From: Calditrichota bacterium | GTDB lineage: Bacteria > Calditrichota > Calditrichia > Calditrichales > J004 | DNA length: 64,000 nt | Reading direction: 5' to 3' | Assembly (NCBI GenBank): GCA_024277115.1 | Contig: JAJRVW010000052.1 | Span: 1-64,000, forward strand | Part shown: in pieces, positions 1 to 64,000 of the stretch | Layout: the number at the start of each line of letters is the position of its first letter | How positions within the stretch are numbered: the stretch's first letter is position 1 | Notes under the pieces: model-generated | Database searches by the model: none | What the model was told of the DNA's origin: nothing | Seen by the model: the letters and a program-made list of their open reading frames with translations, nothing else | Program-made: the position numbers and the translations under genes

Positions 1-2
1 AT

Positions 3-86
3 TTTAAGTGGGTGGAAAAAAGCGCGTTAAAATTATATGACTTCCCTGAAGCGGATAATAAACTTATAAATTATTTGATGAGATAA
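3..86 (+). CDS. C-terminal end of a gene entering from the left edge (partial)
   Basis: The third forward frame is open from the window edge to a TAA at 84-86 and reads as 27 ordinary residues (FKWVEKSALKLYDFPEADNK, then LINYLMR). The composition is typical of a soluble protein end; the other two forward frames close almost at once. It would converge with the Nif3-family gene on the other strand. Too short to assign a family. The gap to 211 holds no further gene that I can see. Confidence 0.4.
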   Translation, partial: FKWVEKSALKLYDFPEADNKLINYLMR

Positions 87-211
87 GGCAACAAGAGAAT
101 CTAAAATAAAAACCTTTGGGCAGATTATCCTGTTAGAAAACATTGCGATGCTGAGAAGATAACAGGATTCTTCAATCCACCTCTATTCATTTATAATGAT
201 CACACATCATT

Positions 212-964
212 TTATACCGGGTTATGAATATTTATAAATTCAACTTCAATCCCAAACTTTTCCGCAATGTGCCCGCCCAATGCCTGTACACCAAAAACCT
301 CCGTGGCGTGGTGGCCGGCCGCAATAAAATGGATGCCTTCTTCTTTGGCGTAATGATAAATATGCTCACTGGCCTCACCGGTTAAAAACACATCCAGGCC
401 TTGCAACACCGCCTCTTTTATTTCTTTCTGCGCCCCGCCGCTAATAATACCGATAGAATTTATTTTATCCGGGCCAAAGGGCAAAAACAGCGTATCAGGA
501 TTTATTTCCTTTTTTACGAGATCAAATAATACCGTGGCCGATTGGTTCTCCAGTTTGCCGGAGCAGCCAATATATGCGCCCTTATATTCATCAAACGGGC
601 TTACGTCTTTTATGCCCAGTAACTTGGCAATCAACGCATTATTGCCAAATTGTGGATCACCGTCCAACGGCAGGTGATAGCCAAACAGATTGATTTCATT
701 TTCCAAAAGCAATTTAACCCGTTTTTTATAGCCGCCTTTATACAACGGTTTTTCAAAATTCCAAATCAGGCCGTGATGGGTCAATACCGTATCTGCCCCA
801 CGCTTAACAGCTTCCTCAAACAATTCCACGCAGGCGCTGACGCCGGTAACAATTTTCTTTATTTCCGCGCGCCCTTCCACCTGCAAACCGTTGGGGCACA
901 TGTCGTGGTATTTGTCTATTTCAAGCAGGTTATTTAAATATTTTTCGAGGTCTGTTCTGAGCAT
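212..964 (-). CDS. Nif3-like dinuclear metal centre hexameric protein
   Basis: A 250-residue member of the NIF3/YbgI family, cytosolic proteins that form a toroidal hexamer with a two-metal site; the precise reaction is unsettled, with GTP cyclohydrolase I type 2-like annotations common. Family marks are CPNGLQVEG near residue 23, THHG at 62-65 (metal-binding His pair), GYHLPLDGDP in the middle and AAGHHATE near the C-terminus. The length matches the short form without the PII-like insert. It is the last gene in a minus-strand series after DctP (114-bp gap), so co-transcription is possible but not shown. Family call is secure; function is not. Confidence 0.93.
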   Translation of the reverse strand: MLRTDLEKYLNNLLEIDKYHDMCPNGLQVEGRAEIKKIVTGVSACVELFEEAVKRGADTVLTHHGLIWNFEKPLYKGGYKKRVKLLLENEINLFGYHLPLDGDPQFGNNALIAKLLGIKDVSPFDEYKGAYIGCSGKLENQSATVLFDLVKKEINPDTLFLPFGPDKINSIGIISGGAQKEIKEAVLQGLDVFLTGEASEHIYHYAKEEGIHFIAAGHHATEVFGVQALGGHIAEKFGIEVEFINIHNPV

Positions 965-1078
965 AATAATTTATATTTTTAATTGTGATTCTATGTTAAT
1001 ATCTAAGTCAATACTCTGATTTTGGAATACATTGTTGTGTTAATACAAATCGGCACAGTCGATTTACTCCGACAAACA

Positions 1079-2080
1079 TCACTTACTCCGGAATTCTTCC
1101 AAAGCGTGTTCTACATCATCCAGCAATTTTTGGTCATACAGTTCGCCCACTAAACTTTGCCGTGCTTCCTTGCCCAATGTGTCAAACTCGGCCAATAATT
1201 TGGGATCGGTTACAACTGTTTTTTGCATGCCATAATCATACATGGTTTTTTGTGATTTTAGATTGTCTTCCCGGCTAAGCTTGGTCAGTTTCCCAAAATA
1301 TTTCCGGCCCTCTTCTTTCAAAATTCGTTGCTGGTCAGTCGAAAGTTTATCAAATTTTTTCTTTGTGATTAGAATCGCCCCGGTAGAGTTGGCCATCGGA
1401 ATATCTAAAACATATTTCACTTTTGTGAACCATTGTAAAACCACCGCGCCCAATGGGGACGTATAAACACCGTCGATCAAACCGGTTTGCAGGGAAGTAA
1501 GCACATCGGTGATGGAAAGCGGAATCGGGCTCACGTCAAATGCAGAAAATGTAGCGCGCGAAACAGGATCACCTTCCCACATCCACATCTTCACACCGTT
1601 CATTTCCGACTCGGCATTAACAGGCTTATTGGTGTAGATGTACACCCAGCCCACTTCAGCCCAGCCAAGCAGGACGTAGCCTTTTTTTTCAAAACCTGCG
1701 GCAAAACGGTCAAAGAACTTATCCGCAATAAAATCGACTTCTTCTTTACTTTTATACAAAAAGGGTGTGTCCAATATGCGTACTTCCGGTAAAATAACGC
1801 CCAGGCCAACGCCGGTAAAACCGCCACTGTGCAACTGCCCGATGCGCATTTTACGGATCACATCTTTTTCATCGCCTTGTATGCCGCCGGGATAAATTTT
1901 AAAATTGATGCTGCCGTTGGATTTTTCCTTAAGCGACTGGCTAAACTCTTTCATCACATTCATCCAGGTGGAACCTTCCGGGGCGAGAGTGGCAAATTTT
2001 ATTTTAACTTTTTCCTGTGCAAAAACCGCTGTGGTTGCCATAAGTAAAATTATAAGTAAATGGACTATTTTCCGGTTCAT
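1079..2080 (-). CDS. dctP: TRAP transporter substrate-binding protein (DctP/P component)
   Basis: Periplasmic solute receptor of a tripartite ATP-independent transporter, 333 residues. A signal peptide (about 1-21, ending VFAQ) is followed by KFATLAPEGSTWM, typical of DctP receptors, and by the FLYKSKEEVD and GVYTSPLGAVV regions that line the organic-acid site in the family. The start has AGGAGA seven bases upstream. The next gene upstream encodes a TatT T-component lipoprotein, which marks this as a TPAT-type (TRAP with TPR partner) receptor. No DctQ or DctM membrane subunit gene is in the window. Substrate unknown; organic acids are usual. Confidence 0.92.
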   Translation of the reverse strand: MNRKIVHLLIILLMATTAVFAQEKVKIKFATLAPEGSTWMNVMKEFSQSLKEKSNGSINFKIYPGGIQGDEKDVIRKMRIGQLHSGGFTGVGLGVILPEVRILDTPFLYKSKEEVDFIADKFFDRFAAGFEKKGYVLLGWAEVGWVYIYTNKPVNAESEMNGVKMWMWEGDPVSRATFSAFDVSPIPLSITDVLTSLQTGLIDGVYTSPLGAVVLQWFTKVKYVLDIPMANSTGAILITKKKFDKLSTDQQRILKEEGRKYFGKLTKLSREDNLKSQKTMYDYGMQKTVVTDPKLLAEFDTLGKEARQSLVGELYDQKLLDDVEHALEEFRSK

Positions 2081-2151
2081 CTTTTCTCCTGGTTTTTTTA
2101 TTCATTTAAAATTATAAGCACAACTAATGTTGTTATAATGTGAAATTTAGT

Positions 2152-2183
2152 TGTCATGCTGAACTGTTTTTTGGTGAAGCATC
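2152..2183. repeat. GTCATGCTGA...GAAGCATC interspersed element, copy 1
   Basis: Intergenic stretch beginning TGTCATGCTGAAC and ending GTGAAGCATCC. The same two ends recur, in the opposite orientation, at 8930-8964, 15177-15203 and 32094-32128, each time between genes. The ends are partly complementary (GATGCTTC against GAAGCATC-type ends), so each copy can form a loose hairpin. It lies between dctP and the TatT gene and is possibly a small non-autonomous repeat. Confidence 0.5.
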
Positions 2184-2258
2184 CACGGTTTTATTGCACC
2201 GTATTGTATAGATTCGTCAATGAAAATCCTTAGGAGACCAAATAAAGAAATTTACCCC

Positions 2259-3122
2259 TTAAAATAAATCTTCTCTTTGTGCTTTTAACAAGGCGGCCTT
2301 TTTCTTGGCGATTTGATTGAACAGGGCAATCTCCGGTTTGGTTCCCAAATCAAAATCTTCTATTTTTTTAATTAGTTTGTCAAACAAATCTTCATCCAGG
2401 GTTTTAGCCGCATAAAATTTAGACATATACACATAGCTTAATAAAAATTCACCATCGGTTAAATTGATACTTTTATCAAAATTTTCTTTGGCGCGTTCCG
2501 GGTTTCCGCCCAGCATCTTTGGCATCATCCCCGCTATAGAGCCTTTTAAAAGATAAACACCGCCATAAAAAAAGCCGGGGTCGTATTGTTCAATTTTGGT
2601 AATCATTTGTTCAATCAACGGTAAATGGATCAAAGCCGTGGGATCATCCAAAGAAAGGTTTAGTTTCCCTGCCAAAGAAAAATTTGTCCAAAAAAGGGCT
2701 GCAACATCTTCATCTTCAGCCTGTTCAATAGCATTTTCCAATTTCATTTTATTTTCTGCAGACCAGTTCCATACACGGATATTTTCATCCAGCAAAGCCC
2801 GCACACCAAAAACAAAAGCACGGTCATAAAAAAACTTTGCGCGCTGCGGGTCTTCGTCTTCCACAAAACCAAGGGCATAACCGGCATAACCCTGCGCCAA
2901 TAATAACAGCAATTCCTCATTTTCAGGATCGCTTTTCAGCAAGCCTTCCAGCAATTTTAAATTTGCGGCAATGGCCTGCTCTGCTATTTTCAGGTCAGTT
3001 TCCTCATATAAAGCATCAGCGCTAACTTTAAACACGGGAGACATTTGCCCCACAACAAAACGGTTTAAACTGCATGAGGCGAGAAATAAAATCGAAAGTA
3101 AAAGAAATATTTTTAATCGCAT
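2259..3122 (-). CDS. TRAP transporter TatT component family lipoprotein
   Basis: A 287-residue lipoprotein with a signal peptide ending in the lipobox LASC (Cys16), then all-helical TPR-like sequence (ALYEETDLKIAEQAIAANLK, LLLLLAQGYAGYA, RAKFFYDRAF). This is the pattern of TatT, the trimeric periplasmic TPR partner that docks on the TRAP P component (Tp0956 in Treponema). Immediately downstream is the P component gene dctP, as in known TPAT systems. It probably sits on the periplasmic face of the inner or outer membrane and passes ligand to or from DctP. The membrane subunits are missing nearby. Confidence 0.85.
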   Translation of the reverse strand: MRLKIFLLLSILFLASCSLNRFVVGQMSPVFKVSADALYEETDLKIAEQAIAANLKLLEGLLKSDPENEELLLLLAQGYAGYALGFVEDEDPQRAKFFYDRAFVFGVRALLDENIRVWNWSAENKMKLENAIEQAEDEDVAALFWTNFSLAGKLNLSLDDPTALIHLPLIEQMITKIEQYDPGFFYGGVYLLKGSIAGMMPKMLGGNPERAKENFDKSINLTDGEFLLSYVYMSKFYAAKTLDEDLFDKLIKKIEDFDLGTKPEIALFNQIAKKKAALLKAQREDLF

Positions 3123-3160
3123 AAATAATCCATAAAAATTTGAAGTCCCAGAAATTAAAG

Positions 3161-3195
3161 AAACCTTACGAAGGTTCCAAGTCTCCGTAAGGTTT
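3161..3195 (-). terminator. Hairpin downstream of the slipin gene
   Basis: Perfect 10-bp arms AAACCTTACG (3161-3170) and CGTAAGGTTT (3186-3195) around a 15-base loop lie between the slipin stop and the TatT start. On the minus strand the hairpin is followed by CTTTAATTTC, a weak U-run, so it may be a terminator of the nfeD-slipin unit or only a dyad repeat. It resembles the other AACCT/AGGTT hairpins at 22039-22067 and 24883-24979. Confidence 0.45.
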
Positions 3196-3270
3196 TCTAA
3201 AAAGTTAAAAGTTACCCAACCTTAACTTCTCCGATTATACCAAAATCAACACCCCTCTTTCGGGCCCTGT

Positions 3271-4029
3271 TTATTTCTCTGTCATATTTTTAATTTTACT
3301 CAAAAAGGGTGTAAACAGCTCCAGCGGCAATGGGAAAATAGTTGTCGTGTTTTTCTCGGCACCCACCTCGACCAGAGTTTGCAAGAAACGAAGCTGCAAG
3401 GCCGATGGTGACTCATCAATTTTTTTGGCCGCTTCGGTTAATTTACCTGCCGCCTGAAACTCACCCTCCGCCGCGATGATTTTAGCCCGGCGCTCCCTTT
3501 CTGCCTCGGCCTGCTTGGCCATGGCGCGTTTCATTTCTTCGGGCAAATCGATGTGTTTAATTTCTACTAACGAAACCTTTATGCCCCAGGGATCGGAATG
3601 TGTATCAATAATTTTTTGTAGTTGATGGTTGATCCTTTCACGTTCCATCAAAAGTTCATCCAGTTCTACCTGCCCTGCGATACTCCTTAAAGTTGTTTGC
3701 GCCAGTTGCGAGGTGGCAAACAGGAAATTCTCGACATCCACCACCGATTTTGTTGGATTGACAACCCGGAAATAAAGCACCGCATTTATTTGAAGCGAAA
3801 CGTTGTCTTTGGTAATCACATCCTGCGGTGGCACATCCATTACAATGGTCCGCAGGCTAACCTTTACCATTTTATCTACCAGAGGAATTAATAAAATGAT
3901 ACCCGGCCCTTTGGACTCAATAATACGCCCAAGACGAAAAATCACCGCGCGCTCATATTCCTTTAAAACACGTACCGCGCTTACAATAAGCAAAATTAAT
4001 AAGACTAATATTGCAAAATAAAATGGCAT
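3271..4029 (-). CDS. Slipin / SPFH (band 7, stomatin-like) membrane protein
   Basis: A 252-residue stomatin/prohibitin-homology protein. One N-terminal membrane anchor (about 2-18) is followed by the SPFH core: [37 protein letters not shown] and then the helical [16 protein letters not shown] segment that drives oligomerisation. The ATG at 4029 is chosen over the in-frame TTG 12 bases upstream because GGAGG lies six bases before it. It follows the nfeD gene in the same direction (130-bp gap). In known pairs the NfeD protease acts on or with the slipin, and the partners are thought to organise membrane microdomains. Confidence 0.93.
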
Positions 4030-4159
4030 TTTAACCTCCAAAATTTATAGATAATTGTATTTTTTCCAACAGATGTAATATAGCCCTATACTGTTGGCGC
4101 CTTATTTTAAGAATGATGCTTGCCGGATAACAACCGGGGAGAACCTGTCCGGAGATTCA

Positions 4160-5449
4160 TTATACCGGCCTGACTTTTATAGTTAAATTCTCACCATTAT
4201 ATTCAACCACTTCAACCGGGCTACCTTTTTTAACCGTTTCATCAGCGCGGGCTGTCCATATTTCGCCATGTACCCGAACGCTGCCTTCAGGATTTAATTT
4301 TTTAGTGACAACGCCCTTTTCGCCGATCAGCCCCTCCCGGCCGGTGGTGGGTTTTGCTTGCTGGGCTTTTAAAGCAAAACCCAGGGCAAACACAAAAAAG
4401 AGGGTGGTAAGCACAACAATACTTGTAATCACCTGCCAGGAAATCTGCAACTCCGGGATGGGCGAATCGACAAGCATTACCAAACCGATTGAAAGGGATA
4501 AAACACCGCCTATGGTTAGGATGCCGTAGCTGGGAACTTTTATTTCCAGCAAAAACATTATCATGGCCACAGCGATTAAAAAGAGGCCGGCATAATTTAT
4601 TGGTAAAACATCCAGGGCGTACCAAGCCAGGATAAGGGAAATACTTCCTGCTACACCAGGGACAATTGTCCCTGGATTATAAAGTTCCAACATAATGCCT
4701 GCCATGCCGATCATCATTAAAACGGCGGCAACTTGGGGGTTTAAAATGGTATCAAATAATTTTTGACGCCAGGTCATTTCCGTGGTAATAATTGTGGCAT
4801 TTTTGGTATGTAAGATTTTTTCCGTTCCATTATCCAGCTTAATTGTTTTTCCATCAAGCACGGCAAGAAGCGAATCAGCAGAAGGGACAATATAATCGAT
4901 CACATTCATTTTTAAAGCTTCCTGCTCGGTAATATTGGCGCTTTCCCGCACAGCCTTTTCCGCCCATTCCGCATTTCTTCCGTGCCGCTCTGCCGCCGCT
5001 TTTATTTTGGCCACGGCATCATTGGTCACTTTGTCCATCATTATATCGGTCGTGGTGGAATCCATTTTATTTTCCCCACCACCAAAAACAGGATGGGCCG
5101 AACCAATATTTGTGGACGGCGCCATCGCGGCAATGTGCGCCGCATAGGTAATATAAACCCCGGCCGACCCGGCACGTGAACCGGAGGGCGAAACATAAAC
5201 GGCAACAGGCACCGTGGCGTTTTGGATATCCTTCATAATATTATGCATGGATTCCATTAATCCGCCCGGTGTATCCAATTCGATAATCAACAGTTGGGCA
5301 TTGGCTTTTTCGGCCTCAATAATTGCGTTTTCGATGTATTCTTTTGCAATCGGGTTAATAACGCCATTAATAATAATTCTGTGGACTTCAGTTCCAGCAA
5401 ATACATGCAGGACAAATAAAAGGGAGATGGCTAAAACGAGTCTTTTCAT
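4160..5449 (-). CDS. nfeD: NfeD-family membrane-bound serine protease (ClpP class)
   Basis: About 429 residues. A signal peptide (1-19) leads into a ClpP/SppA-like protease domain with LDTPGG (59-63) and the nucleophile context SRAGSAGVYI (Ser95), followed by four or five membrane helices (roughly 245-370). It ends in an OB-fold NfeD domain beginning EGLIGEKGVV. This is the long, protease-containing NfeD type. The open frame extends 20 codons further, but I start at 5449 because MKRLVLAISLLFVLHVFAG is a clean signal peptide and GGA lies nearby. It pairs with the slipin gene just downstream; divergent from the MutS-like gene. Confidence 0.92.
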   Translation of the reverse strand: MKRLVLAISLLFVLHVFAGTEVHRIIINGVINPIAKEYIENAIIEAEKANAQLLIIELDTPGGLMESMHNIMKDIQNATVPVAVYVSPSGSRAGSAGVYITYAAHIAAMAPSTNIGSAHPVFGGGENKMDSTTTDIMMDKVTNDAVAKIKAAAERHGRNAEWAEKAVRESANITEQEALKMNVIDYIVPSADSLLAVLDGKTIKLDNGTEKILHTKNATIITTEMTWRQKLFDTILNPQVAAVLMMIGMAGIMLELYNPGTIVPGVAGSISLILAWYALDVLPINYAGLFLIAVAMIMFLLEIKVPSYGILTIGGVLSLSIGLVMLVDSPIPELQISWQVITSIVVLTTLFFVFALGFALKAQQAKPTTGREGLIGEKGVVTKKLNPEGSVRVHGEIWTARADETVKKGSPVEVVEYNGENLTIKVRPV

Positions 5450-5658
5450 AGTTTTATCCAATGTGGTTGTGGGATAAAAGAATGTAGATTGGGTGGCATT
5501 TAAAGTCAAGGTTTTTAGCCTGTCTGAACACAGGGCGTGGAAGGTTTGCAGAACAAAGAAGGTTACGTAAAAGTAAAATCTTATTGTATTTTTTTAGATA
5601 AAAATCTGTACATTACAAGTAACCCAAACATTTAACTAAAAAACCAAATCAAAAAAAT

Positions 5659-7479
5659 ATGGAACGTGACACGCTACTAAAACGGCAAATTAACCGTTTA
5701 TCCGAAACAGAAAAAATATATAAAAAGATCAGCCAAAACTATTCCTGGGTACGGCTTGCTTCGGTGCTTGCAGCTATTGTGATTGGTATGTTTGCCATTT
5801 TCCAGAAAAGTAACCTGCTTGCCGCATCGGCCATCGCAGTTGTATTTTTTGTATTTGGCGGCCTTACAATTTTTCATGCGCGGGTAAAAAAAACGCTAAT
5901 AAATTTTGCAAAACTTATTTCCATTTATAGGCAACACCAGGCACGATTAAACCTGAATTGGGACAAACTACCGGAAAATAAAACAACATTCCCGGAAAGC
6001 CATCCTTATGGATTTGACCTTGACATTTATGGCCCTTTTTCACTGCAACGCCTGCTCGACCAATGCACAACAGTTCAGGGCAGTAAAATCCTGGAAAACT
6101 GGCTTTTGAAACCGGAGCTTGATCCAACAAAAATAATTGATCGGCAAAAAAAGGTTAAAGAGCTTTCTGGCCTCTCCCTGTTCCGCAACAAATTATTACG
6201 GCTCGACAGCGCGGGGCCCGTTGATAAAACGGATACCAGGCAAATTTTAAGTTGGCTAAAAAACATGAAGCTGCAAACAAAAGGGTGGCTCCCAATTGTC
6301 CTTTCAACTTTGGCAATAACAAATATTGTGCTGTTTTTCCTTCATCAAAATGCACTGATCGGCCCTCTCTGGTATTTTTCTTTTACGGCTTATGTTTTAA
6401 TCCATTTAGCCGCCCAGATGAATATAAACCGGTTTTTCTCTGAAGCAATCGAACTGGCAGAAGACTTAAGGCGCATATTTAAAATATTTAAATACATAGA
6501 ATATTTTTCATTTTCACAGGCGCGGCAACTACAGGAAATATTAAAACCAATCCAGCAAAAAGAGAGTAAACCGTCAACCCTTTTTAAAATGTTAAACCGC
6601 AATATTGCAATGATCGGCCTCCGCATGAATCCAGTAATGGCCATTATTCTCAATATTTTTCTTACCTGGGATTATCTTGTTGCATTCCGATTAAAAAAAG
6701 TCACAAACTCTTTGCAAAATAGCGCGCCAGCGTGGTTTGAAGCCTGGCACGAAATCGATGCGCTTTCTGCTCTGGCGCAGTTTTACTGGCTTAACCCGTC
6801 GTATGTTTTTCCGGAAATAAGGGAATCAAATACAAATTTATATTTTGAAGCAAAACAATTGGGGCACCCGTTAATCGCGCAGCATATCCGCAAGAGAAAT
6901 GATTTTAATATCAATCCGGAGAACCAGGTAAATATTATCACAGGTTCAAATATGTCCGGTAAAAGTACCTTCCTGCGTACCATCGGGATAAACCTGACCC
7001 TTTCCTATGCCGGCGCGCCCGTCTGTGCGGAACACTTAAATACACGCCTTTTTAAGCTCCATTCGTGTATCCGCATAAATGATTCGCTTTCTGAAGGCCT
7101 CTCCTATTTTTATGCCGAAGTGCGGCGGCTAAAAGAAATATTGGAGGATGTCAAAAACAATCAAACAACACCGGTCCTATTTTTAATTGATGAGATTTTT
7201 AAAGGAACCAATAACAAGGAACGGCTTATTGGCAGCCTCGCCTATATAAAAGAGCTGGCATTAAAAAAAGGCATCGGGCTGGTTTCCACACACGACCTCG
7301 AACTTGTGATGTTGCAAGAGGAAGTGGAAAACTTAAAAAATTTCCATTTCCGGGAAGATATAAAAGAGGGTAAAATGGTTTTTGATTATCAGCTACGGCC
7401 CGGCCCATCGCCAACTACAAATGCTTTAAAAATAATGGAACTGGAGGGGTTACCCATTCAAGTGAAGAGTGGAGAGTGA
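5659..7479 (+). CDS. Membrane-anchored MutS-related ATPase
   Basis: 606 residues. The C-terminus is a MutS domain V ATPase: P-loop TGSNMSGKST near 429-438, the SLSEGLSYFYAEV loop, Walker B VLFLIDEIFKGTNN near 506, and STHDLEL. The N-terminus lacks the mismatch-reading domain I and instead has two hydrophobic hairpins, about residues 32-72 and about 209-252. A DNA-clamp-like helical core lies between them and the ATPase. Such proteins are common in Bacteroidetes relatives and are annotated as mismatch repair proteins, but the missing mismatch domain and the membrane segments make classical repair unlikely. No clear ribosome-binding site precedes the ATG. The stop codon lies inside a heptamer repeat. 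Confidence 0.9.
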   Translation: MERDTLLKRQINRLSETEKIYKKISQNYSWVRLASVLAAIVIGMFAIFQKSNLLAASAIAVVFFVFGGLTIFHARVKKTLINFAKLISIYRQHQARLNLNWDKLPENKTTFPESHPYGFDLDIYGPFSLQRLLDQCTTVQGSKILENWLLKPELDPTKIIDRQKKVKELSGLSLFRNKLLRLDSAGPVDKTDTRQILSWLKNMKLQTKGWLPIVLSTLAITNIVLFFLHQNALIGPLWYFSFTAYVLIHLAAQMNINRFFSEAIELAEDLRRIFKIFKYIEYFSFSQARQLQEILKPIQQKESKPSTLFKMLNRNIAMIGLRMNPVMAIILNIFLTWDYLVAFRLKKVTNSLQNSAPAWFEAWHEIDALSALAQFYWLNPSYVFPEIRESNTNLYFEAKQLGHPLIAQHIRKRNDFNINPENQVNIITGSNMSGKSTFLRTIGINLTLSYAGAPVCAEHLNTRLFKLHSCIRINDSLSEGLSYFYAEVRRLKEILEDVKNNQTTPVLFLIDEIFKGTNNKERLIGSLAYIKELALKKGIGLVSTHDLELVMLQEEVENLKNFHFREDIKEGKMVFDYQLRPGPSPTTNALKIMELEGLPIQVKSGE

Positions 7480-7508
7480 AGAGTGAAGAGTGAAGAGTGA
7501 AGAGTGAA
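7474..7508. repeat. Tandem heptamer GAGTGAA x5 over the stop codon of the MutS-like gene
   Basis: Five perfect head-to-tail copies of GAGTGAA run from 7474 to 7508, preceded by degenerate copies from about 7461. The gene's TGA stop (7477-7479) is inside the first perfect copy. The unit is not a multiple of three in total effect, so changes in copy number would shift the frame only if they happened before the stop. Confidence 0.85.
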
Positions 7509-7532
7509 AATTAGTTAAAAAAATGTACCAAA

Positions 7533-7733
7533 TTAAACAATAGCTAAGTCATTAAACAACTTCTTTGAAACCAAGGCAATTTCATCAACGGCTTTTTCAA
7601 AGGCTGCTTCATTTTTTCTTGATGGTTTGCGGTAGCCACTGATTTTACGAACAAATTGCAAGGCTGCATCCTGCAATTCCTGCTCAGTTGGATTGCGATC
7701 CTCAAAACGTAATTTCTTTATATTTCTGCACAT
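7533..7733 (-). CDS. DUF2277 family small protein
   Basis: A 66-residue protein beginning MCRNIKKLRFEDRNPTEQEL and continuing LQFVRKISGYRKPS and NEAAFEKAVDEIA. This is the full-length pattern of DUF2277, a small cytosolic family of unknown function with a strictly conserved MCRNIK start. It converges on the MutS-like gene, 53 bp apart. Confidence 0.88.
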   Translation of the reverse strand: MCRNIKKLRFEDRNPTEQELQDAALQFVRKISGYRKPSRKNEAAFEKAVDEIALVSKKLFNDLAIV

Positions 7734-7825
7734 ATTTTTTCCAATAAATTTTATTAATTATACCCATTATGCGAATTAGCCAGAATAGAAACAAAATAAT
7801 TTCAATTAAATTCTTACAACAGGCC

Positions 7826-7918
7826 GCTCCGATGGAGCTTATTTTAAACCATTGGGATTATCATACTACTACAAATAAACTGTCCTTACAGGACTAAATA
7901 AAAAATTCCAATAGGAAT
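7826..7918. repeat. Cluster of three short hairpins (interspersed repeat type)
   Basis: Three compact palindromes stand in a row in the AT-rich gap between the DUF2277 and SDR genes: GCTCC-GAT-GGAGC (7826-7838), GTCCT-TAC-AGGAC (7882-7894) and ATTCC-AATA-GGAAT (7905-7918). Each has 5-bp arms and a 3-4 base loop. The spacers share ACTACAAATA/CTATTTGTAG-like words (7868-7878, 7921-7931), and TTACTACACAAAT follows at 7950. This arrangement resembles a hairpin-plus-spacer repeat that I recall from other FCB-group intergenic regions. The rest of 7734-8005 shows nothing coding. Confidence 0.6.
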
Positions 7919-8005
7919 GGCCTATTTGTAGAAAAAATAGATTTCTATGTTACTACACAAATCGTATTGCCCCAAATTTTCAATTATCAATCAACAATAA
8001 TCAAT

Positions 8006-8794
8006 CTAAAGCGTTCCCGCGTACAACCCACCATCTACCGAGATAGTTGTACCGGACATATAACCCGCCTTGCCCGATGCCAAAAATGTAATCAGCGCCG
8101 CTAAATCCTCCGGCTCACCAATCCGGCCAACCGGAATATTCTGGCTCCATTCATTAAGAACATCTTCCCTTTTTTGTCCTTGCTCCACTCTATTATCAAT
8201 AATTCGTTCCAGCCCATCCGTTAAATGGTAACCCGGCGCCACATTATGTACCGTAATCCCATATTGCCCTAACTCTCGTGACAACGTTTTTGCCAAACCA
8301 ACCACGGCAAGGCGAATAGAATTGGAATAGACCAGACTTTCGATGGGCGCTTTTACCGATGATGAAGTGATGTTAATAATCCTGCCCCAATTATTTTGTT
8401 TTAGAAAAGGCAAAGCCGCCTTTACAGCACGTACAACACTCATAAAAGTTAAATTATACCATTTCAACCATTCATCATCCTGTGATTGTTCAAAAGTTGC
8501 CACAAGCGGGCCACCGGCATTATTGACCAGAATATCAATCGTGCCCCATCGGTCTACCACATTTTTTATAAACCGGTCAATGTCCTCCTTCTTTCCCACA
8601 TCAACCGCCCTGCCTAAAACAGCCGAACCGCTTATGGCTTCAATTTCCCCTGCAACCCGTTCAATTTTTTTCGCATCCCGGGAACAAATTGCCACCCGGC
8701 ACCCTTCTTTTGCCAAAGCTAACGCGGCAGCCTTGCCAAGCCCTTTGCTTGCCGCAAAGACAATCGCCACTTTGTTTTTAATTTCTAAATCCAT
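8006..8794 (-). CDS. SDR family oxidoreductase with atypical active site
   Basis: A 262-residue Rossmann-fold short-chain dehydrogenase/reductase. The cofactor loop is ASKGLGKA, followed by NNAGGP, the NITSSS strand and the C-terminal YMSGTTISVDGG. Where the family has YxxxK, this protein reads SNSIR: aligned on the following VVGLAKTLSREL helix, Ser replaces Tyr and Arg replaces Lys. A subfamily with an LxLSNxxR motif is known, so the change is probably an inherited trait and not damage. The start has GAGGGA upstream. The substrate is unknown, and catalytic competence as a dehydrogenase is doubtful. Divergent from the AtuA-like gene across 400 bp. Confidence 0.9.
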   Translation of the reverse strand: MDLEIKNKVAIVFAASKGLGKAAALALAKEGCRVAICSRDAKKIERVAGEIEAISGSAVLGRAVDVGKKEDIDRFIKNVVDRWGTIDILVNNAGGPLVATFEQSQDDEWLKWYNLTFMSVVRAVKAALPFLKQNNWGRIINITSSSVKAPIESLVYSNSIRLAVVGLAKTLSRELGQYGITVHNVAPGYHLTDGLERIIDNRVEQGQKREDVLNEWSQNIPVGRIGEPEDLAALITFLASGKAGYMSGTTISVDGGLYAGTL

Positions 8795-9194
8795 AATTCC
8801 CTCATTTTTTAAAATAGGCGGTAATAAAAAGTACTTTGGTTCCGATAAATTATTTTCTGTGTTTTCAGGCCAAAACTCTCATTATCATGCCAATCAGAAG
8901 GAAGCGTCCCATCAAATCTAACAACCATGGGATTCTTCGTTTGAAAGACAACTCAGAATGACAGGATTTTTAATTATTTAGATCACAACCATATATTGTT
9001 TTTAACTTTGCGTCTCTGCACCTATGCGGCTTATAAATTGCCCAGGTTGGCTTAGATATCAAAATCAATAAAAATATAAATACATCAAAACCACTTTTAA
9101 GTATAAAATAGATTTTGTAGTTTTACCAATCAATTGTTCCAATATTTTAAAACTAAATTAACTGAATATTCGGGAAAGAATTACCGGAGAATAA
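8795..9194. other. 400-bp divergent intergenic region
   Basis: No gene seen. It must hold the promoters of the SDR gene (minus) and the AtuA-like gene (plus). It contains copy 2 of the GTCAT...GCATC-type element at 8930-8964, and is otherwise AT-rich without an obvious structured RNA. A clear Shine-Dalgarno (GGAG) stands just before the AtuA-like start. Confidence 0.6.
8930..8964. repeat. GTCAT...GCATC interspersed element, copy 2 (degenerate)
   Basis: Reads GGATTCTTCG, then a short variable middle, then CTCAGAATGACAGG. This is the reverse orientation of the element at 2152-2183, with GATTCTTC in place of GATGCTTC. Confidence 0.4.
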
Positions 9195-10559
9195 ATGAAA
9201 AAATTTATCCGCATCGCCAGCGGACAAGGCTATTGGGGTGATCGTTTTGACGCGCCGATTGATCAGGTCCGTGAAGGCGACGTTGACTATCTTGTGATGG
9301 ATTACCTGGCCGAGGTGACCATGTCGATTATGCAAAAACAAAAAATGCGCGATCCCAGCGTGGGGTACGCCAAAGATTTTGTCCCTTTAATGGAAACGCT
9401 TTTGCCCCTGCTTGTAGAAAAAAATGTAACCTTAATTACCAATGCCGGCGGTGTAAATCCCGTTGCCTGCATGCTGGCCATTCGGGAAATCGCCGAGAGA
9501 AAAGGCTTTACCGGTTTAAAAATTGCAGCTGTTTATGGCGACGATATTCTCAACCAACTCGATTCGCTGATCTCCTCCGGCAATAATTTAAAAAACATGG
9601 AAACCGGGGACGACCTAAGCACAGTACGCAAACAAGTTTCCAGCGCCAATGTATATTTTGGGGCCCGGCCTGTGGTCGAAGCACTGGAACAAGGCGCGCA
9701 GGTTATTGTGACCGGGCGCGTGACCGATACGGGTATTTCGCTTGCCCCGATGGTGCACGAATTTGGCTGGAAATGGGATGACTGGGACAAGCTGGCTACA
9801 GGCGTTATTGGCGGGCACATCAACGAGTGTGGCGCACAAGGCAGCGGCGGCAACTTTTTTGCAGGCTGGAAAGACGTGCCCAATATGGAGCGCATTGGCT
9901 TCCCGATTGTTGAAGCCTATCCGGATGGCCATTTGGTTGTAACCAAGCATGAATCACTTGGCGGTTTGGTGAGCGAGCAAACCATTAAAGAGCAACTTTT
10001 GTATGAGCTGGGCAACCCTGCAGATTACATCACGCCTGACTGTGTGGCCGATTTTACATCTATCCAACTAAAAGAAGAAGCACCTAACCGGGTAAAAGTT
10101 TTCGGGATAAAAGGTTTTCCCGATACGCCGTTTTATAAAGTCTCCATCTCCTATTTTGATGGCTACACAAGTATTGGCCAGCTAACTTATACCTGGCCCG
10201 ATGCCTTGCAAAAAGCCCAAAAGGCCGATGAGATAATCCGTAAACGGCTGGAATACCTCGGTTTAAAATTTGATGATATTTATACAGAATTTTTGGGCTA
10301 TAATGCCTGCGGTGGCGATACGGCCCCTCCGATAGAAAACCCGAACGAAGTTGTTTTACATATTGGCGTGCGCGGCCATAATTATAAAGAGATGAATAAA
10401 TTCTCGCGCGAGGTAATCCCGTTGGTTTTAACCGGCCCGCCTACTGTAACCGGCTTTGGTGGCGGCCGTCCAAAAGTGCGCGAGGTGATCGCCTATTGGC
10501 CTGCCCTGCTTAGGAAGGAAACTGTAGAGCCCAAAGTGTTGACGATTGAAGTTATCTAA
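9195..10559 (+). CDS. Acyclic terpene utilisation AtuA family protein (DUF1446)
   Basis: 454 residues matching the main domain of AtuA: RIASGQGYWGDR at the start, ITNAGGVNPVAC, VTGRVTDTGISLAP, GGHINECGAQGSGGNF and the C-terminal GVRGHNYKEMNKFSREVIPL. AtuA proteins occur with acyclic-terpene and fatty-acid degradation genes; the biochemical activity is not established. In many proteobacteria a roughly 100-residue C-terminal domain is fused, but here it is the separate gene at 10748. GGAGAATAA precedes the ATG. No other terpene-pathway gene is nearby, so the pathway is unknown. Confidence 0.9.
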   Translation: MKKFIRIASGQGYWGDRFDAPIDQVREGDVDYLVMDYLAEVTMSIMQKQKMRDPSVGYAKDFVPLMETLLPLLVEKNVTLITNAGGVNPVACMLAIREIAERKGFTGLKIAAVYGDDILNQLDSLISSGNNLKNMETGDDLSTVRKQVSSANVYFGARPVVEALEQGAQVIVTGRVTDTGISLAPMVHEFGWKWDDWDKLATGVIGGHINECGAQGSGGNFFAGWKDVPNMERIGFPIVEAYPDGHLVVTKHESLGGLVSEQTIKEQLLYELGNPADYITPDCVADFTSIQLKEEAPNRVKVFGIKGFPDTPFYKVSISYFDGYTSIGQLTYTWPDALQKAQKADEIIRKRLEYLGLKFDDIYTEFLGYNACGGDTAPPIENPNEVVLHIGVRGHNYKEMNKFSREVIPLVLTGPPTVTGFGGGRPKVREVIAYWPALLRKETVEPKVLTIEVI

Positions 10560-10747
10560 ATCATTGAAGGATTTTAAGATTGTAAGACTGAAAGATTGAC
10601 AAATCCAAATTCTCATTCTGTATGGAACTCTTTCTTATTTGGCAGGACTTGGAACAGGATAAAAAAGTTTTCAGTATGACAGGTTCGAGTTGTTGATTTA
10701 ATGTACTTTTAAAACGCTAATACCTGATAAAATAAAGGACAGATTAA

Positions 10748-11086
10748 ATGAAAAAAGTTCAACTACTAAAACTGGCCCATGCCCGCTCCGGCGATAAAGG
10801 CGATACGGCCAACGTAGGTGTTATCGCGTTAAAACCGGAATTTTACGAAATCATAAAAGAACAGCTTACCGAGGAAAAAGTAAAATCCCATTTTGGCAAA
10901 AACGTTAAAGGCAAAGTGGAACGGTTTGAAATGCCCAATCTCGGCGCTTTAAATTTTTTATTGCATAATGCCTTAGGCGGTGGCGGTACGCTTACATTAA
11001 AACATGATGCCCAGGGAAAGGTCGTAAGCGCCAATATTTTACGCATGGAAATTGATGTACCTGATGAAATTGCAAAGACATTATAA
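10748..11086 (+). CDS. AtuA-related C-terminal domain protein (stand-alone)
   Basis: A 112-residue protein with LAHARSGDKGDTANVGVIA, PNLGALNFLLHNALGGGG and a final MEIDVPDEI. These are the marks of the AtuA-like ferredoxin-fold domain that is often fused to AtuA. It most likely forms a complex with the AtuA-family protein encoded 188 bp upstream. AAGGA lies eight bases before the ATG. The 188-bp gap holds no gene; it includes a degenerate AAGATTG/AAGACTG tandem and a TATGACAG word that may be a worn copy of the GTCAT repeat. Confidence 0.85.
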   Translation: MKKVQLLKLAHARSGDKGDTANVGVIALKPEFYEIIKEQLTEEKVKSHFGKNVKGKVERFEMPNLGALNFLLHNALGGGGTLTLKHDAQGKVVSANILRMEIDVPDEIAKTL

Positions 11087-11104
11087 GAAAAAGGGTATAA
11101 TATA

Positions 11105-11896
11105 GTGGAAAGTAAGAAAACAAAGAATTTACGCATTCTTTCCTGGAACGTAAACGGCATCCGTGCCGTGGTGCGCAAAGGCCACGACCAATGGATTAAC
11201 AGCAAGCCAGCCGATATCCTTTGTATGCAAGAAGTAAAGGCTACTTATGTACAAGGCAAGGCCGCTCTATTTCCAACAGTTTATAAAAATATTGCCTGGA
11301 ACGATACCCAAAGCAAAGCCGGCTATTCCGGTGTGGCAACCCTTTCGTCCATTGTGCCTTTAAAAACAGAAAGCGGTTTTGGGCTGGATGAATTTGACCG
11401 GGAAGGCCGCATACTTATCCATGAGTTTGAAGATTTTTTTCTGTACAATATTTATTTCCCCAATGGGCAGCGTGATAATGAGCGTTTGGATTATAAGCTC
11501 CGGTTTTATGATTCCTTTTTAGAGCATGCGCAAAACAACCGCAAAAGTGGAAAGGCCATTTTAATCTGTGGCGATTTGAACACAGCCCATACGGAAATCG
11601 ATTTAAAAAACCCAAAGGCCAATGAGAAAAATTCCGGTTTTTTACCTGTGGAACGTGCCTGGATGGATAAATTAGTGGCAAGCGGTTATGTGGATACGTT
11701 CCGGATATTCGAGCAAGAAGGTGGACATTACAGCTGGTGGACATATCGCCAAAATGCGCGAGAAAGGAATATTGGCTGGCGGTTGGATTACTTTTTTGTG
11801 AACGAGGAGCACCAATCCATTATAAAAGACGCCTTTATTCTAAAAGATGTGATGGGCTCAGATCATTGTCCGGTCTGGATAGATATTTCGATCTAA
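11105..11896 (+). CDS. xth: Exodeoxyribonuclease III (AP endonuclease, Xth family)
   Basis: A 263-residue EEP-fold DNA repair nuclease. Motifs in order are LSWNVNGIRAV, MQEVKA (metal Glu), YFPNGQRDNERL, ICGDLNTAH (Asp-Asn), WWTYR, WRLDYFF and the terminal SDHCPVW (Asp-His). It cuts DNA 5' to abasic sites and degrades 3' ends. The start is a GTG 18 bases after the AtuA-like small gene, so the three forward genes may share a transcript. The length is normal for the family. Confidence 0.96.
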   Translation: MESKKTKNLRILSWNVNGIRAVVRKGHDQWINSKPADILCMQEVKATYVQGKAALFPTVYKNIAWNDTQSKAGYSGVATLSSIVPLKTESGFGLDEFDREGRILIHEFEDFFLYNIYFPNGQRDNERLDYKLRFYDSFLEHAQNNRKSGKAILICGDLNTAHTEIDLKNPKANEKNSGFLPVERAWMDKLVASGYVDTFRIFEQEGGHYSWWTYRQNARERNIGWRLDYFFVNEEHQSIIKDAFILKDVMGSDHCPVWIDISI

Positions 11897-11948
11897 TTAA
11901 TATGTCCGGGTCTTTTGATCTAGGTCAACGCCCAAAACAGGCGGCACA

Positions 11949-12051
11949 GATAGATTTGTATACTCAAAAAAAACAATCCTTTAAAATTTCAAACTTTAAA
12001 ATTCTCATTTTTTATTAATCCCATACGAGTATAGAGCGTAACAAATCTATC
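11949..12051. repeat. Long-range inverted repeat upstream of the Ig-repeat lipoprotein gene
   Basis: GATAGATTTGT (11949-11959) is perfectly complementary to ACAAATCTATC (12041-12051). Just inside, ATACTC (11960-11965) pairs with GAGTAT (12027-12032) after an 8-base bulge. The enclosed part is AT-rich with two copies of a TTTAAAATT word. The right arm ends 31 bases before the start codon, so the structure would be in the leader if transcription starts upstream. It could be a leader fold or a small dyad element. Confidence 0.55.
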
Positions 12052-12082
12052 CGTATTTAAAATCCATCCGGGAGCGTTATAA

Positions 12083-13354
12083 ATGTTAAAAAAGTATTTA
12101 TTTATTTTTATGATTAGTTTACTGGTTCTTCAATGTGAACTGCCCACACCAATAGATATTCTCCCCCCTGTTCCCGTACTGGTTTATCCGTACGAGGGCG
12201 CGGTGATTTCTAAGGATATAAAGGTACGGGTCGAAGCTTCAGATAATAAAAAAATCAAAAAAGTCTGGGCCTATCTTGATGGGGAGTTTCTTGGAGAAAC
12301 ATCTTCACAGCCATACTTAATCGATCTTGTGATCACTGATTCTGAAAAAAAAGACGGCCTCTCACACGTCATCCAAATTGCTGCATCGGATGAAAATGAT
12401 AATATTGGTTATTCGGCCATTACCCGTTTTACCATTGCCGAAACCGATGATATTATCCCGCCTTCGATAACAATTTTAAACCCCCAACCAGGGCAGACGG
12501 TGGAAGATACGGTAAAAGTTATTGCATTGGCGCAAGACGAAAGGTCAATCAGCGATGTTGAGTTTTTTGTTGATGGCGTAAAACTTAGCGGTGTCACGGC
12601 AACCCCAAACCAAACCGACCCTAAAAGCAGGACATATTTTGTTATGTGGGCCACATCAGAGTTTGAGGATTCCACCAACCACACCCTTTATGCAAAAGCA
12701 ACGGATGGCGGGAACAACACATCCATTTCACCGGTCGTAACGGTATCCGTTTTTCCGACAAAAGACACAACGCCCCCGGCAGGTATAATTACTTATCCGC
12801 TTGGCGGCCAAGTGGTTTTTGGAACAGTTAATGTCACCATCGAAGCCACGGATGATGCGGCTGTTTCCAAAGTGGAGCTTTATGTTGATGGCGAAAATAT
12901 TGCAACTGACTCGGCCACACCGTTCCAGTTTTCGTGGGATACAGCGCCTTATGCCGATGACGGGACACATTCGATCTATGCAAAAGTTTATGACCAATCG
13001 GGTAATAATTCAACCACTGCGCTTACAACAATTACCGTTTCATCCGGCACATCGGATGATGTAACAGCGCCAAGTGTTTTAGTGCTTTACCCCACAACAG
13101 GCAGAACGGTTTCCGGCACAGTAAGCATTGGCGCCGATGCGCGTGACAATGTGGGTGTTACCAAAGTAGAGTATTTTATTGATGGCGCGCTCGAGGGCAC
13201 AACAACTTCGGCCACAAACGGTACCTGGTTTTATAACTGGAACAGTACCGCCAAAGCAGATACCAACACACACACAATTTATTTAAAGGCTTATGATGCC
13301 GCCGGCAATATTGGCACCTCGGCTTTAACAACCGTGACAGTTGTAGCGCCATAA
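12083..13354 (+). CDS. Lipoprotein with four bacterial Ig-like (Big_9-type) domains
   Basis: 423 residues. A signal peptide ending in LVLQC is a lipobox, followed by a proline-rich linker and four tandem repeats of about 95-100 residues. Each repeat contains P-x-I/V-x-Y/N-P, then a G-xVx-xx-V-x-I/V-x-A-x-D core, then V-E-F/Y-x-V/I-D-G and an H-x-I/L-Y-x-K-A-x-D end (for example VSKVELYVDGENIA and HSIYAKVYDQSGN). Such domains are usually cell-surface or adhesion modules. No enzyme domain is present. GGGAG precedes the ATG, and the gene ends at a strong hairpin terminator. Confidence 0.85.
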   Translation: MLKKYLFIFMISLLVLQCELPTPIDILPPVPVLVYPYEGAVISKDIKVRVEASDNKKIKKVWAYLDGEFLGETSSQPYLIDLVITDSEKKDGLSHVIQIAASDENDNIGYSAITRFTIAETDDIIPPSITILNPQPGQTVEDTVKVIALAQDERSISDVEFFVDGVKLSGVTATPNQTDPKSRTYFVMWATSEFEDSTNHTLYAKATDGGNNTSISPVVTVSVFPTKDTTPPAGIITYPLGGQVVFGTVNVTIEATDDAAVSKVELYVDGENIATDSATPFQFSWDTAPYADDGTHSIYAKVYDQSGNNSTTALTTITVSSGTSDDVTAPSVLVLYPTTGRTVSGTVSIGADARDNVGVTKVEYFIDGALEGTTTSATNGTWFYNWNSTAKADTNTHTIYLKAYDAAGNIGTSALTTVTVVAP

Positions 13355-13362
13355 TTTTCTTA

Positions 13363-13410
13363 ATAAAACAAAAGGCAATCCCCGATTTTGGAGATGGCCT
13401 TTTGTTTTAT
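13363..13410. terminator. Bidirectional intrinsic terminator
   Basis: Perfect 14-bp arms ATAAAACAAAAGGC (13363-13376) and GCCTTTTGTTTTAT (13397-13410) enclose a 20-base loop that can itself pair partly. The T-rich right arm and the A-rich left arm give a U-run in both directions, as expected between the convergent Ig-lipoprotein and larB genes. Confidence 0.9.
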
Positions 13411-13454
13411 TCTAATTCATCTTAAAAATTTTAGACACCTAACTTACTTCTTCT

Positions 13455-14234
13455 CTACAAAGTTACCCTATCAACCATACGCACCACCTGGCAGGCGGCA
13501 AAAGCGGCAGAAAAACCATTATCGATATTGACGACCGTAACGCCCGGCGCACAGGAGTTAAGCATGCCCAGCAATGCAGATATGCCTTTAAAACTCGCGC
13601 CATAACCTACACTGGTCGGTACGGCAAAAACCGGGCAATTCACCAGGCCGCCAACCACACTGGGCAAAGCGCCCTCCATTCCGGCAATTACGATCACGGC
13701 TGTGGCTTTTTGCAGAATTTCCAATTTATACACCACACGGTGCAGACCGGCTACACCCACATCCACTACTTTCTCAAAGGCCGTATTCATGGCGATGCAT
13801 GTTTCGGCGGCTTCCTCCACAACAGGCAGGTCGCTTGTGCCCGCGGCAACAATGGCAATAAAAGGTGTGCCCTTCCGTCGTTTTGGCGGGGCAGGTGCAT
13901 TTAAAATAAGTGTACGCCCTGTTTTGTTGAAACGCGCTTTGGGATGTTCTTCTTTAAGTGCAACAAACTGTTTTTTCTTTAGGCGGGTAAAGAGAACGGG
14001 CTCTTTTTGTTTGCTAAAAGTGGCGGCAATCTTTAAGAGATGTTTTGTTTTTTTACTCTCGGCATATACTACTTCGCCAAGCCCCATGCGCAATACACGG
14101 TGATGATCGGGCATAAAAAAATTATTCGATTCCTTTTGGAATGGGCCTTGTTTAAGCTGCGCAACAGCCTCATCAACGGAAAGTTTATTTTCTTTTAGAC
14201 GGATTAATAAATCTTTAAGGTGTTGTTCTTTCAC
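13455..14234 (-). CDS. larB: Nickel-pincer cofactor biosynthesis protein LarB
   Basis: 259 residues. The N-terminal half is LarB-specific (LLIRLKENKLSVDEAV, then HHRVLRMGLGEVVYAESK). The C-terminal half (about 125-255) is PurE/AIR-carboxylase-like: IVAAGTSDLPVVEEAAET, DVGVAGLHR, VIVIAGMEGALPSVVGGL and PTSVGYGASF. LarB carboxylates and hydrolyses nicotinic acid adenine dinucleotide, the first step to the nickel-pincer nucleotide cofactor of lactate racemase-like enzymes. Its start overlaps the larE stop by four bases, so the two are translationally coupled. No larC or larA homologue is in the window. Confidence 0.95.
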   Translation of the reverse strand: MKEQHLKDLLIRLKENKLSVDEAVAQLKQGPFQKESNNFFMPDHHRVLRMGLGEVVYAESKKTKHLLKIAATFSKQKEPVLFTRLKKKQFVALKEEHPKARFNKTGRTLILNAPAPPKRRKGTPFIAIVAAGTSDLPVVEEAAETCIAMNTAFEKVVDVGVAGLHRVVYKLEILQKATAVIVIAGMEGALPSVVGGLVNCPVFAVPTSVGYGASFKGISALLGMLNSCAPGVTVVNIDNGFSAAFAACQVVRMVDRVTL

Positions 14235-15091
14235 GAATCGGCGCCCCCGGTTTTATAACCTGCAAGGTCTAACGTGACCCATTTATAACCACGCGCACGG
14301 CCTTCCCGGCCCAGTAGATCTTTTATGCCAAACACCTTTTCCATCTCCTCTGCAGCTACTTCAATTCGTAAAAAATTATTCTCTTTTGATTGGTTTATAC
14401 GGACACGGCAAATTTTAATCCCCGCACTTTTAAGAATACTTTCCATAAAGGCAATATCCGCCAATCGGCCCGATGTGACCGGAACACCATGGGCAATCCG
14501 TGAACTTAAACAAGGGCTGGCTGCTTTCTCTGCAAGTTCAATTCCCTCTTCTTTTAGGAGCGCACGAATCTCTTCTTTTGTAAACCCAACTTCCGCCAAT
14601 GGCGCTAAGATTCCATTTTCCAGCGAAGCCTGGTGTCCGGGACGGTCATCGGAAAAATCCGAGGCATTATATCCGTAGGCGATCCATTTTAAACCCTTTT
14701 TTTTGGCGATTGATTTTGCGATGGTAAACAGCTCTGTTTTACAATGATAGCAACGCAAGGCGTCATTTTGCACATAGTCCGGGTTTTCCATCTCCCGGCT
14801 GTTTACCCAAATATGGTCAATATTAAAATCACGGATAAACTTTTGCACATCTTCCCTGTCCTGTTGCGGTAAACTTTCACTCGTGGTGGTAAGCGCCGTT
14901 ACCCGGCCACCATTTTCTTCTGCCATTTTTTGCGCCGCCCATAATAGAAATGCGCTGTCCACCCCACCGGAAAAAGCTATAAGCAGACCATCTTTTATTG
15001 TTTTTAATAAATTTTCTTTTAAATCATCCCATTTTATTTCGATTAATGAAGCCGTTTCGGTCATAAGTAAAGACATTAATTTATAATCCAT
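14231..15091 (-). CDS. larE: Sulfur transferase LarE (nickel-pincer cofactor synthesis)
   Basis: A 286-residue PP-loop ATP pyrophosphatase with SGGVDS at 41-46. LarE adenylates the pyridinium dicarboxylate made by LarB and replaces its oxygens with sulfur. Three cysteines stand out: C114 and C117 in RCYHCK and C194 in SPCLSSR. Sacrificial LarE proteins use a single Cys, while forms with three Cys bind an iron-sulfur cluster and act catalytically; this one has the three-Cys pattern. The start is the first of three close in-frame ATGs and is not certain. The gene overlaps larB. Confidence 0.94.
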   Translation of the reverse strand: MDYKLMSLLMTETASLIEIKWDDLKENLLKTIKDGLLIAFSGGVDSAFLLWAAQKMAEENGGRVTALTTTSESLPQQDREDVQKFIRDFNIDHIWVNSREMENPDYVQNDALRCYHCKTELFTIAKSIAKKKGLKWIAYGYNASDFSDDRPGHQASLENGILAPLAEVGFTKEEIRALLKEEGIELAEKAASPCLSSRIAHGVPVTSGRLADIAFMESILKSAGIKICRVRINQSKENNFLRIEVAAEEMEKVFGIKDLLGREGRARGYKWVTLDLAGYKTGGADS

Positions 15092-15176
15092 CTATAAGTA
15101 AAAAATTTAAAAATGAAGAATGGCATCATCTTAATTCACGGAATTTACAACCCGAACAAAACGCTGAAGAAGAAAA

Positions 15177-15203
15177 GGATGCTTCGTTCCTCAGCATGAC
15201 AAG
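15177..15203. repeat. GTCAT...GCATC interspersed element, copy 3
   Basis: GGATGCTTCGTTCC followed directly by TCAGCATGACAAG. It is the shortest and cleanest copy of the element also found at 2152, 8930 and 32094, and lies in the gap between the secreted EEP gene and larE. GATGCT and AGCATG can pair. Confidence 0.5.
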
Positions 15204-15260
15204 AAATAGGGCGTATTACAAGATATTAATTAGTTCCAGAATTCTTGTTTTTTTGACAAT

Positions 15261-15310
15261 AATGCACAACTTTGCACAAAAGTCACGACTATTGTGCAAA
15301 GTGTTGCATT
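15261..15310 (-). terminator. Long hairpin abutting the stop of the secreted EEP gene
   Basis: 19-base arms (15261-15279 and 15292-15310) match at 17 positions, with a perfect 10-bp core CTTTGCACAA/TTGTGCAAAG and a 12-base loop. The right arm ends directly at the stop codon of the minus-strand gene. No U-run follows on the minus strand, so it may act as a mRNA 3'-end stabiliser or a factor-dependent terminator. Confidence 0.6.
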
Positions 15311-16249
15311 TTAGTCGTCGTCTTTTTCAAATTTAAAACTGGCGTATACAGGGCAGTGATCCGAAATTTTATCAAAATAGGCCGGAATATTTTCGCCCTC
15401 GTAAAAATCGTTGCCCGCAACACAGCCACCGCTTGTTTTTGTGCTGCCTTCAACAAATTCAATTTTGGCGTCGGCCGATACAAAAATCTGGTCAATGGTT
15501 GATGCCTTAATTTTATTAACCTTCCAATCCGGCTGCCAGTAATTTGTTGGTTTGCCATCCAGCTCGGATGTAGCCCAATAAAACCCAAGGCGCTCCATCA
15601 TTGGTGTAAATTCCCCGGCGCCCGCTTTGGTCACATTATTCATATCGCCCATTAAAATAATATCGCTGTCTTTGCTTTCTTCAGGCAAGGATTGCAATAT
15701 TTCTTCCAGTTTATCAAGCTGCTGCTTCCGACGGTCCCATCCACGCGGCGAAGCTTTTAAATGCACTACGATGGCATGAAAATCAAATCCGTTGGGCTTG
15801 CTTTTAAAGTAGGCCCTAAACGCCGGACGCAAGCGGGAATTTGGTTTAAGCAAAAGACTGGCGTACGTCTCAGGCTCGCCGACTAGTTCCAGCACAGAAG
15901 AGTCATATAAAAAACCAACTTTTTGTGAACCACCGGCCGTAGAATAAATCATCTCGTACTCTTCGCCCAGATATTTTTTGGCCATCTCGCCCAATAATTT
16001 TGGGTCTACAATTTCTTCAACCGCCAGCAACTCTATGTCCAAATCTTTCAGCAGGGCAAAGAGCGCTTCAATATCCGTGGCATTACCCTTAGGCGGATAA
16101 CGCAGGTTTATGTCATATTTTTTCATAAGCTCGCCATCATCCTTGCAGGGAAACCACTCAATATTAAATGTGCCGATTTCGATGGTCTGGCTTTGCTGCC
16201 CAAAAAGCATTCCTGATAACAGTATTAAAATAATCATACTCTTTTTCAT
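15311..16249 (-). CDS. Secreted endonuclease/exonuclease/phosphatase family protein
   Basis: 312 residues. A signal peptide (about 1-18, ending LFGQQ) is followed by an EEP-fold domain: EIGTFNIEWFP, LLAVEEI (metal Glu), IVVHLKASPRG, ILMGDMNNV and SDHCPVYASF. The catalytic residues are intact. The signal peptide argues for a periplasmic or extracellular nuclease or phosphodiesterase and not DNA repair. It starts inside the end of the upstream 175-residue gene (4-base overlap) with AAAGGGG before the ATG, so the two are co-translated. Confidence 0.9.
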   Translation of the reverse strand: MKKSMIILILLSGMLFGQQSQTIEIGTFNIEWFPCKDDGELMKKYDINLRYPPKGNATDIEALFALLKDLDIELLAVEEIVDPKLLGEMAKKYLGEEYEMIYSTAGGSQKVGFLYDSSVLELVGEPETYASLLLKPNSRLRPAFRAYFKSKPNGFDFHAIVVHLKASPRGWDRRKQQLDKLEEILQSLPEESKDSDIILMGDMNNVTKAGAGEFTPMMERLGFYWATSELDGKPTNYWQPDWKVNKIKASTIDQIFVSADAKIEFVEGSTKTSGGCVAGNDFYEGENIPAYFDKISDHCPVYASFKFEKDDD

Positions 16250-16773
16250 TGTTTTTCCCCTTTATCCTGTTTTTTTAAAAACTCCAAATATGACACAATA
16301 TTTGTTAGACGCTCCTCAAATTTCTTTTCGGGCGATGTGCGAAAGTGCAGGTTGTAAATCGAATCATAATCCCCCGAAGCTAAATTTAAACGCATGGGCG
16401 CCCCGCTAAAGGCGCACAAATAGGAGCACACTTTGTCTTGTTCGATATTTATATCCACAACAAGATCAAATAATTCGTCCCGTATAATTTTTAAATACTT
16501 ATCACTTGGTACGCCCAGCCAGCTCATGTCCTCTTTGCGCAAAGTACTGCTCACAAAAGTGGAGATACGCGCCTTGGAAAAAATGTCCATTAATCTTTTT
16601 ATAAAAACCTGAACCGGTTCGGTAAAATCATTTTGTGCGGGCAGAATTATCAACGCCTTTTCTACTTTTTTTAACTCCGAGGAGAAATCGTAGGCTCGCT
16701 CCTGCCTGGCCAGCATTTTTAAGCGAAAGTTCAGGAACTGGTTTAAAGCCGCTTTTTTTATGGGATTTGTCAA
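16246..16773 (-). CDS. Conserved hypothetical protein (DUF6913-like)
   Basis: 175 residues with no certain family. The layout (basic N-terminal helix, KALIILPA strand, FSKARISTFVSSTL, FDLVVDINIE, YLCAFSGAPMRLNLAS, and a final YLEFLKK helix) resembles the DUF6913 proteins that I recall from Bacteroidetes, and loosely a half glycosyltransferase-9 fold. The start is TTG, overlapping the rarA stop as TTGA, and is supported by GAGGAG seven bases upstream. It is tightly coupled to rarA on one side and to the secreted EEP gene on the other. Function unknown. Confidence 0.75.
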   Translation of the reverse strand: MTNPIKKAALNQFLNFRLKMLARQERAYDFSSELKKVEKALIILPAQNDFTEPVQVFIKRLMDIFSKARISTFVSSTLRKEDMSWLGVPSDKYLKIIRDELFDLVVDINIEQDKVCSYLCAFSGAPMRLNLASGDYDSIYNLHFRTSPEKKFEERLTNIVSYLEFLKKQDKGEKQ

Positions 16774-18098
16774 TCGTTGCTCCTCTTACCTGGCCAAAGC
16801 CGTTTTAAAAATTCTTTTATTTTCTTCTCCCGTCCCATCTCCGAAGGATTATAAAAAACCCGTTTTTTCAATTTATCGGGCAAATATTGCTGATCGGCAA
16901 AATGGTTGGGATGATCATGGGCGTATTTGTAACCGCTGCCATAATCGAGGTCTTTCATCAGCTTTGTTGGTGCGTTACGCAGATGTAGTGGGACAGGTTG
17001 CACACCCGATTTTTTTATTTCCGCCAAGGCCGTATCAATTGCTAAATAAGCCGCATTGCTTTTGGGCACGGACGCTAAATAAGTTGTGACCTGCGCTAAA
17101 ACAATCCGTGCTTCGGGCATGCCAATATTTTTTACCGCCTCAAACCCGGCATTGGCCAAGGAGAGGGCATAAGGCTCGGCATTGCCAATATCTTCCGATG
17201 AAAGGATAACCAAACGGCGCGCTATAAAAGTCGGCTCCTCGCCGGCATCCAGCATACGTGCCAGCCAATAAACCGCCGCATCGGGATCACTGCCGCGTAC
17301 ACTTTTAATAAATGCCGAGATCGTATCATAGTGATAATCGCTTTTTTTATCATAGGCCAGGGTTTTTCCTGCGGCCGCTTTTTCGATTATCTCTGCTGTA
17401 ATCCGTACTTTTTTGTTCTCTTTTTCGGCCATCACAAAAGCCGATTCAAGCAGGTTCAGAGTCTTGCGCGCATCACCTCCACCGTACATTAGCAGCGCAT
17501 CCATGCCCTCAATCTTAACATTATAATTTTTTAAAAGAATATCCTGTTTAAGCGCATTTTCAACCACTTTTACAAGATCGTCTTTCTCAAGCATCTCCAA
17601 TTTTAAAACCGTACAGCGTGAGAGCAACGCGGCATTCACTTCAAAAGACGGGTTTTCAGTCGTGGCCCCAATTAAGGTAATCACACCCTGTTCCGTTGCA
17701 TGGAGCAAGGCATCCTGCTGGGTTTTATTAAAACGGTGGATCTCGTCAATAAAGGCCAAAGTAGCTTTGCCATACATGGAAAAACTGTTGCGTGCCCGGA
17801 CAATAATTTCTTTTACATCCTTAACACCGGCGCTTACTGCAGAAATTTCGTTTAGGGTAATTTTCAGTTCTTTTGCGATAACACGGGCGAGCGTTGTTTT
17901 GCCGACACCCGGCGGCCCCCATAAAATAAGCGATGGAATCTGGCCGGCCTCAATTTGTTTTCTTAACGCCGCGTCTTCCGACAAATATTTATGGTGCCCA
18001 ACAATTTCTTTTAACGATTGCGGGCGGCAGCGCTCAGCCAGCGGTTTCTGCAAGAGATTTTGTGATTGATGTTCAAATAAATCTGGAGCGATAGGCAT
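16770..18098 (-). CDS. rarA: Replication-associated recombination protein A (RarA/MgsA)
   Basis: A 442-residue AAA+ ATPase of the clamp-loader clade. It has LAERCRPQSLKEIVGH at the start, Walker A GPPGVGKTT (61-69), Walker B AFIDEIHRF (115-123), sensor 1 GATTENPSF, arginine finger SRC, and the C-terminal tetramerisation domain with KSVRGSDPDAAVYWLARML and LRNAPTKLMK. RarA acts at stalled forks and at SSB-coated DNA ends. Length and motifs are complete. It lies 69 bp after the PEGA gene and overlaps the next gene by four bases. Confidence 0.96.
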   Translation of the reverse strand: MPIAPDLFEHQSQNLLQKPLAERCRPQSLKEIVGHHKYLSEDAALRKQIEAGQIPSLILWGPPGVGKTTLARVIAKELKITLNEISAVSAGVKDVKEIIVRARNSFSMYGKATLAFIDEIHRFNKTQQDALLHATEQGVITLIGATTENPSFEVNAALLSRCTVLKLEMLEKDDLVKVVENALKQDILLKNYNVKIEGMDALLMYGGGDARKTLNLLESAFVMAEKENKKVRITAEIIEKAAAGKTLAYDKKSDYHYDTISAFIKSVRGSDPDAAVYWLARMLDAGEEPTFIARRLVILSSEDIGNAEPYALSLANAGFEAVKNIGMPEARIVLAQVTTYLASVPKSNAAYLAIDTALAEIKKSGVQPVPLHLRNAPTKLMKDLDYGSGYKYAHDHPNHFADQQYLPDKLKKRVFYNPSEMGREKKIKEFLKRLWPGKRSND

Positions 18099-18167
18099 TT
18101 AACAGGGCCCTTGTTGTTGTATACGGGCAAAAAATTGCAATATATTTAATAGATGTTAAATTTTTGC

Positions 18168-20336
18168 CTAGTGAATTTCTGCTTTCCAAAATTTCAGAAA
18201 ACGGGCATTATCTGCCGTGACGGATATTATCAACACATTTGTACCTGCGCGCAAATGTTGCGAAATAGAGAATTCATCGTACTTATCTCCCGCAAATTGA
18301 TCTACATTATATTTAGGTTTTATATGATCGGCAATAATCACATTATTAAGCACGATCCGGTACTCTGCTTTACTTCCTAAAATTAGCGGGTATTTCTCCT
18401 TAGAGTCATACAACCACAACTTGAGTTTAATATCTTTTGTTATATTCAAATCTGCCGGTGTACGGAAACGGATTAAAATGGCATCATTGCCCGGCGGATT
18501 TTTATACTGGAACGCAAAGCCCATATTCCAAACATTTTCATTGATTATTTTATTTGGGACCACATCCGGACCATTGCTGGAGTTTGCCTTAAAGTTCACA
18601 CCGGTCATAATATATCCCGATGAGACTTGCACAAACGAAGGTGATGGTTCTACTTTTCCGGGCTTAATACGATAATCAAGGGCGGTTCCATATCTAAATT
18701 CATATTTTGACTGACCATCTTCCCGGACATCAATCGATTGCGCATCAGGCGTAATATAGCCCGTTAAATCTTCAAATGAAATTGTATGCGAGCCCAATGA
18801 AAGTGAACCTGAAAAATTTCCCGTCCCTACTTCTTTGCCATCAATAAATATCTGTGCCGACTTTGGTTGAACAAAAATATTTACCTTACGTGATGTACTC
18901 GTCACAGTAAAATTAACTTTGGCCTGCCGATTATTTTTACTCAGTTTTACAACTTGCTCCATCGGGTAAATTTTATACCCTTCTTTTTCTATGCGGATAA
19001 TATGCTGGCCAAAAGGTATTTTCTGTAAAATATAATCGGTAGCAAAACCCGTTCGTTGCCCATCTAAAATTATTTGTGCATCGCGTACATTGGCATTTAC
19101 CTCGATCAGGCCAACATTAATTGAGGAGCCGACATTGCCTACCGATTTAATTTTATGCGGGCTTAAGCGAAAAGCCAGGTCGATGGTATCGCCTGCGTTT
19201 AATGAAAAAGTATGGAGCTGCGGCACAGGAATGTAATTTTCTTTTTTTACGGTTATGGAGTGGTCGCCAACTTCCAGGGCTAATAATTTACTTTCCTGGA
19301 CCGTTCCTTTAAAAGCGCCATCCACATAAATGGTTGCATCATTAAAAGGCACATTTAAACGGACAATGCCCATATTCCCGAAAAGGGGCAACATCTTAAA
19401 AGAAATACGCGTGGTATCCCCAACTGCAATATCCGCCACCTGAAATGCAGGTTCGGTTTTATAGCCGGACGAGATTACAGCCACTTCATACTCGCCAACT
19501 TCCAGTAAATAAGGCGCACCCGGTGTAAAACCAATGGCCAGGTTCTGATTAAGGTACAAGCTGCTATTGGTATCATCCAGCTCAACGACAAGATAGCCTT
19601 TTTGCGACTCCGGGGTTAAATAATCATTTAGAAAATAAATACCTGCAACCAAGCCAATAAAAATGGAAGCAAACAAGACATTTCGACGCAGTTTTTCTAT
19701 TGGGGTAAAAACACGGTCGGTAAATTCATCCTGAGAATCAAATTCGTCCCTGGTCATCCAGGCAAATTCATCAATATGGTTTTTATATTTGTAATAACCT
19801 TTTTTTGACTTATAAAACCGTTCCTGTTCTTCTTCAAAGATTTTCTGTTCCAGATCATCGTGAATTTGTTTTTGGTTCTCTTTTAAATGATTTTTGTAAC
19901 GGGCAGTCCGCTCTTGGGCATCTTCCTCAATTTCCCTGCGGAAATCATCGATCATCTGTTTTATTTCAGGTGTATCCGGTATTTTAATCTTTTTGCTAAG
20001 CGAAAACTTATTTTTAAACTTTTCCCAGCGTGTGTATTCATACGGGAAGAACTCAAACTCCTCTTCCAACTCCAACGGGGTAAGCCATTTAACCTGATCG
20101 AGATGATTACCACATTTTATAAACTCTGCATGCCGGGAATAGACCTCTTCCTGCAGGTTGCGCCTTACATAAACTTCTAAAAAATAAGATTCGTCTTTTT
20201 GTGCGTCTTGCCCTGCCTGCGCCTCTTCTTCACTTGCTTCTTGGTTTATCTTTTGCTTTTCGCTATGCTTTTGCTCAAGTTGCTCGCGAATTTTACGCCG
20301 TAGTTCATCTTCGTTAAATTTATTTTTATCACTCAT
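18168..20336 (-). CDS. PEGA-domain membrane protein with a duplicated N-terminal motif
   Basis: 722 residues. The first 40 residues are a charged coiled coil. Next comes a cytoplasmic region holding two copies of a motif (about 70-96 and 178-205) of the form F/Y-x-K-x-x-N-H-x-D-x-x-x-W-x-T-x-x-E-(x)5-EF. One transmembrane helix (about 218-236) follows. Outside it are four PEGA repeats (GYLVVELDDTNSSLYLNQ, GIVRLNVPFNDATIYVDG, GLIEVNANVRDAQIILDG, KVNIFVQPKSAQIFIDG) and a final galactose-binding-like sandwich. PEGA domains are surface beta modules. It lies 59 bp after the DUF4139 gene and before rarA on the same strand. Function unknown; perhaps an envelope-spanning scaffold. Confidence 0.85.
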   Translation of the reverse strand: MSDKNKFNEDELRRKIREQLEQKHSEKQKINQEASEEEAQAGQDAQKDESYFLEVYVRRNLQEEVYSRHAEFIKCGNHLDQVKWLTPLELEEEFEFFPYEYTRWEKFKNKFSLSKKIKIPDTPEIKQMIDDFRREIEEDAQERTARYKNHLKENQKQIHDDLEQKIFEEEQERFYKSKKGYYKYKNHIDEFAWMTRDEFDSQDEFTDRVFTPIEKLRRNVLFASIFIGLVAGIYFLNDYLTPESQKGYLVVELDDTNSSLYLNQNLAIGFTPGAPYLLEVGEYEVAVISSGYKTEPAFQVADIAVGDTTRISFKMLPLFGNMGIVRLNVPFNDATIYVDGAFKGTVQESKLLALEVGDHSITVKKENYIPVPQLHTFSLNAGDTIDLAFRLSPHKIKSVGNVGSSINVGLIEVNANVRDAQIILDGQRTGFATDYILQKIPFGQHIIRIEKEGYKIYPMEQVVKLSKNNRQAKVNFTVTSTSRKVNIFVQPKSAQIFIDGKEVGTGNFSGSLSLGSHTISFEDLTGYITPDAQSIDVREDGQSKYEFRYGTALDYRIKPGKVEPSPSFVQVSSGYIMTGVNFKANSSNGPDVVPNKIINENVWNMGFAFQYKNPPGNDAILIRFRTPADLNITKDIKLKLWLYDSKEKYPLILGSKAEYRIVLNNVIIADHIKPKYNVDQFAGDKYDEFSISQHLRAGTNVLIISVTADNARFLKFWKAEIH

Positions 20337-20395
20337 GAGGTTTTAAATTATCTATACTTTTAGTTGTTGGTTTTAGGTTTGGATTGGTTTTAACA

Positions 20396-21781
20396 TCACC
20401 AGCGGATTGTATAATCAAGCACAAAAACTAACTCGGCATCAGGCTCGATATTTATTTTATATTTTAACATATCCGCTTTTTGCTCAATCATTTTGCCATT
20501 GGCAGAATGTACTTCTACTTCGGCATGTTGCCGGATATTTTCAACAATTTCAACCGATATCTTTTTCTCTTTATGGTTTCGGATTTTATATGCAACAACC
20601 CTGCGTTCTGACCGCTTGGAAGGCCTTTCAACTTTCTTTACTGCCCGTTCGGAAACTATATCAAAAGCTTTACCTGTTTCGATCTCAATCTTCTCATCCT
20701 TCGGCGTGTGCTCAATTCGGTTTTCCCCGACAAATTCCCGTTCATCCCCATCCTTTTTATAAAGCCGGATTATACCTTTTGGAAGCGGCATGCCCAAATT
20801 ATTTTTTTTACTGTTTTTAAAAGAGATAATTACGGCCACTTCATTTGGTTTATAACTGCTTACTTTATAGATTTTTTTAATGGCGCCCGTCGTTTCGCCA
20901 AATAATTGGATTTGTTTAATCTGGTTATTTTGCAGATCGGTTTTACGGTTAAGGTCATAGAGATGATATTCATAAAAAGCTTTCTCGGAAAAAGAAGGCG
21001 CCGCTTTAGCAACAGCCATCGTTTCATACCTCATGCGCGGTTGCTGCCTGCTGCCTCGTACCAAATTCAAATCCCCGGCCATCAGTTTAAGCTTTGTATT
21101 TTTAAATGTTTTGCCGGATGTATTATTGATTGTAACCCAACCGGATAAAGTTATTTTTGAATCGTCCTCATTGAGCAAACCCACATAATCGGCATTCCAG
21201 GTCAGGCCGCCGGTTAGATAGGACACTCTCGTATTAAAGCTGCCATTCTTTGGCGCATTCACATTCCAAACCAAAGTGGGCCGGATAATAAACGGCAGGT
21301 TACCGGATGACAATCCTTTTAAGGAAATTTTTTGTTTATTATTGCGTGGAATAATTTGCATCAGCCCGTCAGCCGTTCTCAAAATCATATTAGAACCTGT
21401 CGCAGAAAGCAGCGTTCCGCTCATCCGTCCTTGTTCGGGATGCTCGATAACGATCTCTTTTTCCAAAGATTTTTGCAAAATTTTGTCCACGCTGATCAGG
21501 TCGTACTCAAAGTTTTGTTCAAGCACATCAAAGCCGCTTTCGATTAAAACGCTGGCCGGGTTTATTTGTGCGGGAATATCCTCAAGATTGGTTTTCTGGC
21601 GGCCTTTGTTTAGTTCAATTACCCGCTCCTCTTTTACCAAACCCAGGTTATGGTTTGTGATGGTGATTGAGGTGCTTTGCTGGCCAAAACTTATTGTCAC
21701 AAAAAAAATATGTACAAAAGTAATTCGCATTAATAACGTAATCTTAAAATTTATTCCCTTAACCCTCTTTCCTTTTAACAT
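20396..21781 (-). CDS. DUF4139 domain-containing secreted protein
   Basis: 461 residues. A long-n-region signal peptide (hydrophobic core about 18-32, ending SFGQQ) leads into an N-terminal domain with ITNHNLGLVKEERVIEL, then the DUF4139 core: VSYLTGGLTWNADYVGLL, LSGWVTINNTSGKTFKNTKL, AFYEYHLYDLNRKTDL and the terminal AELVFVLDYTIRW. These proteins are predicted envelope beta-proteins of unknown role. The upstream start is kept because AGGGTG stands seven bases before it; an internal ATG at 21730 is the alternative. Probably co-transcribed with the PEGA gene. Confidence 0.87.
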   Translation of the reverse strand: MLKGKRVKGINFKITLLMRITFVHIFFVTISFGQQSTSITITNHNLGLVKEERVIELNKGRQKTNLEDIPAQINPASVLIESGFDVLEQNFEYDLISVDKILQKSLEKEIVIEHPEQGRMSGTLLSATGSNMILRTADGLMQIIPRNNKQKISLKGLSSGNLPFIIRPTLVWNVNAPKNGSFNTRVSYLTGGLTWNADYVGLLNEDDSKITLSGWVTINNTSGKTFKNTKLKLMAGDLNLVRGSRQQPRMRYETMAVAKAAPSFSEKAFYEYHLYDLNRKTDLQNNQIKQIQLFGETTGAIKKIYKVSSYKPNEVAVIISFKNSKKNNLGMPLPKGIIRLYKKDGDEREFVGENRIEHTPKDEKIEIETGKAFDIVSERAVKKVERPSKRSERRVVAYKIRNHKEKKISVEIVENIRQHAEVEVHSANGKMIEQKADMLKYKINIEPDAELVFVLDYTIRW

Positions 21782-22038
21782 AATTTCACCCTACTTTATA
21801 TTTTCATGAGCCCATTACGAACCCATTGATTTTATATTCTGCCCCAGACTGCAATGGCTTCAAATAATTCGTCACCCATAATTTATATTCAAAATAATTT
21901 TTTTACCAATTCCGACATTTTCTTTTCTTTTTCCTAAATGAAAAAGAAACAAAAGTTATCCCGTGGATAACCGGGATTCAAAAGACGAAGAGACGGATTC
22001 TTGGTTTGGGGCTGTAGTGAAAAACGTCCAGAATACAA

Positions 22039-22067
22039 ACCAACCAGGTTTTCAAAACCTGGTTGGT
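22039..22067. repeat. Near-perfect palindrome after valS
   Basis: Arms ACCAACCAGGTTTT (22039-22052) and AAAACCTGGTTGGT (22054-22067) around a single C, 13 bp beyond the valS stop codon. There is no U-run on the valS strand. It shares the AACCT/AGGTT theme with the hairpins at 3161, 24883 and 24944. The rest of the 298-bp gap to the DUF4139 start holds a second AT-rich hairpin (TTTCTTTTTC 21924-21933 with GAAAAAGAAA 21940-21949) and no gene. Confidence 0.65.
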
Positions 22068-22079
22068 CTCTGCACCCGG

Positions 22080-24758
22080 TTAAACATACTTTTCATAATT
22101 TGCCTGTACCTTAGAAAGGTTTTCCTGAATATCTTTAAGTTTTTTCTGTTCCCCTTCAACCACGGCCTGGGGCGCGCGTTCCACAAAATTTTTATTTTCC
22201 AGTTTTTTCAAGATGGCCTGTTCCATACCTTGCAGATTTTTCAACTCTTTCTCAAGGCGCGCTTTCTCTTTCTCAGGATCGATCAAATCGGACAAAGGGA
22301 CAAAATATTCACACCCTTTTACAACAACGGTTGCCGCCTCTTTCTTATCCAGGCTGCCGTCCACTTTGGAGATTTTCTCCACTTTGGCCAGCGATTTAAA
22401 ATAAACAAGGTTGCTGCTGATCCGTTCAAAAATATCTTCATCGGCTTCAACAATCAGTTCCATCGGTTTGCCCGGCGGCACATCCATTTCGCTGCGCATA
22501 TTACGCAGGGCGCTGATCGAATCCTGCAAAAAGGAAAATGCCTCTTCGGCTTCCGTGTTGTTCCAGGCATTTTGCGGCTTGGCCCACTGGGAGACAATAA
22601 TACTTTCTTCGTCCCCTGTTTTAAAATTTTGCCAGATTTCTTCGGTAATAAACGGAATGAACGGATGCAATAATTCCATGCTGTTTTTCATAATAAAGGA
22701 TGCCAGCCTGAGCGCCGTTTGTTTATCTTCCTCTTTTTCCGGTTTATACAAACGTGGCTTGATCACCTCCAAATACCAGTCGCAATAATCACCCCAAAAG
22801 AAATGATAAATGGTTTCAAGCGCGTCATGGAGACGGAACTGGTCCAAATTTTTAACCACATTTTTCAGGGCCGAATTATAACGGCTTAAAATCCAGTGAT
22901 CAGCCAGTTCAAAATTATTTTTATAAGGTTCAAAATCGGTTGAATAATCTTCCAAATTCATGGTTAAAAATCGAAAAGCATTCCACACTTTATTGGAAAA
23001 ATTACGGCCAATTTCAAAACTTTTCTCACTTACATTCAGGTCCTGTCCCTCAGCGCTCATCATCATCAAAGTAAAACGTACCGCATCGGCGCTAAACTGA
23101 TCGACCATAACTAATGGATCAATCCCATTGCCCAGAGATTTGCTCATCTTACGGCCTTTTTCATCGCGCACAATACCATTAAAAAAGACGCTGTCAAAAG
23201 GAATTTCGTCCATAAATTCCAGGCCGGACATAATCATCCGCGCAACCCAAAAAAAGATTATATCCGGGCCGGTGACCAATGTGGAAGTCGGGTAAAATTT
23301 CTTTAAATCATCGGCGTTGTCCGGCCAACCCAAGGTGGAAAACGGCCACAATTGCGATGAAAACCAGGTATCCAAAACATCCGGGTCCTGCGTCCATTTC
23401 TCGCCGTTTGCAGCTGGATTTTCTTTACTGACTTTGAATTCACCTTTTTCATTGTACCAAACCGGGATGCGGTGCCCCCACCACAATTGCCTTGAGATAC
23501 ACCAATCACGGATATTGTTCATCCAGTGGCGATAGGTGTTTTCAAATTTCCCGGGCGGATAAAACTTAACACTCCCTTTTTCAACCGCCTCCAAAGCCTT
23601 CTCGACCAGGGGCTTCATCTTAACAAACCACTGCTCCGAGAGGTACGGCTCCACCGGAACATGCGAGCGGTAACTGTGGCCAACGGCATGGGCATGGTCT
23701 TCCACTTTTACAAGCTGGCCCATCTCATCGAGCAAGGCAATCATTTTTTTACGGGCAACAAAACGGTCTAAGCCTGCTAAAGATTCCGGCACAGGCAGCT
23801 CGTCGACCAAACCTTTTTCGGTGACTTTTTTACAAACCGGAAAAATTGTTCCGTCTTTATCCAACATAATTACTTTATCAAGATTGTTACGTTCGCCCAT
23901 TTCAAAATCATTGGGATCATGAGCGGGAGTGGCCTTTACAAAACCGGTGCCAAATTCTTTATCGACGTGTTTATCAGTAAAAATTGTTACGGCGCGATTA
24001 ACAAAAGGGATGATTACTTTTTTGCCAACCAGGTACAGCTTTTCCTGATCATCCGGTGCAATGGCTACGCCGGTATCGCCAAGCAATGTTTCCGGGCGGG
24101 TGGTGGCCACAACGATAAAATCATCCGATCCTTCCAGCTTATAACGGATGTGGTACATTTTACCGTTCACATCTTTATGGTCCACTTCATCATCAGAAAG
24201 CGCGGTGCCCGAAGCCGGGTCCCAATTTACAATACGCTGCCCTTTATAGATCAGGCCACGCTCATAAAATTTTTCGAACACCGCCGTCACCGCGTGGGAA
24301 AGCCCTTCGTCCATCGTAAAACGTTCCCGTTGCCAATCCAGCGAGCAGCCCAGTTTTTTTAGCTGATCGGTAATGATGTCGCTGTGTTCCTCTTTCCATT
24401 TCCAGACACGTTCCACAAATTGTTCTCGCCCAAGGTCGTGGCGGGTTTTATTTTCGGATTCTTTTAGATCGCGCTCCACTACAGCCTGGGTGGCAATACC
24501 GGCATGATCGGTGCCCGGCAGCCATAAAGCCTCGAAACCGGTTTTGCGTTTATAGCGGATCAGGATATCCTGTATGGTGTTATTGAAGGCATGCCCCATG
24601 TGTAAACGGGCGGTCACATTGGGCGGCGGGATAACGATGGTATAAGGCGGCTTATCGGATTTCGCCTCGGCGTGAAAATAATTATTTTCCACCCAATTGG
24701 CGTACCATTTGTTTTCAACATTTTTAGGATCGTAAATTTTAGCGGGTTCTTTGGACAT
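22080..24758 (-). CDS. valS: Valyl-tRNA synthetase
   Basis: 892 residues from the chosen start. Class I synthetase that charges tRNA-Val and edits Thr. HIGH box as HMGH (53-56) within PPPNVTARLHMGHAF, the editing CP1 domain (TTRPETLLGDTGVAI, PAHDPNDFEMG), WCISRQLWWGHRIPVW, the KMSKS loop RKMSKSLGN near 535, an anticodon-binding domain and the C-terminal coiled-coil arm. The open frame continues 78 codons upstream, but GGAG stands five bases before the ATG at 24758 and the family N-terminus (KIYDPKNVENKWY) begins right there. Confidence 0.97.
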   Translation of the reverse strand: MSKEPAKIYDPKNVENKWYANWVENNYFHAEAKSDKPPYTIVIPPPNVTARLHMGHAFNNTIQDILIRYKRKTGFEALWLPGTDHAGIATQAVVERDLKESENKTRHDLGREQFVERVWKWKEEHSDIITDQLKKLGCSLDWQRERFTMDEGLSHAVTAVFEKFYERGLIYKGQRIVNWDPASGTALSDDEVDHKDVNGKMYHIRYKLEGSDDFIVVATTRPETLLGDTGVAIAPDDQEKLYLVGKKVIIPFVNRAVTIFTDKHVDKEFGTGFVKATPAHDPNDFEMGERNNLDKVIMLDKDGTIFPVCKKVTEKGLVDELPVPESLAGLDRFVARKKMIALLDEMGQLVKVEDHAHAVGHSYRSHVPVEPYLSEQWFVKMKPLVEKALEAVEKGSVKFYPPGKFENTYRHWMNNIRDWCISRQLWWGHRIPVWYNEKGEFKVSKENPAANGEKWTQDPDVLDTWFSSQLWPFSTLGWPDNADDLKKFYPTSTLVTGPDIIFFWVARMIMSGLEFMDEIPFDSVFFNGIVRDEKGRKMSKSLGNGIDPLVMVDQFSADAVRFTLMMMSAEGQDLNVSEKSFEIGRNFSNKVWNAFRFLTMNLEDYSTDFEPYKNNFELADHWILSRYNSALKNVVKNLDQFRLHDALETIYHFFWGDYCDWYLEVIKPRLYKPEKEEDKQTALRLASFIMKNSMELLHPFIPFITEEIWQNFKTGDEESIIVSQWAKPQNAWNNTEAEEAFSFLQDSISALRNMRSEMDVPPGKPMELIVEADEDIFERISSNLVYFKSLAKVEKISKVDGSLDKKEAATVVVKGCEYFVPLSDLIDPEKEKARLEKELKNLQGMEQAILKKLENKNFVERAPQAVVEGEQKKLKDIQENLSKVQANYEKYV

Positions 24759-24882
24759 TGTTTCTCCGGTAAATGTATAATATAACCAAATCGATGCCAC
24801 CGCTTTTAGCAATGGCATCGATATAAAAAGGAAGTGCAAATATACAATTATTAAGGGTTTAAATAAAATCTTTGAGAAGAAA

Positions 24883-24917
24883 AAAACCTTCCGCCCTTGG
24901 GGAAGGCGGAAGGTTTT
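24883..24917 (-). terminator. Intrinsic terminator of the secreted metalloprotease gene
   Basis: Perfect 13-bp GC-rich stem AAAACCTTCCGCC / GGCGGAAGGTTTT (24883-24895, 24905-24917) with a 9-base loop. On the minus strand the stem is followed by a run of Ts, so it terminates transcription coming from the gene at 25048-28593. It stands before valS, which therefore needs its own promoter at about 24760-24880. Confidence 0.85.
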
Positions 24918-24943
24918 AAATACGGCTAAAAATTGAACAAAGC

Positions 24944-24979
24944 GACCTTCGAGGTTACTGCGTTGCAACCTCGAAGGTC
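24944..24979. repeat. Second hairpin in the same gap
   Basis: Arms GACCTTCGAGGTT (24944-24956) and AACCTCGAAGGTC (24967-24979), perfect over 13 bp with a 10-base loop. It precedes the terminator at 24883 on the minus strand, giving two tandem stem-loops, and carries the AACCT/AGGTT theme. Confidence 0.7.
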
Positions 24980-25047
24980 TTTCGATAGCCATCTCCCGTA
25001 GAAAACACGAGGACTTGCAGCCCTGTAGCTAAATCGGTATGAAATTC

Positions 25048-28000
25048 CTATTTCACAAGCAGCATTTTCTTTTGGGCAGTGAAATCGCCGCTTACGATGC
25101 GGTAAATGTACACGCCTGTAGCCAAACGCCCGGCATCAAAAGTAATCCGATAATTTCCCGGTTCTTTCTGCTCGTCCACCAAAGTGGTTATCTCGCGCCC
25201 GGTAATATCAAATATTTTTATTTGTACTTTCCCGGCTTTTGGGATTTGATAAGTAATCGTGGTGGAAGGGTTAAAAGGATTGGGGAAATTCTGCTCCAGT
25301 TTATACGAGAGCGGCAAACTAATCTCGCTTAACCCGATTTTCACATAACTTTTTTTGGCCAGCCCATCAACGGAATTATGGCCGTTGCCAAGAAAATATT
25401 CGGCATCGCCTTTTACCGCCGTGGCCAGCCGCAGATAATAACTGCCCGGCTCGATGCCCGAACAATCGAGTTGATAATCGATTGTGGCATGGTCTTCCAC
25501 TGTGTTGCGGTTGTAGGTGATTTTATCCATCTGACCCGCAATAAACCCATCGGAGACGCGCACAAGCTCCACCTGAAAACGGACTTCGTCCTCCGCGCTT
25601 AAAGCCGAATCGGCATGGGCCGATTTGGCCGTGTAATAAATATCGCTAAAGAACAGTTCGCTGCTGTTATCCAGATAAAAATTGACTGTCCGCGTCGCGT
25701 CATTAAGTTCTTCCAAGGTGTTTACGGGCAAGGTGTCCGGGCGGGTTTTAAACAACACTTCTTCGCCATCGAGCATGATATCGCCCATATTAAAGACAAA
25801 CTCCAGCGTGTCTTTTTTTACGACGCCCTGGCGCATGGCCGTGTAATCAATCTCTGTGGATATTTTATTTTGGGGTTGCTGGAAAACCGTTGTGCTTTTG
25901 GTAAGCGTATAGGGCAAGCTGGTTTTATTAAACACAATAGCCCTCATATCCGATAATGTGGCTGCATTGGACACATGGCTGCGCAAACCATTATGGCTTA
26001 GGATTAACACACCATAAACACCTTGTGCATCACGCACAACATAGCGGCTTTCCGCCCCGTTGTTTTGGCTGTAAATGATGACCGACTCCCCGTTATCGGA
26101 CGAGTTAATGGTGGAAGCGACCACATTGCTGCCGACTTCGTAGAACGCGCCCCATCCGGAGGCATAAGGCCGTACTACGGTTTTGTATTTCCAGACCCAG
26201 CTTCCCCCGCCACCTACGGTTGCCTTGGCAAGGTTCTGTTGTTGGTACTCTTTTTTACTGCCGCGCCAGGTTACTATGGGCTTTTGGGTAGCCTGGGCAT
26301 ATTCCATCAAACTAATCGACGGGTAGTTATGGTTGGTGAAACCGCTGCCGGATGAAATAATTGAATTAATATCTTCCTGCGGACTCCAGATTGAAAGAAG
26401 ATGCTTTTGTTTAAACTTTTGATATTCGATTTCCGAAGAACCATTTTGCCATGCAATATAAAATTGAGAAAAACTATTTAGTGAACTTTTACCAACGGCT
26501 AGTGAGGGATTTTTGGAACTTGTGGAAGAATGATCAAGAAAGGTATTTATTAAACTATTGGCAGGATCAGACTTTTTCCAAACTTTAAATTTTAGCTTAG
26601 AGTTAGACGATTCTTTCCAAACAACCATTGCCTGCTCTTTTGTTACGCCTATGACAGGCTTGGCGTTGCCAAAATAAACATTGGAAAAAATACCAGAAAC
26701 TGTGCGGTATGTAGAAACGCCTGTAACCGTATCATATTCAACCAGGTCTATGCGCATATCTGTACCATCATTGGTTTCATAAACCACGTAGAGCATGTTG
26801 TCAAAATAATCCATCGAAGGGTTCCGATAATCCTGACCAAAGGCTTGAGCCGAAATAATAAAATCCTGTACCCAGGAGCCATCAAAATTAGTGGAGGCGC
26901 TTTTACTGCAAAATATCCGGCTACGCATTTGGCCGTCGTTATTATCATAATAATCACTTTGGTAAACCGTGTGGTAAATGCCATTGTCCGTACGCACGAT
27001 TTTGCGCTGGCTATTGCTGGCGTAACCGGAGATGAGGTTGCTGCGCAAGCGGCCCTTGTAATGGGCGGTTACCACAGCATTGGGCTGGTTGAATACCACA
27101 GCGGTTTGGTTGCTGTTTGGTGATTGCAATGTCGCGCCCGATTTGCCCCAACCGTAGAAATCCCAGGTGGTTCCGGTGATGGTTTGGGTTTGGTCGGCTT
27201 TGACGGAGTAGTAGGTTTGTGTTTGATTTGGATCCTGATTTAAAAATATGCCCTGATAAACATCGCCGTTATAATTGGTCGAATAATCCGGGTGAAAAGG
27301 GGAATTACGTGATATTAAAGGCGCGGACATTCCCCTATTACGTTTATAGTTGCCATAAAGCGGATCGGCATAATCGATAAACCAGGGGTCTTTAAACTGG
27401 ATATTGCCTCCTTGAACTGTAGGATCCTCAAGGCTGGTTTTGATGGTTACGCCTGATTTTGTCTCATCAAACTGGGAAGTTAAAACTGTTATTAAATCCG
27501 AGATATTAAATTCTTGATGGTTCGTAACATCTGTAAAACCTATCCATTCTTTATACTTTTCTTTAGGGCCATCTAATAACTCTTGAGAACCACGGAGAAC
27601 TTCTATTGCATTTAGGGAGGATGTAAACGAATATGGTAACCCGTGAGAAATAAAAGCTAATGATTCCCAGTGGCCAACTGTACCAAAATCATTTCCGGAT
27701 GAGGAATTCTGGTGCACAGTTACAGTAGGTATAATCATGTTTTGCAAAAAAGAACTCTCTTGAAGGGTTGTATGAATTTTTACTGCCTGTAAAGGTGAAA
27801 ATACAGTCATACAGGAAGGAATGCTATAAGACATAATATTATCCGTATCTGGATTGTATTGTAAACCTGTCTCAGGCTCGAGAACAGTATCTGTGTAGCT
27901 ACATCCGTCGTCAACCTGATTATGCATATTTGGATCGGCGGGTGTATCTGCAACATAATCACCACAAATGTCACCATTGGATCCATCTATTAGTTCAGCA

Positions 28001-28593
28001 CATGCGGATCCAGATCTTTCGCCAGAAGATGTACCATGATGTGTATGCCATAAACCCAGACAATGCCCCATTTCATGTGATAGAATTGAGGTACCGATCA
28101 GCTCAGACTCTAATTCATTAGTTTCCTGAAATGCACCGACAACATAAAATGCACCACTAATTACGCCATCGGATGTTTTTCCTCCTTCCGAAGGCGACTC
28201 TGCTGGTATCAAATATATATCAATACCATCAGAATGGGCATTGATATTAAATAAGCTAAGGTTTGGAGAATTAAATTGAGCTGAATTATTTATTTGATCT
28301 ACTCCCTGTGATTGAAAACTAATATTTGATGACTGAAAGTAATTATTTAGAATAGTCAAGGCATAATCTACTTCGACATCTGTTATTGCGTTATCTCCAT
28401 TGTCCTCCGCAACTTTATGAAAATAAACACGAAATGCGACATGTCCAGAAATTGAATTGGAGTTTAATGAAATATTATTTGACTTTAACAAATCTGGAGC
28501 GGAAGAAACCGTGTTACAAGTCCATACTTGCGAATAAAGATTTTGAGAAAATAATAGTATGTAAAAAAATATAGTAAAAATAACAGTTCTCAT
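25048..28593 (-). CDS. Secreted M43-like zinc metalloprotease with T9SS type A sorting domain
   Basis: 1,181 residues. A signal peptide (about 1-21, ending LYSQ) precedes a pappalysin-type protease domain with HEMGHCLGLWH (zinc ligands H173, H177, H183; catalytic E174) and a Met-turn NIMSY at 252-256. Two CxxxxxxxxxC-type regions (C198, C210, C231) fit M43 disulfides. A long middle of beta-propeller-like and beta-sandwich sequence follows (for example RIFCSKSASTNFDGSWVQDF). The last ~85 residues are the sorting domain: LEQNFPNPFNPSTTI, KIFDITGREITTLV, GVYIYRIVSGD. Exported by Sec, then by the type IX system to the surface. AAGGAAAT precedes the start. Base composition is patchy along the gene. 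Confidence 0.92.
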   Translation of the reverse strand: MRTVIFTIFFYILLFSQNLYSQVWTCNTVSSAPDLLKSNNISLNSNSISGHVAFRVYFHKVAEDNGDNAITDVEVDYALTILNNYFQSSNISFQSQGVDQINNSAQFNSPNLSLFNINAHSDGIDIYLIPAESPSEGGKTSDGVISGAFYVVGAFQETNELESELIGTSILSHEMGHCLGLWHTHHGTSSGERSGSACAELIDGSNGDICGDYVADTPADPNMHNQVDDGCSYTDTVLEPETGLQYNPDTDNIMSYSIPSCMTVFSPLQAVKIHTTLQESSFLQNMIIPTVTVHQNSSSGNDFGTVGHWESLAFISHGLPYSFTSSLNAIEVLRGSQELLDGPKEKYKEWIGFTDVTNHQEFNISDLITVLTSQFDETKSGVTIKTSLEDPTVQGGNIQFKDPWFIDYADPLYGNYKRNRGMSAPLISRNSPFHPDYSTNYNGDVYQGIFLNQDPNQTQTYYSVKADQTQTITGTTWDFYGWGKSGATLQSPNSNQTAVVFNQPNAVVTAHYKGRLRSNLISGYASNSQRKIVRTDNGIYHTVYQSDYYDNNDGQMRSRIFCSKSASTNFDGSWVQDFIISAQAFGQDYRNPSMDYFDNMLYVVYETNDGTDMRIDLVEYDTVTGVSTYRTVSGIFSNVYFGNAKPVIGVTKEQAMVVWKESSNSKLKFKVWKKSDPANSLINTFLDHSSTSSKNPSLAVGKSSLNSFSQFYIAWQNGSSEIEYQKFKQKHLLSIWSPQEDINSIISSGSGFTNHNYPSISLMEYAQATQKPIVTWRGSKKEYQQQNLAKATVGGGGSWVWKYKTVVRPYASGWGAFYEVGSNVVASTINSSDNGESVIIYSQNNGAESRYVVRDAQGVYGVLILSHNGLRSHVSNAATLSDMRAIVFNKTSLPYTLTKSTTVFQQPQNKISTEIDYTAMRQGVVKKDTLEFVFNMGDIMLDGEEVLFKTRPDTLPVNTLEELNDATRTVNFYLDNSSELFFSDIYYTAKSAHADSALSAEDEVRFQVELVRVSDGFIAGQMDKITYNRNTVEDHATIDYQLDCSGIEPGSYYLRLATAVKGDAEYFLGNGHNSVDGLAKKSYVKIGLSEISLPLSYKLEQNFPNPFNPSTTITYQIPKAGKVQIKIFDITGREITTLVDEQKEPGNYRITFDAGRLATGVYIYRIVSGDFTAQKKMLLVK

Positions 28594-28734
28594 TATATTT
28601 CCTTTTTTTTAAAGAATATTTGTTGATTTATATTTAAGAAATTATAACTTCTACATACTAAAAAGGGCACACTTATCCTGTTCTCTATGTCAGGGTGCAG
28701 GCTAAGCGATTATTCTTTTTAGGTTTCTAACAAT

Positions 28735-28762
28735 ACGCGGTTGTGTTCCAGCACAACCGCGT
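28735..28762. terminator. Hairpin between the two secreted-protein genes
   Basis: Arms ACGCGGTTGTG (28735-28745) and CACAACCGCGT (28752-28762) with a 6-base loop, followed on the plus strand by TTTTT. It lies 24 bp past the stop of the minus-strand lipoprotein gene, where on that strand the T-run would precede the stem. It may therefore work poorly as a terminator for that gene, or as a rho-independent stop for antisense transcription. Confidence 0.55.
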
Positions 28763-28785
28763 TTTTCAGATGTAATCCATGGTAA

Positions 28786-30087
28786 TCACCTCCTTCCAAT
28801 CAACAATTGTGCGTTTCTGTCATTGAAACCAACAGCAGCTACAATGTTGTTTTTAAAATCAACCTCATAGTAAGCAGCAAAGATATTGTTTTTATAGTTC
28901 TTCCAGGTTTTACCATTAAAATGAACAACTTCGTTATATGCGCCAACAGCTATAATATCATTTATATCATTGGCGGCTATAGCCCTTGTATGGTATGAAG
29001 AGACAACACCCGGCGCATATGTTTCCCAAGATTGCGTTTTAAAAAAACGATTATTCTTAAAAATACCTGTACCTACGATATAATACTTACTATTTGGTTT
29101 AAACCATATGCCGTCAAAAAAATAGGTCAGGCCATCTAAGGATAGGTCGATTACCTTATTATCTTTTATTTGAAAAAACTTGATTTGTGTATCTTTATTA
29201 ACATTCGATGCAACCCCTAAGATTTCATATTCACCTGTCTTAGGATTTTGCGCCCCATATATATCACGAATATCGATATCTGTCCCGCTTTCTATTTTTT
29301 TCCAATTGGCACCATTATATTGAACAATTAGACCCGAAGTACCTACACCATAAATATTATCATCAGATACTTTTAAAAGTTTTTGTACTAATTCAGAAGT
29401 ATTAATATTTCTTTGATATAAAAGCGAAGCACTTTGACCTACTGAATGATAAATACTACCCGCAGCTATCCAGAATTCATTGTTTGACGAAGGAAGTATT
29501 CCCCGTATTGGTTGTATTAAAGAATTATTTACCTTAAACCGTTTTAATTCCCAATCACTCCCATCCCAGTGTATTGCATTATAACCCGGAATCCATGCCG
29601 TGCTGTCTTCGTTCCATTTGTCCGTGTCTTGGGTGTGTATCTCGCCAACCGCCCAAATATCATTTTCATTGATAATGGCCACATCATTTAAAATGCTGCT
29701 GCTCCTGCCGCCAAACTCAAAAGTTTGCCAGGTAAAATCATGGCTGGTGGTGTCCATAGTGGTTGCTATGGCCATAACGGTTTTGCTTTTCACCTTCCCT
29801 TTTTTGGCAAAAACGCTGTAAGTGTAAGTCGTGGCCGGCTCAAGGGTTTCATCATGGATCAGGGTGTCGGCCTTATCAAGGGTTCCTTCAAAAACGGTTA
29901 CCGTATCGCGCATCAGCACATAGGTAAAACCGGGCTTAACCGGTTCGGCGCGCAGGGTTATCCAGTTTTCTATCACCTCGGCGTCCACTTCCAGGGTGAT
30001 TTCCTCATCTTTAAATACAGATTCCGTGGGCGAGCACGACCACATAATTATGAACAATAAATTAAGAATTACGAATTGCGTTTTCAT
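28786..30087 (-). CDS. Lipoprotein with fibronectin-like and beta-propeller-like regions
   Basis: 433 residues from the chosen start. The signal peptide ends IIMWSC, a lipobox. Residues about 20-110 look like a fibronectin III-type domain (TLRAEPVKPGFTYVLMRD, EPATTYTYSVFAKKGKV). The rest is a run of short repeats with W-x-VG, I-x-AVG and H-x-NGKTWK words (NDIWAVGEIH, NDIIAVGAYNEVVHFNG), suggesting a beta-propeller. The frame opens 41 codons further up, but the ATG at 30087 gives the signal peptide. No enzymatic motif. Likely surface-exposed; the codons for the propeller are much richer in AT than those for the N-terminal third. Confidence 0.8.
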   Translation of the reverse strand: MKTQFVILNLLFIIMWSCSPTESVFKDEEITLEVDAEVIENWITLRAEPVKPGFTYVLMRDTVTVFEGTLDKADTLIHDETLEPATTYTYSVFAKKGKVKSKTVMAIATTMDTTSHDFTWQTFEFGGRSSSILNDVAIINENDIWAVGEIHTQDTDKWNEDSTAWIPGYNAIHWDGSDWELKRFKVNNSLIQPIRGILPSSNNEFWIAAGSIYHSVGQSASLLYQRNINTSELVQKLLKVSDDNIYGVGTSGLIVQYNGANWKKIESGTDIDIRDIYGAQNPKTGEYEILGVASNVNKDTQIKFFQIKDNKVIDLSLDGLTYFFDGIWFKPNSKYYIVGTGIFKNNRFFKTQSWETYAPGVVSSYHTRAIAANDINDIIAVGAYNEVVHFNGKTWKNYKNNIFAAYYEVDFKNNIVAAVGFNDRNAQLLIGRR

Positions 30088-30596
30088 GGAGGTTAATTCC
30101 TTAGTTTGCTTTGTGAAAATGTTTTGGTGGTGGAGAATGTATATATTTTTGTAGGGGACATTCGTCCCGAGGTTGAGGGCGTCATTGGCAAAATTCCTAA
30201 AACATATCATTAATTGTTTGCCATCCCGGCAAAAATTAAAATCCTAAAGAATAGCGCTGCCGTTCCCCCTCAGAAAACGCCCCGCCCAAAGAGGGTGTTG
30301 CAGTTTGTCATTCCCGAGTGTTTTTATCGGGAATCTGAATCGTATTAAGTAAGATTCCTGCTTAAAACATGCAGGAATGACAAATTTTGTTATTTTTTTC
30401 CTTATACTGCAACACCCTCAAAAAAATGCGGGACAAGCGGCAAAAAAACTTACATATAGCGTGTGGGCTTTATACGCTTTGTGAAAAGTAAGTTAGGCAA
30501 TGTGCTTTAGCTTCTCAATACCTAACAGTTCGAATATACAAAAAAAAATCGGCTGTCAAAGCTATTTTGGGATTTCTTTTTTTTTCACAGAAACGA
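30088..30596. other. 509-bp intergenic region with nested dyads
   Basis: No gene seen. It holds the nested inverted repeat at 30291-30419 and, next to it, a looser hairpin AACTTAC/GTAAGTT (30447-30453, 30488-30494) with inner AGCGT/ACGCT arms. The promoter of the downstream lipoprotein gene must lie in about 30090-30290; the RsmB-family gene ends at the right edge. Confidence 0.6.
30291..30419. repeat. 129-bp nested inverted repeat (MITE-like)
   Basis: The outer arms GAGGGTGTTGCAGT (30291-30304) and ACTGCAACACCCTC (30406-30419) are perfect over 14 bp. Within them TTTGTCATTCC (30304-30314) pairs with GGAATGACAAA (30374-30384), and two small hairpins sit inside: TTCCCGA/TCGGGAA (30311-30333) and ATTCCTGC/GCAGGAAT (30354-30378). 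The inner ATTCCC...GGGAAT form is like the dRS3-type repeats known from Neisseria. A non-autonomous element is the likeliest reading. Confidence 0.7.
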
Positions 30597-32012
30597 TCAC
30601 CTAACACGAAAATCATGTGATAACTTTATCCTAACCTGTCTATCCTGCACAAAAACAATGGCGGCAGGAAGGCTATCAAGAACAAGCGCGTAATACCCTT
30701 CAAAACCTTCCGGCGCGGGGCATGCGCCTGTTTCAAAAAGCAGGGCCAACATTTCCTTCTCCAAAACCAGGTGGCGCCGGGAAATATGTTTGGCAAAATG
30801 CCGGATGGATGGATGGGACAGTTTCCGGATAAACAAACGCTTCTCGGCAAGCAGCAATCCGCCGTTGGTAAAGCCCTCTTTTAAAATTTTCATTACATCC
30901 GCGCTAAACAGGTAAATACGGTCTTTGGTTTTGTGGAAGCGATAGTTTGCCCAAAGGGAATTATCAATGCCCCAGCTCTCGGAAATATCTGATAAAGTAT
31001 TTTTTATTAATGCATCATCAGGGCCAAGAGTGTCAATAAACTCAACCGTCACGGGATATTTTTTATTATAAAACTCTTCCTTCTTGACCAGCTTGGCAAT
31101 ATAAAAACCTTCCATGCCATGCTTATGCGGCCAAATGCGTTTGGTGTTTTTTAAGGATTCTGAGAGTTGCACACCTTGGTAATATGTCAATCCATCCTCA
31201 AAATTTTCCATCCCCTTATTGGCGATGGGCACTACTTCCAACGGATATTTTTTTATGATGCGCTCGACCAATAACTCGTTTTCCTCCGGCGCGACCGAGC
31301 AGGTGGAGTAGACAATCGTTCCGCCAACTTTTACCGCTTTTATGGCCGAGACAAATAACTGGTGCTGAATGCCGTTGAGTTTTCTTAATTTGGCATCGCT
31401 CCACCAGGTGATTATTTCCTTGTGGGTCGCCAATGTGCCGAGGCCACTGCATGGCGTATCCAGCAAAACTTTATCAAAATATTCCGGGAATAAGCGGCCC
31501 AACCGTTCGCCCGGGCCATAATAAATACAGTGGTTGATCAAGCCCGTTTTTTGCGTGTTACTGTTTAAAGCCTGCATACGCGACCGGTTGGAATCGTTTA
31601 TAACAAGATGTCCGCGGTTGGCCATCATCACCCCCAACTGGGTGGATTTTGATCCTGGGGCGGCGGCCATATCCAGCACTTTTTCACCGGGTTGCGGATC
31701 AAGCACAATCGGTGGTATTTGCGATGAAGCGCCCTGAAAAGCAAAATTGCCCTGAAAAAAATCCAGTGAATGGCTTAGGGAAAACGGCGCTTCTTCCACT
31801 CCAAAACTTATTTCGGAAAAAGGGAGGGTTTTAAAACAGAAACCTTTTTGCCGCAAACTTTCGATATTGTTTTTGTAATCCTTTTTAAGGGTATTAAAGC
31901 GGACGGAACGTTGCTCGGCCTGTGCGTTTAAAAAATCGGTCAATTCACTACCAAGCAGGTTTTTAAGATAGACGGCCAACTCTTTATTGAGAATGGAAAT
32001 ATCCGGTTTCAT
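30597..32012 (-). CDS. RsmB/NOP family RNA (cytosine-C5) methyltransferase
   Basis: 471 residues. A Rossmann-fold SAM-dependent methyltransferase core has motif I LDMAAAPGSKSTQL, motif IV LLDTPCSGLGTL (with the release Cys) and motif VI YSTCSVAPEENE (nucleophile Cys). An N-terminal NOP-type domain contains RFNTLK and QGNFAFQGASSQIPP. The C-terminal ~130 residues resemble the extra RNA-binding part of RsmF/YebU-like enzymes. It methylates a cytosine in rRNA or tRNA; the exact target cannot be read from the sequence. AAGGAACC precedes the start. Confidence 0.93.
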   Translation of the reverse strand: MKPDISILNKELAVYLKNLLGSELTDFLNAQAEQRSVRFNTLKKDYKNNIESLRQKGFCFKTLPFSEISFGVEEAPFSLSHSLDFFQGNFAFQGASSQIPPIVLDPQPGEKVLDMAAAPGSKSTQLGVMMANRGHLVINDSNRSRMQALNSNTQKTGLINHCIYYGPGERLGRLFPEYFDKVLLDTPCSGLGTLATHKEIITWWSDAKLRKLNGIQHQLFVSAIKAVKVGGTIVYSTCSVAPEENELLVERIIKKYPLEVVPIANKGMENFEDGLTYYQGVQLSESLKNTKRIWPHKHGMEGFYIAKLVKKEEFYNKKYPVTVEFIDTLGPDDALIKNTLSDISESWGIDNSLWANYRFHKTKDRIYLFSADVMKILKEGFTNGGLLLAEKRLFIRKLSHPSIRHFAKHISRRHLVLEKEMLALLFETGACPAPEGFEGYYALVLDSLPAAIVFVQDRQVRIKLSHDFRVR

Positions 32013-32093
32013 TGGTTCCTTTTTGTTTAGTAAAAATATTCCGAAGAATCTAATTTACAACAAAAATAGAAATTACGACAATTGGATAAAGAA

Positions 32094-32128
32094 GGGATGC
32101 TTCGGTAAAAGACACCTCAACATGACAG
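32094..32128. repeat. GTCAT...GCATC interspersed element, copy 4
   Basis: GGGATGCTTCGG, a short middle, then CTCAACATGACAG, in the gap between the RsmB-family gene and the squalene synthase remnant. The ends match copies 2 and 3 in orientation. Confidence 0.5.
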
Positions 32129-32159
32129 AAAAAAATTGTTTATGGATGGTATAAAAAAT

Positions 32160-32399
32160 CTAACTTGCAACCGGGGCAAGCTGGATATTGGCAAACTGGC
32201 TGCGGATGCGCTGGTAATGGCGGCGGGTCAATCGGTTGGAATAAATATTAATTAAGGCCAGATAATATTCTTTTTTAATCATCTTCCGTGATACTTTTAT
32301 TTTATCGTGACCCAGCAATGCCAAAGTATTTTCCTGGATTTTTTGCAAGGTACGCATAGCCCAGAATACCGGCAACATGCAAAACATGCGTATACCGCG
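32160..32399 (-). pseudogene. C-terminal remnant of the interrupted squalene synthase
   Basis: In the same frame as the gene just upstream and directly after its TAA, the sequence reads RGIRMFCMLPVFWAM, then RTLQKIQENTLALLG and VSRKMIKKEYYLALI before its own stop. This is the expected last ~80 residues of a eukaryotic-type squalene synthase (the FCALP-like segment after the last helix, then the K-x-S/SR-x-x-x-K end). An ATG at 32387 could in principle give a 75-residue product, but there is no ribosome-binding site and a free C-terminal helix pair has no known role. Confidence 0.75.
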
Positions 32400-33212
32400 T
32401 TATTCTTTAGGAATCAGCAATATATAATCAATGGCGTTATCCAAGTGCTTTATGGCATTATGGATGAGTTCGTTAAAAAGCTGTTGGGTGCGCTCGGCAT
32501 TTTCTTTCTCAAAAATTGTTTTGCGGTTCAGGTTATATTTTGCCAGTAACTCTTCGGGGATATACGATTGCCCCCTGCGTAAATCGGTTGTCATGTCACG
32601 GATTATATTGACCATTTGTAAGCCTTTGCCAAAACTCTCGGCCAAAAGGTTTAGTTTATTTTTTATGGTTGGTGTAATCCGGTTGGAGTAAAAAGAAAAA
32701 AGCTCGGTCAACAGATAACCGACAGTGCCTGCAACATAATACATGTATTCGTCGAGCTCCTTCATCGTACCCAAAAAGGAGAATTTTTTTAGCACAGAAG
32801 CCTGGGCATATTTTTTCATACCAAGCGACATTTCTACAACCCATTGCCCAATATGTTTTTTAAAGATGGGAGAAAAGGAATCAAAAACATTTAATATTTT
32901 AGGCAGATTATAAACAAGGTCGTCATCGGCTGTTTTAAGCGGCAGGGCTGGCACACCATCCATAAACTTATCAAGTGCGGCGATGGTATCTTTTTTGAAA
33001 ATTGAAATATAATTATTAAGTAGTTCTTTTTTCAGGTCAATCGGGAGGTCTTCACTATCCTCGACCGTATCTGCAACCCGGCAAAGTAAATACGCCACAG
33101 TAACAATAGAGCTCAAACCTTTCGGCAACATGCGAATTGTAGGCGCAAAGGTACGCGAAACTTTTGGTAACATTGAATCGCAATATAAAATATTGTCGGA
33201 TAGTTTTGTCAT
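32400..33212 (-). CDS. Squalene/phytoene synthase family protein, prematurely stopped
   Basis: 270 residues plus the 80-codon in-frame remainder would make a normal ~350-residue squalene synthase. First aspartate-rich motif RVADTVED (D48, E51, D52), YVAGTVGYLLTELF, and second motif NIIRDMTTD (D206, D210) with RGQSYIPEELL. The enzyme condenses two farnesyl diphosphates to presqualene diphosphate and squalene, feeding hopanoids or carotenoid-like lipids. One TAA at 32400-32402 follows IPKE; a GAA-to-TAA change would explain it. All catalytic motifs are upstream of the stop, but the lost C-terminal helices help close the active-site cavity. No other isoprenoid gene is nearby. Confidence 0.8.
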   Translation of the reverse strand: MTKLSDNILYCDSMLPKVSRTFAPTIRMLPKGLSSIVTVAYLLCRVADTVEDSEDLPIDLKKELLNNYISIFKKDTIAALDKFMDGVPALPLKTADDDLVYNLPKILNVFDSFSPIFKKHIGQWVVEMSLGMKKYAQASVLKKFSFLGTMKELDEYMYYVAGTVGYLLTELFSFYSNRITPTIKNKLNLLAESFGKGLQMVNIIRDMTTDLRRGQSYIPEELLAKYNLNRKTIFEKENAERTQQLFNELIHNAIKHLDNAIDYILLIPKE

Positions 33213-33460
33213 AACAGTTTTAAATAGGTTGTTGTTATCTTATTGATAAAATTCGTTTATCAGAATGTAACAATCTTTTTTAATTTGATAATAATTTCCA
33301 AATAACTAAAAAGATTTCGTTCAGCTTGAGTCCAAAATATATTCTGAATGGGTTGAATTTATCACAAAAAGAACATTAATCAAAAAGGATTATTATTCGC
33401 CCATAATTTTATGATAAAAATATCTATCTCAAACAAAAATCTATGTTAAAATTTACACCT

Positions 33461-34075
33461 TTAATTTATATCAATGCTCAATCTATCTTCATCAACACTT
33501 AAATCAATCTCGGCAAGTATATCAATGGTGCGCGAAATTTTACGGTCAATTTTATTGATTTGAATGACCTGATATTCAAACTCATCGGCATCATCTTCAA
33601 TAGCATTGGCCTTTTCTTCAATTCGTTCCGCTTTACTTTCCATTTCTTGCTCAAACTCGTCGCCAACACTCTCATCAAAACCGGATAAGGCAAGCTCTAC
33701 AACGCCACCAACAGCCGCGACGGCCAATTTTGCACTTTCGATGCCAATATGTAGCCCTTTCGCCCCAATGCTATTGCGCTTACTAAATAAGATTTGCTGT
33801 GCCTCGTAGTATTCGCGCACCAAACTTTTTTGCTCGGCATCAAGATCAACTTTTCGGCTTTCGATATATAAATCAATTTCCGGGGTAATCTCAACGAGAT
33901 ATTTATCTGACTCACGATCACAAATAATGAGCGACTCATCTTCAAAAATAATGTAGTTTTGCTGATTAATATTCATTTGGATATTTTTAAATTTTTCCTT
34001 CATCCCATCTTCTGCAAATCCGAAACTAATAAAAGTAAAGAAAACGAAATAAAACAATTTTGTAGCATTCTTCAT
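33461..34075 (-). CDS. YggN-like (DUF2884-like) secreted protein
   Basis: 204 residues with a signal peptide (about 1-21, ending SFGFAED). It has the layout of DUF2884 proteins: a short beta region with YIIFEDESLIICD, then YIESRKVDLDAEQKSLVREYY, a hydrophobic GIESAKLAVAAVGGVVELAL helix and an acidic helical tail (EMESKAERIEEKANAIEDDADEFE). GGAGG lies seven bases before the ATG. The family is periplasmic and of unknown function. Divergent from the PIN-PhoH gene. The 248 bp on its other side holds no gene. Confidence 0.72.
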   Translation of the reverse strand: MKNATKLFYFVFFTFISFGFAEDGMKEKFKNIQMNINQQNYIIFEDESLIICDRESDKYLVEITPEIDLYIESRKVDLDAEQKSLVREYYEAQQILFSKRNSIGAKGLHIGIESAKLAVAAVGGVVELALSGFDESVGDEFEQEMESKAERIEEKANAIEDDADEFEYQVIQINKIDRKISRTIDILAEIDLSVDEDRLSIDIN

Positions 34076-34219
34076 GCGGCCTCCATGTAATAGTCAACAA
34101 ATCAATTACGCGGATCAAACTTAGTATGTTGCAAATTATTTTCATAAATTTATTTATGAGAAAATCCTGCAATTATAAAATTTTCATATTAAATTATTTC
34201 TCGATTACCCGGAGTACGT

Positions 34220-35644
34220 ATGTTAAAACCATCCAATCTCAATTTTTTATTGAACACTGATAACCGGATTGCCTATATCCTGGATACTAATGTCCTGCTT
34301 CACGATCCGTCTTCTATTTTTCGCTTTGACGAACATATTGTCCTTATCTCCCTTTTGATGATCGAAGAGATTGATTCCAAGAAAAAAGATGCGGGCATCG
34401 GTTTTAACGCGCGCGATATAAGCCAAAAGCTGGAACAACTTATGGAGAGGACAAAGGATACTGAAAATGGACTTGTCATCCCCAATGGTAAAAACGGCTC
34501 TTTATTTTTTTTAAGCGGTTTACTTTCACAAAATTTCCCGGATGAATTAAGCTTGAGCTATAAAGACAATGCCTTGATTTCCCAAACAATGGCGTTGCAG
34601 GAAAAATATCCCAAACGTAAATTTATCCTGGTAAGTAAAGACCGGAATTTACGCATAAAATGCCATGCGCTGGGGATTGAGACAGAAGATTACCTTCACG
34701 ATAAAATCTCCGAAGAATACCTCTCCAGCTTTTTCCAACCGCTTAAACATATTGGGCTGGACGAAGAAGAAATAAACAAAGTTTTTAAATCCAAAGAAGG
34801 CGGCGACTGGACCATAAACTATAAAAAGAAATGGCAATTGCACGAAAATGAAGGTGTTGCCCTTTATGACCCCTCTGATGAACTTTTTGGTTTGGGCATG
34901 CGCCAGGGCGACAAACTAAAATATCTCGATTATTATTCAACCAAAGTGCTCGATACGGTTCCCAAAGTTTTAAATACCGATCTGTACAAATACAATTTTG
35001 AACAGGCCATTTGTATGGCCCAGGCATTGGATGACGACATCCGCATCCAGATAATTATTGGGCGGGCAGGCACAGGGAAAACGCACATCGCTATGGCCGC
35101 CGCGTTGGAAAAAGTTTTTAGGGAACGAAAATATGATTCCATAAAACTGATAAAACCCGTGGTGACAAAAAGTCGATTGGGTGAAGATATTGGCTTTTTG
35201 CCCGGTTCCGTAAAACGTAAACTACTGCCTAAAATGCGCCCTTTTGTGGATAAGTTAAAACAATTTACAAATAGCATCGATGCCGAAGAAGGCTGGAAAA
35301 AACTACTCGATTCCGGTGTGATTGAAATGATGAACCTGGCCGATGTACGTGGGGCCGATTTGGCAAACTCGTTCGTAATATTTGACGAGGCCCAAAATGC
35401 CAATCCATTCCAGATGCGTACTTTGGGCACACGGCTGGGCGAGGACACCAAATTAATTGTATTGGGCGATCCAACCCAGATTGACAGCATCTATCTGGAT
35501 AAATACAGCAATGCGCTGATCAACCTTTATGAAAGCTCCCTTAAAAAACCCATGCCGTTTATTTCGCATATTTGCCTGGTTCAGATGGTGCGTTCGTATA
35601 CATCCAAATGGTTCGAAGAGACCCTGAAAATGCCAGGCCATTGA
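34220..35644 (+). CDS. PIN-domain PhoH-type ATPase
   Basis: 474 residues. An N-terminal PIN RNase domain (about 18-150) has YILDTNVLLHDP, MIEEIDSKKK and FILVSKDRNLRIK, supplying the acidic metal ligands. The C-terminal PhoH ATPase (about 265-450) has Walker A GRAGTGKTHIA near 280, VVTKSRLGEDIGFLPG, and Walker B FVIFDEAQNANPFQM. The pair is the PhoH2 type, an RNA helicase-RNase. GGAG precedes the ATG. The stop overlaps the mutY start as TGATG, so the two are translationally coupled. Confidence 0.95.
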   Translation: MLKPSNLNFLLNTDNRIAYILDTNVLLHDPSSIFRFDEHIVLISLLMIEEIDSKKKDAGIGFNARDISQKLEQLMERTKDTENGLVIPNGKNGSLFFLSGLLSQNFPDELSLSYKDNALISQTMALQEKYPKRKFILVSKDRNLRIKCHALGIETEDYLHDKISEEYLSSFFQPLKHIGLDEEEINKVFKSKEGGDWTINYKKKWQLHENEGVALYDPSDELFGLGMRQGDKLKYLDYYSTKVLDTVPKVLNTDLYKYNFEQAICMAQALDDDIRIQIIIGRAGTGKTHIAMAAALEKVFRERKYDSIKLIKPVVTKSRLGEDIGFLPGSVKRKLLPKMRPFVDKLKQFTNSIDAEEGWKKLLDSGVIEMMNLADVRGADLANSFVIFDEAQNANPFQMRTLGTRLGEDTKLIVLGDPTQIDSIYLDKYSNALINLYESSLKKPMPFISHICLVQMVRSYTSKWFEETLKMPGH

Positions 35645-36690
35645 TGCAACACCGATTGTTAAAATGGTTTCATCAAAACAAGCGCGACCTGCCCTGGCGT
35701 ACAAATCCAAGCTGGTATAAAACATTTTTGTCGGAAATAATCCTGCAACAAACAACCGTTGCGCAGGGCTTGCCCTATTATCAAAAATTTATTCAACAAT
35801 ATCCTGATATAAAATCCCTGGCCAAAGCCGATGAACAGTCGGTCCTGCATCTCTGGGCCGGGCTGGGTTATTATTCCCGAGCGCGCAACATGCTTAAGGC
35901 TGCAAGGATTATTTATACCGAGCATGACGGAGTCTTCCCCCAAGACTATAAAACTGCCCTTGCATTACCGGGGATTGGCCCTTACAGCGCCGCGGCGATT
36001 TTATCCATTTCATACAATCTGCCCCATGCCGTAATTGATGGCAATGTCATCCGGGTAATTTGTCGCTTATACGCCATCAAAGAAGATACGCGGGAAAAGA
36101 ATACTTTAAACCGCATAAAAAAGCATGCCACTAAATTATTGGACAAAAAAGCACCGGGAGATTTTAATGAAGCCATGATGGAGCTTGGCGCCACAACGTG
36201 TACACCGCGTCAACCATTATGCCAATCGTGCCCAATAAATAGATTTTGCATCGCATACAAAAAGAACCTGGTCATTAAAATCCCTTATAAATCCAAACCG
36301 GCCAAAAAGAAAAAATTAATCAATCTTGTTGGTGTGATAAAAAATAAATCTCAGATTTGTATTATGCGTCGGCCGGATTCTGGTTTGCTTGCAGGGATGT
36401 GGGAATTTCCAATTTTGGAGATTAGAGACTGGGATAATTTAGATATACATTACGACCGGTTTAAATCACGATTTGAGTTGACCGGTCAGTTAGGAATAAT
36501 TTCAGAAGAAATGCGCCAGATATATAGCCACATCGATCTGAGGTTTAAAGGTATAATTCTTAACACCGCCAAAAAATCAATCCATAAAAATGATTATGTG
36601 GATGTGAAGTGGGTGGATTTTTCAGAATTAAAAAATTATGCAATACACAACGCACACAAAAAGATTATCGCCTGGCTGGCCGATCAATAA
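35644..36690 (+). CDS. mutY: A/G-specific adenine DNA glycosylase MutY
   Basis: 348 residues from the ATG that overlaps the PhoH stop (TGATG); the frame itself runs 24 codons further inside PhoH and is not used. Catalytic Glu31 lies in SEIILQQTT, the helix-hairpin-helix is LPGIGPYSAAAI (109-120), and Asp132 is in VIDGNVIRV. The 4Fe-4S cluster ligands are C186-x6-C193-x2-C196-x5-C202. The C-terminal NUDIX-like domain (about 220-345), with MRRPDSGLLAGMWEFP, recognises 8-oxoG. It removes A mispaired with 8-oxoG. Ends in a 7-bp convergent overlap with the patatin gene. Confidence 0.96.
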   Translation: MQHRLLKWFHQNKRDLPWRTNPSWYKTFLSEIILQQTTVAQGLPYYQKFIQQYPDIKSLAKADEQSVLHLWAGLGYYSRARNMLKAARIIYTEHDGVFPQDYKTALALPGIGPYSAAAILSISYNLPHAVIDGNVIRVICRLYAIKEDTREKNTLNRIKKHATKLLDKKAPGDFNEAMMELGATTCTPRQPLCQSCPINRFCIAYKKNLVIKIPYKSKPAKKKKLINLVGVIKNKSQICIMRRPDSGLLAGMWEFPILEIRDWDNLDIHYDRFKSRFELTGQLGIISEEMRQIYSHIDLRFKGIILNTAKKSIHKNDYVDVKWVDFSELKNYAIHNAHKKIIAWLADQ

Positions 36691-39332
36691 TTAAAACCGA
36701 GGGAAAGGTAAAAATTTTCCCTGCCCAAACTTGCCTTGCCCCAACCCAGATAGAGCGGGCCGAGAAAAGTATCCACGCCAAAATAGCCACCAAAACCGGA
36801 GAAAAAATCCTCGGATTTAGTGATCAGGTTTGGGCTTTGCCAAATCGCCCCAAGATCGTAGCGGACGGAGAAATAGGTATCGGTAAGTTTTTTAAAAGGC
36901 AATTTATAGCGATATTCAAAATTTGTAAGGATCACTTGCTTCCCAAAAAATTCGTTATCCAGCAAACCATAAAAACTGTGCAACCCGCCAATCCTAAAAT
37001 TCTCTGAGAAAGGCAAAGACTCATCACCAAGCCCACCTAAAAGACGGACATGCCCGATATGGCGAGAATTAAAAAGCCTGTAATACCCTTCTAAATTTAT
37101 GAGTACTTTTGTGTACGATTCCTGACTGTTAAGTAGAAAACTATTGCCGTTTTCCCAGGCCCAATGATTAAAAACCCCTTTTGTCGGGAAATCGATACGG
37201 TCGCGTTTATCCGTGATCGAACGTAAGGCAAAGGTACGCAACTCAAAATCCTGTGGTTTCACAAAACGTCCTTCTTGCTGGAAATCCTTCACCCGCTCAA
37301 TACGTACCTCACCCACAAGCTGGCCGATACGCGCTAATTGCTGACCAAGCTGCAACCTAAAGCCAAGCCGTTCTTCCCGGTATTTGCCCTTAAGCGGCGT
37401 ATCTACTTTAAACGGGTTAATCTCCCAGGTAAAGTAGGTTTGGGCGGAAAGGGTCAAAAACGATGTAAAAATTCTGTCGTTGCGAAAGCTGAACCCGAGC
37501 AAACCGTCTTGAACACCCAGGCGTGTTTGTAGTTTCAGTTTTACACCTTTGCCCATAAAATTCTCATCGGCCAGCTCCATATAGCCCTGAAAATTCCGTT
37601 CAATATCGGCCTTGCCCCCAACCTGAAAACGGATGGACGGTTTTTCGTTTACCCGGATAGTTATGTCGGCCTTGCGGTCATGGCGTAAAATATCGGCGCT
37701 AACCCGGCTGTAAAGCGAGCTGGCATAGACATTATCAATACCCCTTTTTACAGAGAGCCAGTTAAAGGCTTTATTTTTTTGCTTGGAAAACTCACGCAAC
37801 ACTAAAAAATCTTCTGAGACTTCATTGCCTTTAACATCAATTTTTTCGATAATACCTTCATTGATTTTAAAGGAAAGCATACCATTTTTTTTATTAAAAA
37901 AGACAGCATCAAAGGTCATTAATGAAAACCCACGCTTACGATATAAGTTTAAAATTGAATGCAGGTCTTGCTGTAATATTTTTGCATTTAGGGCATGGCC
38001 TTTTTTTGAAAGCAACGAACCCCTAATCTCTTCTGTAGTTAAGTTGGTGTTTCCCCGAATCAAAATTGTGTCAATTTGCCCAAATACTTTAAAATCCAAT
38101 GTTAAGCTTTTATTTACCGTATCAACAAAAGCCGATACCTTTTTATAAAGCCCGGTTGCCATCCATTTTTTAATAGAATCCGCCAGACAATTTGTATAAA
38201 TATATTTTACGCCAGAGCTATCGGCCCACACATTAAGATGAGCGTTAACCAATTTGCCGGCCTTGGAAATTTCCAGGTTTCTAAATACAATTTGTCTTGT
38301 TGCGAGATTATTTGTACTACGCAATCTGTTTTGCAGGGAATCAATTTTTAGCTCCGTCGCCCTTTGCCCGGCTAGGATCATTGAATCGATCTTTGAGAAA
38401 TCTGTATTGGTCACTTTGGGGATTTTTGGCAGGATTAATACATCCACATTTTTATGCTCTTTTAGATTATTTCGATTGGTCATAATAGTGGTAACTTGAT
38501 CGGCAACTTCCCAAGGGGCTTTGATCTGGTCCCGGCTGCGCAAAGTGGCGCTAACATCCGAAGCAATAATTAATTCCATGCCCAGATCGCGGGCCACGCC
38601 AACAGGTAAATTGGCCTTGATGCCGCCATCGACCAAAAGCATGCCGTCGCGACTAACCGGCGAGAATAATAGAGGTACTGCCAGGGAGCCGTTCAGGGCT
38701 TCAGCAATATTTCCATCTGCAAGTACGCACATGTTGCCACTTACAATATCTGTGGCAACCGAGCGAAACGGGATTTTAAGGTCATCAAAATTATCTTTTA
38801 CCTGGTACGGCGCCATTAAAAACAAATCGGATAAAATATTAAGGACTTTTTGTCCCGGCGTAACAGCATTGGGGATATAAGGCTTAAAATTTTGCAGGCG
38901 CAGCGAAAGCAAAAAACGGTCCTGCTCACTTTTCTGTCCTAAAAACATCGAGGTGCGTTGAGGGGCATCGCTAAAAATATCAGCCCAATTGATTGATTTT
39001 GTAATTTCCTCAATCTCATTTGGCGAATAACCGGCGGCATACAAGCCGCCCACAACCCCGCCAATGCTGGTGCCCACAATTAAGTCCGGCACAATGCCCA
39101 GACTATCCAACACTTTAATCACTCCAATATGCGAAATCCCGCGCGAACCGCCGCCACTTAATACGAGGCCAATTTTGGGTTTCTGCGGCAGATTGGAAGA
39201 TTGAATTGTAGAAATTTTCCCGTCCTTAAGCAAAATCTCAGAACTATATTCCTGTGCCGTTAAAACACTGAAAAGTGAGAAAATGAAAATTAAGATATAT
39301 TGAACAGAGATATTTAGTTTTATAAAAGGCAT
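36684..39332 (-). CDS. Patatin-like phospholipase with POTRA and outer-membrane barrel
   Basis: 882 residues. A signal peptide (about 1-26) precedes a patatin domain with the oxyanion loop SGGGSRG (59-65), nucleophile GTSIG (Ser89) and DGG (Asp235). Then come POTRA-like segments (about 410-560; RGNTNLTTEEIRGSLLSKKG, IDVKGNEVSEDFLVLREF) and a 16-strand barrel of the BamA/Omp85 surface-antigen type (about 580-882) ending in an aromatic YLSLGFNY. The layout is that of type Vd secretion proteins (PlpD-like), in which the lipase is exported through its own barrel; Bacteroidetes homologues may keep the lipase inside. The catalytic dyad is intact. Confidence 0.92.
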   Translation of the reverse strand: MPFIKLNISVQYILIFIFSLFSVLTAQEYSSEILLKDGKISTIQSSNLPQKPKIGLVLSGGGSRGISHIGVIKVLDSLGIVPDLIVGTSIGGVVGGLYAAGYSPNEIEEITKSINWADIFSDAPQRTSMFLGQKSEQDRFLLSLRLQNFKPYIPNAVTPGQKVLNILSDLFLMAPYQVKDNFDDLKIPFRSVATDIVSGNMCVLADGNIAEALNGSLAVPLLFSPVSRDGMLLVDGGIKANLPVGVARDLGMELIIASDVSATLRSRDQIKAPWEVADQVTTIMTNRNNLKEHKNVDVLILPKIPKVTNTDFSKIDSMILAGQRATELKIDSLQNRLRSTNNLATRQIVFRNLEISKAGKLVNAHLNVWADSSGVKYIYTNCLADSIKKWMATGLYKKVSAFVDTVNKSLTLDFKVFGQIDTILIRGNTNLTTEEIRGSLLSKKGHALNAKILQQDLHSILNLYRKRGFSLMTFDAVFFNKKNGMLSFKINEGIIEKIDVKGNEVSEDFLVLREFSKQKNKAFNWLSVKRGIDNVYASSLYSRVSADILRHDRKADITIRVNEKPSIRFQVGGKADIERNFQGYMELADENFMGKGVKLKLQTRLGVQDGLLGFSFRNDRIFTSFLTLSAQTYFTWEINPFKVDTPLKGKYREERLGFRLQLGQQLARIGQLVGEVRIERVKDFQQEGRFVKPQDFELRTFALRSITDKRDRIDFPTKGVFNHWAWENGNSFLLNSQESYTKVLINLEGYYRLFNSRHIGHVRLLGGLGDESLPFSENFRIGGLHSFYGLLDNEFFGKQVILTNFEYRYKLPFKKLTDTYFSVRYDLGAIWQSPNLITKSEDFFSGFGGYFGVDTFLGPLYLGWGKASLGRENFYLSLGFNY

Positions 39333-39438
39333 TTTAAAATTTTTAATTTTTGTTGTGGGGCAATGTACGGAATAATGCAGATTGGTTTCAAAAATAGCTT
39401 TAATTTTTATTTTGCTTCGTGCTAAGTTCTTTAAAATA

Positions 39439-39661
39439 ACATGAGTTCGATATAAAACTTTTGCATTGAGAAAATTATTTTAACTCTAAGTTAGGGATAT
39501 AAAAACAACTCACCCCTAAACAGTTTCTGCTGATTTTTAAGTTTTTCAAGTCCCCTCTGCTTATTGAAAATCCCGAGTATCGGGGCAAGAGAGGGGATTT
39601 AGGGGTGAGTTCCAAAAAAAAGTATTCTAAAAATAAATGTTTTCTTTAGATCGAACTCAGG
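39439..39661. mobile_element. 223-bp MITE-like element with 8-bp target duplication
   Basis: The left end is (A)CATGAGTTCGAT and the right end, in reverse complement, CCTGAGTTCGAT: 11 of 12 bases match, with looser symmetry further in. Directly outside both ends is TTAAAATA (39431-39438 and 39662-39669). The intact DUF4175 copy has this word once at 40415-40422 without an insert, so the empty site is visible in the same window. There is no coding capacity. A second dyad (39507-39611) is nested inside. The parent transposon is not present here. Confidence 0.85.
39507..39611. repeat. Nested 105-bp inverted repeat inside the MITE
   Basis: Arms AACTCACCCCTAAA (39507-39520) and TTTAGGGGTGAGTT (39598-39611) are perfect over 14 bp. 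Inside are TCCCCTCT/AGAGGGGA (39551-39558, 39590-39597) and a small CCCGA-GTA-TCGGG hairpin (about 39572-39584). It may be an element inserted in the MITE or an integral part of it. Confidence 0.75.
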
Positions 39662-39793
39662 TTAAAATAGGCTTCGATCAACTTTTGGTAATCGCTGTGG
39701 TAGCCCTCGCTTAAGGCTTTTTTGCAAGCAACCTGCGATTGTTTAATTTAAATATTTTAAACCAACAAAAAAAGCAACCCAAAAGTTTCAATG

Positions 39794-39822
39794 TTGACAT
39801 AAGGTGTACAACGCCTTATTTT
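39794..39822 (+). promoter_or_regulatory. Toxin-antitoxin promoter with embedded operator palindrome
   Basis: TTGACA (39794-39799), a 17-bp spacer and TATTTT (39817-39822) form a promoter-like pair. The 17 bases 39801-39817 (AAGGTGTACAACGCCTT) form a palindrome with seven pairs, one being G-T, around ACA. The palindrome fills the spacer, as expected for an autoregulating CopG/ribbon-helix-helix repressor site. The toxin ATG is only seven bases past the -10, so the mRNA would be nearly leaderless. Confidence 0.6.
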
Positions 39823-39828
39823 TAATTT

Positions 39829-40110
39829 ATGGAAAAATTTAAATGGAATATCGAGAAGAATGAAAAACTTGATAAAGAACGGGGAATAACATTTGAAGAA
39901 GTTGTACAAAAGATTGAGTCCGGGACAAGGGTTATTGAAACTGATCATCCAAACAAAGAAAAATATCCAAATCAAAAAATTTTAATCGTGGAAATAAATC
40001 AGTATGCATACTTGGTACCATTTGTAAAAGAGAATGAAACCATTTTCCTAAAAACAATTATACCAAGTAGAAAAGCTACAAAAAAATACTTAGGCGGGAA
40101 AAATGAATAA
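39829..40110 (+). CDS. BrnT-like toxin of a type II toxin-antitoxin system
   Basis: 93 residues: FKWNIEKNEKLDKERGITFE at the start, EHPN-like TDHPNKEKYPNQKILIVE, then YLVPFVKENETIFLKTIIPS and RKATKKYL at the end. This is the RelE-like ribonuclease fold of the BrnT group in its FCB/proteobacterial variant, which ends in PSRKATKKYL. BrnT toxins cleave mRNA and stop translation. No Shine-Dalgarno is seen. The gene overlaps the antitoxin gene by eight bases and is much richer in AT than its neighbours. Toxin-first order is typical for brnTA. Confidence 0.8.
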   Translation: MEKFKWNIEKNEKLDKERGITFEEVVQKIESGTRVIETDHPNKEKYPNQKILIVEINQYAYLVPFVKENETIFLKTIIPSRKATKKYLGGKNE

Positions 40111-40387
40111 AAACCAAAAAGATATAAAATTAGATGAATATGAAAAAGAAATATTAGAAGCGTTTGAAGAAGGGAAACTTGAACCAAATAAAAGTGATAC
40201 AGATTTCCAAGCTATTGCCCGTAACACCCTAAAAAAAAACCGGAAAATAAATATCAGAATTACGGAGAATGACCTTTTTGCTTTACAAAAAAGAGCCGCA
40301 CGGGAAGGTTTACCCTATCAAACATTAATTGGCAGCATCCTTCATAAATATGTCAGTGGCTTTTTAAAAGAAACTTCTAATCCCTAA
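40103..40387 (+). CDS. CopG-family antitoxin
   Basis: 94 residues. The N-terminal part (DEYEKEILEAFEEGKLEP) binds the toxin in this family. The C-terminal part is a ribbon-helix-helix DNA-binding domain: KINIRITENDLFALQKRA, EGLPYQTLIGSILHKYVSG. It neutralises the toxin and represses the shared promoter. The ATG lies inside the toxin's last codons with GGCGGG before it, so antitoxin translation should be stronger than toxin translation. Its stop overlaps the stop of the convergent DUF4175 gene. Confidence 0.85.
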   Translation: MNKNQKDIKLDEYEKEILEAFEEGKLEPNKSDTDFQAIARNTLKKNRKINIRITENDLFALQKRAAREGLPYQTLIGSILHKYVSGFLKETSNP

Positions 40388-43300
40388 TTCTTACCTTGCT
40401 TCGCACTAAGTTCTTTAAAATAGGCTTCGATCAACTTTTGGTAGTCGTTGTAGTAGCCCTCGCTTAAGGCTTTTTTTAATGCTTCCCGGATTTGTTTTTG
40501 CGACATGTTTTCAAAATCTTTTAACTTACCAGGGTCTTTGGCAAAATATTTTTTGGCCTGTTCCGCTTTACGCTTTTTAGAAAACTCCCGTTCACGTACC
40601 GATTTTTGGGCATCAAGCATCCGGGATAAAATTTGCTGCTGCCGGTTAATTGTTTTACGGTTTACATTATTGGCCAGCATATCCTGAACGATTTCGTCCA
40701 TCTGCTCGCCCATTTCGTTTAAGCGCCCTAACATATCAGAACGGTTGCCCATTTGGTCGGCCATTTCCTGCATGCCCTGCTGGATCGCTTTTTGCTGTGC
40801 GGCCAATCTTTTTGCCCCGGCTTGTTGCTGCATGGACATCTGTCCCTCCTGGCCCTGGCCTTGCATAAAGTTCATCGTTTCGCTGTTTAGGCTGCCTTGC
40901 GCCCCGGCCATTTGTTTTAGCTGCTCCATAAACTGTTCGAAACCCGTCCCTGATTGTGAACCGGACATTTGCTGCATCGATTTTTGCATACTGCTAAGAC
41001 CACGGTTTAAAGCGGCCATTGCCCTTTGCTGATCGCCAGCAGCTTGTGCATTGCGCCGCTCGCTCAAGCCTTCCAAACTTTTTTGCATACTGTTTTGTGC
41101 ATTGGCCATATTTTTACTCATATCCGGGTTTAAGAAAAATGTCTCTTTGGAGAGTTGCACAAGATCAGAAATAAGTTTTTTTAAATTCTCCTGCAAATGA
41201 GCCTGCTTTCGGGCAGCCTGTTTAATGTCATCGTTTAGCTGGGAGGCTTGTTTTGTTTCTTTTTGGATGCGTTCCTGTTCATAAGAAAGTTTAAGCATTT
41301 TTCGCGTGGCTGCCAGCATTTTCTTTTCAACATCCTGCTTATTTTGTTGCTTCAGGTTTTGCATGGCCTGGTTTAGGTTTTGCTGCATTTCCTGAAAAGA
41401 CTTTTGCATATTTTGCGATTTTTTACCCGCTTGCTGCATATCTTTCTTTTGCATATTTTGCTGCATCCGGTCCATTTCTTCCTTCAGGTTCTGCTTGTTT
41501 ATTTCAGATTTGGTTTGCTGCAACTTGTCTTTTGCCGATTGAAATTTTTCCAACTGCTCTTTTTTAAGAACATCCTCCAGATTGCGTTTAAGTGCGCTAA
41601 GTAAGTCCTCCTGTTGCTTTTGCTCCGTTTGCAATTGTTCGACGCTTTGCTTGTCCTGGTCTTGTGCCTCTTTCAAGGCATTGCTAATTTTTTTCTGGTT
41701 CTCTGCCAGTTTTTCGGCCTGTTGCACCAATTGGTCCATTTGCTGCTCTAACTGAACTTGTTTAAATAGCTCCAAAGTCCGCTCCAGGTTGGCCTGAAAC
41801 GCTGCCTGGTTATTCTTAAAATTCTCCAGGGCTTTTTGGACTTCTTTTTGGCTTGTACTTTCCATGGCTTGCTCCAGCTTCTTCATTGCTTCTAATAACT
41901 CAGGGGTGGCTATTTCCTGAAATAAGTTTTGAAGCTGGCTGTATTTTTCCATAATCTCCGGGTTCATCAAACTATTTTTATCCAGCTTTTCGATCATTTC
42001 TTCCAGTTCTTGCTGGACTTTTTCAATCTTCTCCTGTGCTGCTTTTTGCTGTTCGAGACTATTCTCAATTTGTTTTTTCAGCTCCCAGTCCATCTTTTCC
42101 GTACGTTTTAATTCACGGTCAATTTCATCCAATTTTTGTTTTAACTCTTCAGATTCTTGTACAACATCCTCGAGGTCATCAACTTTTTCCTGTTCGCTTT
42201 CGGTAAACTCATCAAATAATTCCGTAAGCGATGGAAAGGTTACCCGGTATATCGGACTTTCGGATTTTGAAAATCCCCCAACTGCATTATTATCAATTGC
42301 TACGGCAAAATACTCCAATGCATCACCGTAACCCACATACATTTTTGTAAAGTCAAAATAATCCCGAATTTCAAGTTGGGCTTTATTGGCCACAAAACCG
42401 TCTAAATCCAAACGCTGCCACAAAGTGTCCGAAGAACCACTATTTTTTAAATACCGGAAATTTATAAAAACATTCCTCAAACCATAATCATCCGCCGCAT
42501 TAACTTTAAGGCCCAATATATCTTCCAGTTGCGCTTCCACATCTTCGCCAGGCTCCACAATATCTACATACGGCGGGTTGTCCGGCAGAACCGTGACCGT
42601 GTATGTAATTGGATTGCGATTTTGCAGGTTTTCCAAATCGACTAAATTAATTTTATAAGATTGGGTTTTTAGGATGTTAAACTCTCCGGTGGCCAATTTC
42701 CCTTTTGTGCGTAAAAAGAGTGTATCCAAATCACTGAAAGTTATATAAGCTGATTGCAAAGATTTATTTGCCGAAATTTTGAATTTTATTTTTGAGCCGG
42801 CAAGACACGTTATATTTCCATCATTTAGCTCATTTTGGGCCGTTTTTTTCCGGCTGTAAAATGGTGGCTCCATTTTAAGTGAAAGGTCTTGTACCTGCGG
42901 CGGAACCAACACACTTATGTGATAAGTCTCAGAAACAAGCTTTCCGGAGAGTTCATTTTTGGTAACTGGGATAGCAGAGAAGGCATAGGAGAAGGGGACG
43001 AGAATTTCTTTAAGGCGTGTACTGTATTTCCCTTTTCTCTTCTCCAGATTAATTTTTCGGATTGCGCCTTTTTTCTTTTCAGAAAAAATATACATTTCAA
43101 TTTGTGTGGCATCCGGGCCTGTATAATCCACCACAATATCCAATGCCTGCTTTTGCAGAATATCTTTATTGCCCGGCAAGACATTAAAATGAAAGGCGGG
43201 TATTCTTAAGTAATCTTTTGAGGGATTTAGAAGGCGCATACTGGAAGTTGACAGCTCGCCCCATTGAAAAACAATAAGTACAAAAGCACTCAAAAAAACG

Positions 43301-43770
43301 GGAATTGCAATTTTAAAAGATGGTAAATATTGTCTAAAATTTATCTTCTCCGAGAAAGCCGTGTTTTTAAAATCCCATGCCATCTGGCTTAGGGCCGCAT
43401 TAATTATCGGGTTAGTTTTTTTTTGTGCAAGCTGGTAAAAATTTACAAGATGATCGGCAATGGAACCATCCTCTTCACCAATCTCGAGGGCAGTCTTACT
43501 GAAATCCGAGTTTTTTTTAAGGTTTATCCAAGCCAGAAAGGGTGTAACGACTAATTTAAAAAAGAAGAATAAAACAATCGGTACATTAATAAAAATTAAA
43601 CCCCACCGTGTAATCCCGGAAAAATAGAATACAGAATCCGCAAGCGAAATACTTAACCATAGCACAAAAAACAGCAAGAAAAAGCGCAGAAAGTTACCTA
43701 TCAGTAAAAAGGCATATTTCTTTTTGCCATATAAATAAATTTGTTCAATTATAGATTTTGTGGTGTGCAT
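40384..43770 (-). CDS. DUF4175 family membrane protein with long coiled coil
   Basis: 1,128 residues. Three N-terminal membrane helices (about 20-43, 54-72, 151-167) precede beta-rich extracytoplasmic domains (about 180-500). Then comes a very long Gln/Lys/Met-rich coiled coil (about 510-1000; QEKVDDLEDVVQESEELKQK, QQAGKKSQNMQKSFQEMQQ) and a basic helical tail. The family is of unknown role and commonly sits with DUF4159, MoxR and DUF58 genes. It begins three bases after the DUF4159 stop. Its last ~30 codons are present a second time at 39401-39741, so its present 3' end may be of foreign origin. Confidence 0.88.
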   Translation of the reverse strand: MHTTKSIIEQIYLYGKKKYAFLLIGNFLRFFLLFFVLWLSISLADSVFYFSGITRWGLIFINVPIVLFFFFKLVVTPFLAWINLKKNSDFSKTALEIGEEDGSIADHLVNFYQLAQKKTNPIINAALSQMAWDFKNTAFSEKINFRQYLPSFKIAIPVFLSAFVLIVFQWGELSTSSMRLLNPSKDYLRIPAFHFNVLPGNKDILQKQALDIVVDYTGPDATQIEMYIFSEKKKGAIRKINLEKRKGKYSTRLKEILVPFSYAFSAIPVTKNELSGKLVSETYHISVLVPPQVQDLSLKMEPPFYSRKKTAQNELNDGNITCLAGSKIKFKISANKSLQSAYITFSDLDTLFLRTKGKLATGEFNILKTQSYKINLVDLENLQNRNPITYTVTVLPDNPPYVDIVEPGEDVEAQLEDILGLKVNAADDYGLRNVFINFRYLKNSGSSDTLWQRLDLDGFVANKAQLEIRDYFDFTKMYVGYGDALEYFAVAIDNNAVGGFSKSESPIYRVTFPSLTELFDEFTESEQEKVDDLEDVVQESEELKQKLDEIDRELKRTEKMDWELKKQIENSLEQQKAAQEKIEKVQQELEEMIEKLDKNSLMNPEIMEKYSQLQNLFQEIATPELLEAMKKLEQAMESTSQKEVQKALENFKNNQAAFQANLERTLELFKQVQLEQQMDQLVQQAEKLAENQKKISNALKEAQDQDKQSVEQLQTEQKQQEDLLSALKRNLEDVLKKEQLEKFQSAKDKLQQTKSEINKQNLKEEMDRMQQNMQKKDMQQAGKKSQNMQKSFQEMQQNLNQAMQNLKQQNKQDVEKKMLAATRKMLKLSYEQERIQKETKQASQLNDDIKQAARKQAHLQENLKKLISDLVQLSKETFFLNPDMSKNMANAQNSMQKSLEGLSERRNAQAAGDQQRAMAALNRGLSSMQKSMQQMSGSQSGTGFEQFMEQLKQMAGAQGSLNSETMNFMQGQGQEGQMSMQQQAGAKRLAAQQKAIQQGMQEMADQMGNRSDMLGRLNEMGEQMDEIVQDMLANNVNRKTINRQQQILSRMLDAQKSVREREFSKKRKAEQAKKYFAKDPGKLKDFENMSQKQIREALKKALSEGYYNDYQKLIEAYFKELSAKQGKN

Positions 43771-43773
43771 AGC

Positions 43774-44421
43774 TTAGTTCAACAGGGCGTATACTAAAAT
43801 GTTCAGCGCCATTTTTAGAGCTTGTTCTCTAATTTGTGGTGGATCATTGTGGATTTGAGCGTCTTCACACCCATCAGAAATATCGGTATTTAAACTGTAA
43901 AAACAGACCAGCCGGTTTTCATAAATTAAACCAAGGCCTTTGGGTGGACCGCCATCATGCTCATGTATTTTTGGCAAACCTTTGGGAAAATTATAAACCG
44001 ACCTGTAAATTGGATGCGAAAAGGGAAGTTCTACAAACTTCAGTTCAGGGAAAACTTTTTTCATTTGTTTTTGAAAGGATTTGTCCATGCCATAGTCATC
44101 ATCCGCAAAAAGAAAACCACCCGAAATCAAATATTGCCGCAATGCCTGGGCTTCCCTCTCACTAAAATTTATATTTCCATGGCCTGCAATATAGGCTATC
44201 GGGCTGGAGGAAAACTCCGGGTCCAAAATTTTGTAGGCTGCTTCTTTTTCACCTACAGAAAGATTTAATTCCCGATGCGCTTTTTTTAAAATATTTTTCC
44301 AACTTGTTTTGTTGCCGTACCAATCGCCCCCACCCGAATAATGAATCCTCACCGGGAATATATCTTGGGCCTGGGACATTGAAATATTAAATATAAAAAA
44401 AAATAAAAGCATGGTGCGCAT
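43774..44421 (-). CDS. DUF4159 domain-containing secreted protein
   Basis: 215 residues with a signal peptide (about 1-18, ending MSQAQ). The body matches DUF4159: YIAGHGNINFSEREAQALRQ, YLISGGFLFADDDYGMD, FPELKFVELPFSHPIYRSVY and RLVCFYSLNTDISDG. The fold is related to class I glutamine amidotransferases, without a clear catalytic Cys. It pairs with DUF4175 three bases downstream. A terminator at 44462 separates it from the STAS gene, so it needs its own promoter in the 109-bp gap. Confidence 0.88.
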   Translation of the reverse strand: MRTMLLFFFIFNISMSQAQDIFPVRIHYSGGGDWYGNKTSWKNILKKAHRELNLSVGEKEAAYKILDPEFSSSPIAYIAGHGNINFSEREAQALRQYLISGGFLFADDDYGMDKSFQKQMKKVFPELKFVELPFSHPIYRSVYNFPKGLPKIHEHDGGPPKGLGLIYENRLVCFYSLNTDISDGCEDAQIHNDPPQIREQALKMALNILVYALLN

Positions 44422-44461
44422 AAGTAGAAATATCTTTCTGGTGATTGTTGTAAAAAAGGAT

Positions 44462-44495
44462 AAAAAAAAATCCCGAAATGAAAAACATTACGGGA
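44462..44495 (-). terminator. Intrinsic terminator after the STAS gene
   Basis: On the minus strand TCCCG-TAATG-TTTTT-CATT-TCGGGA (44495-44471) forms a 9-bp stem with one mismatch and a 5-base loop, and is followed by nine Ts (44470-44462). It lies 35 bp beyond the STAS stop and closes the giant-protein/PorV/SpoIIE/STAS operon. Confidence 0.88.
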
Positions 44496-44530
44496 TAATA
44501 CGATAAAAAGCTAAATCAGTTCAAGTTCAT

Positions 44531-45223
44531 TTAAGCGGAAGTCGCATATTCGTAACGGCGACTACGATTATTAAGCTTAAGTTTTGCTAATTCCGCACGG
44601 ACACTAAACCAGCCCATCTTTGTATAACCATAACGCGCAGAGTTTAATTCGCGCTTAATTTTAAAACTGCCAAATTCCGGGTTTTCTTTTACCATGTGGC
44701 GAATCTTATCGGCAATGCCCATATCGGCGATTTCAATTTGCTGGGTTTGTTCCTGCACAACACCTTTGTCTTCCTGAGGCAAGTCCTCAAAACGGGAAGA
44801 TTCTACCTTGACCGGTTCCGATTTGGGCAAAGTTATTTCCTTTGCAACCGGTTGGCCTGCAGCTTCGGATGTTTCGAACTTTCCAACAGCTTCGTCAACT
44901 TTGTCGTATACATCCAGAATATGGTGAAATTCCAACAATTCAAAAATTTCATAAACATCGGGCACCATGCGTACTAATTTCAAATCACCACCATTTTCAC
45001 GGATAGATTTTATCTCACTGATAAAAATACCCCAACCGGCACTACTGATATAATCAACATTTCCCAGGTCGACAACTATAAAAAAGCGGCCTTGTTTTAG
45101 TAAAGAATCGAGCGCCCGCTCCAACTCAGAAGAAGTCGTTGTATCGATATAACCACCAACTTTTATAATTGAAATATGATTTCGGCTACCTGCGACTTCA
45201 GTAGAAACCTGAATTCCTTCCAT
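44531..45223 (-). CDS. STAS anti-anti-sigma-like protein with transposase-type HTH
   Basis: 230 residues. The STAS domain (1-115) has GGYIDTTTSSELERAL and DLGNVDYISSAGWGIFISE, where Ser60 or Ser61 is the expected phosphorylation site of SpoIIAA/RsbV-like switches. A flexible linker rich in E, P and Q (118-165) leads to a winged-helix-like module (168-225): IRHMVKENPEFGSFKIKREL, NSARYGY, LAKLKLNNRSRRYEY. The same module is at 733-790 of the SpoIIE-fusion protein encoded 30 bp upstream. It resembles the second HTH of IS3/IS481 transposases. Strong AAGGAGG ribosome-binding site. Probably the dephosphorylation target of its neighbour. Confidence 0.88.
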   Translation of the reverse strand: MEGIQVSTEVAGSRNHISIIKVGGYIDTTTSSELERALDSLLKQGRFFIVVDLGNVDYISSAGWGIFISEIKSIRENGGDLKLVRMVPDVYEIFELLEFHHILDVYDKVDEAVGKFETSEAAGQPVAKEITLPKSEPVKVESSRFEDLPQEDKGVVQEQTQQIEIADMGIADKIRHMVKENPEFGSFKIKRELNSARYGYTKMGWFSVRAELAKLKLNNRSRRYEYATSA

Positions 45224-45253
45224 TAAAATCCTCCTTCAAGGAATTAAAGTGTG

Positions 45254-48200
45254 TTAACTTTTTGGATCTTCGTCCAAACTTTTTAAGATGGCAGCATCCG
45301 TGACCAATTGTTTTTTTACAATTTTACTACGAATGTCATCCAATTTATTTATTTTTTGTTTTTTGGAAGATTGATTTGTTTGTAACTGCTTATTAATCAA
45401 TCCCAATTTGTTTATTTTTTCAATAATACTGCTTGAGCTATTTAATATATTTTCTTTTTCCAAATAATTCAATACAGTTTCGGCGTTTTCAAGTATCACG
45501 TCCTTTTTTAGCCCGGAAAAATTATTCTGAAGTTGCTCGAGAATACCTTGACCTTGTAAAAAAAGTTGGTGTACTTCTTGTAATTTTTTTAGTATCGGAT
45601 TTTTTAAGACAATTTTCAGAATTAAATTTAATTTCTTTGTATTTGCCTCTAAGGGGCCCGTTTTTTTCATTTTTTCTATAATTTCGGCCATACCGAAAAA
45701 GTCATCCTGGCACTCTTTATAAAAACGTTCAAGGATATTTTGATCGATCTTCTCAATTGCTTTTTCTGTTAAATCGTTTTTGGTTGGCACTGCTACTTGC
45801 TCAATCTGCTCTTTTTCTACAACTTTCACTGATTGACTTGTCTGCGGCTTATCTGGTGCTTTTTGCGTGGCAGGTGTTGCCTCCAGAGTTTTGCTTGCTA
45901 CCTTCTCTTCCTTGTTTTTTGCCGGGTCATATATTTTACCGGTTTGGTGCATTATTAGTGCACTGTCATCTTTTCGTGAAGTACTCATTTCCCGGATAAA
46001 AGGTTTTTTTGCCTCTTCGCTGTGGCCACCAACAGGTTTTGGCGGCGATGCTGAACCAGTCCGCTTTGATATTTCATTTGCAGAACTATCAAAATCCAGG
46101 ATCACTTTACCATCGAGCGTAAGCAGCGGTGTACCCGGTTGTTTAAGCCGTTTATTCTGCCCTTTCTCAACAAAACGCTGTCTCAGCTTATAAGTATTTA
46201 GGCGTTGCTTGATCAAGTCGTTGTATATCCGCCGTTCTTCTAATTCTACAAAACCATATTTTTCTGTATTCAGCAAGCTCGATATTTTTTTGGCGCCATA
46301 TTGTGGATTTGAGCGGATTATATCAAATATTTTAGATTTTACCTCGATGGAAATATGTTTTTTCTCAATATGGTCTTTTCCATCAAGAAATTCTTTTAAA
46401 GCATCCAGGCCGCCTTCATCCACAATCCCTTTATATTTATAATATTGGTATTGAGAGATTTTTAATTTGTCGCAGGCATCTTTAACACGCATGCCGTCAT
46501 TTATCAAATCGACAACATGTTTGTGCATTTTATAGATTATTTCACCGGCCATTAGTTTTTCTTTTACAGCCACAAAGGTGATGTCATCATTTTGAGGTGC
46601 GCCGCCCGTAAAATCTTTTAAATCATTTTTAATGCTTTTTACAAATTCCACCACGTCCAGATGGCCATCGTCCCGGATCGATTGCAGGAAACGTTCTTCC
46701 CTGTACAATTCACGTTGATGGTTCATGGCCTCCGTGATACCATCTGTATAAAGGACCAAAATATCATCTTCGCGCAGGCGAATGGAATCAGTTTCGATAC
46801 GTTTTTCAAAAAGGTCAATATCCGGTAATTGGATACCAACAGGGAAACCGGTCGGGTTTAGATAATAAGTTTGTTTTGCCGATGAGCGAAACAACATCAT
46901 TGGATTGTGGCCGGCGCTGGCATAATGGATAATCCGGTTGCGTGAATCGAGGATGATATAAAACATCGTTACAAACATCCCTTTTAGCATATCGCCAGTA
47001 ACAAATCGGTTTACACGGGCGAGCACATCCGCCGGGTTTTTATTCCCGCGCGATTCCAAGCGGATTGCCGTACGAATCATCGTCATAATTAACGAGCCCG
47101 GAACACCTTTACCTGATACATCGGCAACAACAATACCAACTGTTTCTTCATCAACTTCAACAAAATCAAACAAATCGCCGCCCACTTCTTTTGCCGCTTC
47201 ATAATATGAGCCAATATCAAATCCATCAACCTCGGGAAAATCACTCGGCAATAGCATTTGCTGAATTTCCTGTGCAACCTGAAGTTCTTTTTGAAGTTTC
47301 TGTTGTTCAATCAGGTTTACCTGGGCCTTTTGAAATTTCTGTGTCATTTCGTTAAAAGCCTGGGCAATTTCTCCGATTTCGTCGGAGGCATCAATATCAA
47401 TTTCGTCTTGATCTACTTTGCCACGAACAACCTGGCGAACCCAGTCGGCCAATCTATGAAAAGATTTTAATATCTGTGAAACAAGATAAAATGAACCTGT
47501 ATAACCGATTGCCAGAATTATAATCAATGCTATAATCAAAGTAAGCTGTCTGTCGCTAATTATATCATCTATCGTAGATTGTGCAATCCAGATATGCGCT
47601 TCGCCTAAAAAGAGCGGCTCCTGGTTAAACCCTTTTTCAGAGATTTCCGACACCACATCCAAAATCTCTAACGAGTCATTTATTGAATATCTGTAAATGA
47701 CCGCAAACTCAGAACTATCAATCATTGTGGCTGATTCGGGTAATTTAAATCTCCCACCGGATTCCGATTTATTGCCGGATTTTATACCTGCTTTGATGAT
47801 ATTTTTTGTATTTACAACAAATATTTTATTTATATCAATTTCGGTGCTGGTAAGTACAGAGGTGATATTTACATAAAGAGGAAAAGACTTATTCTCCAAC
47901 ATATCGGTGACAGAGTTTTCTGCTAGAGAACGTGCACCGGTGGCGGCGGCACCAAATATCTCTTCATCTACATCGCTCTTAAGGTTTATAAAAAGCAGGC
48001 TAAATATAATAGCAATTATAAATGTAAAAATAACCGATGAAATAAGTGAATAGCGTGTACGCATATTGAGTGCATGCCAAATCTGCATCACCTTGGGCTC
48101 ATCCGTTACTTCACGTACTTTTGTTAAACGGAACTCATTGCCTTTTTCGGTCACAACATATTGGATGTCATCCATCAGTTTGCGCATCATCAAGATACCC

Positions 48201-48532
48201 AAACCGCCTTTTTTACCAATATCAACATATTTTGCCAAATCCGGCGTATTGGCCTGTCGTGGATCGTAGCTAATGCCCTGATCAACAATTACAATGGTCA
48301 GGCTTAACCTACGGATAATGGCTTTTAATTTAATTTCACCATTTTTTATATCGCGGTAACCGTGCCGGATTATATTTGTACAGGCCTCGTCGATTACAAG
48401 TTTAAAAGAGTTGACCATTTTCTCGGAGTATTTATAGCGCTTTCCAATGTGCTCGATAAACTCCCTCACCTGCAGCAGATAACTCATCTGTGCCGGTATG
48501 GTGATCTCTTCTTTTTTTACGCTTCTAAACAT
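45254..48532 (-). CDS. RsbW-like kinase / sensor / HAMP / SpoIIE phosphatase / HTH fusion
   Basis: 1,092 residues. Domains in order are an anti-sigma-kinase-type HATPase (about 1-140; N-box DEACTNIIRHGY 48-59, DQGISYDP 84-91, GGLGILMMRKLMD 109-121) and TM1 (about 162-182). Then come an extracytoplasmic sensor (185-325), TM2 (331-352), HAMP (353-408) and a coiled coil. A PP2C SpoIIE phosphatase follows (430-658; GGDLFDF, DVSGKG, YTDGITEA, DDITFVAV, all acidic ligands present), then HTH1 (663-717), HTH2 (731-790) and a ~300-residue helical tail. The kinase and phosphatase for one STAS protein may be in one chain; the partner is encoded 30 bp downstream. The HTH pair resembles transposase DNA-binding arms. 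Confidence 0.9.
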   Translation of the reverse strand: MFRSVKKEEITIPAQMSYLLQVREFIEHIGKRYKYSEKMVNSFKLVIDEACTNIIRHGYRDIKNGEIKLKAIIRRLSLTIVIVDQGISYDPRQANTPDLAKYVDIGKKGGLGILMMRKLMDDIQYVVTEKGNEFRLTKVREVTDEPKVMQIWHALNMRTRYSLISSVIFTFIIAIIFSLLFINLKSDVDEEIFGAAATGARSLAENSVTDMLENKSFPLYVNITSVLTSTEIDINKIFVVNTKNIIKAGIKSGNKSESGGRFKLPESATMIDSSEFAVIYRYSINDSLEILDVVSEISEKGFNQEPLFLGEAHIWIAQSTIDDIISDRQLTLIIALIIILAIGYTGSFYLVSQILKSFHRLADWVRQVVRGKVDQDEIDIDASDEIGEIAQAFNEMTQKFQKAQVNLIEQQKLQKELQVAQEIQQMLLPSDFPEVDGFDIGSYYEAAKEVGGDLFDFVEVDEETVGIVVADVSGKGVPGSLIMTMIRTAIRLESRGNKNPADVLARVNRFVTGDMLKGMFVTMFYIILDSRNRIIHYASAGHNPMMLFRSSAKQTYYLNPTGFPVGIQLPDIDLFEKRIETDSIRLREDDILVLYTDGITEAMNHQRELYREERFLQSIRDDGHLDVVEFVKSIKNDLKDFTGGAPQNDDITFVAVKEKLMAGEIIYKMHKHVVDLINDGMRVKDACDKLKISQYQYYKYKGIVDEGGLDALKEFLDGKDHIEKKHISIEVKSKIFDIIRSNPQYGAKKISSLLNTEKYGFVELEERRIYNDLIKQRLNTYKLRQRFVEKGQNKRLKQPGTPLLTLDGKVILDFDSSANEISKRTGSASPPKPVGGHSEEAKKPFIREMSTSRKDDSALIMHQTGKIYDPAKNKEEKVASKTLEATPATQKAPDKPQTSQSVKVVEKEQIEQVAVPTKNDLTEKAIEKIDQNILERFYKECQDDFFGMAEIIEKMKKTGPLEANTKKLNLILKIVLKNPILKKLQEVHQLFLQGQGILEQLQNNFSGLKKDVILENAETVLNYLEKENILNSSSSIIEKINKLGLINKQLQTNQSSKKQKINKLDDIRSKIVKKQLVTDAAILKSLDEDPKS

Positions 48533-48557
48533 TTCTAAATCCGTTTATTCTGTATGT

Positions 48558-50456
48558 TTAATTTTGGCTTTTTGTTTTTGTAACCCGTTCACGTGCATTT
48601 TTTATAGCTTCGAGAACACGTTTATTATATGGATGAACTTCAAGAATTTCTTCCCAAATCTTGATGGCTTCCACATATTTTCCACTCAAGAATATATCCA
48701 AACCTAGATGATATTTTTTCTGGGATTCTGGGTCCAGTTCCTCTTCGGAGCTTAAAGTCTCTAATTTTGTTTTCTGATAATACTGTTTAACCAGGTCATT
48801 TGTCGGATCAAGTTTTAACGCTTCTTCAAGGATTTGTAGTGCTTCGGTATAATTTCCACCTTCATAAAGTAATAATCCCTGCTGTAAATTTTCCTGAAGT
48901 TTTATACGTGATGCAAGTGTTTCGACTTCATTTTGCAATTGGGCATCGTCGGCGCCAAGTAAACGGGCATCACCCAATAAACGCAATGCCTCCGAATAGT
49001 TTTTATTATTAAACTCATCACGACTTTTTTGTACAAGGCTGCCAACTTCTTCGCCAATGCGCCTTTTTGTAGTGGCAATTGAGTTCTTCAAAATTTGGTT
49101 GGATGGATCGCGTTCCAGGGCAATATTAAATTCGATCAACGCTTCAACAAATTGTTTTTTGTCTAATAATAGCCGGCCTTTGTTAAAATGTTCTTCTACA
49201 AAAGCCTTATCGCTTTCTGCCTTTTCCGTATCCAGCGCGCTTTTAACTGCAAGGGCTTGTTTTGCCTCGAAGTCTTTTTGTAACAAAGCATTGGAAGAAT
49301 CAAGCATTACACCGGCCCGGAAATGAAAAGGTTCTGTCCCAATAACCTGCTGGTACTCAACAATGGCATCAAGGTATTTATTCTCATTAAAGAAATCATC
49401 AGCCGCTTTAAGGTGCTTGGCAATAAATTCCTGTTTATCTGCTTCACGGATTTCCTTTTTAATCCGGTCTTCTTCTTTAATGCGCTCAGCTTCGGCTATC
49501 TGGAACATATCATCACGCGTTAGGCCAAAATTCATAGTAATAGAAACACGATGTGTAGCCGAAAATACATCGGGGAATTCCATCACACCATAACCATAAT
49601 CGATCTCGAACATGCTGTATTTTGCCCCTGCGCCAAATGCAACGGTTGAGCCATTATAACCAATCCGGATTTTACCTAAATCCTGGAAACTATATTCCGA
49701 GCCAAAATTGAATTTTAAATCCCGGTTCTGCGAATGGTTAACATCGAACATAACATCGACTGAACCCGAAGGGCCAAAACGGAATTTTTTAAGAATACCT
49801 AATTTCGTCGTAAGCGGAAATTCATCAATCTGGTCACCTTCATTTATTTGCGGTGCAAACAAGTTATGCACTTTTACGCCAAAAGCCCAATCCTGGGTGA
49901 GCATACTGCCAAGCCAATCAGGCCGGTACATCAAACCCAAATCAGCGCCCACGCCAACATCAACCAAATCACCTTCCGGCAAGTTGCCCCAGCCATTGCG
50001 GATTAAACGGACTGTGATGCCCGGTGTAATATTAAAAGGTAATTTTTTTGCATACGAGAAAAAAGCCTGGTATTCATCCCTGGAAATATTTGAGTTTGTA
50101 GGATTTTGAAAAGAGTCCCGACCATCAATCCCCGTTACCCCAACGCGCGCGATACCAATACCAAAGGTGCCTACTTTTAGGGTTGGATACGCATATCCAA
50201 AAAAATCGTATTGTACGCCTGTAAATAAAGTGGTATGAAAAAATGTTGCGCTCTGCTGGTTAATATACTCTAATCCAGCCGGGTTCCAAAATACAGCGGT
50301 TGGGTCATTGGCCAGTGCGGTATAAGCCTGTCCTAATCCAAGGGCACGCGCTCCAAACCCGAGGCGACTAAATGTACTCTCAGTACCTGCATCTTGTGCC
50401 ATTAAATTTGTACTGCACAAGAAAATTGTTAATAAAATTAAGAGTGTTTTTTTCAT
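48558..50456 (-). CDS. PorV/PorQ-like outer-membrane protein fused to TPR repeats
   Basis: 632 residues from the ATG at 50456, which has AAGGTG before it and a signal peptide (about 1-21, ending LMAQ); the open frame runs 37 codons further without support. Residues about 25-310 form a FadL-like barrel of the PorV/PorQ group: FSRLGFGARALGLGQAYTAL, NDPTAVFWNPAGLEY, GYGVMEFPDVFSATHRVSI. A charged helix then leads to about six TPRs (345-625; EALIEFNIALERDPSNQ, EALQILEEALKLDPTND, EAIKIWEEILEVHPYNK). PorV shuttles type IX cargo; the TPR part would face the periplasm. It lies 25 bp before the SpoIIE-fusion gene and 121 bp after the giant gene. Confidence 0.88.
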   Translation of the reverse strand: MKKTLLILLTIFLCSTNLMAQDAGTESTFSRLGFGARALGLGQAYTALANDPTAVFWNPAGLEYINQQSATFFHTTLFTGVQYDFFGYAYPTLKVGTFGIGIARVGVTGIDGRDSFQNPTNSNISRDEYQAFFSYAKKLPFNITPGITVRLIRNGWGNLPEGDLVDVGVGADLGLMYRPDWLGSMLTQDWAFGVKVHNLFAPQINEGDQIDEFPLTTKLGILKKFRFGPSGSVDVMFDVNHSQNRDLKFNFGSEYSFQDLGKIRIGYNGSTVAFGAGAKYSMFEIDYGYGVMEFPDVFSATHRVSITMNFGLTRDDMFQIAEAERIKEEDRIKKEIREADKQEFIAKHLKAADDFFNENKYLDAIVEYQQVIGTEPFHFRAGVMLDSSNALLQKDFEAKQALAVKSALDTEKAESDKAFVEEHFNKGRLLLDKKQFVEALIEFNIALERDPSNQILKNSIATTKRRIGEEVGSLVQKSRDEFNNKNYSEALRLLGDARLLGADDAQLQNEVETLASRIKLQENLQQGLLLYEGGNYTEALQILEEALKLDPTNDLVKQYYQKTKLETLSSEEELDPESQKKYHLGLDIFLSGKYVEAIKIWEEILEVHPYNKRVLEAIKNARERVTKTKSQN

Positions 50457-50577
50457 TTGCACCTTTTTTAAAACTTGTGACCCGTAACTTTCAACTTCAG
50501 CCGCCGGGTACCTACATTCTGGATTGTAACTTTTTTTTTCTTTTAGGCTATTATTATTTTTTCGCATACGCTCTTAC

Positions 50578-53500
50578 CTATTTAATATACGCAATTTTTA
50601 TAATTGCACGTTTAACGGAACCTCCGGCTGTGGGCTTGGATTCCATTACTCCAATATAGGCGCCGTTTAAAACACGCTTGCCATTATTATTTTTACCATC
50701 CCAGCTGAACTGCCGTGAATGTGCCCCGGTAAGTGTTTTTGTCTGGCTGCTCCAAACGAGCTCCCCCAGCAAAGTATAAACCCGGATGGTCACTTCGGAA
50801 GGTTCTTTTAGATAAACATTAAAATATGCAATACGCTCATCAGTGGTTTGCCCGCGTCCAAAGGGATTTGGATAAATATAAAAACTTTTATCCACATTGG
50901 AGGAAACCACAACTTGTGGCTCCGATGCCGACTCGGAGGCCCCGATAAAATCCTGACTGCTTTCGTTGACAGGCAATAATTTTATCGCATTGTTCACATC
51001 AAAAAGTGTAATGTCTTCCAGCTTAGAGCGGAAACTTTGGATGATGGCATCGGCCTTTACATCGGCGGTGATTACAATCGTCACAACAGAATCCGGTGCG
51101 ATGCGCAATTCTTTTTGGAACTCCAGGCCAAAAGCATTGGGCGAAGAGTTGTCCACAGTAATATCCGCGTAAATTTCAGCAATATTTGTGGCTGAAGTTT
51201 TCCCAAGCCCTTCAAGAAAATACTGCGCGTTTACAACTTTCAACCTTGCAAACATTTTTGCCAGTGCGGTAGCATCAAGTAAATTTTCTTCAAGCGGGTC
51301 TTCCCCGGCTTTATGAAAACCGATGGCCAGCGAATCAACAAATAAGCTATCGCCATAACCGGAGTTGGAAATATCGAAAGCCAATAACGGTAAATTATTT
51401 TGCCCTTGTACAAAACTTGCACTGCTCACAAGGTCTTTATTCGCCCGTAAAACAATCTCTTTCTGCCGCACAAGGATGGCATAAGGTGTAGTAGACGGCT
51501 TACTGGAGAATACTTCACTGCCGCTGTTTGCATCGCTTGGCTTGGTAGTAAAATTAAAGGTGATGCTGGAATTGACCGAACTTTCCGGCGCAATGATCCG
51601 CCATAAAAGGGCGTTTTCTTGGCCTAATAAGGTAAAAGATTTATCCACATTTTCACCATTTGCCAGAGTAAAACCCTCGGCAAATAATTTTTCCGTATCC
51701 AGGCTGATTACACCTTCGCCCGCAAGATCGGCATAAGCCAAAGGCGAAGTCGTTTCTGCAAGATCGGCCCAAACCTGTATTTGTAACTCCTGCCCAAACG
51801 AGAGTTGCTGCTTGTTTTCCGCTGATACCGGCCCGACAATTGTTGAACTAATTTTTAAATCCGGCCTTATTTGTATTTCAACTATATCATTTTGTATCAG
51901 GCTTTGCGTAGAACCCTGCGACGTATTTTTATCCACTCCGCTCAATACAACTTTTAACGTATCTTTTGGAGAGCCCGTATAATCAATCGGCACATTAATA
52001 TTTATGCTGGCCTTGCCTGTTACCTCATTCACAGGAACCGGTATTGTCAGTGCATTATCATTAGCAAAGCTTTCGGGCAAGAAAAATATAGCTTCCGGCG
52101 AGAGCAAATTGCTGCTTCGTTCACCTGCAGTAACCGTATATGTAAATACCTGACCCGTAGAAATTTTATCTGGTACGCTTGTAGAGGCAATCTTTATAAA
52201 AGCCGCTTTAACAACTTTTACTGTTTGCTCATCCGTATAATTTTCAACCTGCGCTGTTTTCTTCAACCGATCGTCCTCGGGCACACGCGTAATGGTGGCC
52301 ACAATCGATTCACCCACTGCACGGGTTGCATTTATCGATTGAAATGCTTGTAAAATTTTATTTCGTTTTGATATTTTCTGGTTGAGCGACAGCTCGATTA
52401 CTTCAGCATCGCGCCCTTTTTTAGCACTAAGAGCCGGCTTGTTGCCCTTCTTAAAAAGTGACGAAACAGAAAGAGGGGTCTCGGATGTTGCCCGCACCCA
52501 CCAATAAAAAACGGAATCGACCCGGAACTCACGCGTTGTAGAAGCATCGATCACAAGTCTGTTATCAACCGTATCTATCAAGCTAAAAAATTGTGTATCA
52601 AAAGTGGTTAGCTGCACTTCGCCCGTTTCCGAAACAGGCGATTCTTTTTCACGGTTTATTACGATACCTTTTAACCGGAAAGCCTGCCCTTCCGAGACTT
52701 CGCCATCAGTTGCACCATCGGGCTTATCGATGGAAAGCTGCAAGGCCAACCGCGCAATAGAAACGGTTTTGATCGCCAGCTTCTGCTCGGTTGTTTTATC
52801 AAATCCCTGGCTGCTCTTTCCAAATACACGGATGGTTAAAGAATCAAATCCCGTACCTTTTACTTCGGGCGCTTTAATTTTCCACACAACCTTTTTGGAA
52901 AGGCTGTCCAGGCTGATATCCGTAACCAGGTTCCCTTCCTGGATAGAATAGCCGCCATCCTGCGGCAGGATCAGTTCAACATTTTTCACTAAATCCAACT
53001 GCGGGTCAAAATTGATATTGGCCTCTACAAATATTGCTTCCTGGTTTATGGCCACAATAACCGAATCGAAACCATTGCCAAATTTCGCATCAAGAACAAT
53101 ATCCTTCACCTCAATAAAATCGATGCTCAAAGAATCCCTTTGTGCGGCAACCGATCTAAATGCCGAAATATTTTCATTCTCGTCCAATGGATGTTTATTG
53201 TTTTCCGGTGCAATAAAAAATGTTTTAATTCCTTCTCCCGCAGGCCCGTTCACGTTCCAAAATGTGGTGCTATCTATTTTAAAGGATTTGCGCGCTGTTT
53301 CGCCATCACTTAAGCGGATGCCCGTGCCCGTTGTATCTATAACAAGAAAATGACGGCCACCACTTGTGTCTACATCGGCAAAACCATTATTGCGTACCAA
53401 GGCCTTTATTTGGAAAGCCTGTCCGGTGGCGCGTGTAACCTGGTTAGCTGCGGCGCCTGTTTTATCAATTTGTAAAACAAGATTTGCGCGCTGGCGGACC

Positions 53501-56500
53501 TGCACATTATTCTGGACTTGATCTATTTTTACCAGGGCCGGGGCAAGACTGTTTTCATCGTTTGGAATGTTTTGTATGGTTGAAGAAATACTGCCACTTC
53601 CCGGATTTGACGAAGCGGTAAGGGTTTTATTAATAACTGCCGTGCCAAAATTATTGAGAACAAGCGTACTATCACCATTATCTGTAAATAACAAACCACC
53701 GTGGGCTTCCAACAATATTGAACCACCTGCCTCAAAAGCGGCATCACCGGAATTGGCAACCTGGGTCTGCAATACAAAAGATTGTTGCGTGGAAAGGATG
53801 CCATCTTTTGCACCTTGCGGACTGATAATCTGTGAACTAAGCGAAAGTGTCGCCCTTTCTTCGAGAAAAACAATCAGACCGGAAGACAAGGTACTGACCG
53901 TCTCGCCTGTATTAATATCATCACCATTTACAGAAACAGTGAAAGTATCTTTATTGGCGCCTTGTGTTGGCAACTGCGCCGGGGCAACAACCTGCCAGGT
54001 AACAAACTCGCCAGTAACCGCTTTAACCGATGCGCCCACAATAGAGTAACCCCGGCCTTCCGGTAGGTTTAAGGTAGCTGTCGTATCCTGCAACATTTTA
54101 TTCAGGGAAATTTGCGCCCTCAACTCAAATTGTTGTGCCGTTGAAACCGTATCATTGTTAGCGACCGGTCCACTTTTAATAAAGCTATCTACAGAAATAG
54201 AACCCGTCTCTTCGGCGCTTACAATAATCTCCGCATTGTCTTTGATTACAACAACAGGTTTGCCCGTATTGTCATCCAACGGAACCGATGCAAACTGGAC
54301 ACGCAAGACATCATTATTTGAAGCGGCGTTGGCAACAACATCCCAGGAAGCGGAGAGGATTTCCTCGGTAATTGTTTTATTTTGGGCCTCACCGGAAGTG
54401 AGGGCATAGTTGCCATTGCCCGGTAAAACCAAAGTTACACTTCCAGGCTGAAAGCCGGATGCGCCACCTTGCGAAATGGTCGCGCTGATCCTGAACTTTT
54501 GGTTTTTGGTAACGCGCAAAGTATCAAGCGAAGAATTAATTGAAAGTGTACGGCGGTTTTGAATAATTACTTTTTCAGAATTATCCAATGGCTGCTCCAC
54601 CGAAACCGTATTCCCCGCAAAATCAATTAAAGATTGAAGCGCGACCGAATAAACCGGATCAGTTGAAGGGATCGTTAAAATACTGTCTTTGGCAAATGTG
54701 AACGTGGCGGAACTGCCTGCAGCAAGGTTGGAGATTGAAACGGTATCAACGGCGGCAATCCCTTTTTTAAGGATGGCCAGGCCAGTGGCAACATTTACAG
54801 CGCCATTATTTGTAATATCCGCTGCAAGGATGAATGACTGCCCGTCATTGACCAAAGGCGCATTGGGCGTATTACCCGCAGAAGCAAAATAAAGGCTGTC
54901 TATCCGCAGCGAAGCAGGGATGATTACCTCAACCTGATCATTTGTCGTGATCGCCGAAGAAGATAAAGTTATGTCCTGTGTCCGGATATCGCGGAAAGAG
55001 ACCGTTGGCGCAGGTATTACCATTCCTGTATCTGCCGACTGGGCCACGTTAAAAAACACATTAAAAGTTTTCGTGCTGTTTGCCGCAACCGTATCAGGGA
55101 AAAGCCCCGTACTGATATTTATCCATTGGGATTTTACAGAATTGCCCTTGTTGGTAAAGTCAAAATCCATTGTGGTGATTAGCGCATCCGAAGCCCCACT
55201 GTTTTCCAGAGTATAATCTATTTTAACCGAATCTTGTCCACGCAGCACTTGTGTCTCCGTTATGGCAATTGGATTAAATGCCAGATCAGCTGTCGGGATT
55301 ATTTCGAAGGCGCTGGAAGCCGTGCCACTGTTTTCATAAGAATCACCATTGAGCATGCTGCCTTTTATTCGCCAAACTATATCTTGCAAGCCGAGCGGCT
55401 CGGATGAGGGGATTTCAATCTCAGAGAAAGCTACCGCTGTAATAGCGCTATCGCCACCCAGCGTAAAACTGCCTGTCAGGTTTCTACGTGGCACACCGGG
55501 GAATCCGGGGAACTCGATATATGTTGAATCCTGTGTTAAGGCCAAACCTGCCGTTCCGGTATTCTGAAATGAGAGTTGGAAAGATACTTTTTGACTATTT
55601 ATAACCGAATCAGGTGTGGTTGTATTGGCCACATAACTGGCCTGTGCAGCCGATTCAACAACCATTGTTGCTAAAGTTCCCGAAGTGATAATTAGTGTTC
55701 CACCATCCAAACTTAAGTGGCCGGATACATCTGTTGTGCCAATCGGATAGGTATCCGGGACATCAAAAATAAATTCGAGAACGGAATCACTCAACGGTAA
55801 TACCGTTAAAGTATCCGTAGCGCGCCTGCGTAAGTTTTGAACAAATTTTTCGCTTCCGGCAAGTTTAAATATTGGTTTTGTTGCAATGGAATCAATCAAT
55901 AAAGGTGCATTGGAATTACTGACCAGCATATTTACTTTAACATCTTTTGCGCCCTGAAGCAGGGTACTGTTATCGACAAAAACAATATCGGTAATTACAA
56001 TCAACCCTTCACCAAAAGCAAAAGACCCGGCATCGAGTGTGTTGTCATAATCAGCTTTATTTGTTGTCCCTTTTAAGCGAACTTGCAGGGTATGCTCACC
56101 CGGTGATAAACTTTTTAAAGAATCGGCGACAAAGATTAATTCTGTTGTATCGGGCGTTGCGGCGATTACCGTGGGGCTTGTGGCATCCAACGGTAAAGTA
56201 AGGGTACCGCCGATGGTGATGGTTGTTAATGCTGGGTTTAATACAATCGTTGCTTCCCCGCTATTGACAATTTTTATCCTAAACTGGACCAGCTCGTTGC
56301 CTGGCGAAGAGTTTGGCGTTGAAGAAGCAACACTTGGCGATGCCGGTGTCTGGATCAGGAAATGTGTCGGGTTGGCATTGGTGGCGCTTAATGCTGTACC
56401 GGAATTATTATCCTCACCATCCACTGTGGCATTTACACGTACAAGGCCATTAAAAATGTCGGATGCGACAAACGAATAAACCAAAGTATCTTTTGTGCCA

Positions 56501-59500
56501 CCGAGCAGGTTAAAAGGCGTCGCCGGCCCTAAAAACAATTCCTGTAATTCAGATAAATCAGGCGAGCTTAGTGCTGAGCCATTTATCGTTGCCGCGGCCT
56601 GGCCGTTATTGCTAATTTGTACATAAATCCGGCCATGTGTTTGCCCCTGACTGATTGAATCAGGCACGACCCAAAGCGTATCGACCGCCAACATAGCAAC
56701 ACTTTGTACGGCAAGTTGCCCGGCCAGGATTGCAGCAGAATGGATACTCTGTGTCCCATCATTTATATCCTGGCTTTCGGCGTAAGCATCCGCGGAATAC
56801 GTTCCGGTCAGTGCATTGGCATTGACATCCAAATCAAAATCAAAACGTGTATTTGTGCCCTCTTGCAGAACCAACGGAATGGACGGAATAAGCGTGCGGT
56901 TTATGCTGAATTGATCATTGTGTTCCACAGAAGCCAGCTTCATAACGAGACGTACCGAATCAAGTTGCGCAGAAGCACGGCTTACATTTACCGTATCCTT
57001 ATTGCTCACATAAACCGAGGCGATCAATCCGCTTTGTCCTGACGATGCCTGTGCCGGGTTAACACTTACACTGTCGATTGTAACAAGTGGCCGTACCTGT
57101 ACCCGCCAGGAGTCGTTTACACGCGTATCGGTAATAACCGATTTAGCCTGCGAAACGCTTTCAGTCACATTAAGCTGCGCAAAGATAGAATCCAACCCGG
57201 TTTGTGTAGTGCCTGTAAGCGTAACCGGAATTGTAAATACCCGGTCCAGGCCTGCATTTAATGTAAACGGTAAGGATGGAGAAACTGAGCCAATCGTATA
57301 ATTTGAATTGCCGTTTTTAAAATTAAGATTTACCGAGTCGATGACCGCTGCGCTTGTGCCAATATTTTCCACGCGTACCTGGACATCAATCGGGCCTTGC
57401 CCTTGAGAAACACTTGTTGGGTCGGTTTCAACGGAAACAATATTTACAGTGGGTGTTCCGGAAACGTCCCATTTATGGAATGCCGCGCCGGTAAATTGAG
57501 TGGAAGCGCCCGAGTAAATATTTTGATAATCAACCTGGGCAAAGAGGGAATCTGTCCCTGTGGCCGAGTTTGTAGCCACATCAATTGTGGTGGTCACTGT
57601 GACGCTGTCATTGCCATTAATCCTGAAATTAAAAGCTGGCCAGGTTTGCGTGTACATACCAATTTGTGGAACTAAACTCATATTTGTAACGAGGACAGGT
57701 GTCTGACCATCATTGCGTACGGTTACATCCACCAAAACCCCGGACTGTCCTTGTGTGACAATTGTATCAACCGAGGTAACCCGGCTTACCGTTACAACAG
57801 GCGCTGTTGTTACAAACCACGAATCCGGTGTGGTAGCGTTGCCGTCATTGGCCGAAGCAGATGTATTATTGGCATCATGTCCAAACCCACTTACATCCAA
57901 CAGGATAGTGCCCGTTGCCGTCGTATTGTTCACATCGATGGTCGCAATAAATTCCTGTTGCAATCCGCCATTAATGGTAAATGGCAAGGCCGGGCTAAGA
58001 TTTGTCAGATTGCCATATTCGTTCATCACCAGCGAATCAACCACCAAACCTGCTTGTGCCGTATTATCAATAAAAATACTGACTTGCTCTGTATCGCCCT
58101 GGCTGACACTATCGGCCACAGCAACTGTGCTTGCTATATCCATCACCGCTTGCGATTGTACCGTCAATACATCTGGCGCCGTGTGGATATTATTGTAGGT
58201 GCCGTTATTTTCGGTTCCTGCCAACTCCAATTTAAGAGAATCTACTGTTGCAACACTTGTACTAAAACTGTTAAAAATAAGTTGAACTGTTTGATTTGCT
58301 TCAACAATTCCCGGGCTGCTTGCCGCTAATTTCACAAAATTAGTTGGTGCATTTTTTGGATATAAGCGGGTGGCGCTTGTATCGATTATAAGGCGCGCTT
58401 CACCTGAATTGACGACTGTTACTTTGGGGATAAAAATTTGATTGGTCGAAACTTGTGTGGGCGTATTTTCTGTGATGGAAATATTGACAGCCTGTTGAAC
58501 CAGCCAACTTGCCGTAGAATCTGAATTTGCATCGGAAATGGCCTGTGAGTTATCCAGGTCCACACCATACACACTGGCATCCAAGGTAGCCACACCGGAT
58601 ACCGAACTCGAAAGAACGTCTGCATTTATGGTGTATTGCGCGCTTTGGCCCGAAGTTAAAATTGCCGCAGGTAAAACATAAAGTGAATCATACGATCCAC
58701 GTGAAATACTTAACGCGATACTATCGACCCGTGCGCTTGTAGCCCCGCCATTGCGAATTGTTACCAGTACGGGTACATTTTGCTGGCCTGTACTTACGGA
58801 GTCACGATCCGGCAGCACAGATAAAACTTCCAGGGCACCTGTACCAATTACATTCCAGGAAGCCAAAGTTGATGAAGTATTGGAGATGGATAAATTTCGG
58901 TTTAGTTCCGTGCTCTGCGCATCGCCACGCATTTCCATAGTTCCCAATTCCGCGCTATCCCCAACACCAATTGTATACGTGACATCCACACTATCCCAAC
59001 CAAGTAAAGTGGCCGGTAATGCAGGGGAAATATATTGCCGTGTATAATCACCATTTTTATTAGCGTTTAAACCATTAAAAAAGTTAAGTAAAACATTTTC
59101 TAAACGTGCCGTAGCGCTACCCTGGTTTTTTACACGCAGATTAACATTAATACCCGTTTGTCCTGTTGTTACTGATGCGGGTGCATTAAATATTTGGGTC
59201 ACGACCGGATTGGCGGGTGTTTGCAATAAAACCGTATCTTTTTTGGCATCGGCGCTTAAATCGGGCGTAAGCGCATTATTATTCAAACCATCTGTTCCAT
59301 AAGCACGCGCATCAATTTGAACATCGCCGGAATCGCGTGAGGCAGTAGAAGAATTTAATCTATATAAAATGACTGTGCTCTGCCCAGCCGGTAATGAAAA
59401 GGGCGTTACTTCAAAAACTGTAACCTGAGAATAGCTTAACGTATTTCCGGCATTGGGGTTGATCGCATCCACGCCAGTTAAATCTAATAAAACAGAATCA

Positions 59501-62500
59501 AGCAATGCTTCTGATTTTCCTGCATTGGTGACCCGTACCCGCACATCAAGATTATCCTGCCCCTGGCTGAACGAATTAAACGCGGCATAAACTGAATCAA
59601 TCCGCAAGGTAGAAGGACTGCCGACAAAAAAGGTATCGGCAATGGCTGCAACTGTTTCCTGTACGGCGGCGTTGGAAATACGGTCGCGTCCATCAAACTG
59701 TGCGCCCAGCAAAACTGTATCGGCTGCCGTTTGTAAAATATCCGATTGGAATTGATAATTAATGGTTTGCCCTGCCGTGATGGAATCGATGGCCGTTATG
59801 CGTGTATTTGTAGTTGAATTGGCCGGTAAATTGGTCAGCTGAATATTATCCACCAAAACCGTTCCCAGGCCTTCATTGCTGATTGTGACTTTAACAGGTA
59901 CGCCAAGTTGCCCGCGGTTTACCTCGCGCGTAGTTGATGTAACCGCATTGATTACGATATGCGCCGCGTCAAATACTGTCCAGGCATCAAGATAAGGGCT
60001 GGTCGTGCTAAGCGTTGCCAACGTGTTGTTATTTTGGCCGGTACTTATAGCGCGGATCGAGTCAAGCCCGGTAGCGGCATTGGCATCTATTGTTACACTA
60101 AACTGAACCGTTGTGGAAGCCCCGCCTGCCAGTGTAACCGGGAAAGTAGCATTATGCGTAAAAGTATTGACATTGCGTAAAAAGTCCAGATAAACCGAAT
60201 CCACATTGGCCGTAACCGAACCTGTATTTTGAATTGTGACATCAACCGTTAAACCACTTTGCCCCTGACTGACTTGCGTTGCCGTGGCCGATAAAGCCGT
60301 GATGGCCAGCGCACTTTTTGTCAACACATCCCAGGATGGATTGCTAACCGACGATGTGCGTGTAGTGAGCGAACTATTTATATCGGTTGCCGCAATACGG
60401 CTGGAGAAAACATCTGTGGCGACCGTGGCATTTTCATTTACATCAATTGTGTAGATAAAACTAACCGAGGCCGAATTGGTAATCGTTACAGGAAAATCAC
60501 TGATTGCATGCGACGATAAACTTGCAGAATAATCGGATGAAAGTGTACTGATTTCTGCGCCATCCACAAAAACAACGATGCTGTCCGGGCTGTTTATTTT
60601 TAAAGACGCCTCTCCATTATTTGTCACAGTTATAGTGAACGATTCTCCAGTCTTGCCCTGGCTTACCGTTGCCGAAGAAAGTGTTTGAGAGGTGTATCCC
60701 AGGCTGGCCACGGTTTGAACGGTTAAATCCGGTAAAGTGGCAGCGGTCGTGGTAATCGTCGAAGAAATCGTATTTCCGGTTTCCGTGCCATTTAATGCCA
60801 AAGTACCTACATATGTGTTGGATAAAATCGTTAAATTGGCCGCCGAAAAAGTTAAATCCGTTGAAGCGCCTGCTTCTAAAGTTTGATTGGATGCAAGGTT
60901 AAACACATCCGCACCAAAAGTAAGGGTGGTTGTGTTTTTATCCAGGATTATATCAAAGGCGCCGCCATTTGTCACCGAAGGTGTAAAAGCTACATTTTGT
61001 CCTTCGGAAACAGTTTGAGGGGAATAATCCGTCCAGGTTAACGTGGCCGAATTTATCGTACGGAATTCCTCAGTTTGATCCGCGCCCACATCACTCACGG
61101 CCTCGCCTAAGTTTGTACCGGTCACCGAGCCGTCAATTGTGTATAAGCCCAATGTTGTGCCACCGGGGATATCCATGCTAAAACGATAAATATTTGTCTG
61201 TCCGGTTAAAATAGAATCCGGATCGCTTGAAAGTGGCAAGAATGTTTCAGTAAAATCGGTTGGACTGACCGATAAGGTTGGGACAATACCACGAATCGTG
61301 TTGACCCCATTATTCTTAACGCTCATCTGGATTGTACTGATGGTTGAACCGACTTTTATGAGCGAATCGGGGATACTTGTAATCTGGATGGTGCCAATTT
61401 GCAAAGGCGAAATGGATAGTTCACCAGCGTCGGTTAATAATGTACCGTTCATTAAAGTATCAACACCGCTGCCAACTAAAGTGATTTCCGGCGTATAGCT
61501 GCCACTGGCAAAATTAGCAATTACAGCCGAATTGAACTGCAAAGTTGAGGTGCTGTTTGCAGGCAGGCTGGATGGCGTGCTTAAAGTTTCCGAGGTCGTT
61601 AATGCCCCATCGGAAATCACCAATGTGCTTTTTGTTGTATTTAATAAAACCGGGCCCGGGCCGGGGTTGGTAACCTGGGCCGAGAAGGCAACAGTCGCAC
61701 CTGCCGCAGTAGACTTTGGCGACAACGAGTTGCTTACATAACGCAGGCCATACACTTTAAAGCTGGCCGTATCTGCCGGGCTGGTCAGCACAGCTTGGGC
61801 GATGGACGAATCCTGGTCCGAAGGCGCGCGATAAACGGCCGAGACCAACCCTGTATCATTGGAGGTAGAAACTAAAGCCGACATATTTTCCGCTGGTAAG
61901 AAACTTACATTTTGTCCTGACACATAGTTTCCAAATTGGTCGAGTACACGCGCTTCAATTTTTTGGTTGCTTCCGGCCACCGTGGTTTTATTATTACCGG
62001 ATAAAACAGCTAAAGAATTTGCCGCCCCTGCATTGGCCGAAGCCGTATAAATAACCGTATCCAAACCTGTTAAAATAGCCAACAAAGTATCCGGACCGGA
62101 GCTTGTGCGTAAGGTCCATGAAACCGTATCCAAACCAGCCGCATTTGTTGTGGTTGAAGCAAGATTATTGATGGAGCCGCCCGTTGTGGGCTGCCAGGTA
62201 ACCGTGGTGCCCGATACAGCATTGCCAAATTGGTCAACCGCTTTTACGATTATATTATTTGTTAGCGCTGTTGCAACCGTTCCACTCTGCCCGTTACCCG
62301 AGAAGATAGAAAGTGCATTAACCGCATCAACGGTCGCGGTAGAAGTAAATACATTATCAAGTGTGATCAAGCTGGCGTTAAAAGCTGTTACCTCATACGT
62401 GCCTACCTTGTCGCCCAGGGTTAAAGTTGTAGATGCCTGGCCAGTCGCCCCTGTTGTAACCGAATTATTTAATAAAGAATAGCCCGTTGCCCCGGCAGGT

Positions 62501-64000
62501 GTAGATGTAACTGAAAAAGTAACCACAACGCCTGAAACCGGGTTGCTGTTGGTATCGACAACACTTACAACAAAATCGGCCAACCCTGTACCCACTACGC
62601 CTGTTTGGTTATCACCGCTTACAATAAGTAGCGAATCGGCATTTGAAGCCGTAACATCTGCGATAAATTCTACGGGTGGTAAACCTGTATACGTTGCGCG
62701 TGCAGTATCTTTTTGTGCAGAGGAGGAATTTCTTAAACGCCAGGAACTTCTTGAAATACCAATAACGTCAGTCGGGTCGCTGGAAGGTGTTAGTATCGCG
62801 CCATCGTTTGTGGTCGAGGTCCAGGCAATGGTTCCCCCCGGAACAACATTACCGTAAAAGTCGGTTAATTTGACGGCGAGCGAATCGGACAATACATTTG
62901 CCGCTGTTCCTGCAAAGGACTGAGAAGATGCCGCTGCAAGTGTGGTTGGCGTACCCGCGGTTACTTTGACAATTCCGCTATAATCGTTAATAGTGCCGGA
63001 TGTAATCTTTATCCGTCCGGAATTGACTGTCTCGGCTGTAAATACATTTGATGTTGCCGCCGTTCCCGTTCCAAAAGTTCCGATCACATCGCCTTCGGTC
63101 GTCCAGGTGACACTTTCATCCTGGCGATAATTGCCATTGGCATCATAACCCGCCGCGTATAAAGTAAGTGTTTCCCCGGCAGCTTTGGTGGAATCATTTA
63201 AAACAACTCCGCCACCACCTGTAGCCGTTCTGATCTCCAAAGAAGCCAATGCACCAACGGAAACCGTGATCGTCCCTGTGGCATCATCGGTAAAAGCGCT
63301 GCTTGTGGTGATTGTACCCGATCCATCAGACGTGGGCACATAAATTGTGCTTGACCCGCTTGTTGAACTGAGGTCGCCAACATCCAGGGTTCCGGTTACG
63401 CCCCAGGTCACACTTTCATTACCACTAAAATTGCCATCCGCGTCAAAACCGTTGGCATATAAATTTAAAACTTCACCGGTTGTTAAAGCTGGGGTTGTGA
63501 TTTCAGTTCCGGTTCCACCGGGTGCATCCATAATCAAAACAGAGATTGTCGTCCCGGCATTTATGGTAATTACACCGGTAATATCATCCACCACACCACC
63601 CGCATTATCCGTGGCGGTTATTTTGCCCGTTCCCGAATTTGTGGCGGTAAAAGTGATGCTGTTTGTCGGGTTGGATGGGCTTAGGTTGCCCGAGGCAATA
63701 ATGCCACTTCCCGTCCAATTGGACGAAACCAATCCTAAAAAATTACCCGTGGCATCATAACCTGCTGCATAAGCTGTGATGGCCTGATCGGCAGTAATGG
63801 TCGAATCAATCAATTCCGGGCCATTGGCCACATTGCTTGTCTGGATGCGAATCTCGGCCAACGAACCGGATATAACCGGCAGAACAATCGTATCCAAAAC
63901 CGTGTTAAACACAACCTGAATACTGTCATCCGCACCGGAGGTTGTGCTGGCCGTATATGTTGCTTCGGCTACTCCGTTGGCATCAATTACATCTGTGGTT
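50578..64000 (-). CDS. Giant secreted multi-repeat protein, 5' end outside the window (partial)
   Basis: At least 4,470 residues. The frame stays open to the window edge: upstream of the GTG at 63912 it reads DANGVAEATYTAS and SGADDSIQVVFNT, so the start lies beyond 64000. Three repeat classes are seen: invasin/Big_1-like Ig domains (64000 to about 61750; VKAVDQFGNAVSGTTVTW); about 17 CARDB-like units of ~140 residues (61740 to 54570), each opening with an S-x-GQ motif and V-x-V-x-V-x-N-x-G; and about eight longer stalk-like units (54565 to 51500). It ends with a FlgD/T9SS-like sorting domain (50905-50578): YIYPNPFGRG, VYTLLGELVWS, WDGKNNNGKRV. Likely a surface filament or adhesin exported with help of the PorV-like neighbour. 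Confidence 0.88.
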   Translation of the reverse strand, partial: TTDVIDANGVAEATYTASTTSGADDSIQVVFNTVLDTIVLPVISGSLAEIRIQTSNVANGPELIDSTITADQAITAYAAGYDATGNFLGLVSSNWTGSGIIASGNLSPSNPTNSITFTATNSGTGKITATDNAGGVVDDITGVITINAGTTISVLIMDAPGGTGTEITTPALTTGEVLNLYANGFDADGNFSGNESVTWGVTGTLDVGDLSSTSGSSTIYVPTSDGSGTITTSSAFTDDATGTITVSVGALASLEIRTATGGGGVVLNDSTKAAGETLTLYAAGYDANGNYRQDESVTWTTEGDVIGTFGTGTAATSNVFTAETVNSGRIKITSGTINDYSGIVKVTAGTPTTLAAASSQSFAGTAANVLSDSLAVKLTDFYGNVVPGGTIAWTSTTNDGAILTPSSDPTDVIGISRSSWRLRNSSSAQKDTARATYTGLPPVEFIADVTASNADSLLIVSGDNQTGVVGTGLADFVVSVVDTNSNPVSGVVVTFSVTSTPAGATGYSLLNNSVTTGATGQASTTLTLGDKVGTYEVTAFNASLITLDNVFTSTATVDAVNALSIFSGNGQSGTVATALTNNIIVKAVDQFGNAVSGTTVTWQPTTGGSINNLASTTTNAAGLDTVSWTLRTSSGPDTLLAILTGLDTVIYTASANAGAANSLAVLSGNNKTTVAGSNQKIEARVLDQFGNYVSGQNVSFLPAENMSALVSTSNDTGLVSAVYRAPSDQDSSIAQAVLTSPADTASFKVYGLRYVSNSLSPKSTAAGATVAFSAQVTNPGPGPVLLNTTKSTLVISDGALTTSETLSTPSSLPANSTSTLQFNSAVIANFASGSYTPEITLVGSGVDTLMNGTLLTDAGELSISPLQIGTIQITSIPDSLIKVGSTISTIQMSVKNNGVNTIRGIVPTLSVSPTDFTETFLPLSSDPDSILTGQTNIYRFSMDIPGGTTLGLYTIDGSVTGTNLGEAVSDVGADQTEEFRTINSATLTWTDYSPQTVSEGQNVAFTPSVTNGGAFDIILDKNTTTLTFGADVFNLASNQTLEAGASTDLTFSAANLTILSNTYVGTLALNGTETGNTISSTITTTAATLPDLTVQTVASLGYTSQTLSSATVSQGKTGESFTITVTNNGEASLKINSPDSIVVFVDGAEISTLSSDYSASLSSHAISDFPVTITNSASVSFIYTIDVNENATVATDVFSSRIAATDINSSLTTRTSSVSNPSWDVLTKSALAITALSATATQVSQGQSGLTVDVTIQNTGSVTANVDSVYLDFLRNVNTFTHNATFPVTLAGGASTTVQFSVTIDANAATGLDSIRAISTGQNNNTLATLSTTSPYLDAWTVFDAAHIVINAVTSTTREVNRGQLGVPVKVTISNEGLGTVLVDNIQLTNLPANSTTNTRITAIDSITAGQTINYQFQSDILQTAADTVLLGAQFDGRDRISNAAVQETVAAIADTFFVGSPSTLRIDSVYAAFNSFSQGQDNLDVRVRVTNAGKSEALLDSVLLDLTGVDAINPNAGNTLSYSQVTVFEVTPFSLPAGQSTVILYRLNSSTASRDSGDVQIDARAYGTDGLNNNALTPDLSADAKKDTVLLQTPANPVVTQIFNAPASVTTGQTGINVNLRVKNQGSATARLENVLLNFFNGLNANKNGDYTRQYISPALPATLLGWDSVDVTYTIGVGDSAELGTMEMRGDAQSTELNRNLSISNTSSTLASWNVIGTGALEVLSVLPDRDSVSTGQQNVPVLVTIRNGGATSARVDSIALSISRGSYDSLYVLPAAILTSGQSAQYTINADVLSSSVSGVATLDASVYGVDLDNSQAISDANSDSTASWLVQQAVNISITENTPTQVSTNQIFIPKVTVVNSGEARLIIDTSATRLYPKNAPTNFVKLAASSPGIVEANQTVQLIFNSFSTSVATVDSLKLELAGTENNGTYNNIHTAPDVLTVQSQAVMDIASTVAVADSVSQGDTEQVSIFIDNTAQAGLVVDSLVMNEYGNLTNLSPALPFTINGGLQQEFIATIDVNNTTATGTILLDVSGFGHDANNTSASANDGNATTPDSWFVTTAPVVTVSRVTSVDTIVTQGQSGVLVDVTVRNDGQTPVLVTNMSLVPQIGMYTQTWPAFNFRINGNDSVTVTTTIDVATNSATGTDSLFAQVDYQNIYSGASTQFTGAAFHKWDVSGTPTVNIVSVETDPTSVSQGQGPIDVQVRVENIGTSAAVIDSVNLNFKNGNSNYTIGSVSPSLPFTLNAGLDRVFTIPVTLTGTTQTGLDSIFAQLNVTESVSQAKSVITDTRVNDSWRVQVRPLVTIDSVSVNPAQASSGQSGLIASVYVSNKDTVNVSRASAQLDSVRLVMKLASVEHNDQFSINRTLIPSIPLVLQEGTNTRFDFDLDVNANALTGTYSADAYAESQDINDGTQSIHSAAILAGQLAVQSVAMLAVDTLWVVPDSISQGQTHGRIYVQISNNGQAAATINGSALSSPDLSELQELFLGPATPFNLLGGTKDTLVYSFVASDIFNGLVRVNATVDGEDNNSGTALSATNANPTHFLIQTPASPSVASSTPNSSPGNELVQFRIKIVNSGEATIVLNPALTTITIGGTLTLPLDATSPTVIAATPDTTELIFVADSLKSLSPGEHTLQVRLKGTTNKADYDNTLDAGSFAFGEGLIVITDIVFVDNSTLLQGAKDVKVNMLVSNSNAPLLIDSIATKPIFKLAGSEKFVQNLRRRATDTLTVLPLSDSVLEFIFDVPDTYPIGTTDVSGHLSLDGGTLIITSGTLATMVVESAAQASYVANTTTPDSVINSQKVSFQLSFQNTGTAGLALTQDSTYIEFPGFPGVPRRNLTGSFTLGGDSAITAVAFSEIEIPSSEPLGLQDIVWRIKGSMLNGDSYENSGTASSAFEIIPTADLAFNPIAITETQVLRGQDSVKIDYTLENSGASDALITTMDFDFTNKGNSVKSQWINISTGLFPDTVAANSTKTFNVFFNVAQSADTGMVIPAPTVSFRDIRTQDITLSSSAITTNDQVEVIIPASLRIDSLYFASAGNTPNAPLVNDGQSFILAADITNNGAVNVATGLAILKKGIAAVDTVSISNLAAGSSATFTFAKDSILTIPSTDPVYSVALQSLIDFAGNTVSVEQPLDNSEKVIIQNRRTLSINSSLDTLRVTKNQKFRISATISQGGASGFQPGSVTLVLPGNGNYALTSGEAQNKTITEEILSASWDVVANAASNNDVLRVQFASVPLDDNTGKPVVVIKDNAEIIVSAEETGSISVDSFIKSGPVANNDTVSTAQQFELRAQISLNKMLQDTTATLNLPEGRGYSIVGASVKAVTGEFVTWQVVAPAQLPTQGANKDTFTVSVNGDDINTGETVSTLSSGLIVFLEERATLSLSSQIISPQGAKDGILSTQQSFVLQTQVANSGDAAFEAGGSILLEAHGGLLFTDNGDSTLVLNNFGTAVINKTLTASSNPGSGSISSTIQNIPNDENSLAPALVKIDQVQNNVQVRQRANLVLQIDKTGAAANQVTRATGQAFQIKALVRNNGFADVDTSGGRHFLVIDTTGTGIRLSDGETARKSFKIDSTTFWNVNGPAGEGIKTFFIAPENNKHPLDENENISAFRSVAAQRDSLSIDFIEVKDIVLDAKFGNGFDSVIVAINQEAIFVEANINFDPQLDLVKNVELILPQDGGYSIQEGNLVTDISLDSLSKKVVWKIKAPEVKGTGFDSLTIRVFGKSSQGFDKTTEQKLAIKTVSIARLALQLSIDKPDGATDGEVSEGQAFRLKGIVINREKESPVSETGEVQLTTFDTQFFSLIDTVDNRLVIDASTTREFRVDSVFYWWVRATSETPLSVSSLFKKGNKPALSAKKGRDAEVIELSLNQKISKRNKILQAFQSINATRAVGESIVATITRVPEDDRLKKTAQVENYTDEQTVKVVKAAFIKIASTSVPDKISTGQVFTYTVTAGERSSNLLSPEAIFFLPESFANDNALTIPVPVNEVTGKASININVPIDYTGSPKDTLKVVLSGVDKNTSQGSTQSLIQNDIVEIQIRPDLKISSTIVGPVSAENKQQLSFGQELQIQVWADLAETTSPLAYADLAGEGVISLDTEKLFAEGFTLANGENVDKSFTLLGQENALLWRIIAPESSVNSSITFNFTTKPSDANSGSEVFSSKPSTTPYAILVRQKEIVLRANKDLVSSASFVQGQNNLPLLAFDISNSGYGDSLFVDSLAIGFHKAGEDPLEENLLDATALAKMFARLKVVNAQYFLEGLGKTSATNIAEIYADITVDNSSPNAFGLEFQKELRIAPDSVVTIVITADVKADAIIQSFRSKLEDITLFDVNNAIKLLPVNESSQDFIGASESASEPQVVVSSNVDKSFYIYPNPFGRGQTTDERIAYFNVYLKEPSEVTIRVYTLLGELVWSSQTKTLTGAHSRQFSWDGKNNNGKRVLNGAYIGVMESKPTAGGSVKRAIIKIAYIK

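Follow-up and report, generated by a model that had tools for sequence, protein, structure and literature searches.

A predicted toxin-antitoxin pair between two ends of a DUF4175 gene in a Calditrichota bacterium, and similar footprints at other genes of the Caldithrix class

It is still unsettled by what route chromosomal toxin-antitoxin pairs pass from one genome to another when no mobile element carries them. The window analyzed here, a stretch of 64,000 nucleotides from a Calditrichota bacterium of the Caldithrix class (GCA_024277115.1, contig JAJRVW010000052.1), raises this question at the end of a DUF4175 gene. A predicted toxin-antitoxin pair on the plus strand is convergent with the DUF4175 gene on the minus strand, and a second DUF4175 end is located beyond the upstream region of the toxin (Table 1). 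The question is how the pair arrived there and why the gene end occurs twice. The material throughout was genome sequence, much of it from draft assemblies.

Table 1. Features of the DUF4175 locus in the window
Feature	Position	Strand	Basis
Patatin-like gene, old downstream neighbour of DUF4175	36684..39332	-	Pfam Patatin, POTRA, Omp85; adjoins DUF4175 in most relatives
Displaced DUF4175 end, last part, stop codon TAA	39401..39438	-	Repeat comparison
MITE-like repeat inside the displaced end, flanked by TTAAAATA	39439..39661	.	Inverted ends; ~30 related genomic places; ends of other copies
Displaced DUF4175 end, upstream part	39662..39723	-	Repeat search; its initial 8 nt repeat the MITE-like element's target duplication
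Toxin upstream region, with TTGACA element	39724..39828	+	Comparison with upstream regions of homologues
BrnT-like toxin (predicted), 93 aa	39829..40110	+	ORF; PF04365 30.7 bits, below cut-off of 34.5; 81% identical relative in G020
CopG-type antitoxin (predicted), 94 aa, stop codon overlapping the DUF4175 stop	40103..40387	+	ORF; PF12441 25.1 bits, below cut-off of 28; homologues toxin-paired
Intact copy of the DUF4175 gene end, stop codon TAG	40384..40477	-	Direct repeat with relic
DUF4175 gene, intact, 1128 aa	40384..43770	-	ORF; Pfam DUF4175 30.8 bits, above cut-off

The toxin and antitoxin genes overlap and are arranged in the order usual for the family, and their homologues are paired in other genomes. 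Both scores are below the cut-offs of the Pfam families BrnT_toxin and CopG_antitoxin, and the order and overlap would fit a BrnT/BrnA-type pair. The two genes are predicted to form a toxin-antitoxin pair. A TTGACA element of the same kind was found upstream of many homologous pairs. The inserted unit consists of these two genes only, a cassette of about 0.65 kb.

The repeat search recovered both blocks of the duplicated end, in agreement with the earlier note, which had placed the last ~30 codons of DUF4175 twice in direct orientation around the pair. Positions 39401-39438 match 40385-40422 (87%), and 39662-39723 match 40415-40476 (95%, 62 nt); the 62-nt self-match by itself has an E value of ~1e-20. 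When the DUF4175 protein was used as query, the relic also appeared as a second, weak match on the contig. With the gap in the relic bridged, 9 of 93 nt differ from the intact end, and identical stretches of 24 and 29 nt are common to both. All of the differences are transitions, as had been noted, and the earlier count of 84 matches in 92 bases with eight differences is corrected by one. Four differences leave the amino acid unchanged and five change it, which is too few to separate allelic divergence from decay of a formerly identical copy.

The relic is indeed in two pieces, and the break between them belongs to a separate event. The 223 bp at 39439-39661 have inverted ends and an apparent 8-bp flanking duplication, as read from the sequence, and about 30 related places, some split or partial, were detected in the same genome. 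Therefore, the gap is attributed to a later insertion of a MITE-like repeat and not to the toxin-antitoxin insertion.

DUF4175 was present in 42 of 60 relatives, including all but one of the listed genomes of the Caldithrix class, and the patatin gene follows it in most loci with sufficient flank. The earlier note had expected a single DUF4175 end in relatives, and this was found in all 29 loci with flank; none of the 29 showed a second end downstream, and thus none carried two ends without the pair. The only other genome of the same genus (G001) lacks the pair at DUF4175, but a different gene lies there between DUF4175 and the patatin gene (L010 4876-6000), so that this is not a clean empty site, and none is known. 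In view of this other gene, the interval may be a hot spot for insertions.

The two ends were compared with that of G001. At the nine differing positions G001 agreed six times with the relic and three times with the intact end; the GYHSDYQ of G001 is preserved in the relic but reads GYYNDYQ in the intact gene. By these six of nine differences the intact, functional end appears to be the more derived copy, a polarity given by one relative that differs by ~25% of nucleotides over the gene end. A more derived functional end suits an incoming allele better than the decay of a useless copy. The closest pair, with the 81% identical toxin, is in G020, which has no displaced end. No donor genome, with the pair directly behind DUF4175 and no relic, was found.

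The earlier note had also proposed to look for further toxin-antitoxin pairs that lie between copies of the end of a neighbouring gene. This search was positive, at trpA, an adenine-deaminase-like gene, a quinone-reductase-like gene and a gene for a 481-aa protein. In G009, trpA has an end of its own, behind which come, in order, a convergent pair, a second gene end, the pair once more and a third end. The 797-bp unit is thus present twice without a single difference, while 20 of 123 nt differ between the outermost ends. The middle end shows a single switch from the sequence of the outer copy to that of the inner copy, and it is the product of recombination between the flanking ends. Only one trpA per genome was detected in the other genomes searched, and the nearest relatives of the G009 trpA were at most 57% identical.

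In the adenine-deaminase-like gene of G009 the displaced end is ~125 nt; a gap of Ns in the contig lies inside the gene end and was bridged via the flanking match. In G036 a RelBE-like pair (L262) separates the last 24 codons of the quinone-reductase-like gene from a second copy of them, and in G038 the last ~28 codons of the 481-aa protein gene recur beyond a HicB-like region (L306). The displaced end of L306 (2283-2372) still joins the next gene as TGAATG. Three further cases are less regular. The displaced pieces are truncated at a glycosyltransferase/epimerase-like gene of G019, which has a homologue in G016, and at a permease-like gene of G026, and in G001 it is the start of a regulator gene that occurs repeatedly, in three copies. 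These truncated relics and the repeated gene start do not fit the simple donor-entry scheme proposed below unless extra steps are assumed.

The homology of the displaced ends has a sharp edge. Over the 45 nt up to the end of the stop codon, the five complete 3'-end cases together matched at 196 of 225 nt, while in the 30 nt beyond it the match was at chance (43/150), with identical runs of 0, 0, 1, 2 and 1 nt past the stop. The stop codons differ in three of the five cases (TAG/TAA, TGA/TAA and TGA/TAA) and agree in those of G036 and G038. Two alleles, the incoming one with the cassette directly behind it, would explain both the sharp edge and the differing stops. Why the cassette should start right at the donor stop codon is a point for which such a model gives no reason.

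On balance we consider it somewhat more probable than not that the pair arrived with a donor allele of the gene end, one side being integrated by a crossover within that end and the other by an illegitimate join. The unit would have consisted of a donor DUF4175 3' end joined to the BrnT-like/CopG pair. After its entry into the genome, the crossover would give the resident gene the donor end. The far side of the unit, ~100 bp upstream of the toxin, would be tied by the illegitimate join to a site within the gene end, so that the resident end would be displaced and remain with its old neighbour on the patatin side. By this best explanation the last ~31 codons of the intact gene would be the incoming copy. 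The earlier reading, in which an integration renewed the gene end with a diverged copy brought in from outside, is thus supported by the single ends in relatives, the more derived intact end and the homology that stops at the stop codon in five cases.

In its simplest form this entry would take one (Campbell) crossover with a circle of ~0.75 kb; the same product would result if a linear fragment bridged two sister chromosomes. In an E. coli search for homology-facilitated illegitimate recombination, mostly single crossovers were recovered, in which a circle that had lost part of its homology left 109-950 bp of the lacZ end duplicated (PMC3240628). There, as here, a homologous crossover on one side leaves the target gene end duplicated, but the system was a laboratory plasmid, whereas the present cases are natural, small, at many genes and associated with toxin-antitoxin pairs. 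In pneumococcal transformation, tandem duplications arise via interchromatid integration (PMC3784515), which by analogy offers a linear route to a similar end product. A ComEC match in the genome of the window also counts for this reading. The DUF4175 gene would stay unbroken throughout, and the addictive nature of the pair may favour its retention. With two ends flanking the pair, recombination between them could duplicate the unit in tandem, as at the G009 trpA, or release it as a circle for further transfer.

The rival that survives best, although we regard it as rather unlikely, is a long target duplication, in which some transposition-like process duplicated ~100 bp of a single target and the two ends, identical at first, diverged later; the gene would stay intact only where the duplication included its whole end. 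Duplications of this order have been described for restriction-modification genes (PMC3874152, PMC1643837), and several toxin-antitoxin loci of the class lie between non-coding repeats (157 bp, 96% at L261; 112 bp, 92% at L302). A copied piece of target should extend into non-coding DNA and share its stop codon, whereas the homology of the five complete cases always ended with the stop codon, and in three of them the stop codons differed. The edge and the differing stops therefore disfavour a duplicated single target. Moreover, of the two copies in the window it is the functional one that is more derived. Plain long target duplication thus fits less well than the entry of a donor allele.

Replacement of a gene end with displacement of the old one is a hallmark of prophages and islands with integration sites at gene 3' ends, such as phage 21 and e14 at icd, which bring their own gene end and displace the old. 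This counts for a site-specific integration with the gene end as attachment site and the recombinase acting in trans, and 11 tyrosine-recombinase matches were detected elsewhere in the genome. We nevertheless consider this improbable. A search for tyrosine recombinases (PF00589) gave no match on the contig, and so none in or beside the inserted unit, no common junction motif was evident by eye, the target genes are many and different, and the lengths of homology vary. The sequence CAGGTT, which occurs close to the start of the relic both in the window and at trpA, was considered as a junction motif and rejected, being absent by eye from the adenine-deaminase case of G009 and from the G019 case. 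The lack of an integrase and the small cassette were as the earlier note described them; the likeness it saw to integrase-driven integrative elements was not borne out, and such prophages and islands, which also displace an old gene end with an incoming version, carry an integrase that the two-gene cassette lacks. Finally, a pair inserted between tandem paralogues, the second of which was later deleted except for its end, would likewise predict homology ending at the stop codon and differing stop codons, but it is very improbable, as each of five different genes would have had to possess a tandem copy and then lose all but ~75-125 nt of it by deletion, while no second end was found downstream in the 29 DUF4175 relatives and only one trpA in each other genome searched.

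The BrnT-like pairs and the RelE/ParE and HicB loci of the class were compared by a common test, which asked for two repeats on either side of the locus that match each other at E up to 1e-5 across a gap of at most 1.4 kb. Short direct repeats spanned 23 of 114 toxin-antitoxin loci of the three families, the window counted among them and the trpA case missed. The same was true of 6 of 600 random blocks (Fisher, 1e-14) and, in longer sequences surrounding such loci, of 3 of 284 other blocks (Fisher, 7e-11), with control blocks unmatched for accessory-gene content and toxin-antitoxin loci partly non-independent. Among the 23, L291 (by its ends) and L253 (by pattern) were integron-like, and some others were dispersed or non-coding repeats. 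The enrichment is therefore real but mixed in cause, because some repeats are integron-like or non-coding and the loci are not fully independent.

Among more distant homologues (80 loci from many phyla), tight flanking repeats were found at 5 of 68, compared with 0.8% of shifted blocks; these include an integron-like array (L074) and apparent dispersed repeats (L084, L112). A protein test of the distant homologues gave no clear displaced coding end, except perhaps at L090. This locus of a betaproteobacterial MAG carries a second copy of the final 7 codons of a thiL-like gene on the other side of a BrnTA-like pair (3428-3460 and 4159-4192, 33-34 nt, 94%), perhaps the same footprint outside the class.

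The closest known process is the insertion of restriction-modification genes with long, variable target duplication, as far as it is related in later papers (Nobusato et al., 2000, via PMC1643837, PMC3874152, PMC3031569). In both, direct repeats of roughly 100 bp (93 nt in the window, likewise in the further cases) enclose a small addictive unit that has no mobile element of its own and that could be amplified in tandem. They differ in cargo, here a type II toxin-antitoxin pair and no restriction-modification system, and in that the repeats of the five complete cases are coding gene ends that break off at the stop codon and represent differing alleles. In openly licensed papers no report was found of such a footprint for toxin-antitoxin pairs, nor of stop-codon edges. 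The footprint is regarded as a new form of the restriction-modification long target duplication. Homologous entry at the gene end is better supported than membership in any family. If the footprint is a general one, some of the 'long target duplications' of restriction-modification genes might themselves be allelic replacements.

Similar footprints with three toxin-antitoxin families in related bacteria suggest an entry route that does without an integrase of its own. A wider proposal is a tentative one and rather doubtful: that recombinase-free toxin-antitoxin units land at conserved gene ends carrying a copy of the target end, enter by homologous recombination, restore the gene and leave the old end behind, as a general class of integrase-free mini-elements across unrelated toxin-antitoxin families, at least in the Caldithrix class. 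The displaced gene end would be a fossil from which one can read where the unit entered, in which direction, and how far its donor had diverged. Should the footprint prove general, it would provide a signature that can be searched in any genome and a testable homologous route that keeps the target gene working.

Integron cassettes with toxin-antitoxin pairs also place a pair between direct repeats, and the genome of the window contains an integron-like array of small genes with repeated TAAC...GTTAGC sites, one holding a BrnT/BrnA-like pair (L063, G000:C192, 1-3040). The repeats of the window differ in being coding gene ends, and a simple, crude pattern test for attC-like sites was negative for them. 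No other displaced coding end was detected in the 746 kb of this genome sampled; of its close repeats, those inspected were REP/RAYT-like loci, and the rest looked dispersed or paralogous. REP-like repeats flank genes that by eye look like RAYT transposases at L203 (7483-8364) and L207 (1129-1814).

Several minor observations were made at other loci. Next to the trpA array, L054 contains a 429-bp direct repeat (98%, 7456-7883 and 8595-9023), in which the end of a 218-aa gene is repeated beyond a dinB-like N-terminal fragment. At L306 the displaced end may, through the retained TGAATG junction, still supply the ribosome-binding site of the next gene. At L226 (1468-2912) an antitoxin gene of the same family occurs without its toxin and is followed instead by a 363-aa ORF that by eye is possibly Fic-like.

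Follow-up and report, generated by a model that had tools for sequence, protein, structure and literature searches.

The window, i.e., the whole stretch of DNA analysed here (64,000 nucleotides, positions 1 to 64,000 of contig JAJRVW010000052.1 of a Calditrichota bacterium), encodes a membrane-anchored sensor protein that carries a kinase and a phosphatase of the partner-switching families on one chain, next to the gene of a STAS protein that ends in a wHTH. That this constitutes a bifunctional switch is well supported and in our judgement very probable, and a self-contained switch on one membrane sensor beside its STAS substrate, as proposed in a preliminary description of the sequence, is the best-supported reading of the locus. 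The fuller reading, in which the STAS-wHTH protein is the output of the membrane-anchored switch and probably binds DNA without a sigma factor, stands for us on an even balance.

The uninterrupted reading frame of the sensor protein specifies 1,092 amino acids, in which an RsbW/SpoIIAB-type HATPase is followed by a transmembrane segment, a variable extracytoplasmic domain, a second transmembrane segment, a HAMP domain, a SpoIIE phosphatase and two consecutive HTHs of transposase-like type (Table 1). Pfam matches to HATPase_c_2 (residues 12-138, 7e-25), HAMP (residues 350-399, 4e-9) and SpoIIE (residues 462-657, 5e-49) each lie above the gathering score, and hydropathy gives two transmembrane segments, in agreement with the HATPase, the two membrane helices with sensor and HAMP domain, and the complete PP2C phosphatase that the preliminary description had assigned to one chain. 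The N box (E49/N53), G1 box (D84/G86) and G2 box (GGLG, 109-112) of the HATPase are present, and the domain aligns with RsbW (3e-17) and SpoIIAB (7e-7) of B. subtilis, E46 and N50 of SpoIIAB corresponding to E49 and N53 of the kinase; the concern that residues 1-145 might have no HATPase similarity is thus removed, as the similarity is strong. The SpoIIE domain retains the metal-binding aspartates in the motifs GGD (D453), VADVSGKG (D471), YTDG (D597) and NDD (D649/D650). No match to the extracytoplasmic sensor domain (about residues 190-322) was found among the Pfam models. Located 3' of HTH2, a PGTPLLTLDG motif is near-invariant across Calditrichia, while the remaining tail diverges.

Table 1. 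Features of the kinase/phosphatase gene, its STAS-wHTH partner and the upstream neighbour (positions in the window).
Feature	Position	Strand	Basis
Bifunctional kinase/phosphatase sensor protein	45254..48532	-	1,092-aa ORF, Pfam, orthologs
RsbW/SpoIIAB-type HATPase (serine kinase) domain, residues 9-141	48110..48508	-	Pfam, RsbW/SpoIIAB alignment, ortholog columns
Transmembrane segment 1, about residues 159-189	47966..48058	-	hydropathy
Variable extracytoplasmic sensor domain, about residues 190-322	47567..47965	-	low column identity
Transmembrane segment 2, about residues 323-355	47468..47566	-	hydropathy
HAMP domain, residues 350-399	47336..47485	-	Pfam
Conserved linker from HAMP to phosphatase, residues 400-430	47243..47335	-	84% column identity
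SpoIIE-type PP2C phosphatase, residues 431-658	46559..47242	-	Pfam, catalytic aspartates
HTH1, residues 661-722, transposase-like	46367..46552	-	NCBIfam, Pfam, AlphaFold
HTH2, residues 723-790, homologous to the wHTH of the STAS partner	46163..46366	-	NCBIfam, BLAST, hhalign, AlphaFold
Near-invariant motif KxPGTPLLTLDGxV, residues 795-811	46100..46150	-	ortholog alignment
C-terminal tail, residues 812-1092, weakly conserved	45257..46099	-	ortholog alignment
STAS-wHTH partner protein, 230 aa	44531..45223	-	ORF, Pfam, ortholog alignment
STAS domain, residues 5-116	44876..45211	-	Pfam, fold matches, SpoIIAA alignment
Ser61	45041..45043	-	alignment to SpoIIAA phosphorylated Ser58; invariant
Variable linker, residues 117-164, low model confidence, probably disordered	44732..44875	-	alignment, model
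C-terminal wHTH, residues 165-230, strongly basic	44534..44731	-	BLAST, hhalign, model, charge
PorV/PorQ-family outer-membrane protein with TPR repeats, upstream neighbour	48558..50567	-	linkage kept across phyla

The STAS partner reported earlier beside the kinase is encoded 30 bp downstream of it, and the wHTH at its own C-terminus, which had been overlooked, is to us the most informative part of the locus, being homologous to HTH2 of the kinase (BLAST 7e-7; hhalign probability 97.8%, E 1.2e-12). In a genome-wide HTH-profile search this C-terminus ranks second. Both modules are strongly positive, the mean net charge of the last 60 residues of the STAS protein being +9.5. The STAS domain brings the substrate side of partner switching to the HATPase boxes and PP2C aspartates: a serine occupies the position of SpoIIAA Ser58, the S60-S61 pair and most of the domain are invariant in 27 orthologs, and among the best matches of its model to solved structures are SpoIIAA and RsbV, each in complex with its kinase. 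Elsewhere in the same genome (G000), a separate trio of STAS, HATPase and SpoIIE genes is found on contig C216 (L074), with a STAS protein of 117 amino acids that is 39% identical to the STAS protein of the window, and contigs C36, C63 and C138 carry several SpoIIE-domain genes a few kilobases apart.

Two HTH modules had been described for the kinase, which agrees with a match of the NCBIfam IS481 transposase model to residues 676-798 (2e-7, below the whole-family cut-off) and with two helical HTH-like units modelled by AlphaFold (pLDDT 76; inter-domain confidence is low, pTM 0.43). Pfam HTH_28/HTH_23 match the region below the cut-off (E about 0.006). A DDE/rve catalytic domain as in IS481 transposases is missing from the kinase (no rve match in Pfam), a sequence search for solved-structure homologs of the HTH region returned none, and Foldseek matches to TnsB and to Pax paired domains (Pax5) are weak (E 0.05-0.09) and were not taken as proof.

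The preliminary description had proposed a search for the same architecture among relatives, and the protein was found in 24 of the 24 Calditrichia genomes that are at least 90% complete (own genome counted) as well as in other phyla. Every catalytic residue examined is conserved in the 27 aligned orthologs. The mean identity per column to the window protein amounts to 81% in the HATPase and 78% in SpoIIE, against 57% in HTH2, 45% in HTH1 and, for the sensor, 27%. A comparison of two congeneric species, for which dS is saturated, gives a dN of 0.03-0.05 in the HATPase, SpoIIE, HTH1 and HTH2 and of 0.24 in the sensor region, so that constraint on the HTHs is at this distance similar to that on the enzymes. 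A sensor that diverges while the enzymes are frozen fits one switch reading different signals. That every near-complete genome of the class that was tested has the switch, and that its STAS domain hardly varies, suggests a core regulatory role in this class.

A degenerate or chimeric gene, i.e., an assembly artefact or an inactive fusion, has a negligible probability in view of these orthologs. One relative (L013/L048, the same gene) does have an in-frame TAG that ends the reading frame at 724 amino acids, inside the HTH region, and in some relatives a contig end interrupts the gene, but it is intact in independent assemblies throughout the class, including the single-contig genome G006, its catalytic residues are conserved and its dN is low. 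An artefact or pseudogene is therefore ruled out, and the fragmentation in related genomes about which the preliminary description had warned did not materialize, the gene being intact in nearly all of them.

Outside the class, one phylum has a fused relative matching at 1e-60 or below in 37 of its 40 genomes, with the span from kinase to phosphatase covered in all but one, and in about nine further genomes the match extends across the kinase, the sensor, the phosphatase and the HTH. Uniqueness to Calditrichota can thus be discarded. In a phylogenetic tree the fused HATPases group apart from the five standalone ones sampled (support 90/98) and those of Calditrichia form one group (96/93), a topology that would fit a single ancient fusion without proving it. 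Several loci whose kinase has no HTHs (L073, L117, L121, L095, L096) retain the STAS-wHTH protein, and the STAS protein of some other relatives is devoid of a wHTH (e.g., L087-L089, L098), which indicates that the switch does not depend on the wHTH in all lineages. As each occurs independently, an obligate pairing of the STAS wHTH with the kinase HTHs was rejected.

Calditrichia loci with enough flanking sequence share an operon in which a large surface-type protein and a PorV/TPR protein precede the kinase and STAS genes, followed by DUF4159 and DUF4175-like genes. The large protein in the window (50578-63912) is a giant with a FlgD/T9SS-tail-like C-terminus, encoded upstream of the PorV/PorQ gene and the switch; its gene starts near the contig end. 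A DUF456 membrane-protein gene that follows STAS in many relatives (e.g., L040:12011-12511) is absent from the window. In other phyla the PorV-family neighbour is kept and the STAS-wHTH gene mostly so, and seven of these loci (L112-L116, L126, L129; e.g., L112:4704-5486) have a ParA-family ATPase gene exactly between the kinase and STAS genes, L126 and L129 with an additional 96-aa ORF that has no significant Pfam match.

The neighbourhood bears on an alternative in which the HTHs would be protein-docking or nucleoid-tethering devices and the output would concern the surface or secretion machinery or cell positioning, not transcription, comparable to the SypE/SypA biofilm switch, where SypE works downstream of syp transcription (PMC3610818). 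Both the conserved linkage to a PorV-family protein, usually also to a large protein with a FlgD/T9SS-tail-like C-terminus, and the ParA gene would suit such a role, but no ParA gene was found in the Calditrichia loci. Similarly, the third helix of the STAS wHTH, its putative recognition helix, begins with a conserved G-W-(W/F) that is hydrophobic and not composed of typical base-contacting residues, so that protein docking fits equally well, but the strong positive charge of HTH2 and of the STAS wHTH and the likeness of the HTHs to transposase DNA-binding domains argue against it. We regard this alternative as unlikely.

In the reading we prefer, that of a membrane-anchored partner switch with the STAS-wHTH protein as output, the N-terminal HATPase would, judging from its family, phosphorylate Ser61 of the neighbouring STAS protein, and the SpoIIE domain of the same chain would take the phosphate off again. 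The fast-evolving extracytoplasmic domain might decide through the second transmembrane segment, HAMP and the conserved linker which activity wins; signalling through a helical linker to a PPM phosphatase dimer is supported for RsbU and was modelled for a HAMP example (PMC12143880). The STAS protein would be substrate and output at once, its phosphorylation state altering what the STAS domain binds (the kinase, itself or a target), and the binding state would determine whether the wHTH acts, most likely in DNA binding and control of transcription without a sigma factor, as in CapS. The double HTH of the kinase would be an extra module, confined to certain lineages, by which the sensor may be anchored on DNA or at the sites of the STAS-wHTH protein. 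The direction of the signal, DNA binding and the target genes we only infer. Retention of the wHTH where the kinase has no HTHs, its charge and the lack of a SigB/F-type sigma factor support the STAS-wHTH protein as a DNA-binding effector; the aromatic residues with which the presumed recognition helix opens and the relatives with wHTH-free STAS proteins speak against it, no operator site was found, and in our judgement DNA binding by this protein is about as probable as its opposite.

Classical sigma control is a further alternative: the HATPase would also sequester a sigma factor, unphosphorylated STAS would free it, and the HTH modules would be accessory. The HATPase does resemble RsbW and SpoIIAB most, the bifunctional HsbR and CrsR bind RpoS (PMC6482189), and among the 19 sigma-70 region-2 matches of the genome are two group 3 sigmas of the FliA/WhiG type. 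However, neither of the two meets the SigB/F/G family cut-off or lies near the kinase-STAS operon, no SigB/F-type target sigma was found over the SigBFG cut-off in the genome (95.6% complete) or in the operon, and the conserved wHTH on the STAS protein would be left unexplained, which makes sigma control unlikely. The earlier idea of HTH domains acting in place of, or alongside, sigma-factor control is plausible given the precedent of CapS, but is better founded on the STAS wHTH than on the HTHs of the kinase to which it had been tied. A role as regulator of anti-phage defence was dismissed, as neither the kinase nor the STAS protein has a PADLOC match.

More tentatively, and possible rather than probable, a transmembrane sensor that holds the two opposing enzymes and a STAS-wHTH transcription factor that is their substrate, both with the same transposase-like DNA-binding module, might form a reversible membrane-to-DNA switch without sigma factor. 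It would serve several candidate phyla as a general regulator, with a link to PorV-type surface secretion and, in some lineages, to a ParA ATPase. Most of these proteins belong to organisms that have become known chiefly through metagenomes. Such a switch would form a bridge between partner switching of the sigma type and the STAS-wHTH repressors described recently, and it would offer a testable case of opposing enzymes, a sensor and DNA-binding-like parts that were joined and then inherited together.

The catalytic and substrate families are the same three as in RsbU/RsbV/RsbW and SpoIIE/SpoIIAA/SpoIIAB, which are separate proteins, whereas kinase and phosphatase are fused here. The preliminary description had considered this fusion unusual, but it is known from SypE, HsbR, CrsR and Rv1364c, and it is the form with a membrane sensor and a shared HTH that is new. 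In Vibrio fischeri, opposed kinase and phosphatase activities on the one chain of SypE were shown to act on a serine of the STAS protein SypA (PMC3610818). SypE likewise has the kinase N-terminal and the phosphatase C-terminal, but a central cytoplasmic REC domain, for which Pfam gave no match in the 1,092-aa protein, takes the place of the two transmembrane helices, extracytoplasmic domain and HAMP; the consulted part of that paper describes no HTH on SypE or SypA, whereas both proteins carry one here. HsbR/HsbA and CrsR/CrsA similarly employ a bifunctional protein with PP2C and kinase/anti-sigma domains acting on a STAS protein, but with the order REC-PP2C-kinase, a phosphorelay input, an output that binds RpoS and no membrane sensor in the domain description (PMC6482189). 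Rv1364c of Mycobacterium tuberculosis also has a phosphatase and an RsbW-like kinase on one chain (PDB 3ke6), but its order is PAS-PP2C-HATPase-STAS, with the STAS domain on the same chain and no transmembrane segment or HTH in the description consulted, and the title of a cited paper reports a loss of kinase activity. A parallel for the output is CapK/CapS, for which DNA binding without a sigma factor was shown in 2026: CapS is a STAS-wHTH repressor, phosphorylated by a GHKL kinase that also has an HTH, and its DNA binding is lost upon phosphorylation of the STAS serine or a phosphomimetic change there (PMC13373217). CapK (HTH-STAS-GHKL) is, however, activated by ssDNA and has no transmembrane segment, HAMP or phosphatase (PMC13373217), all three of which the kinase described here possesses, and the wHTH of CapS is described as MarR-like (PMC13373217), whereas the one found here may be of another type, being homologous to the IS481-transposase-like HTH2 of the kinase. 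The literature searched holds no description of a membrane-sensor version with a shared DNA-binding-like module, and nothing on partner switching in Calditrichota was found in the openly licensed literature searched. The finding broadens the range of bifunctional partner switches already known and does not establish a kind of its own; what is new is the membrane sensor between the two enzymes, the transposase-like module that sensor and substrate have in common, and how widely the operon is conserved.
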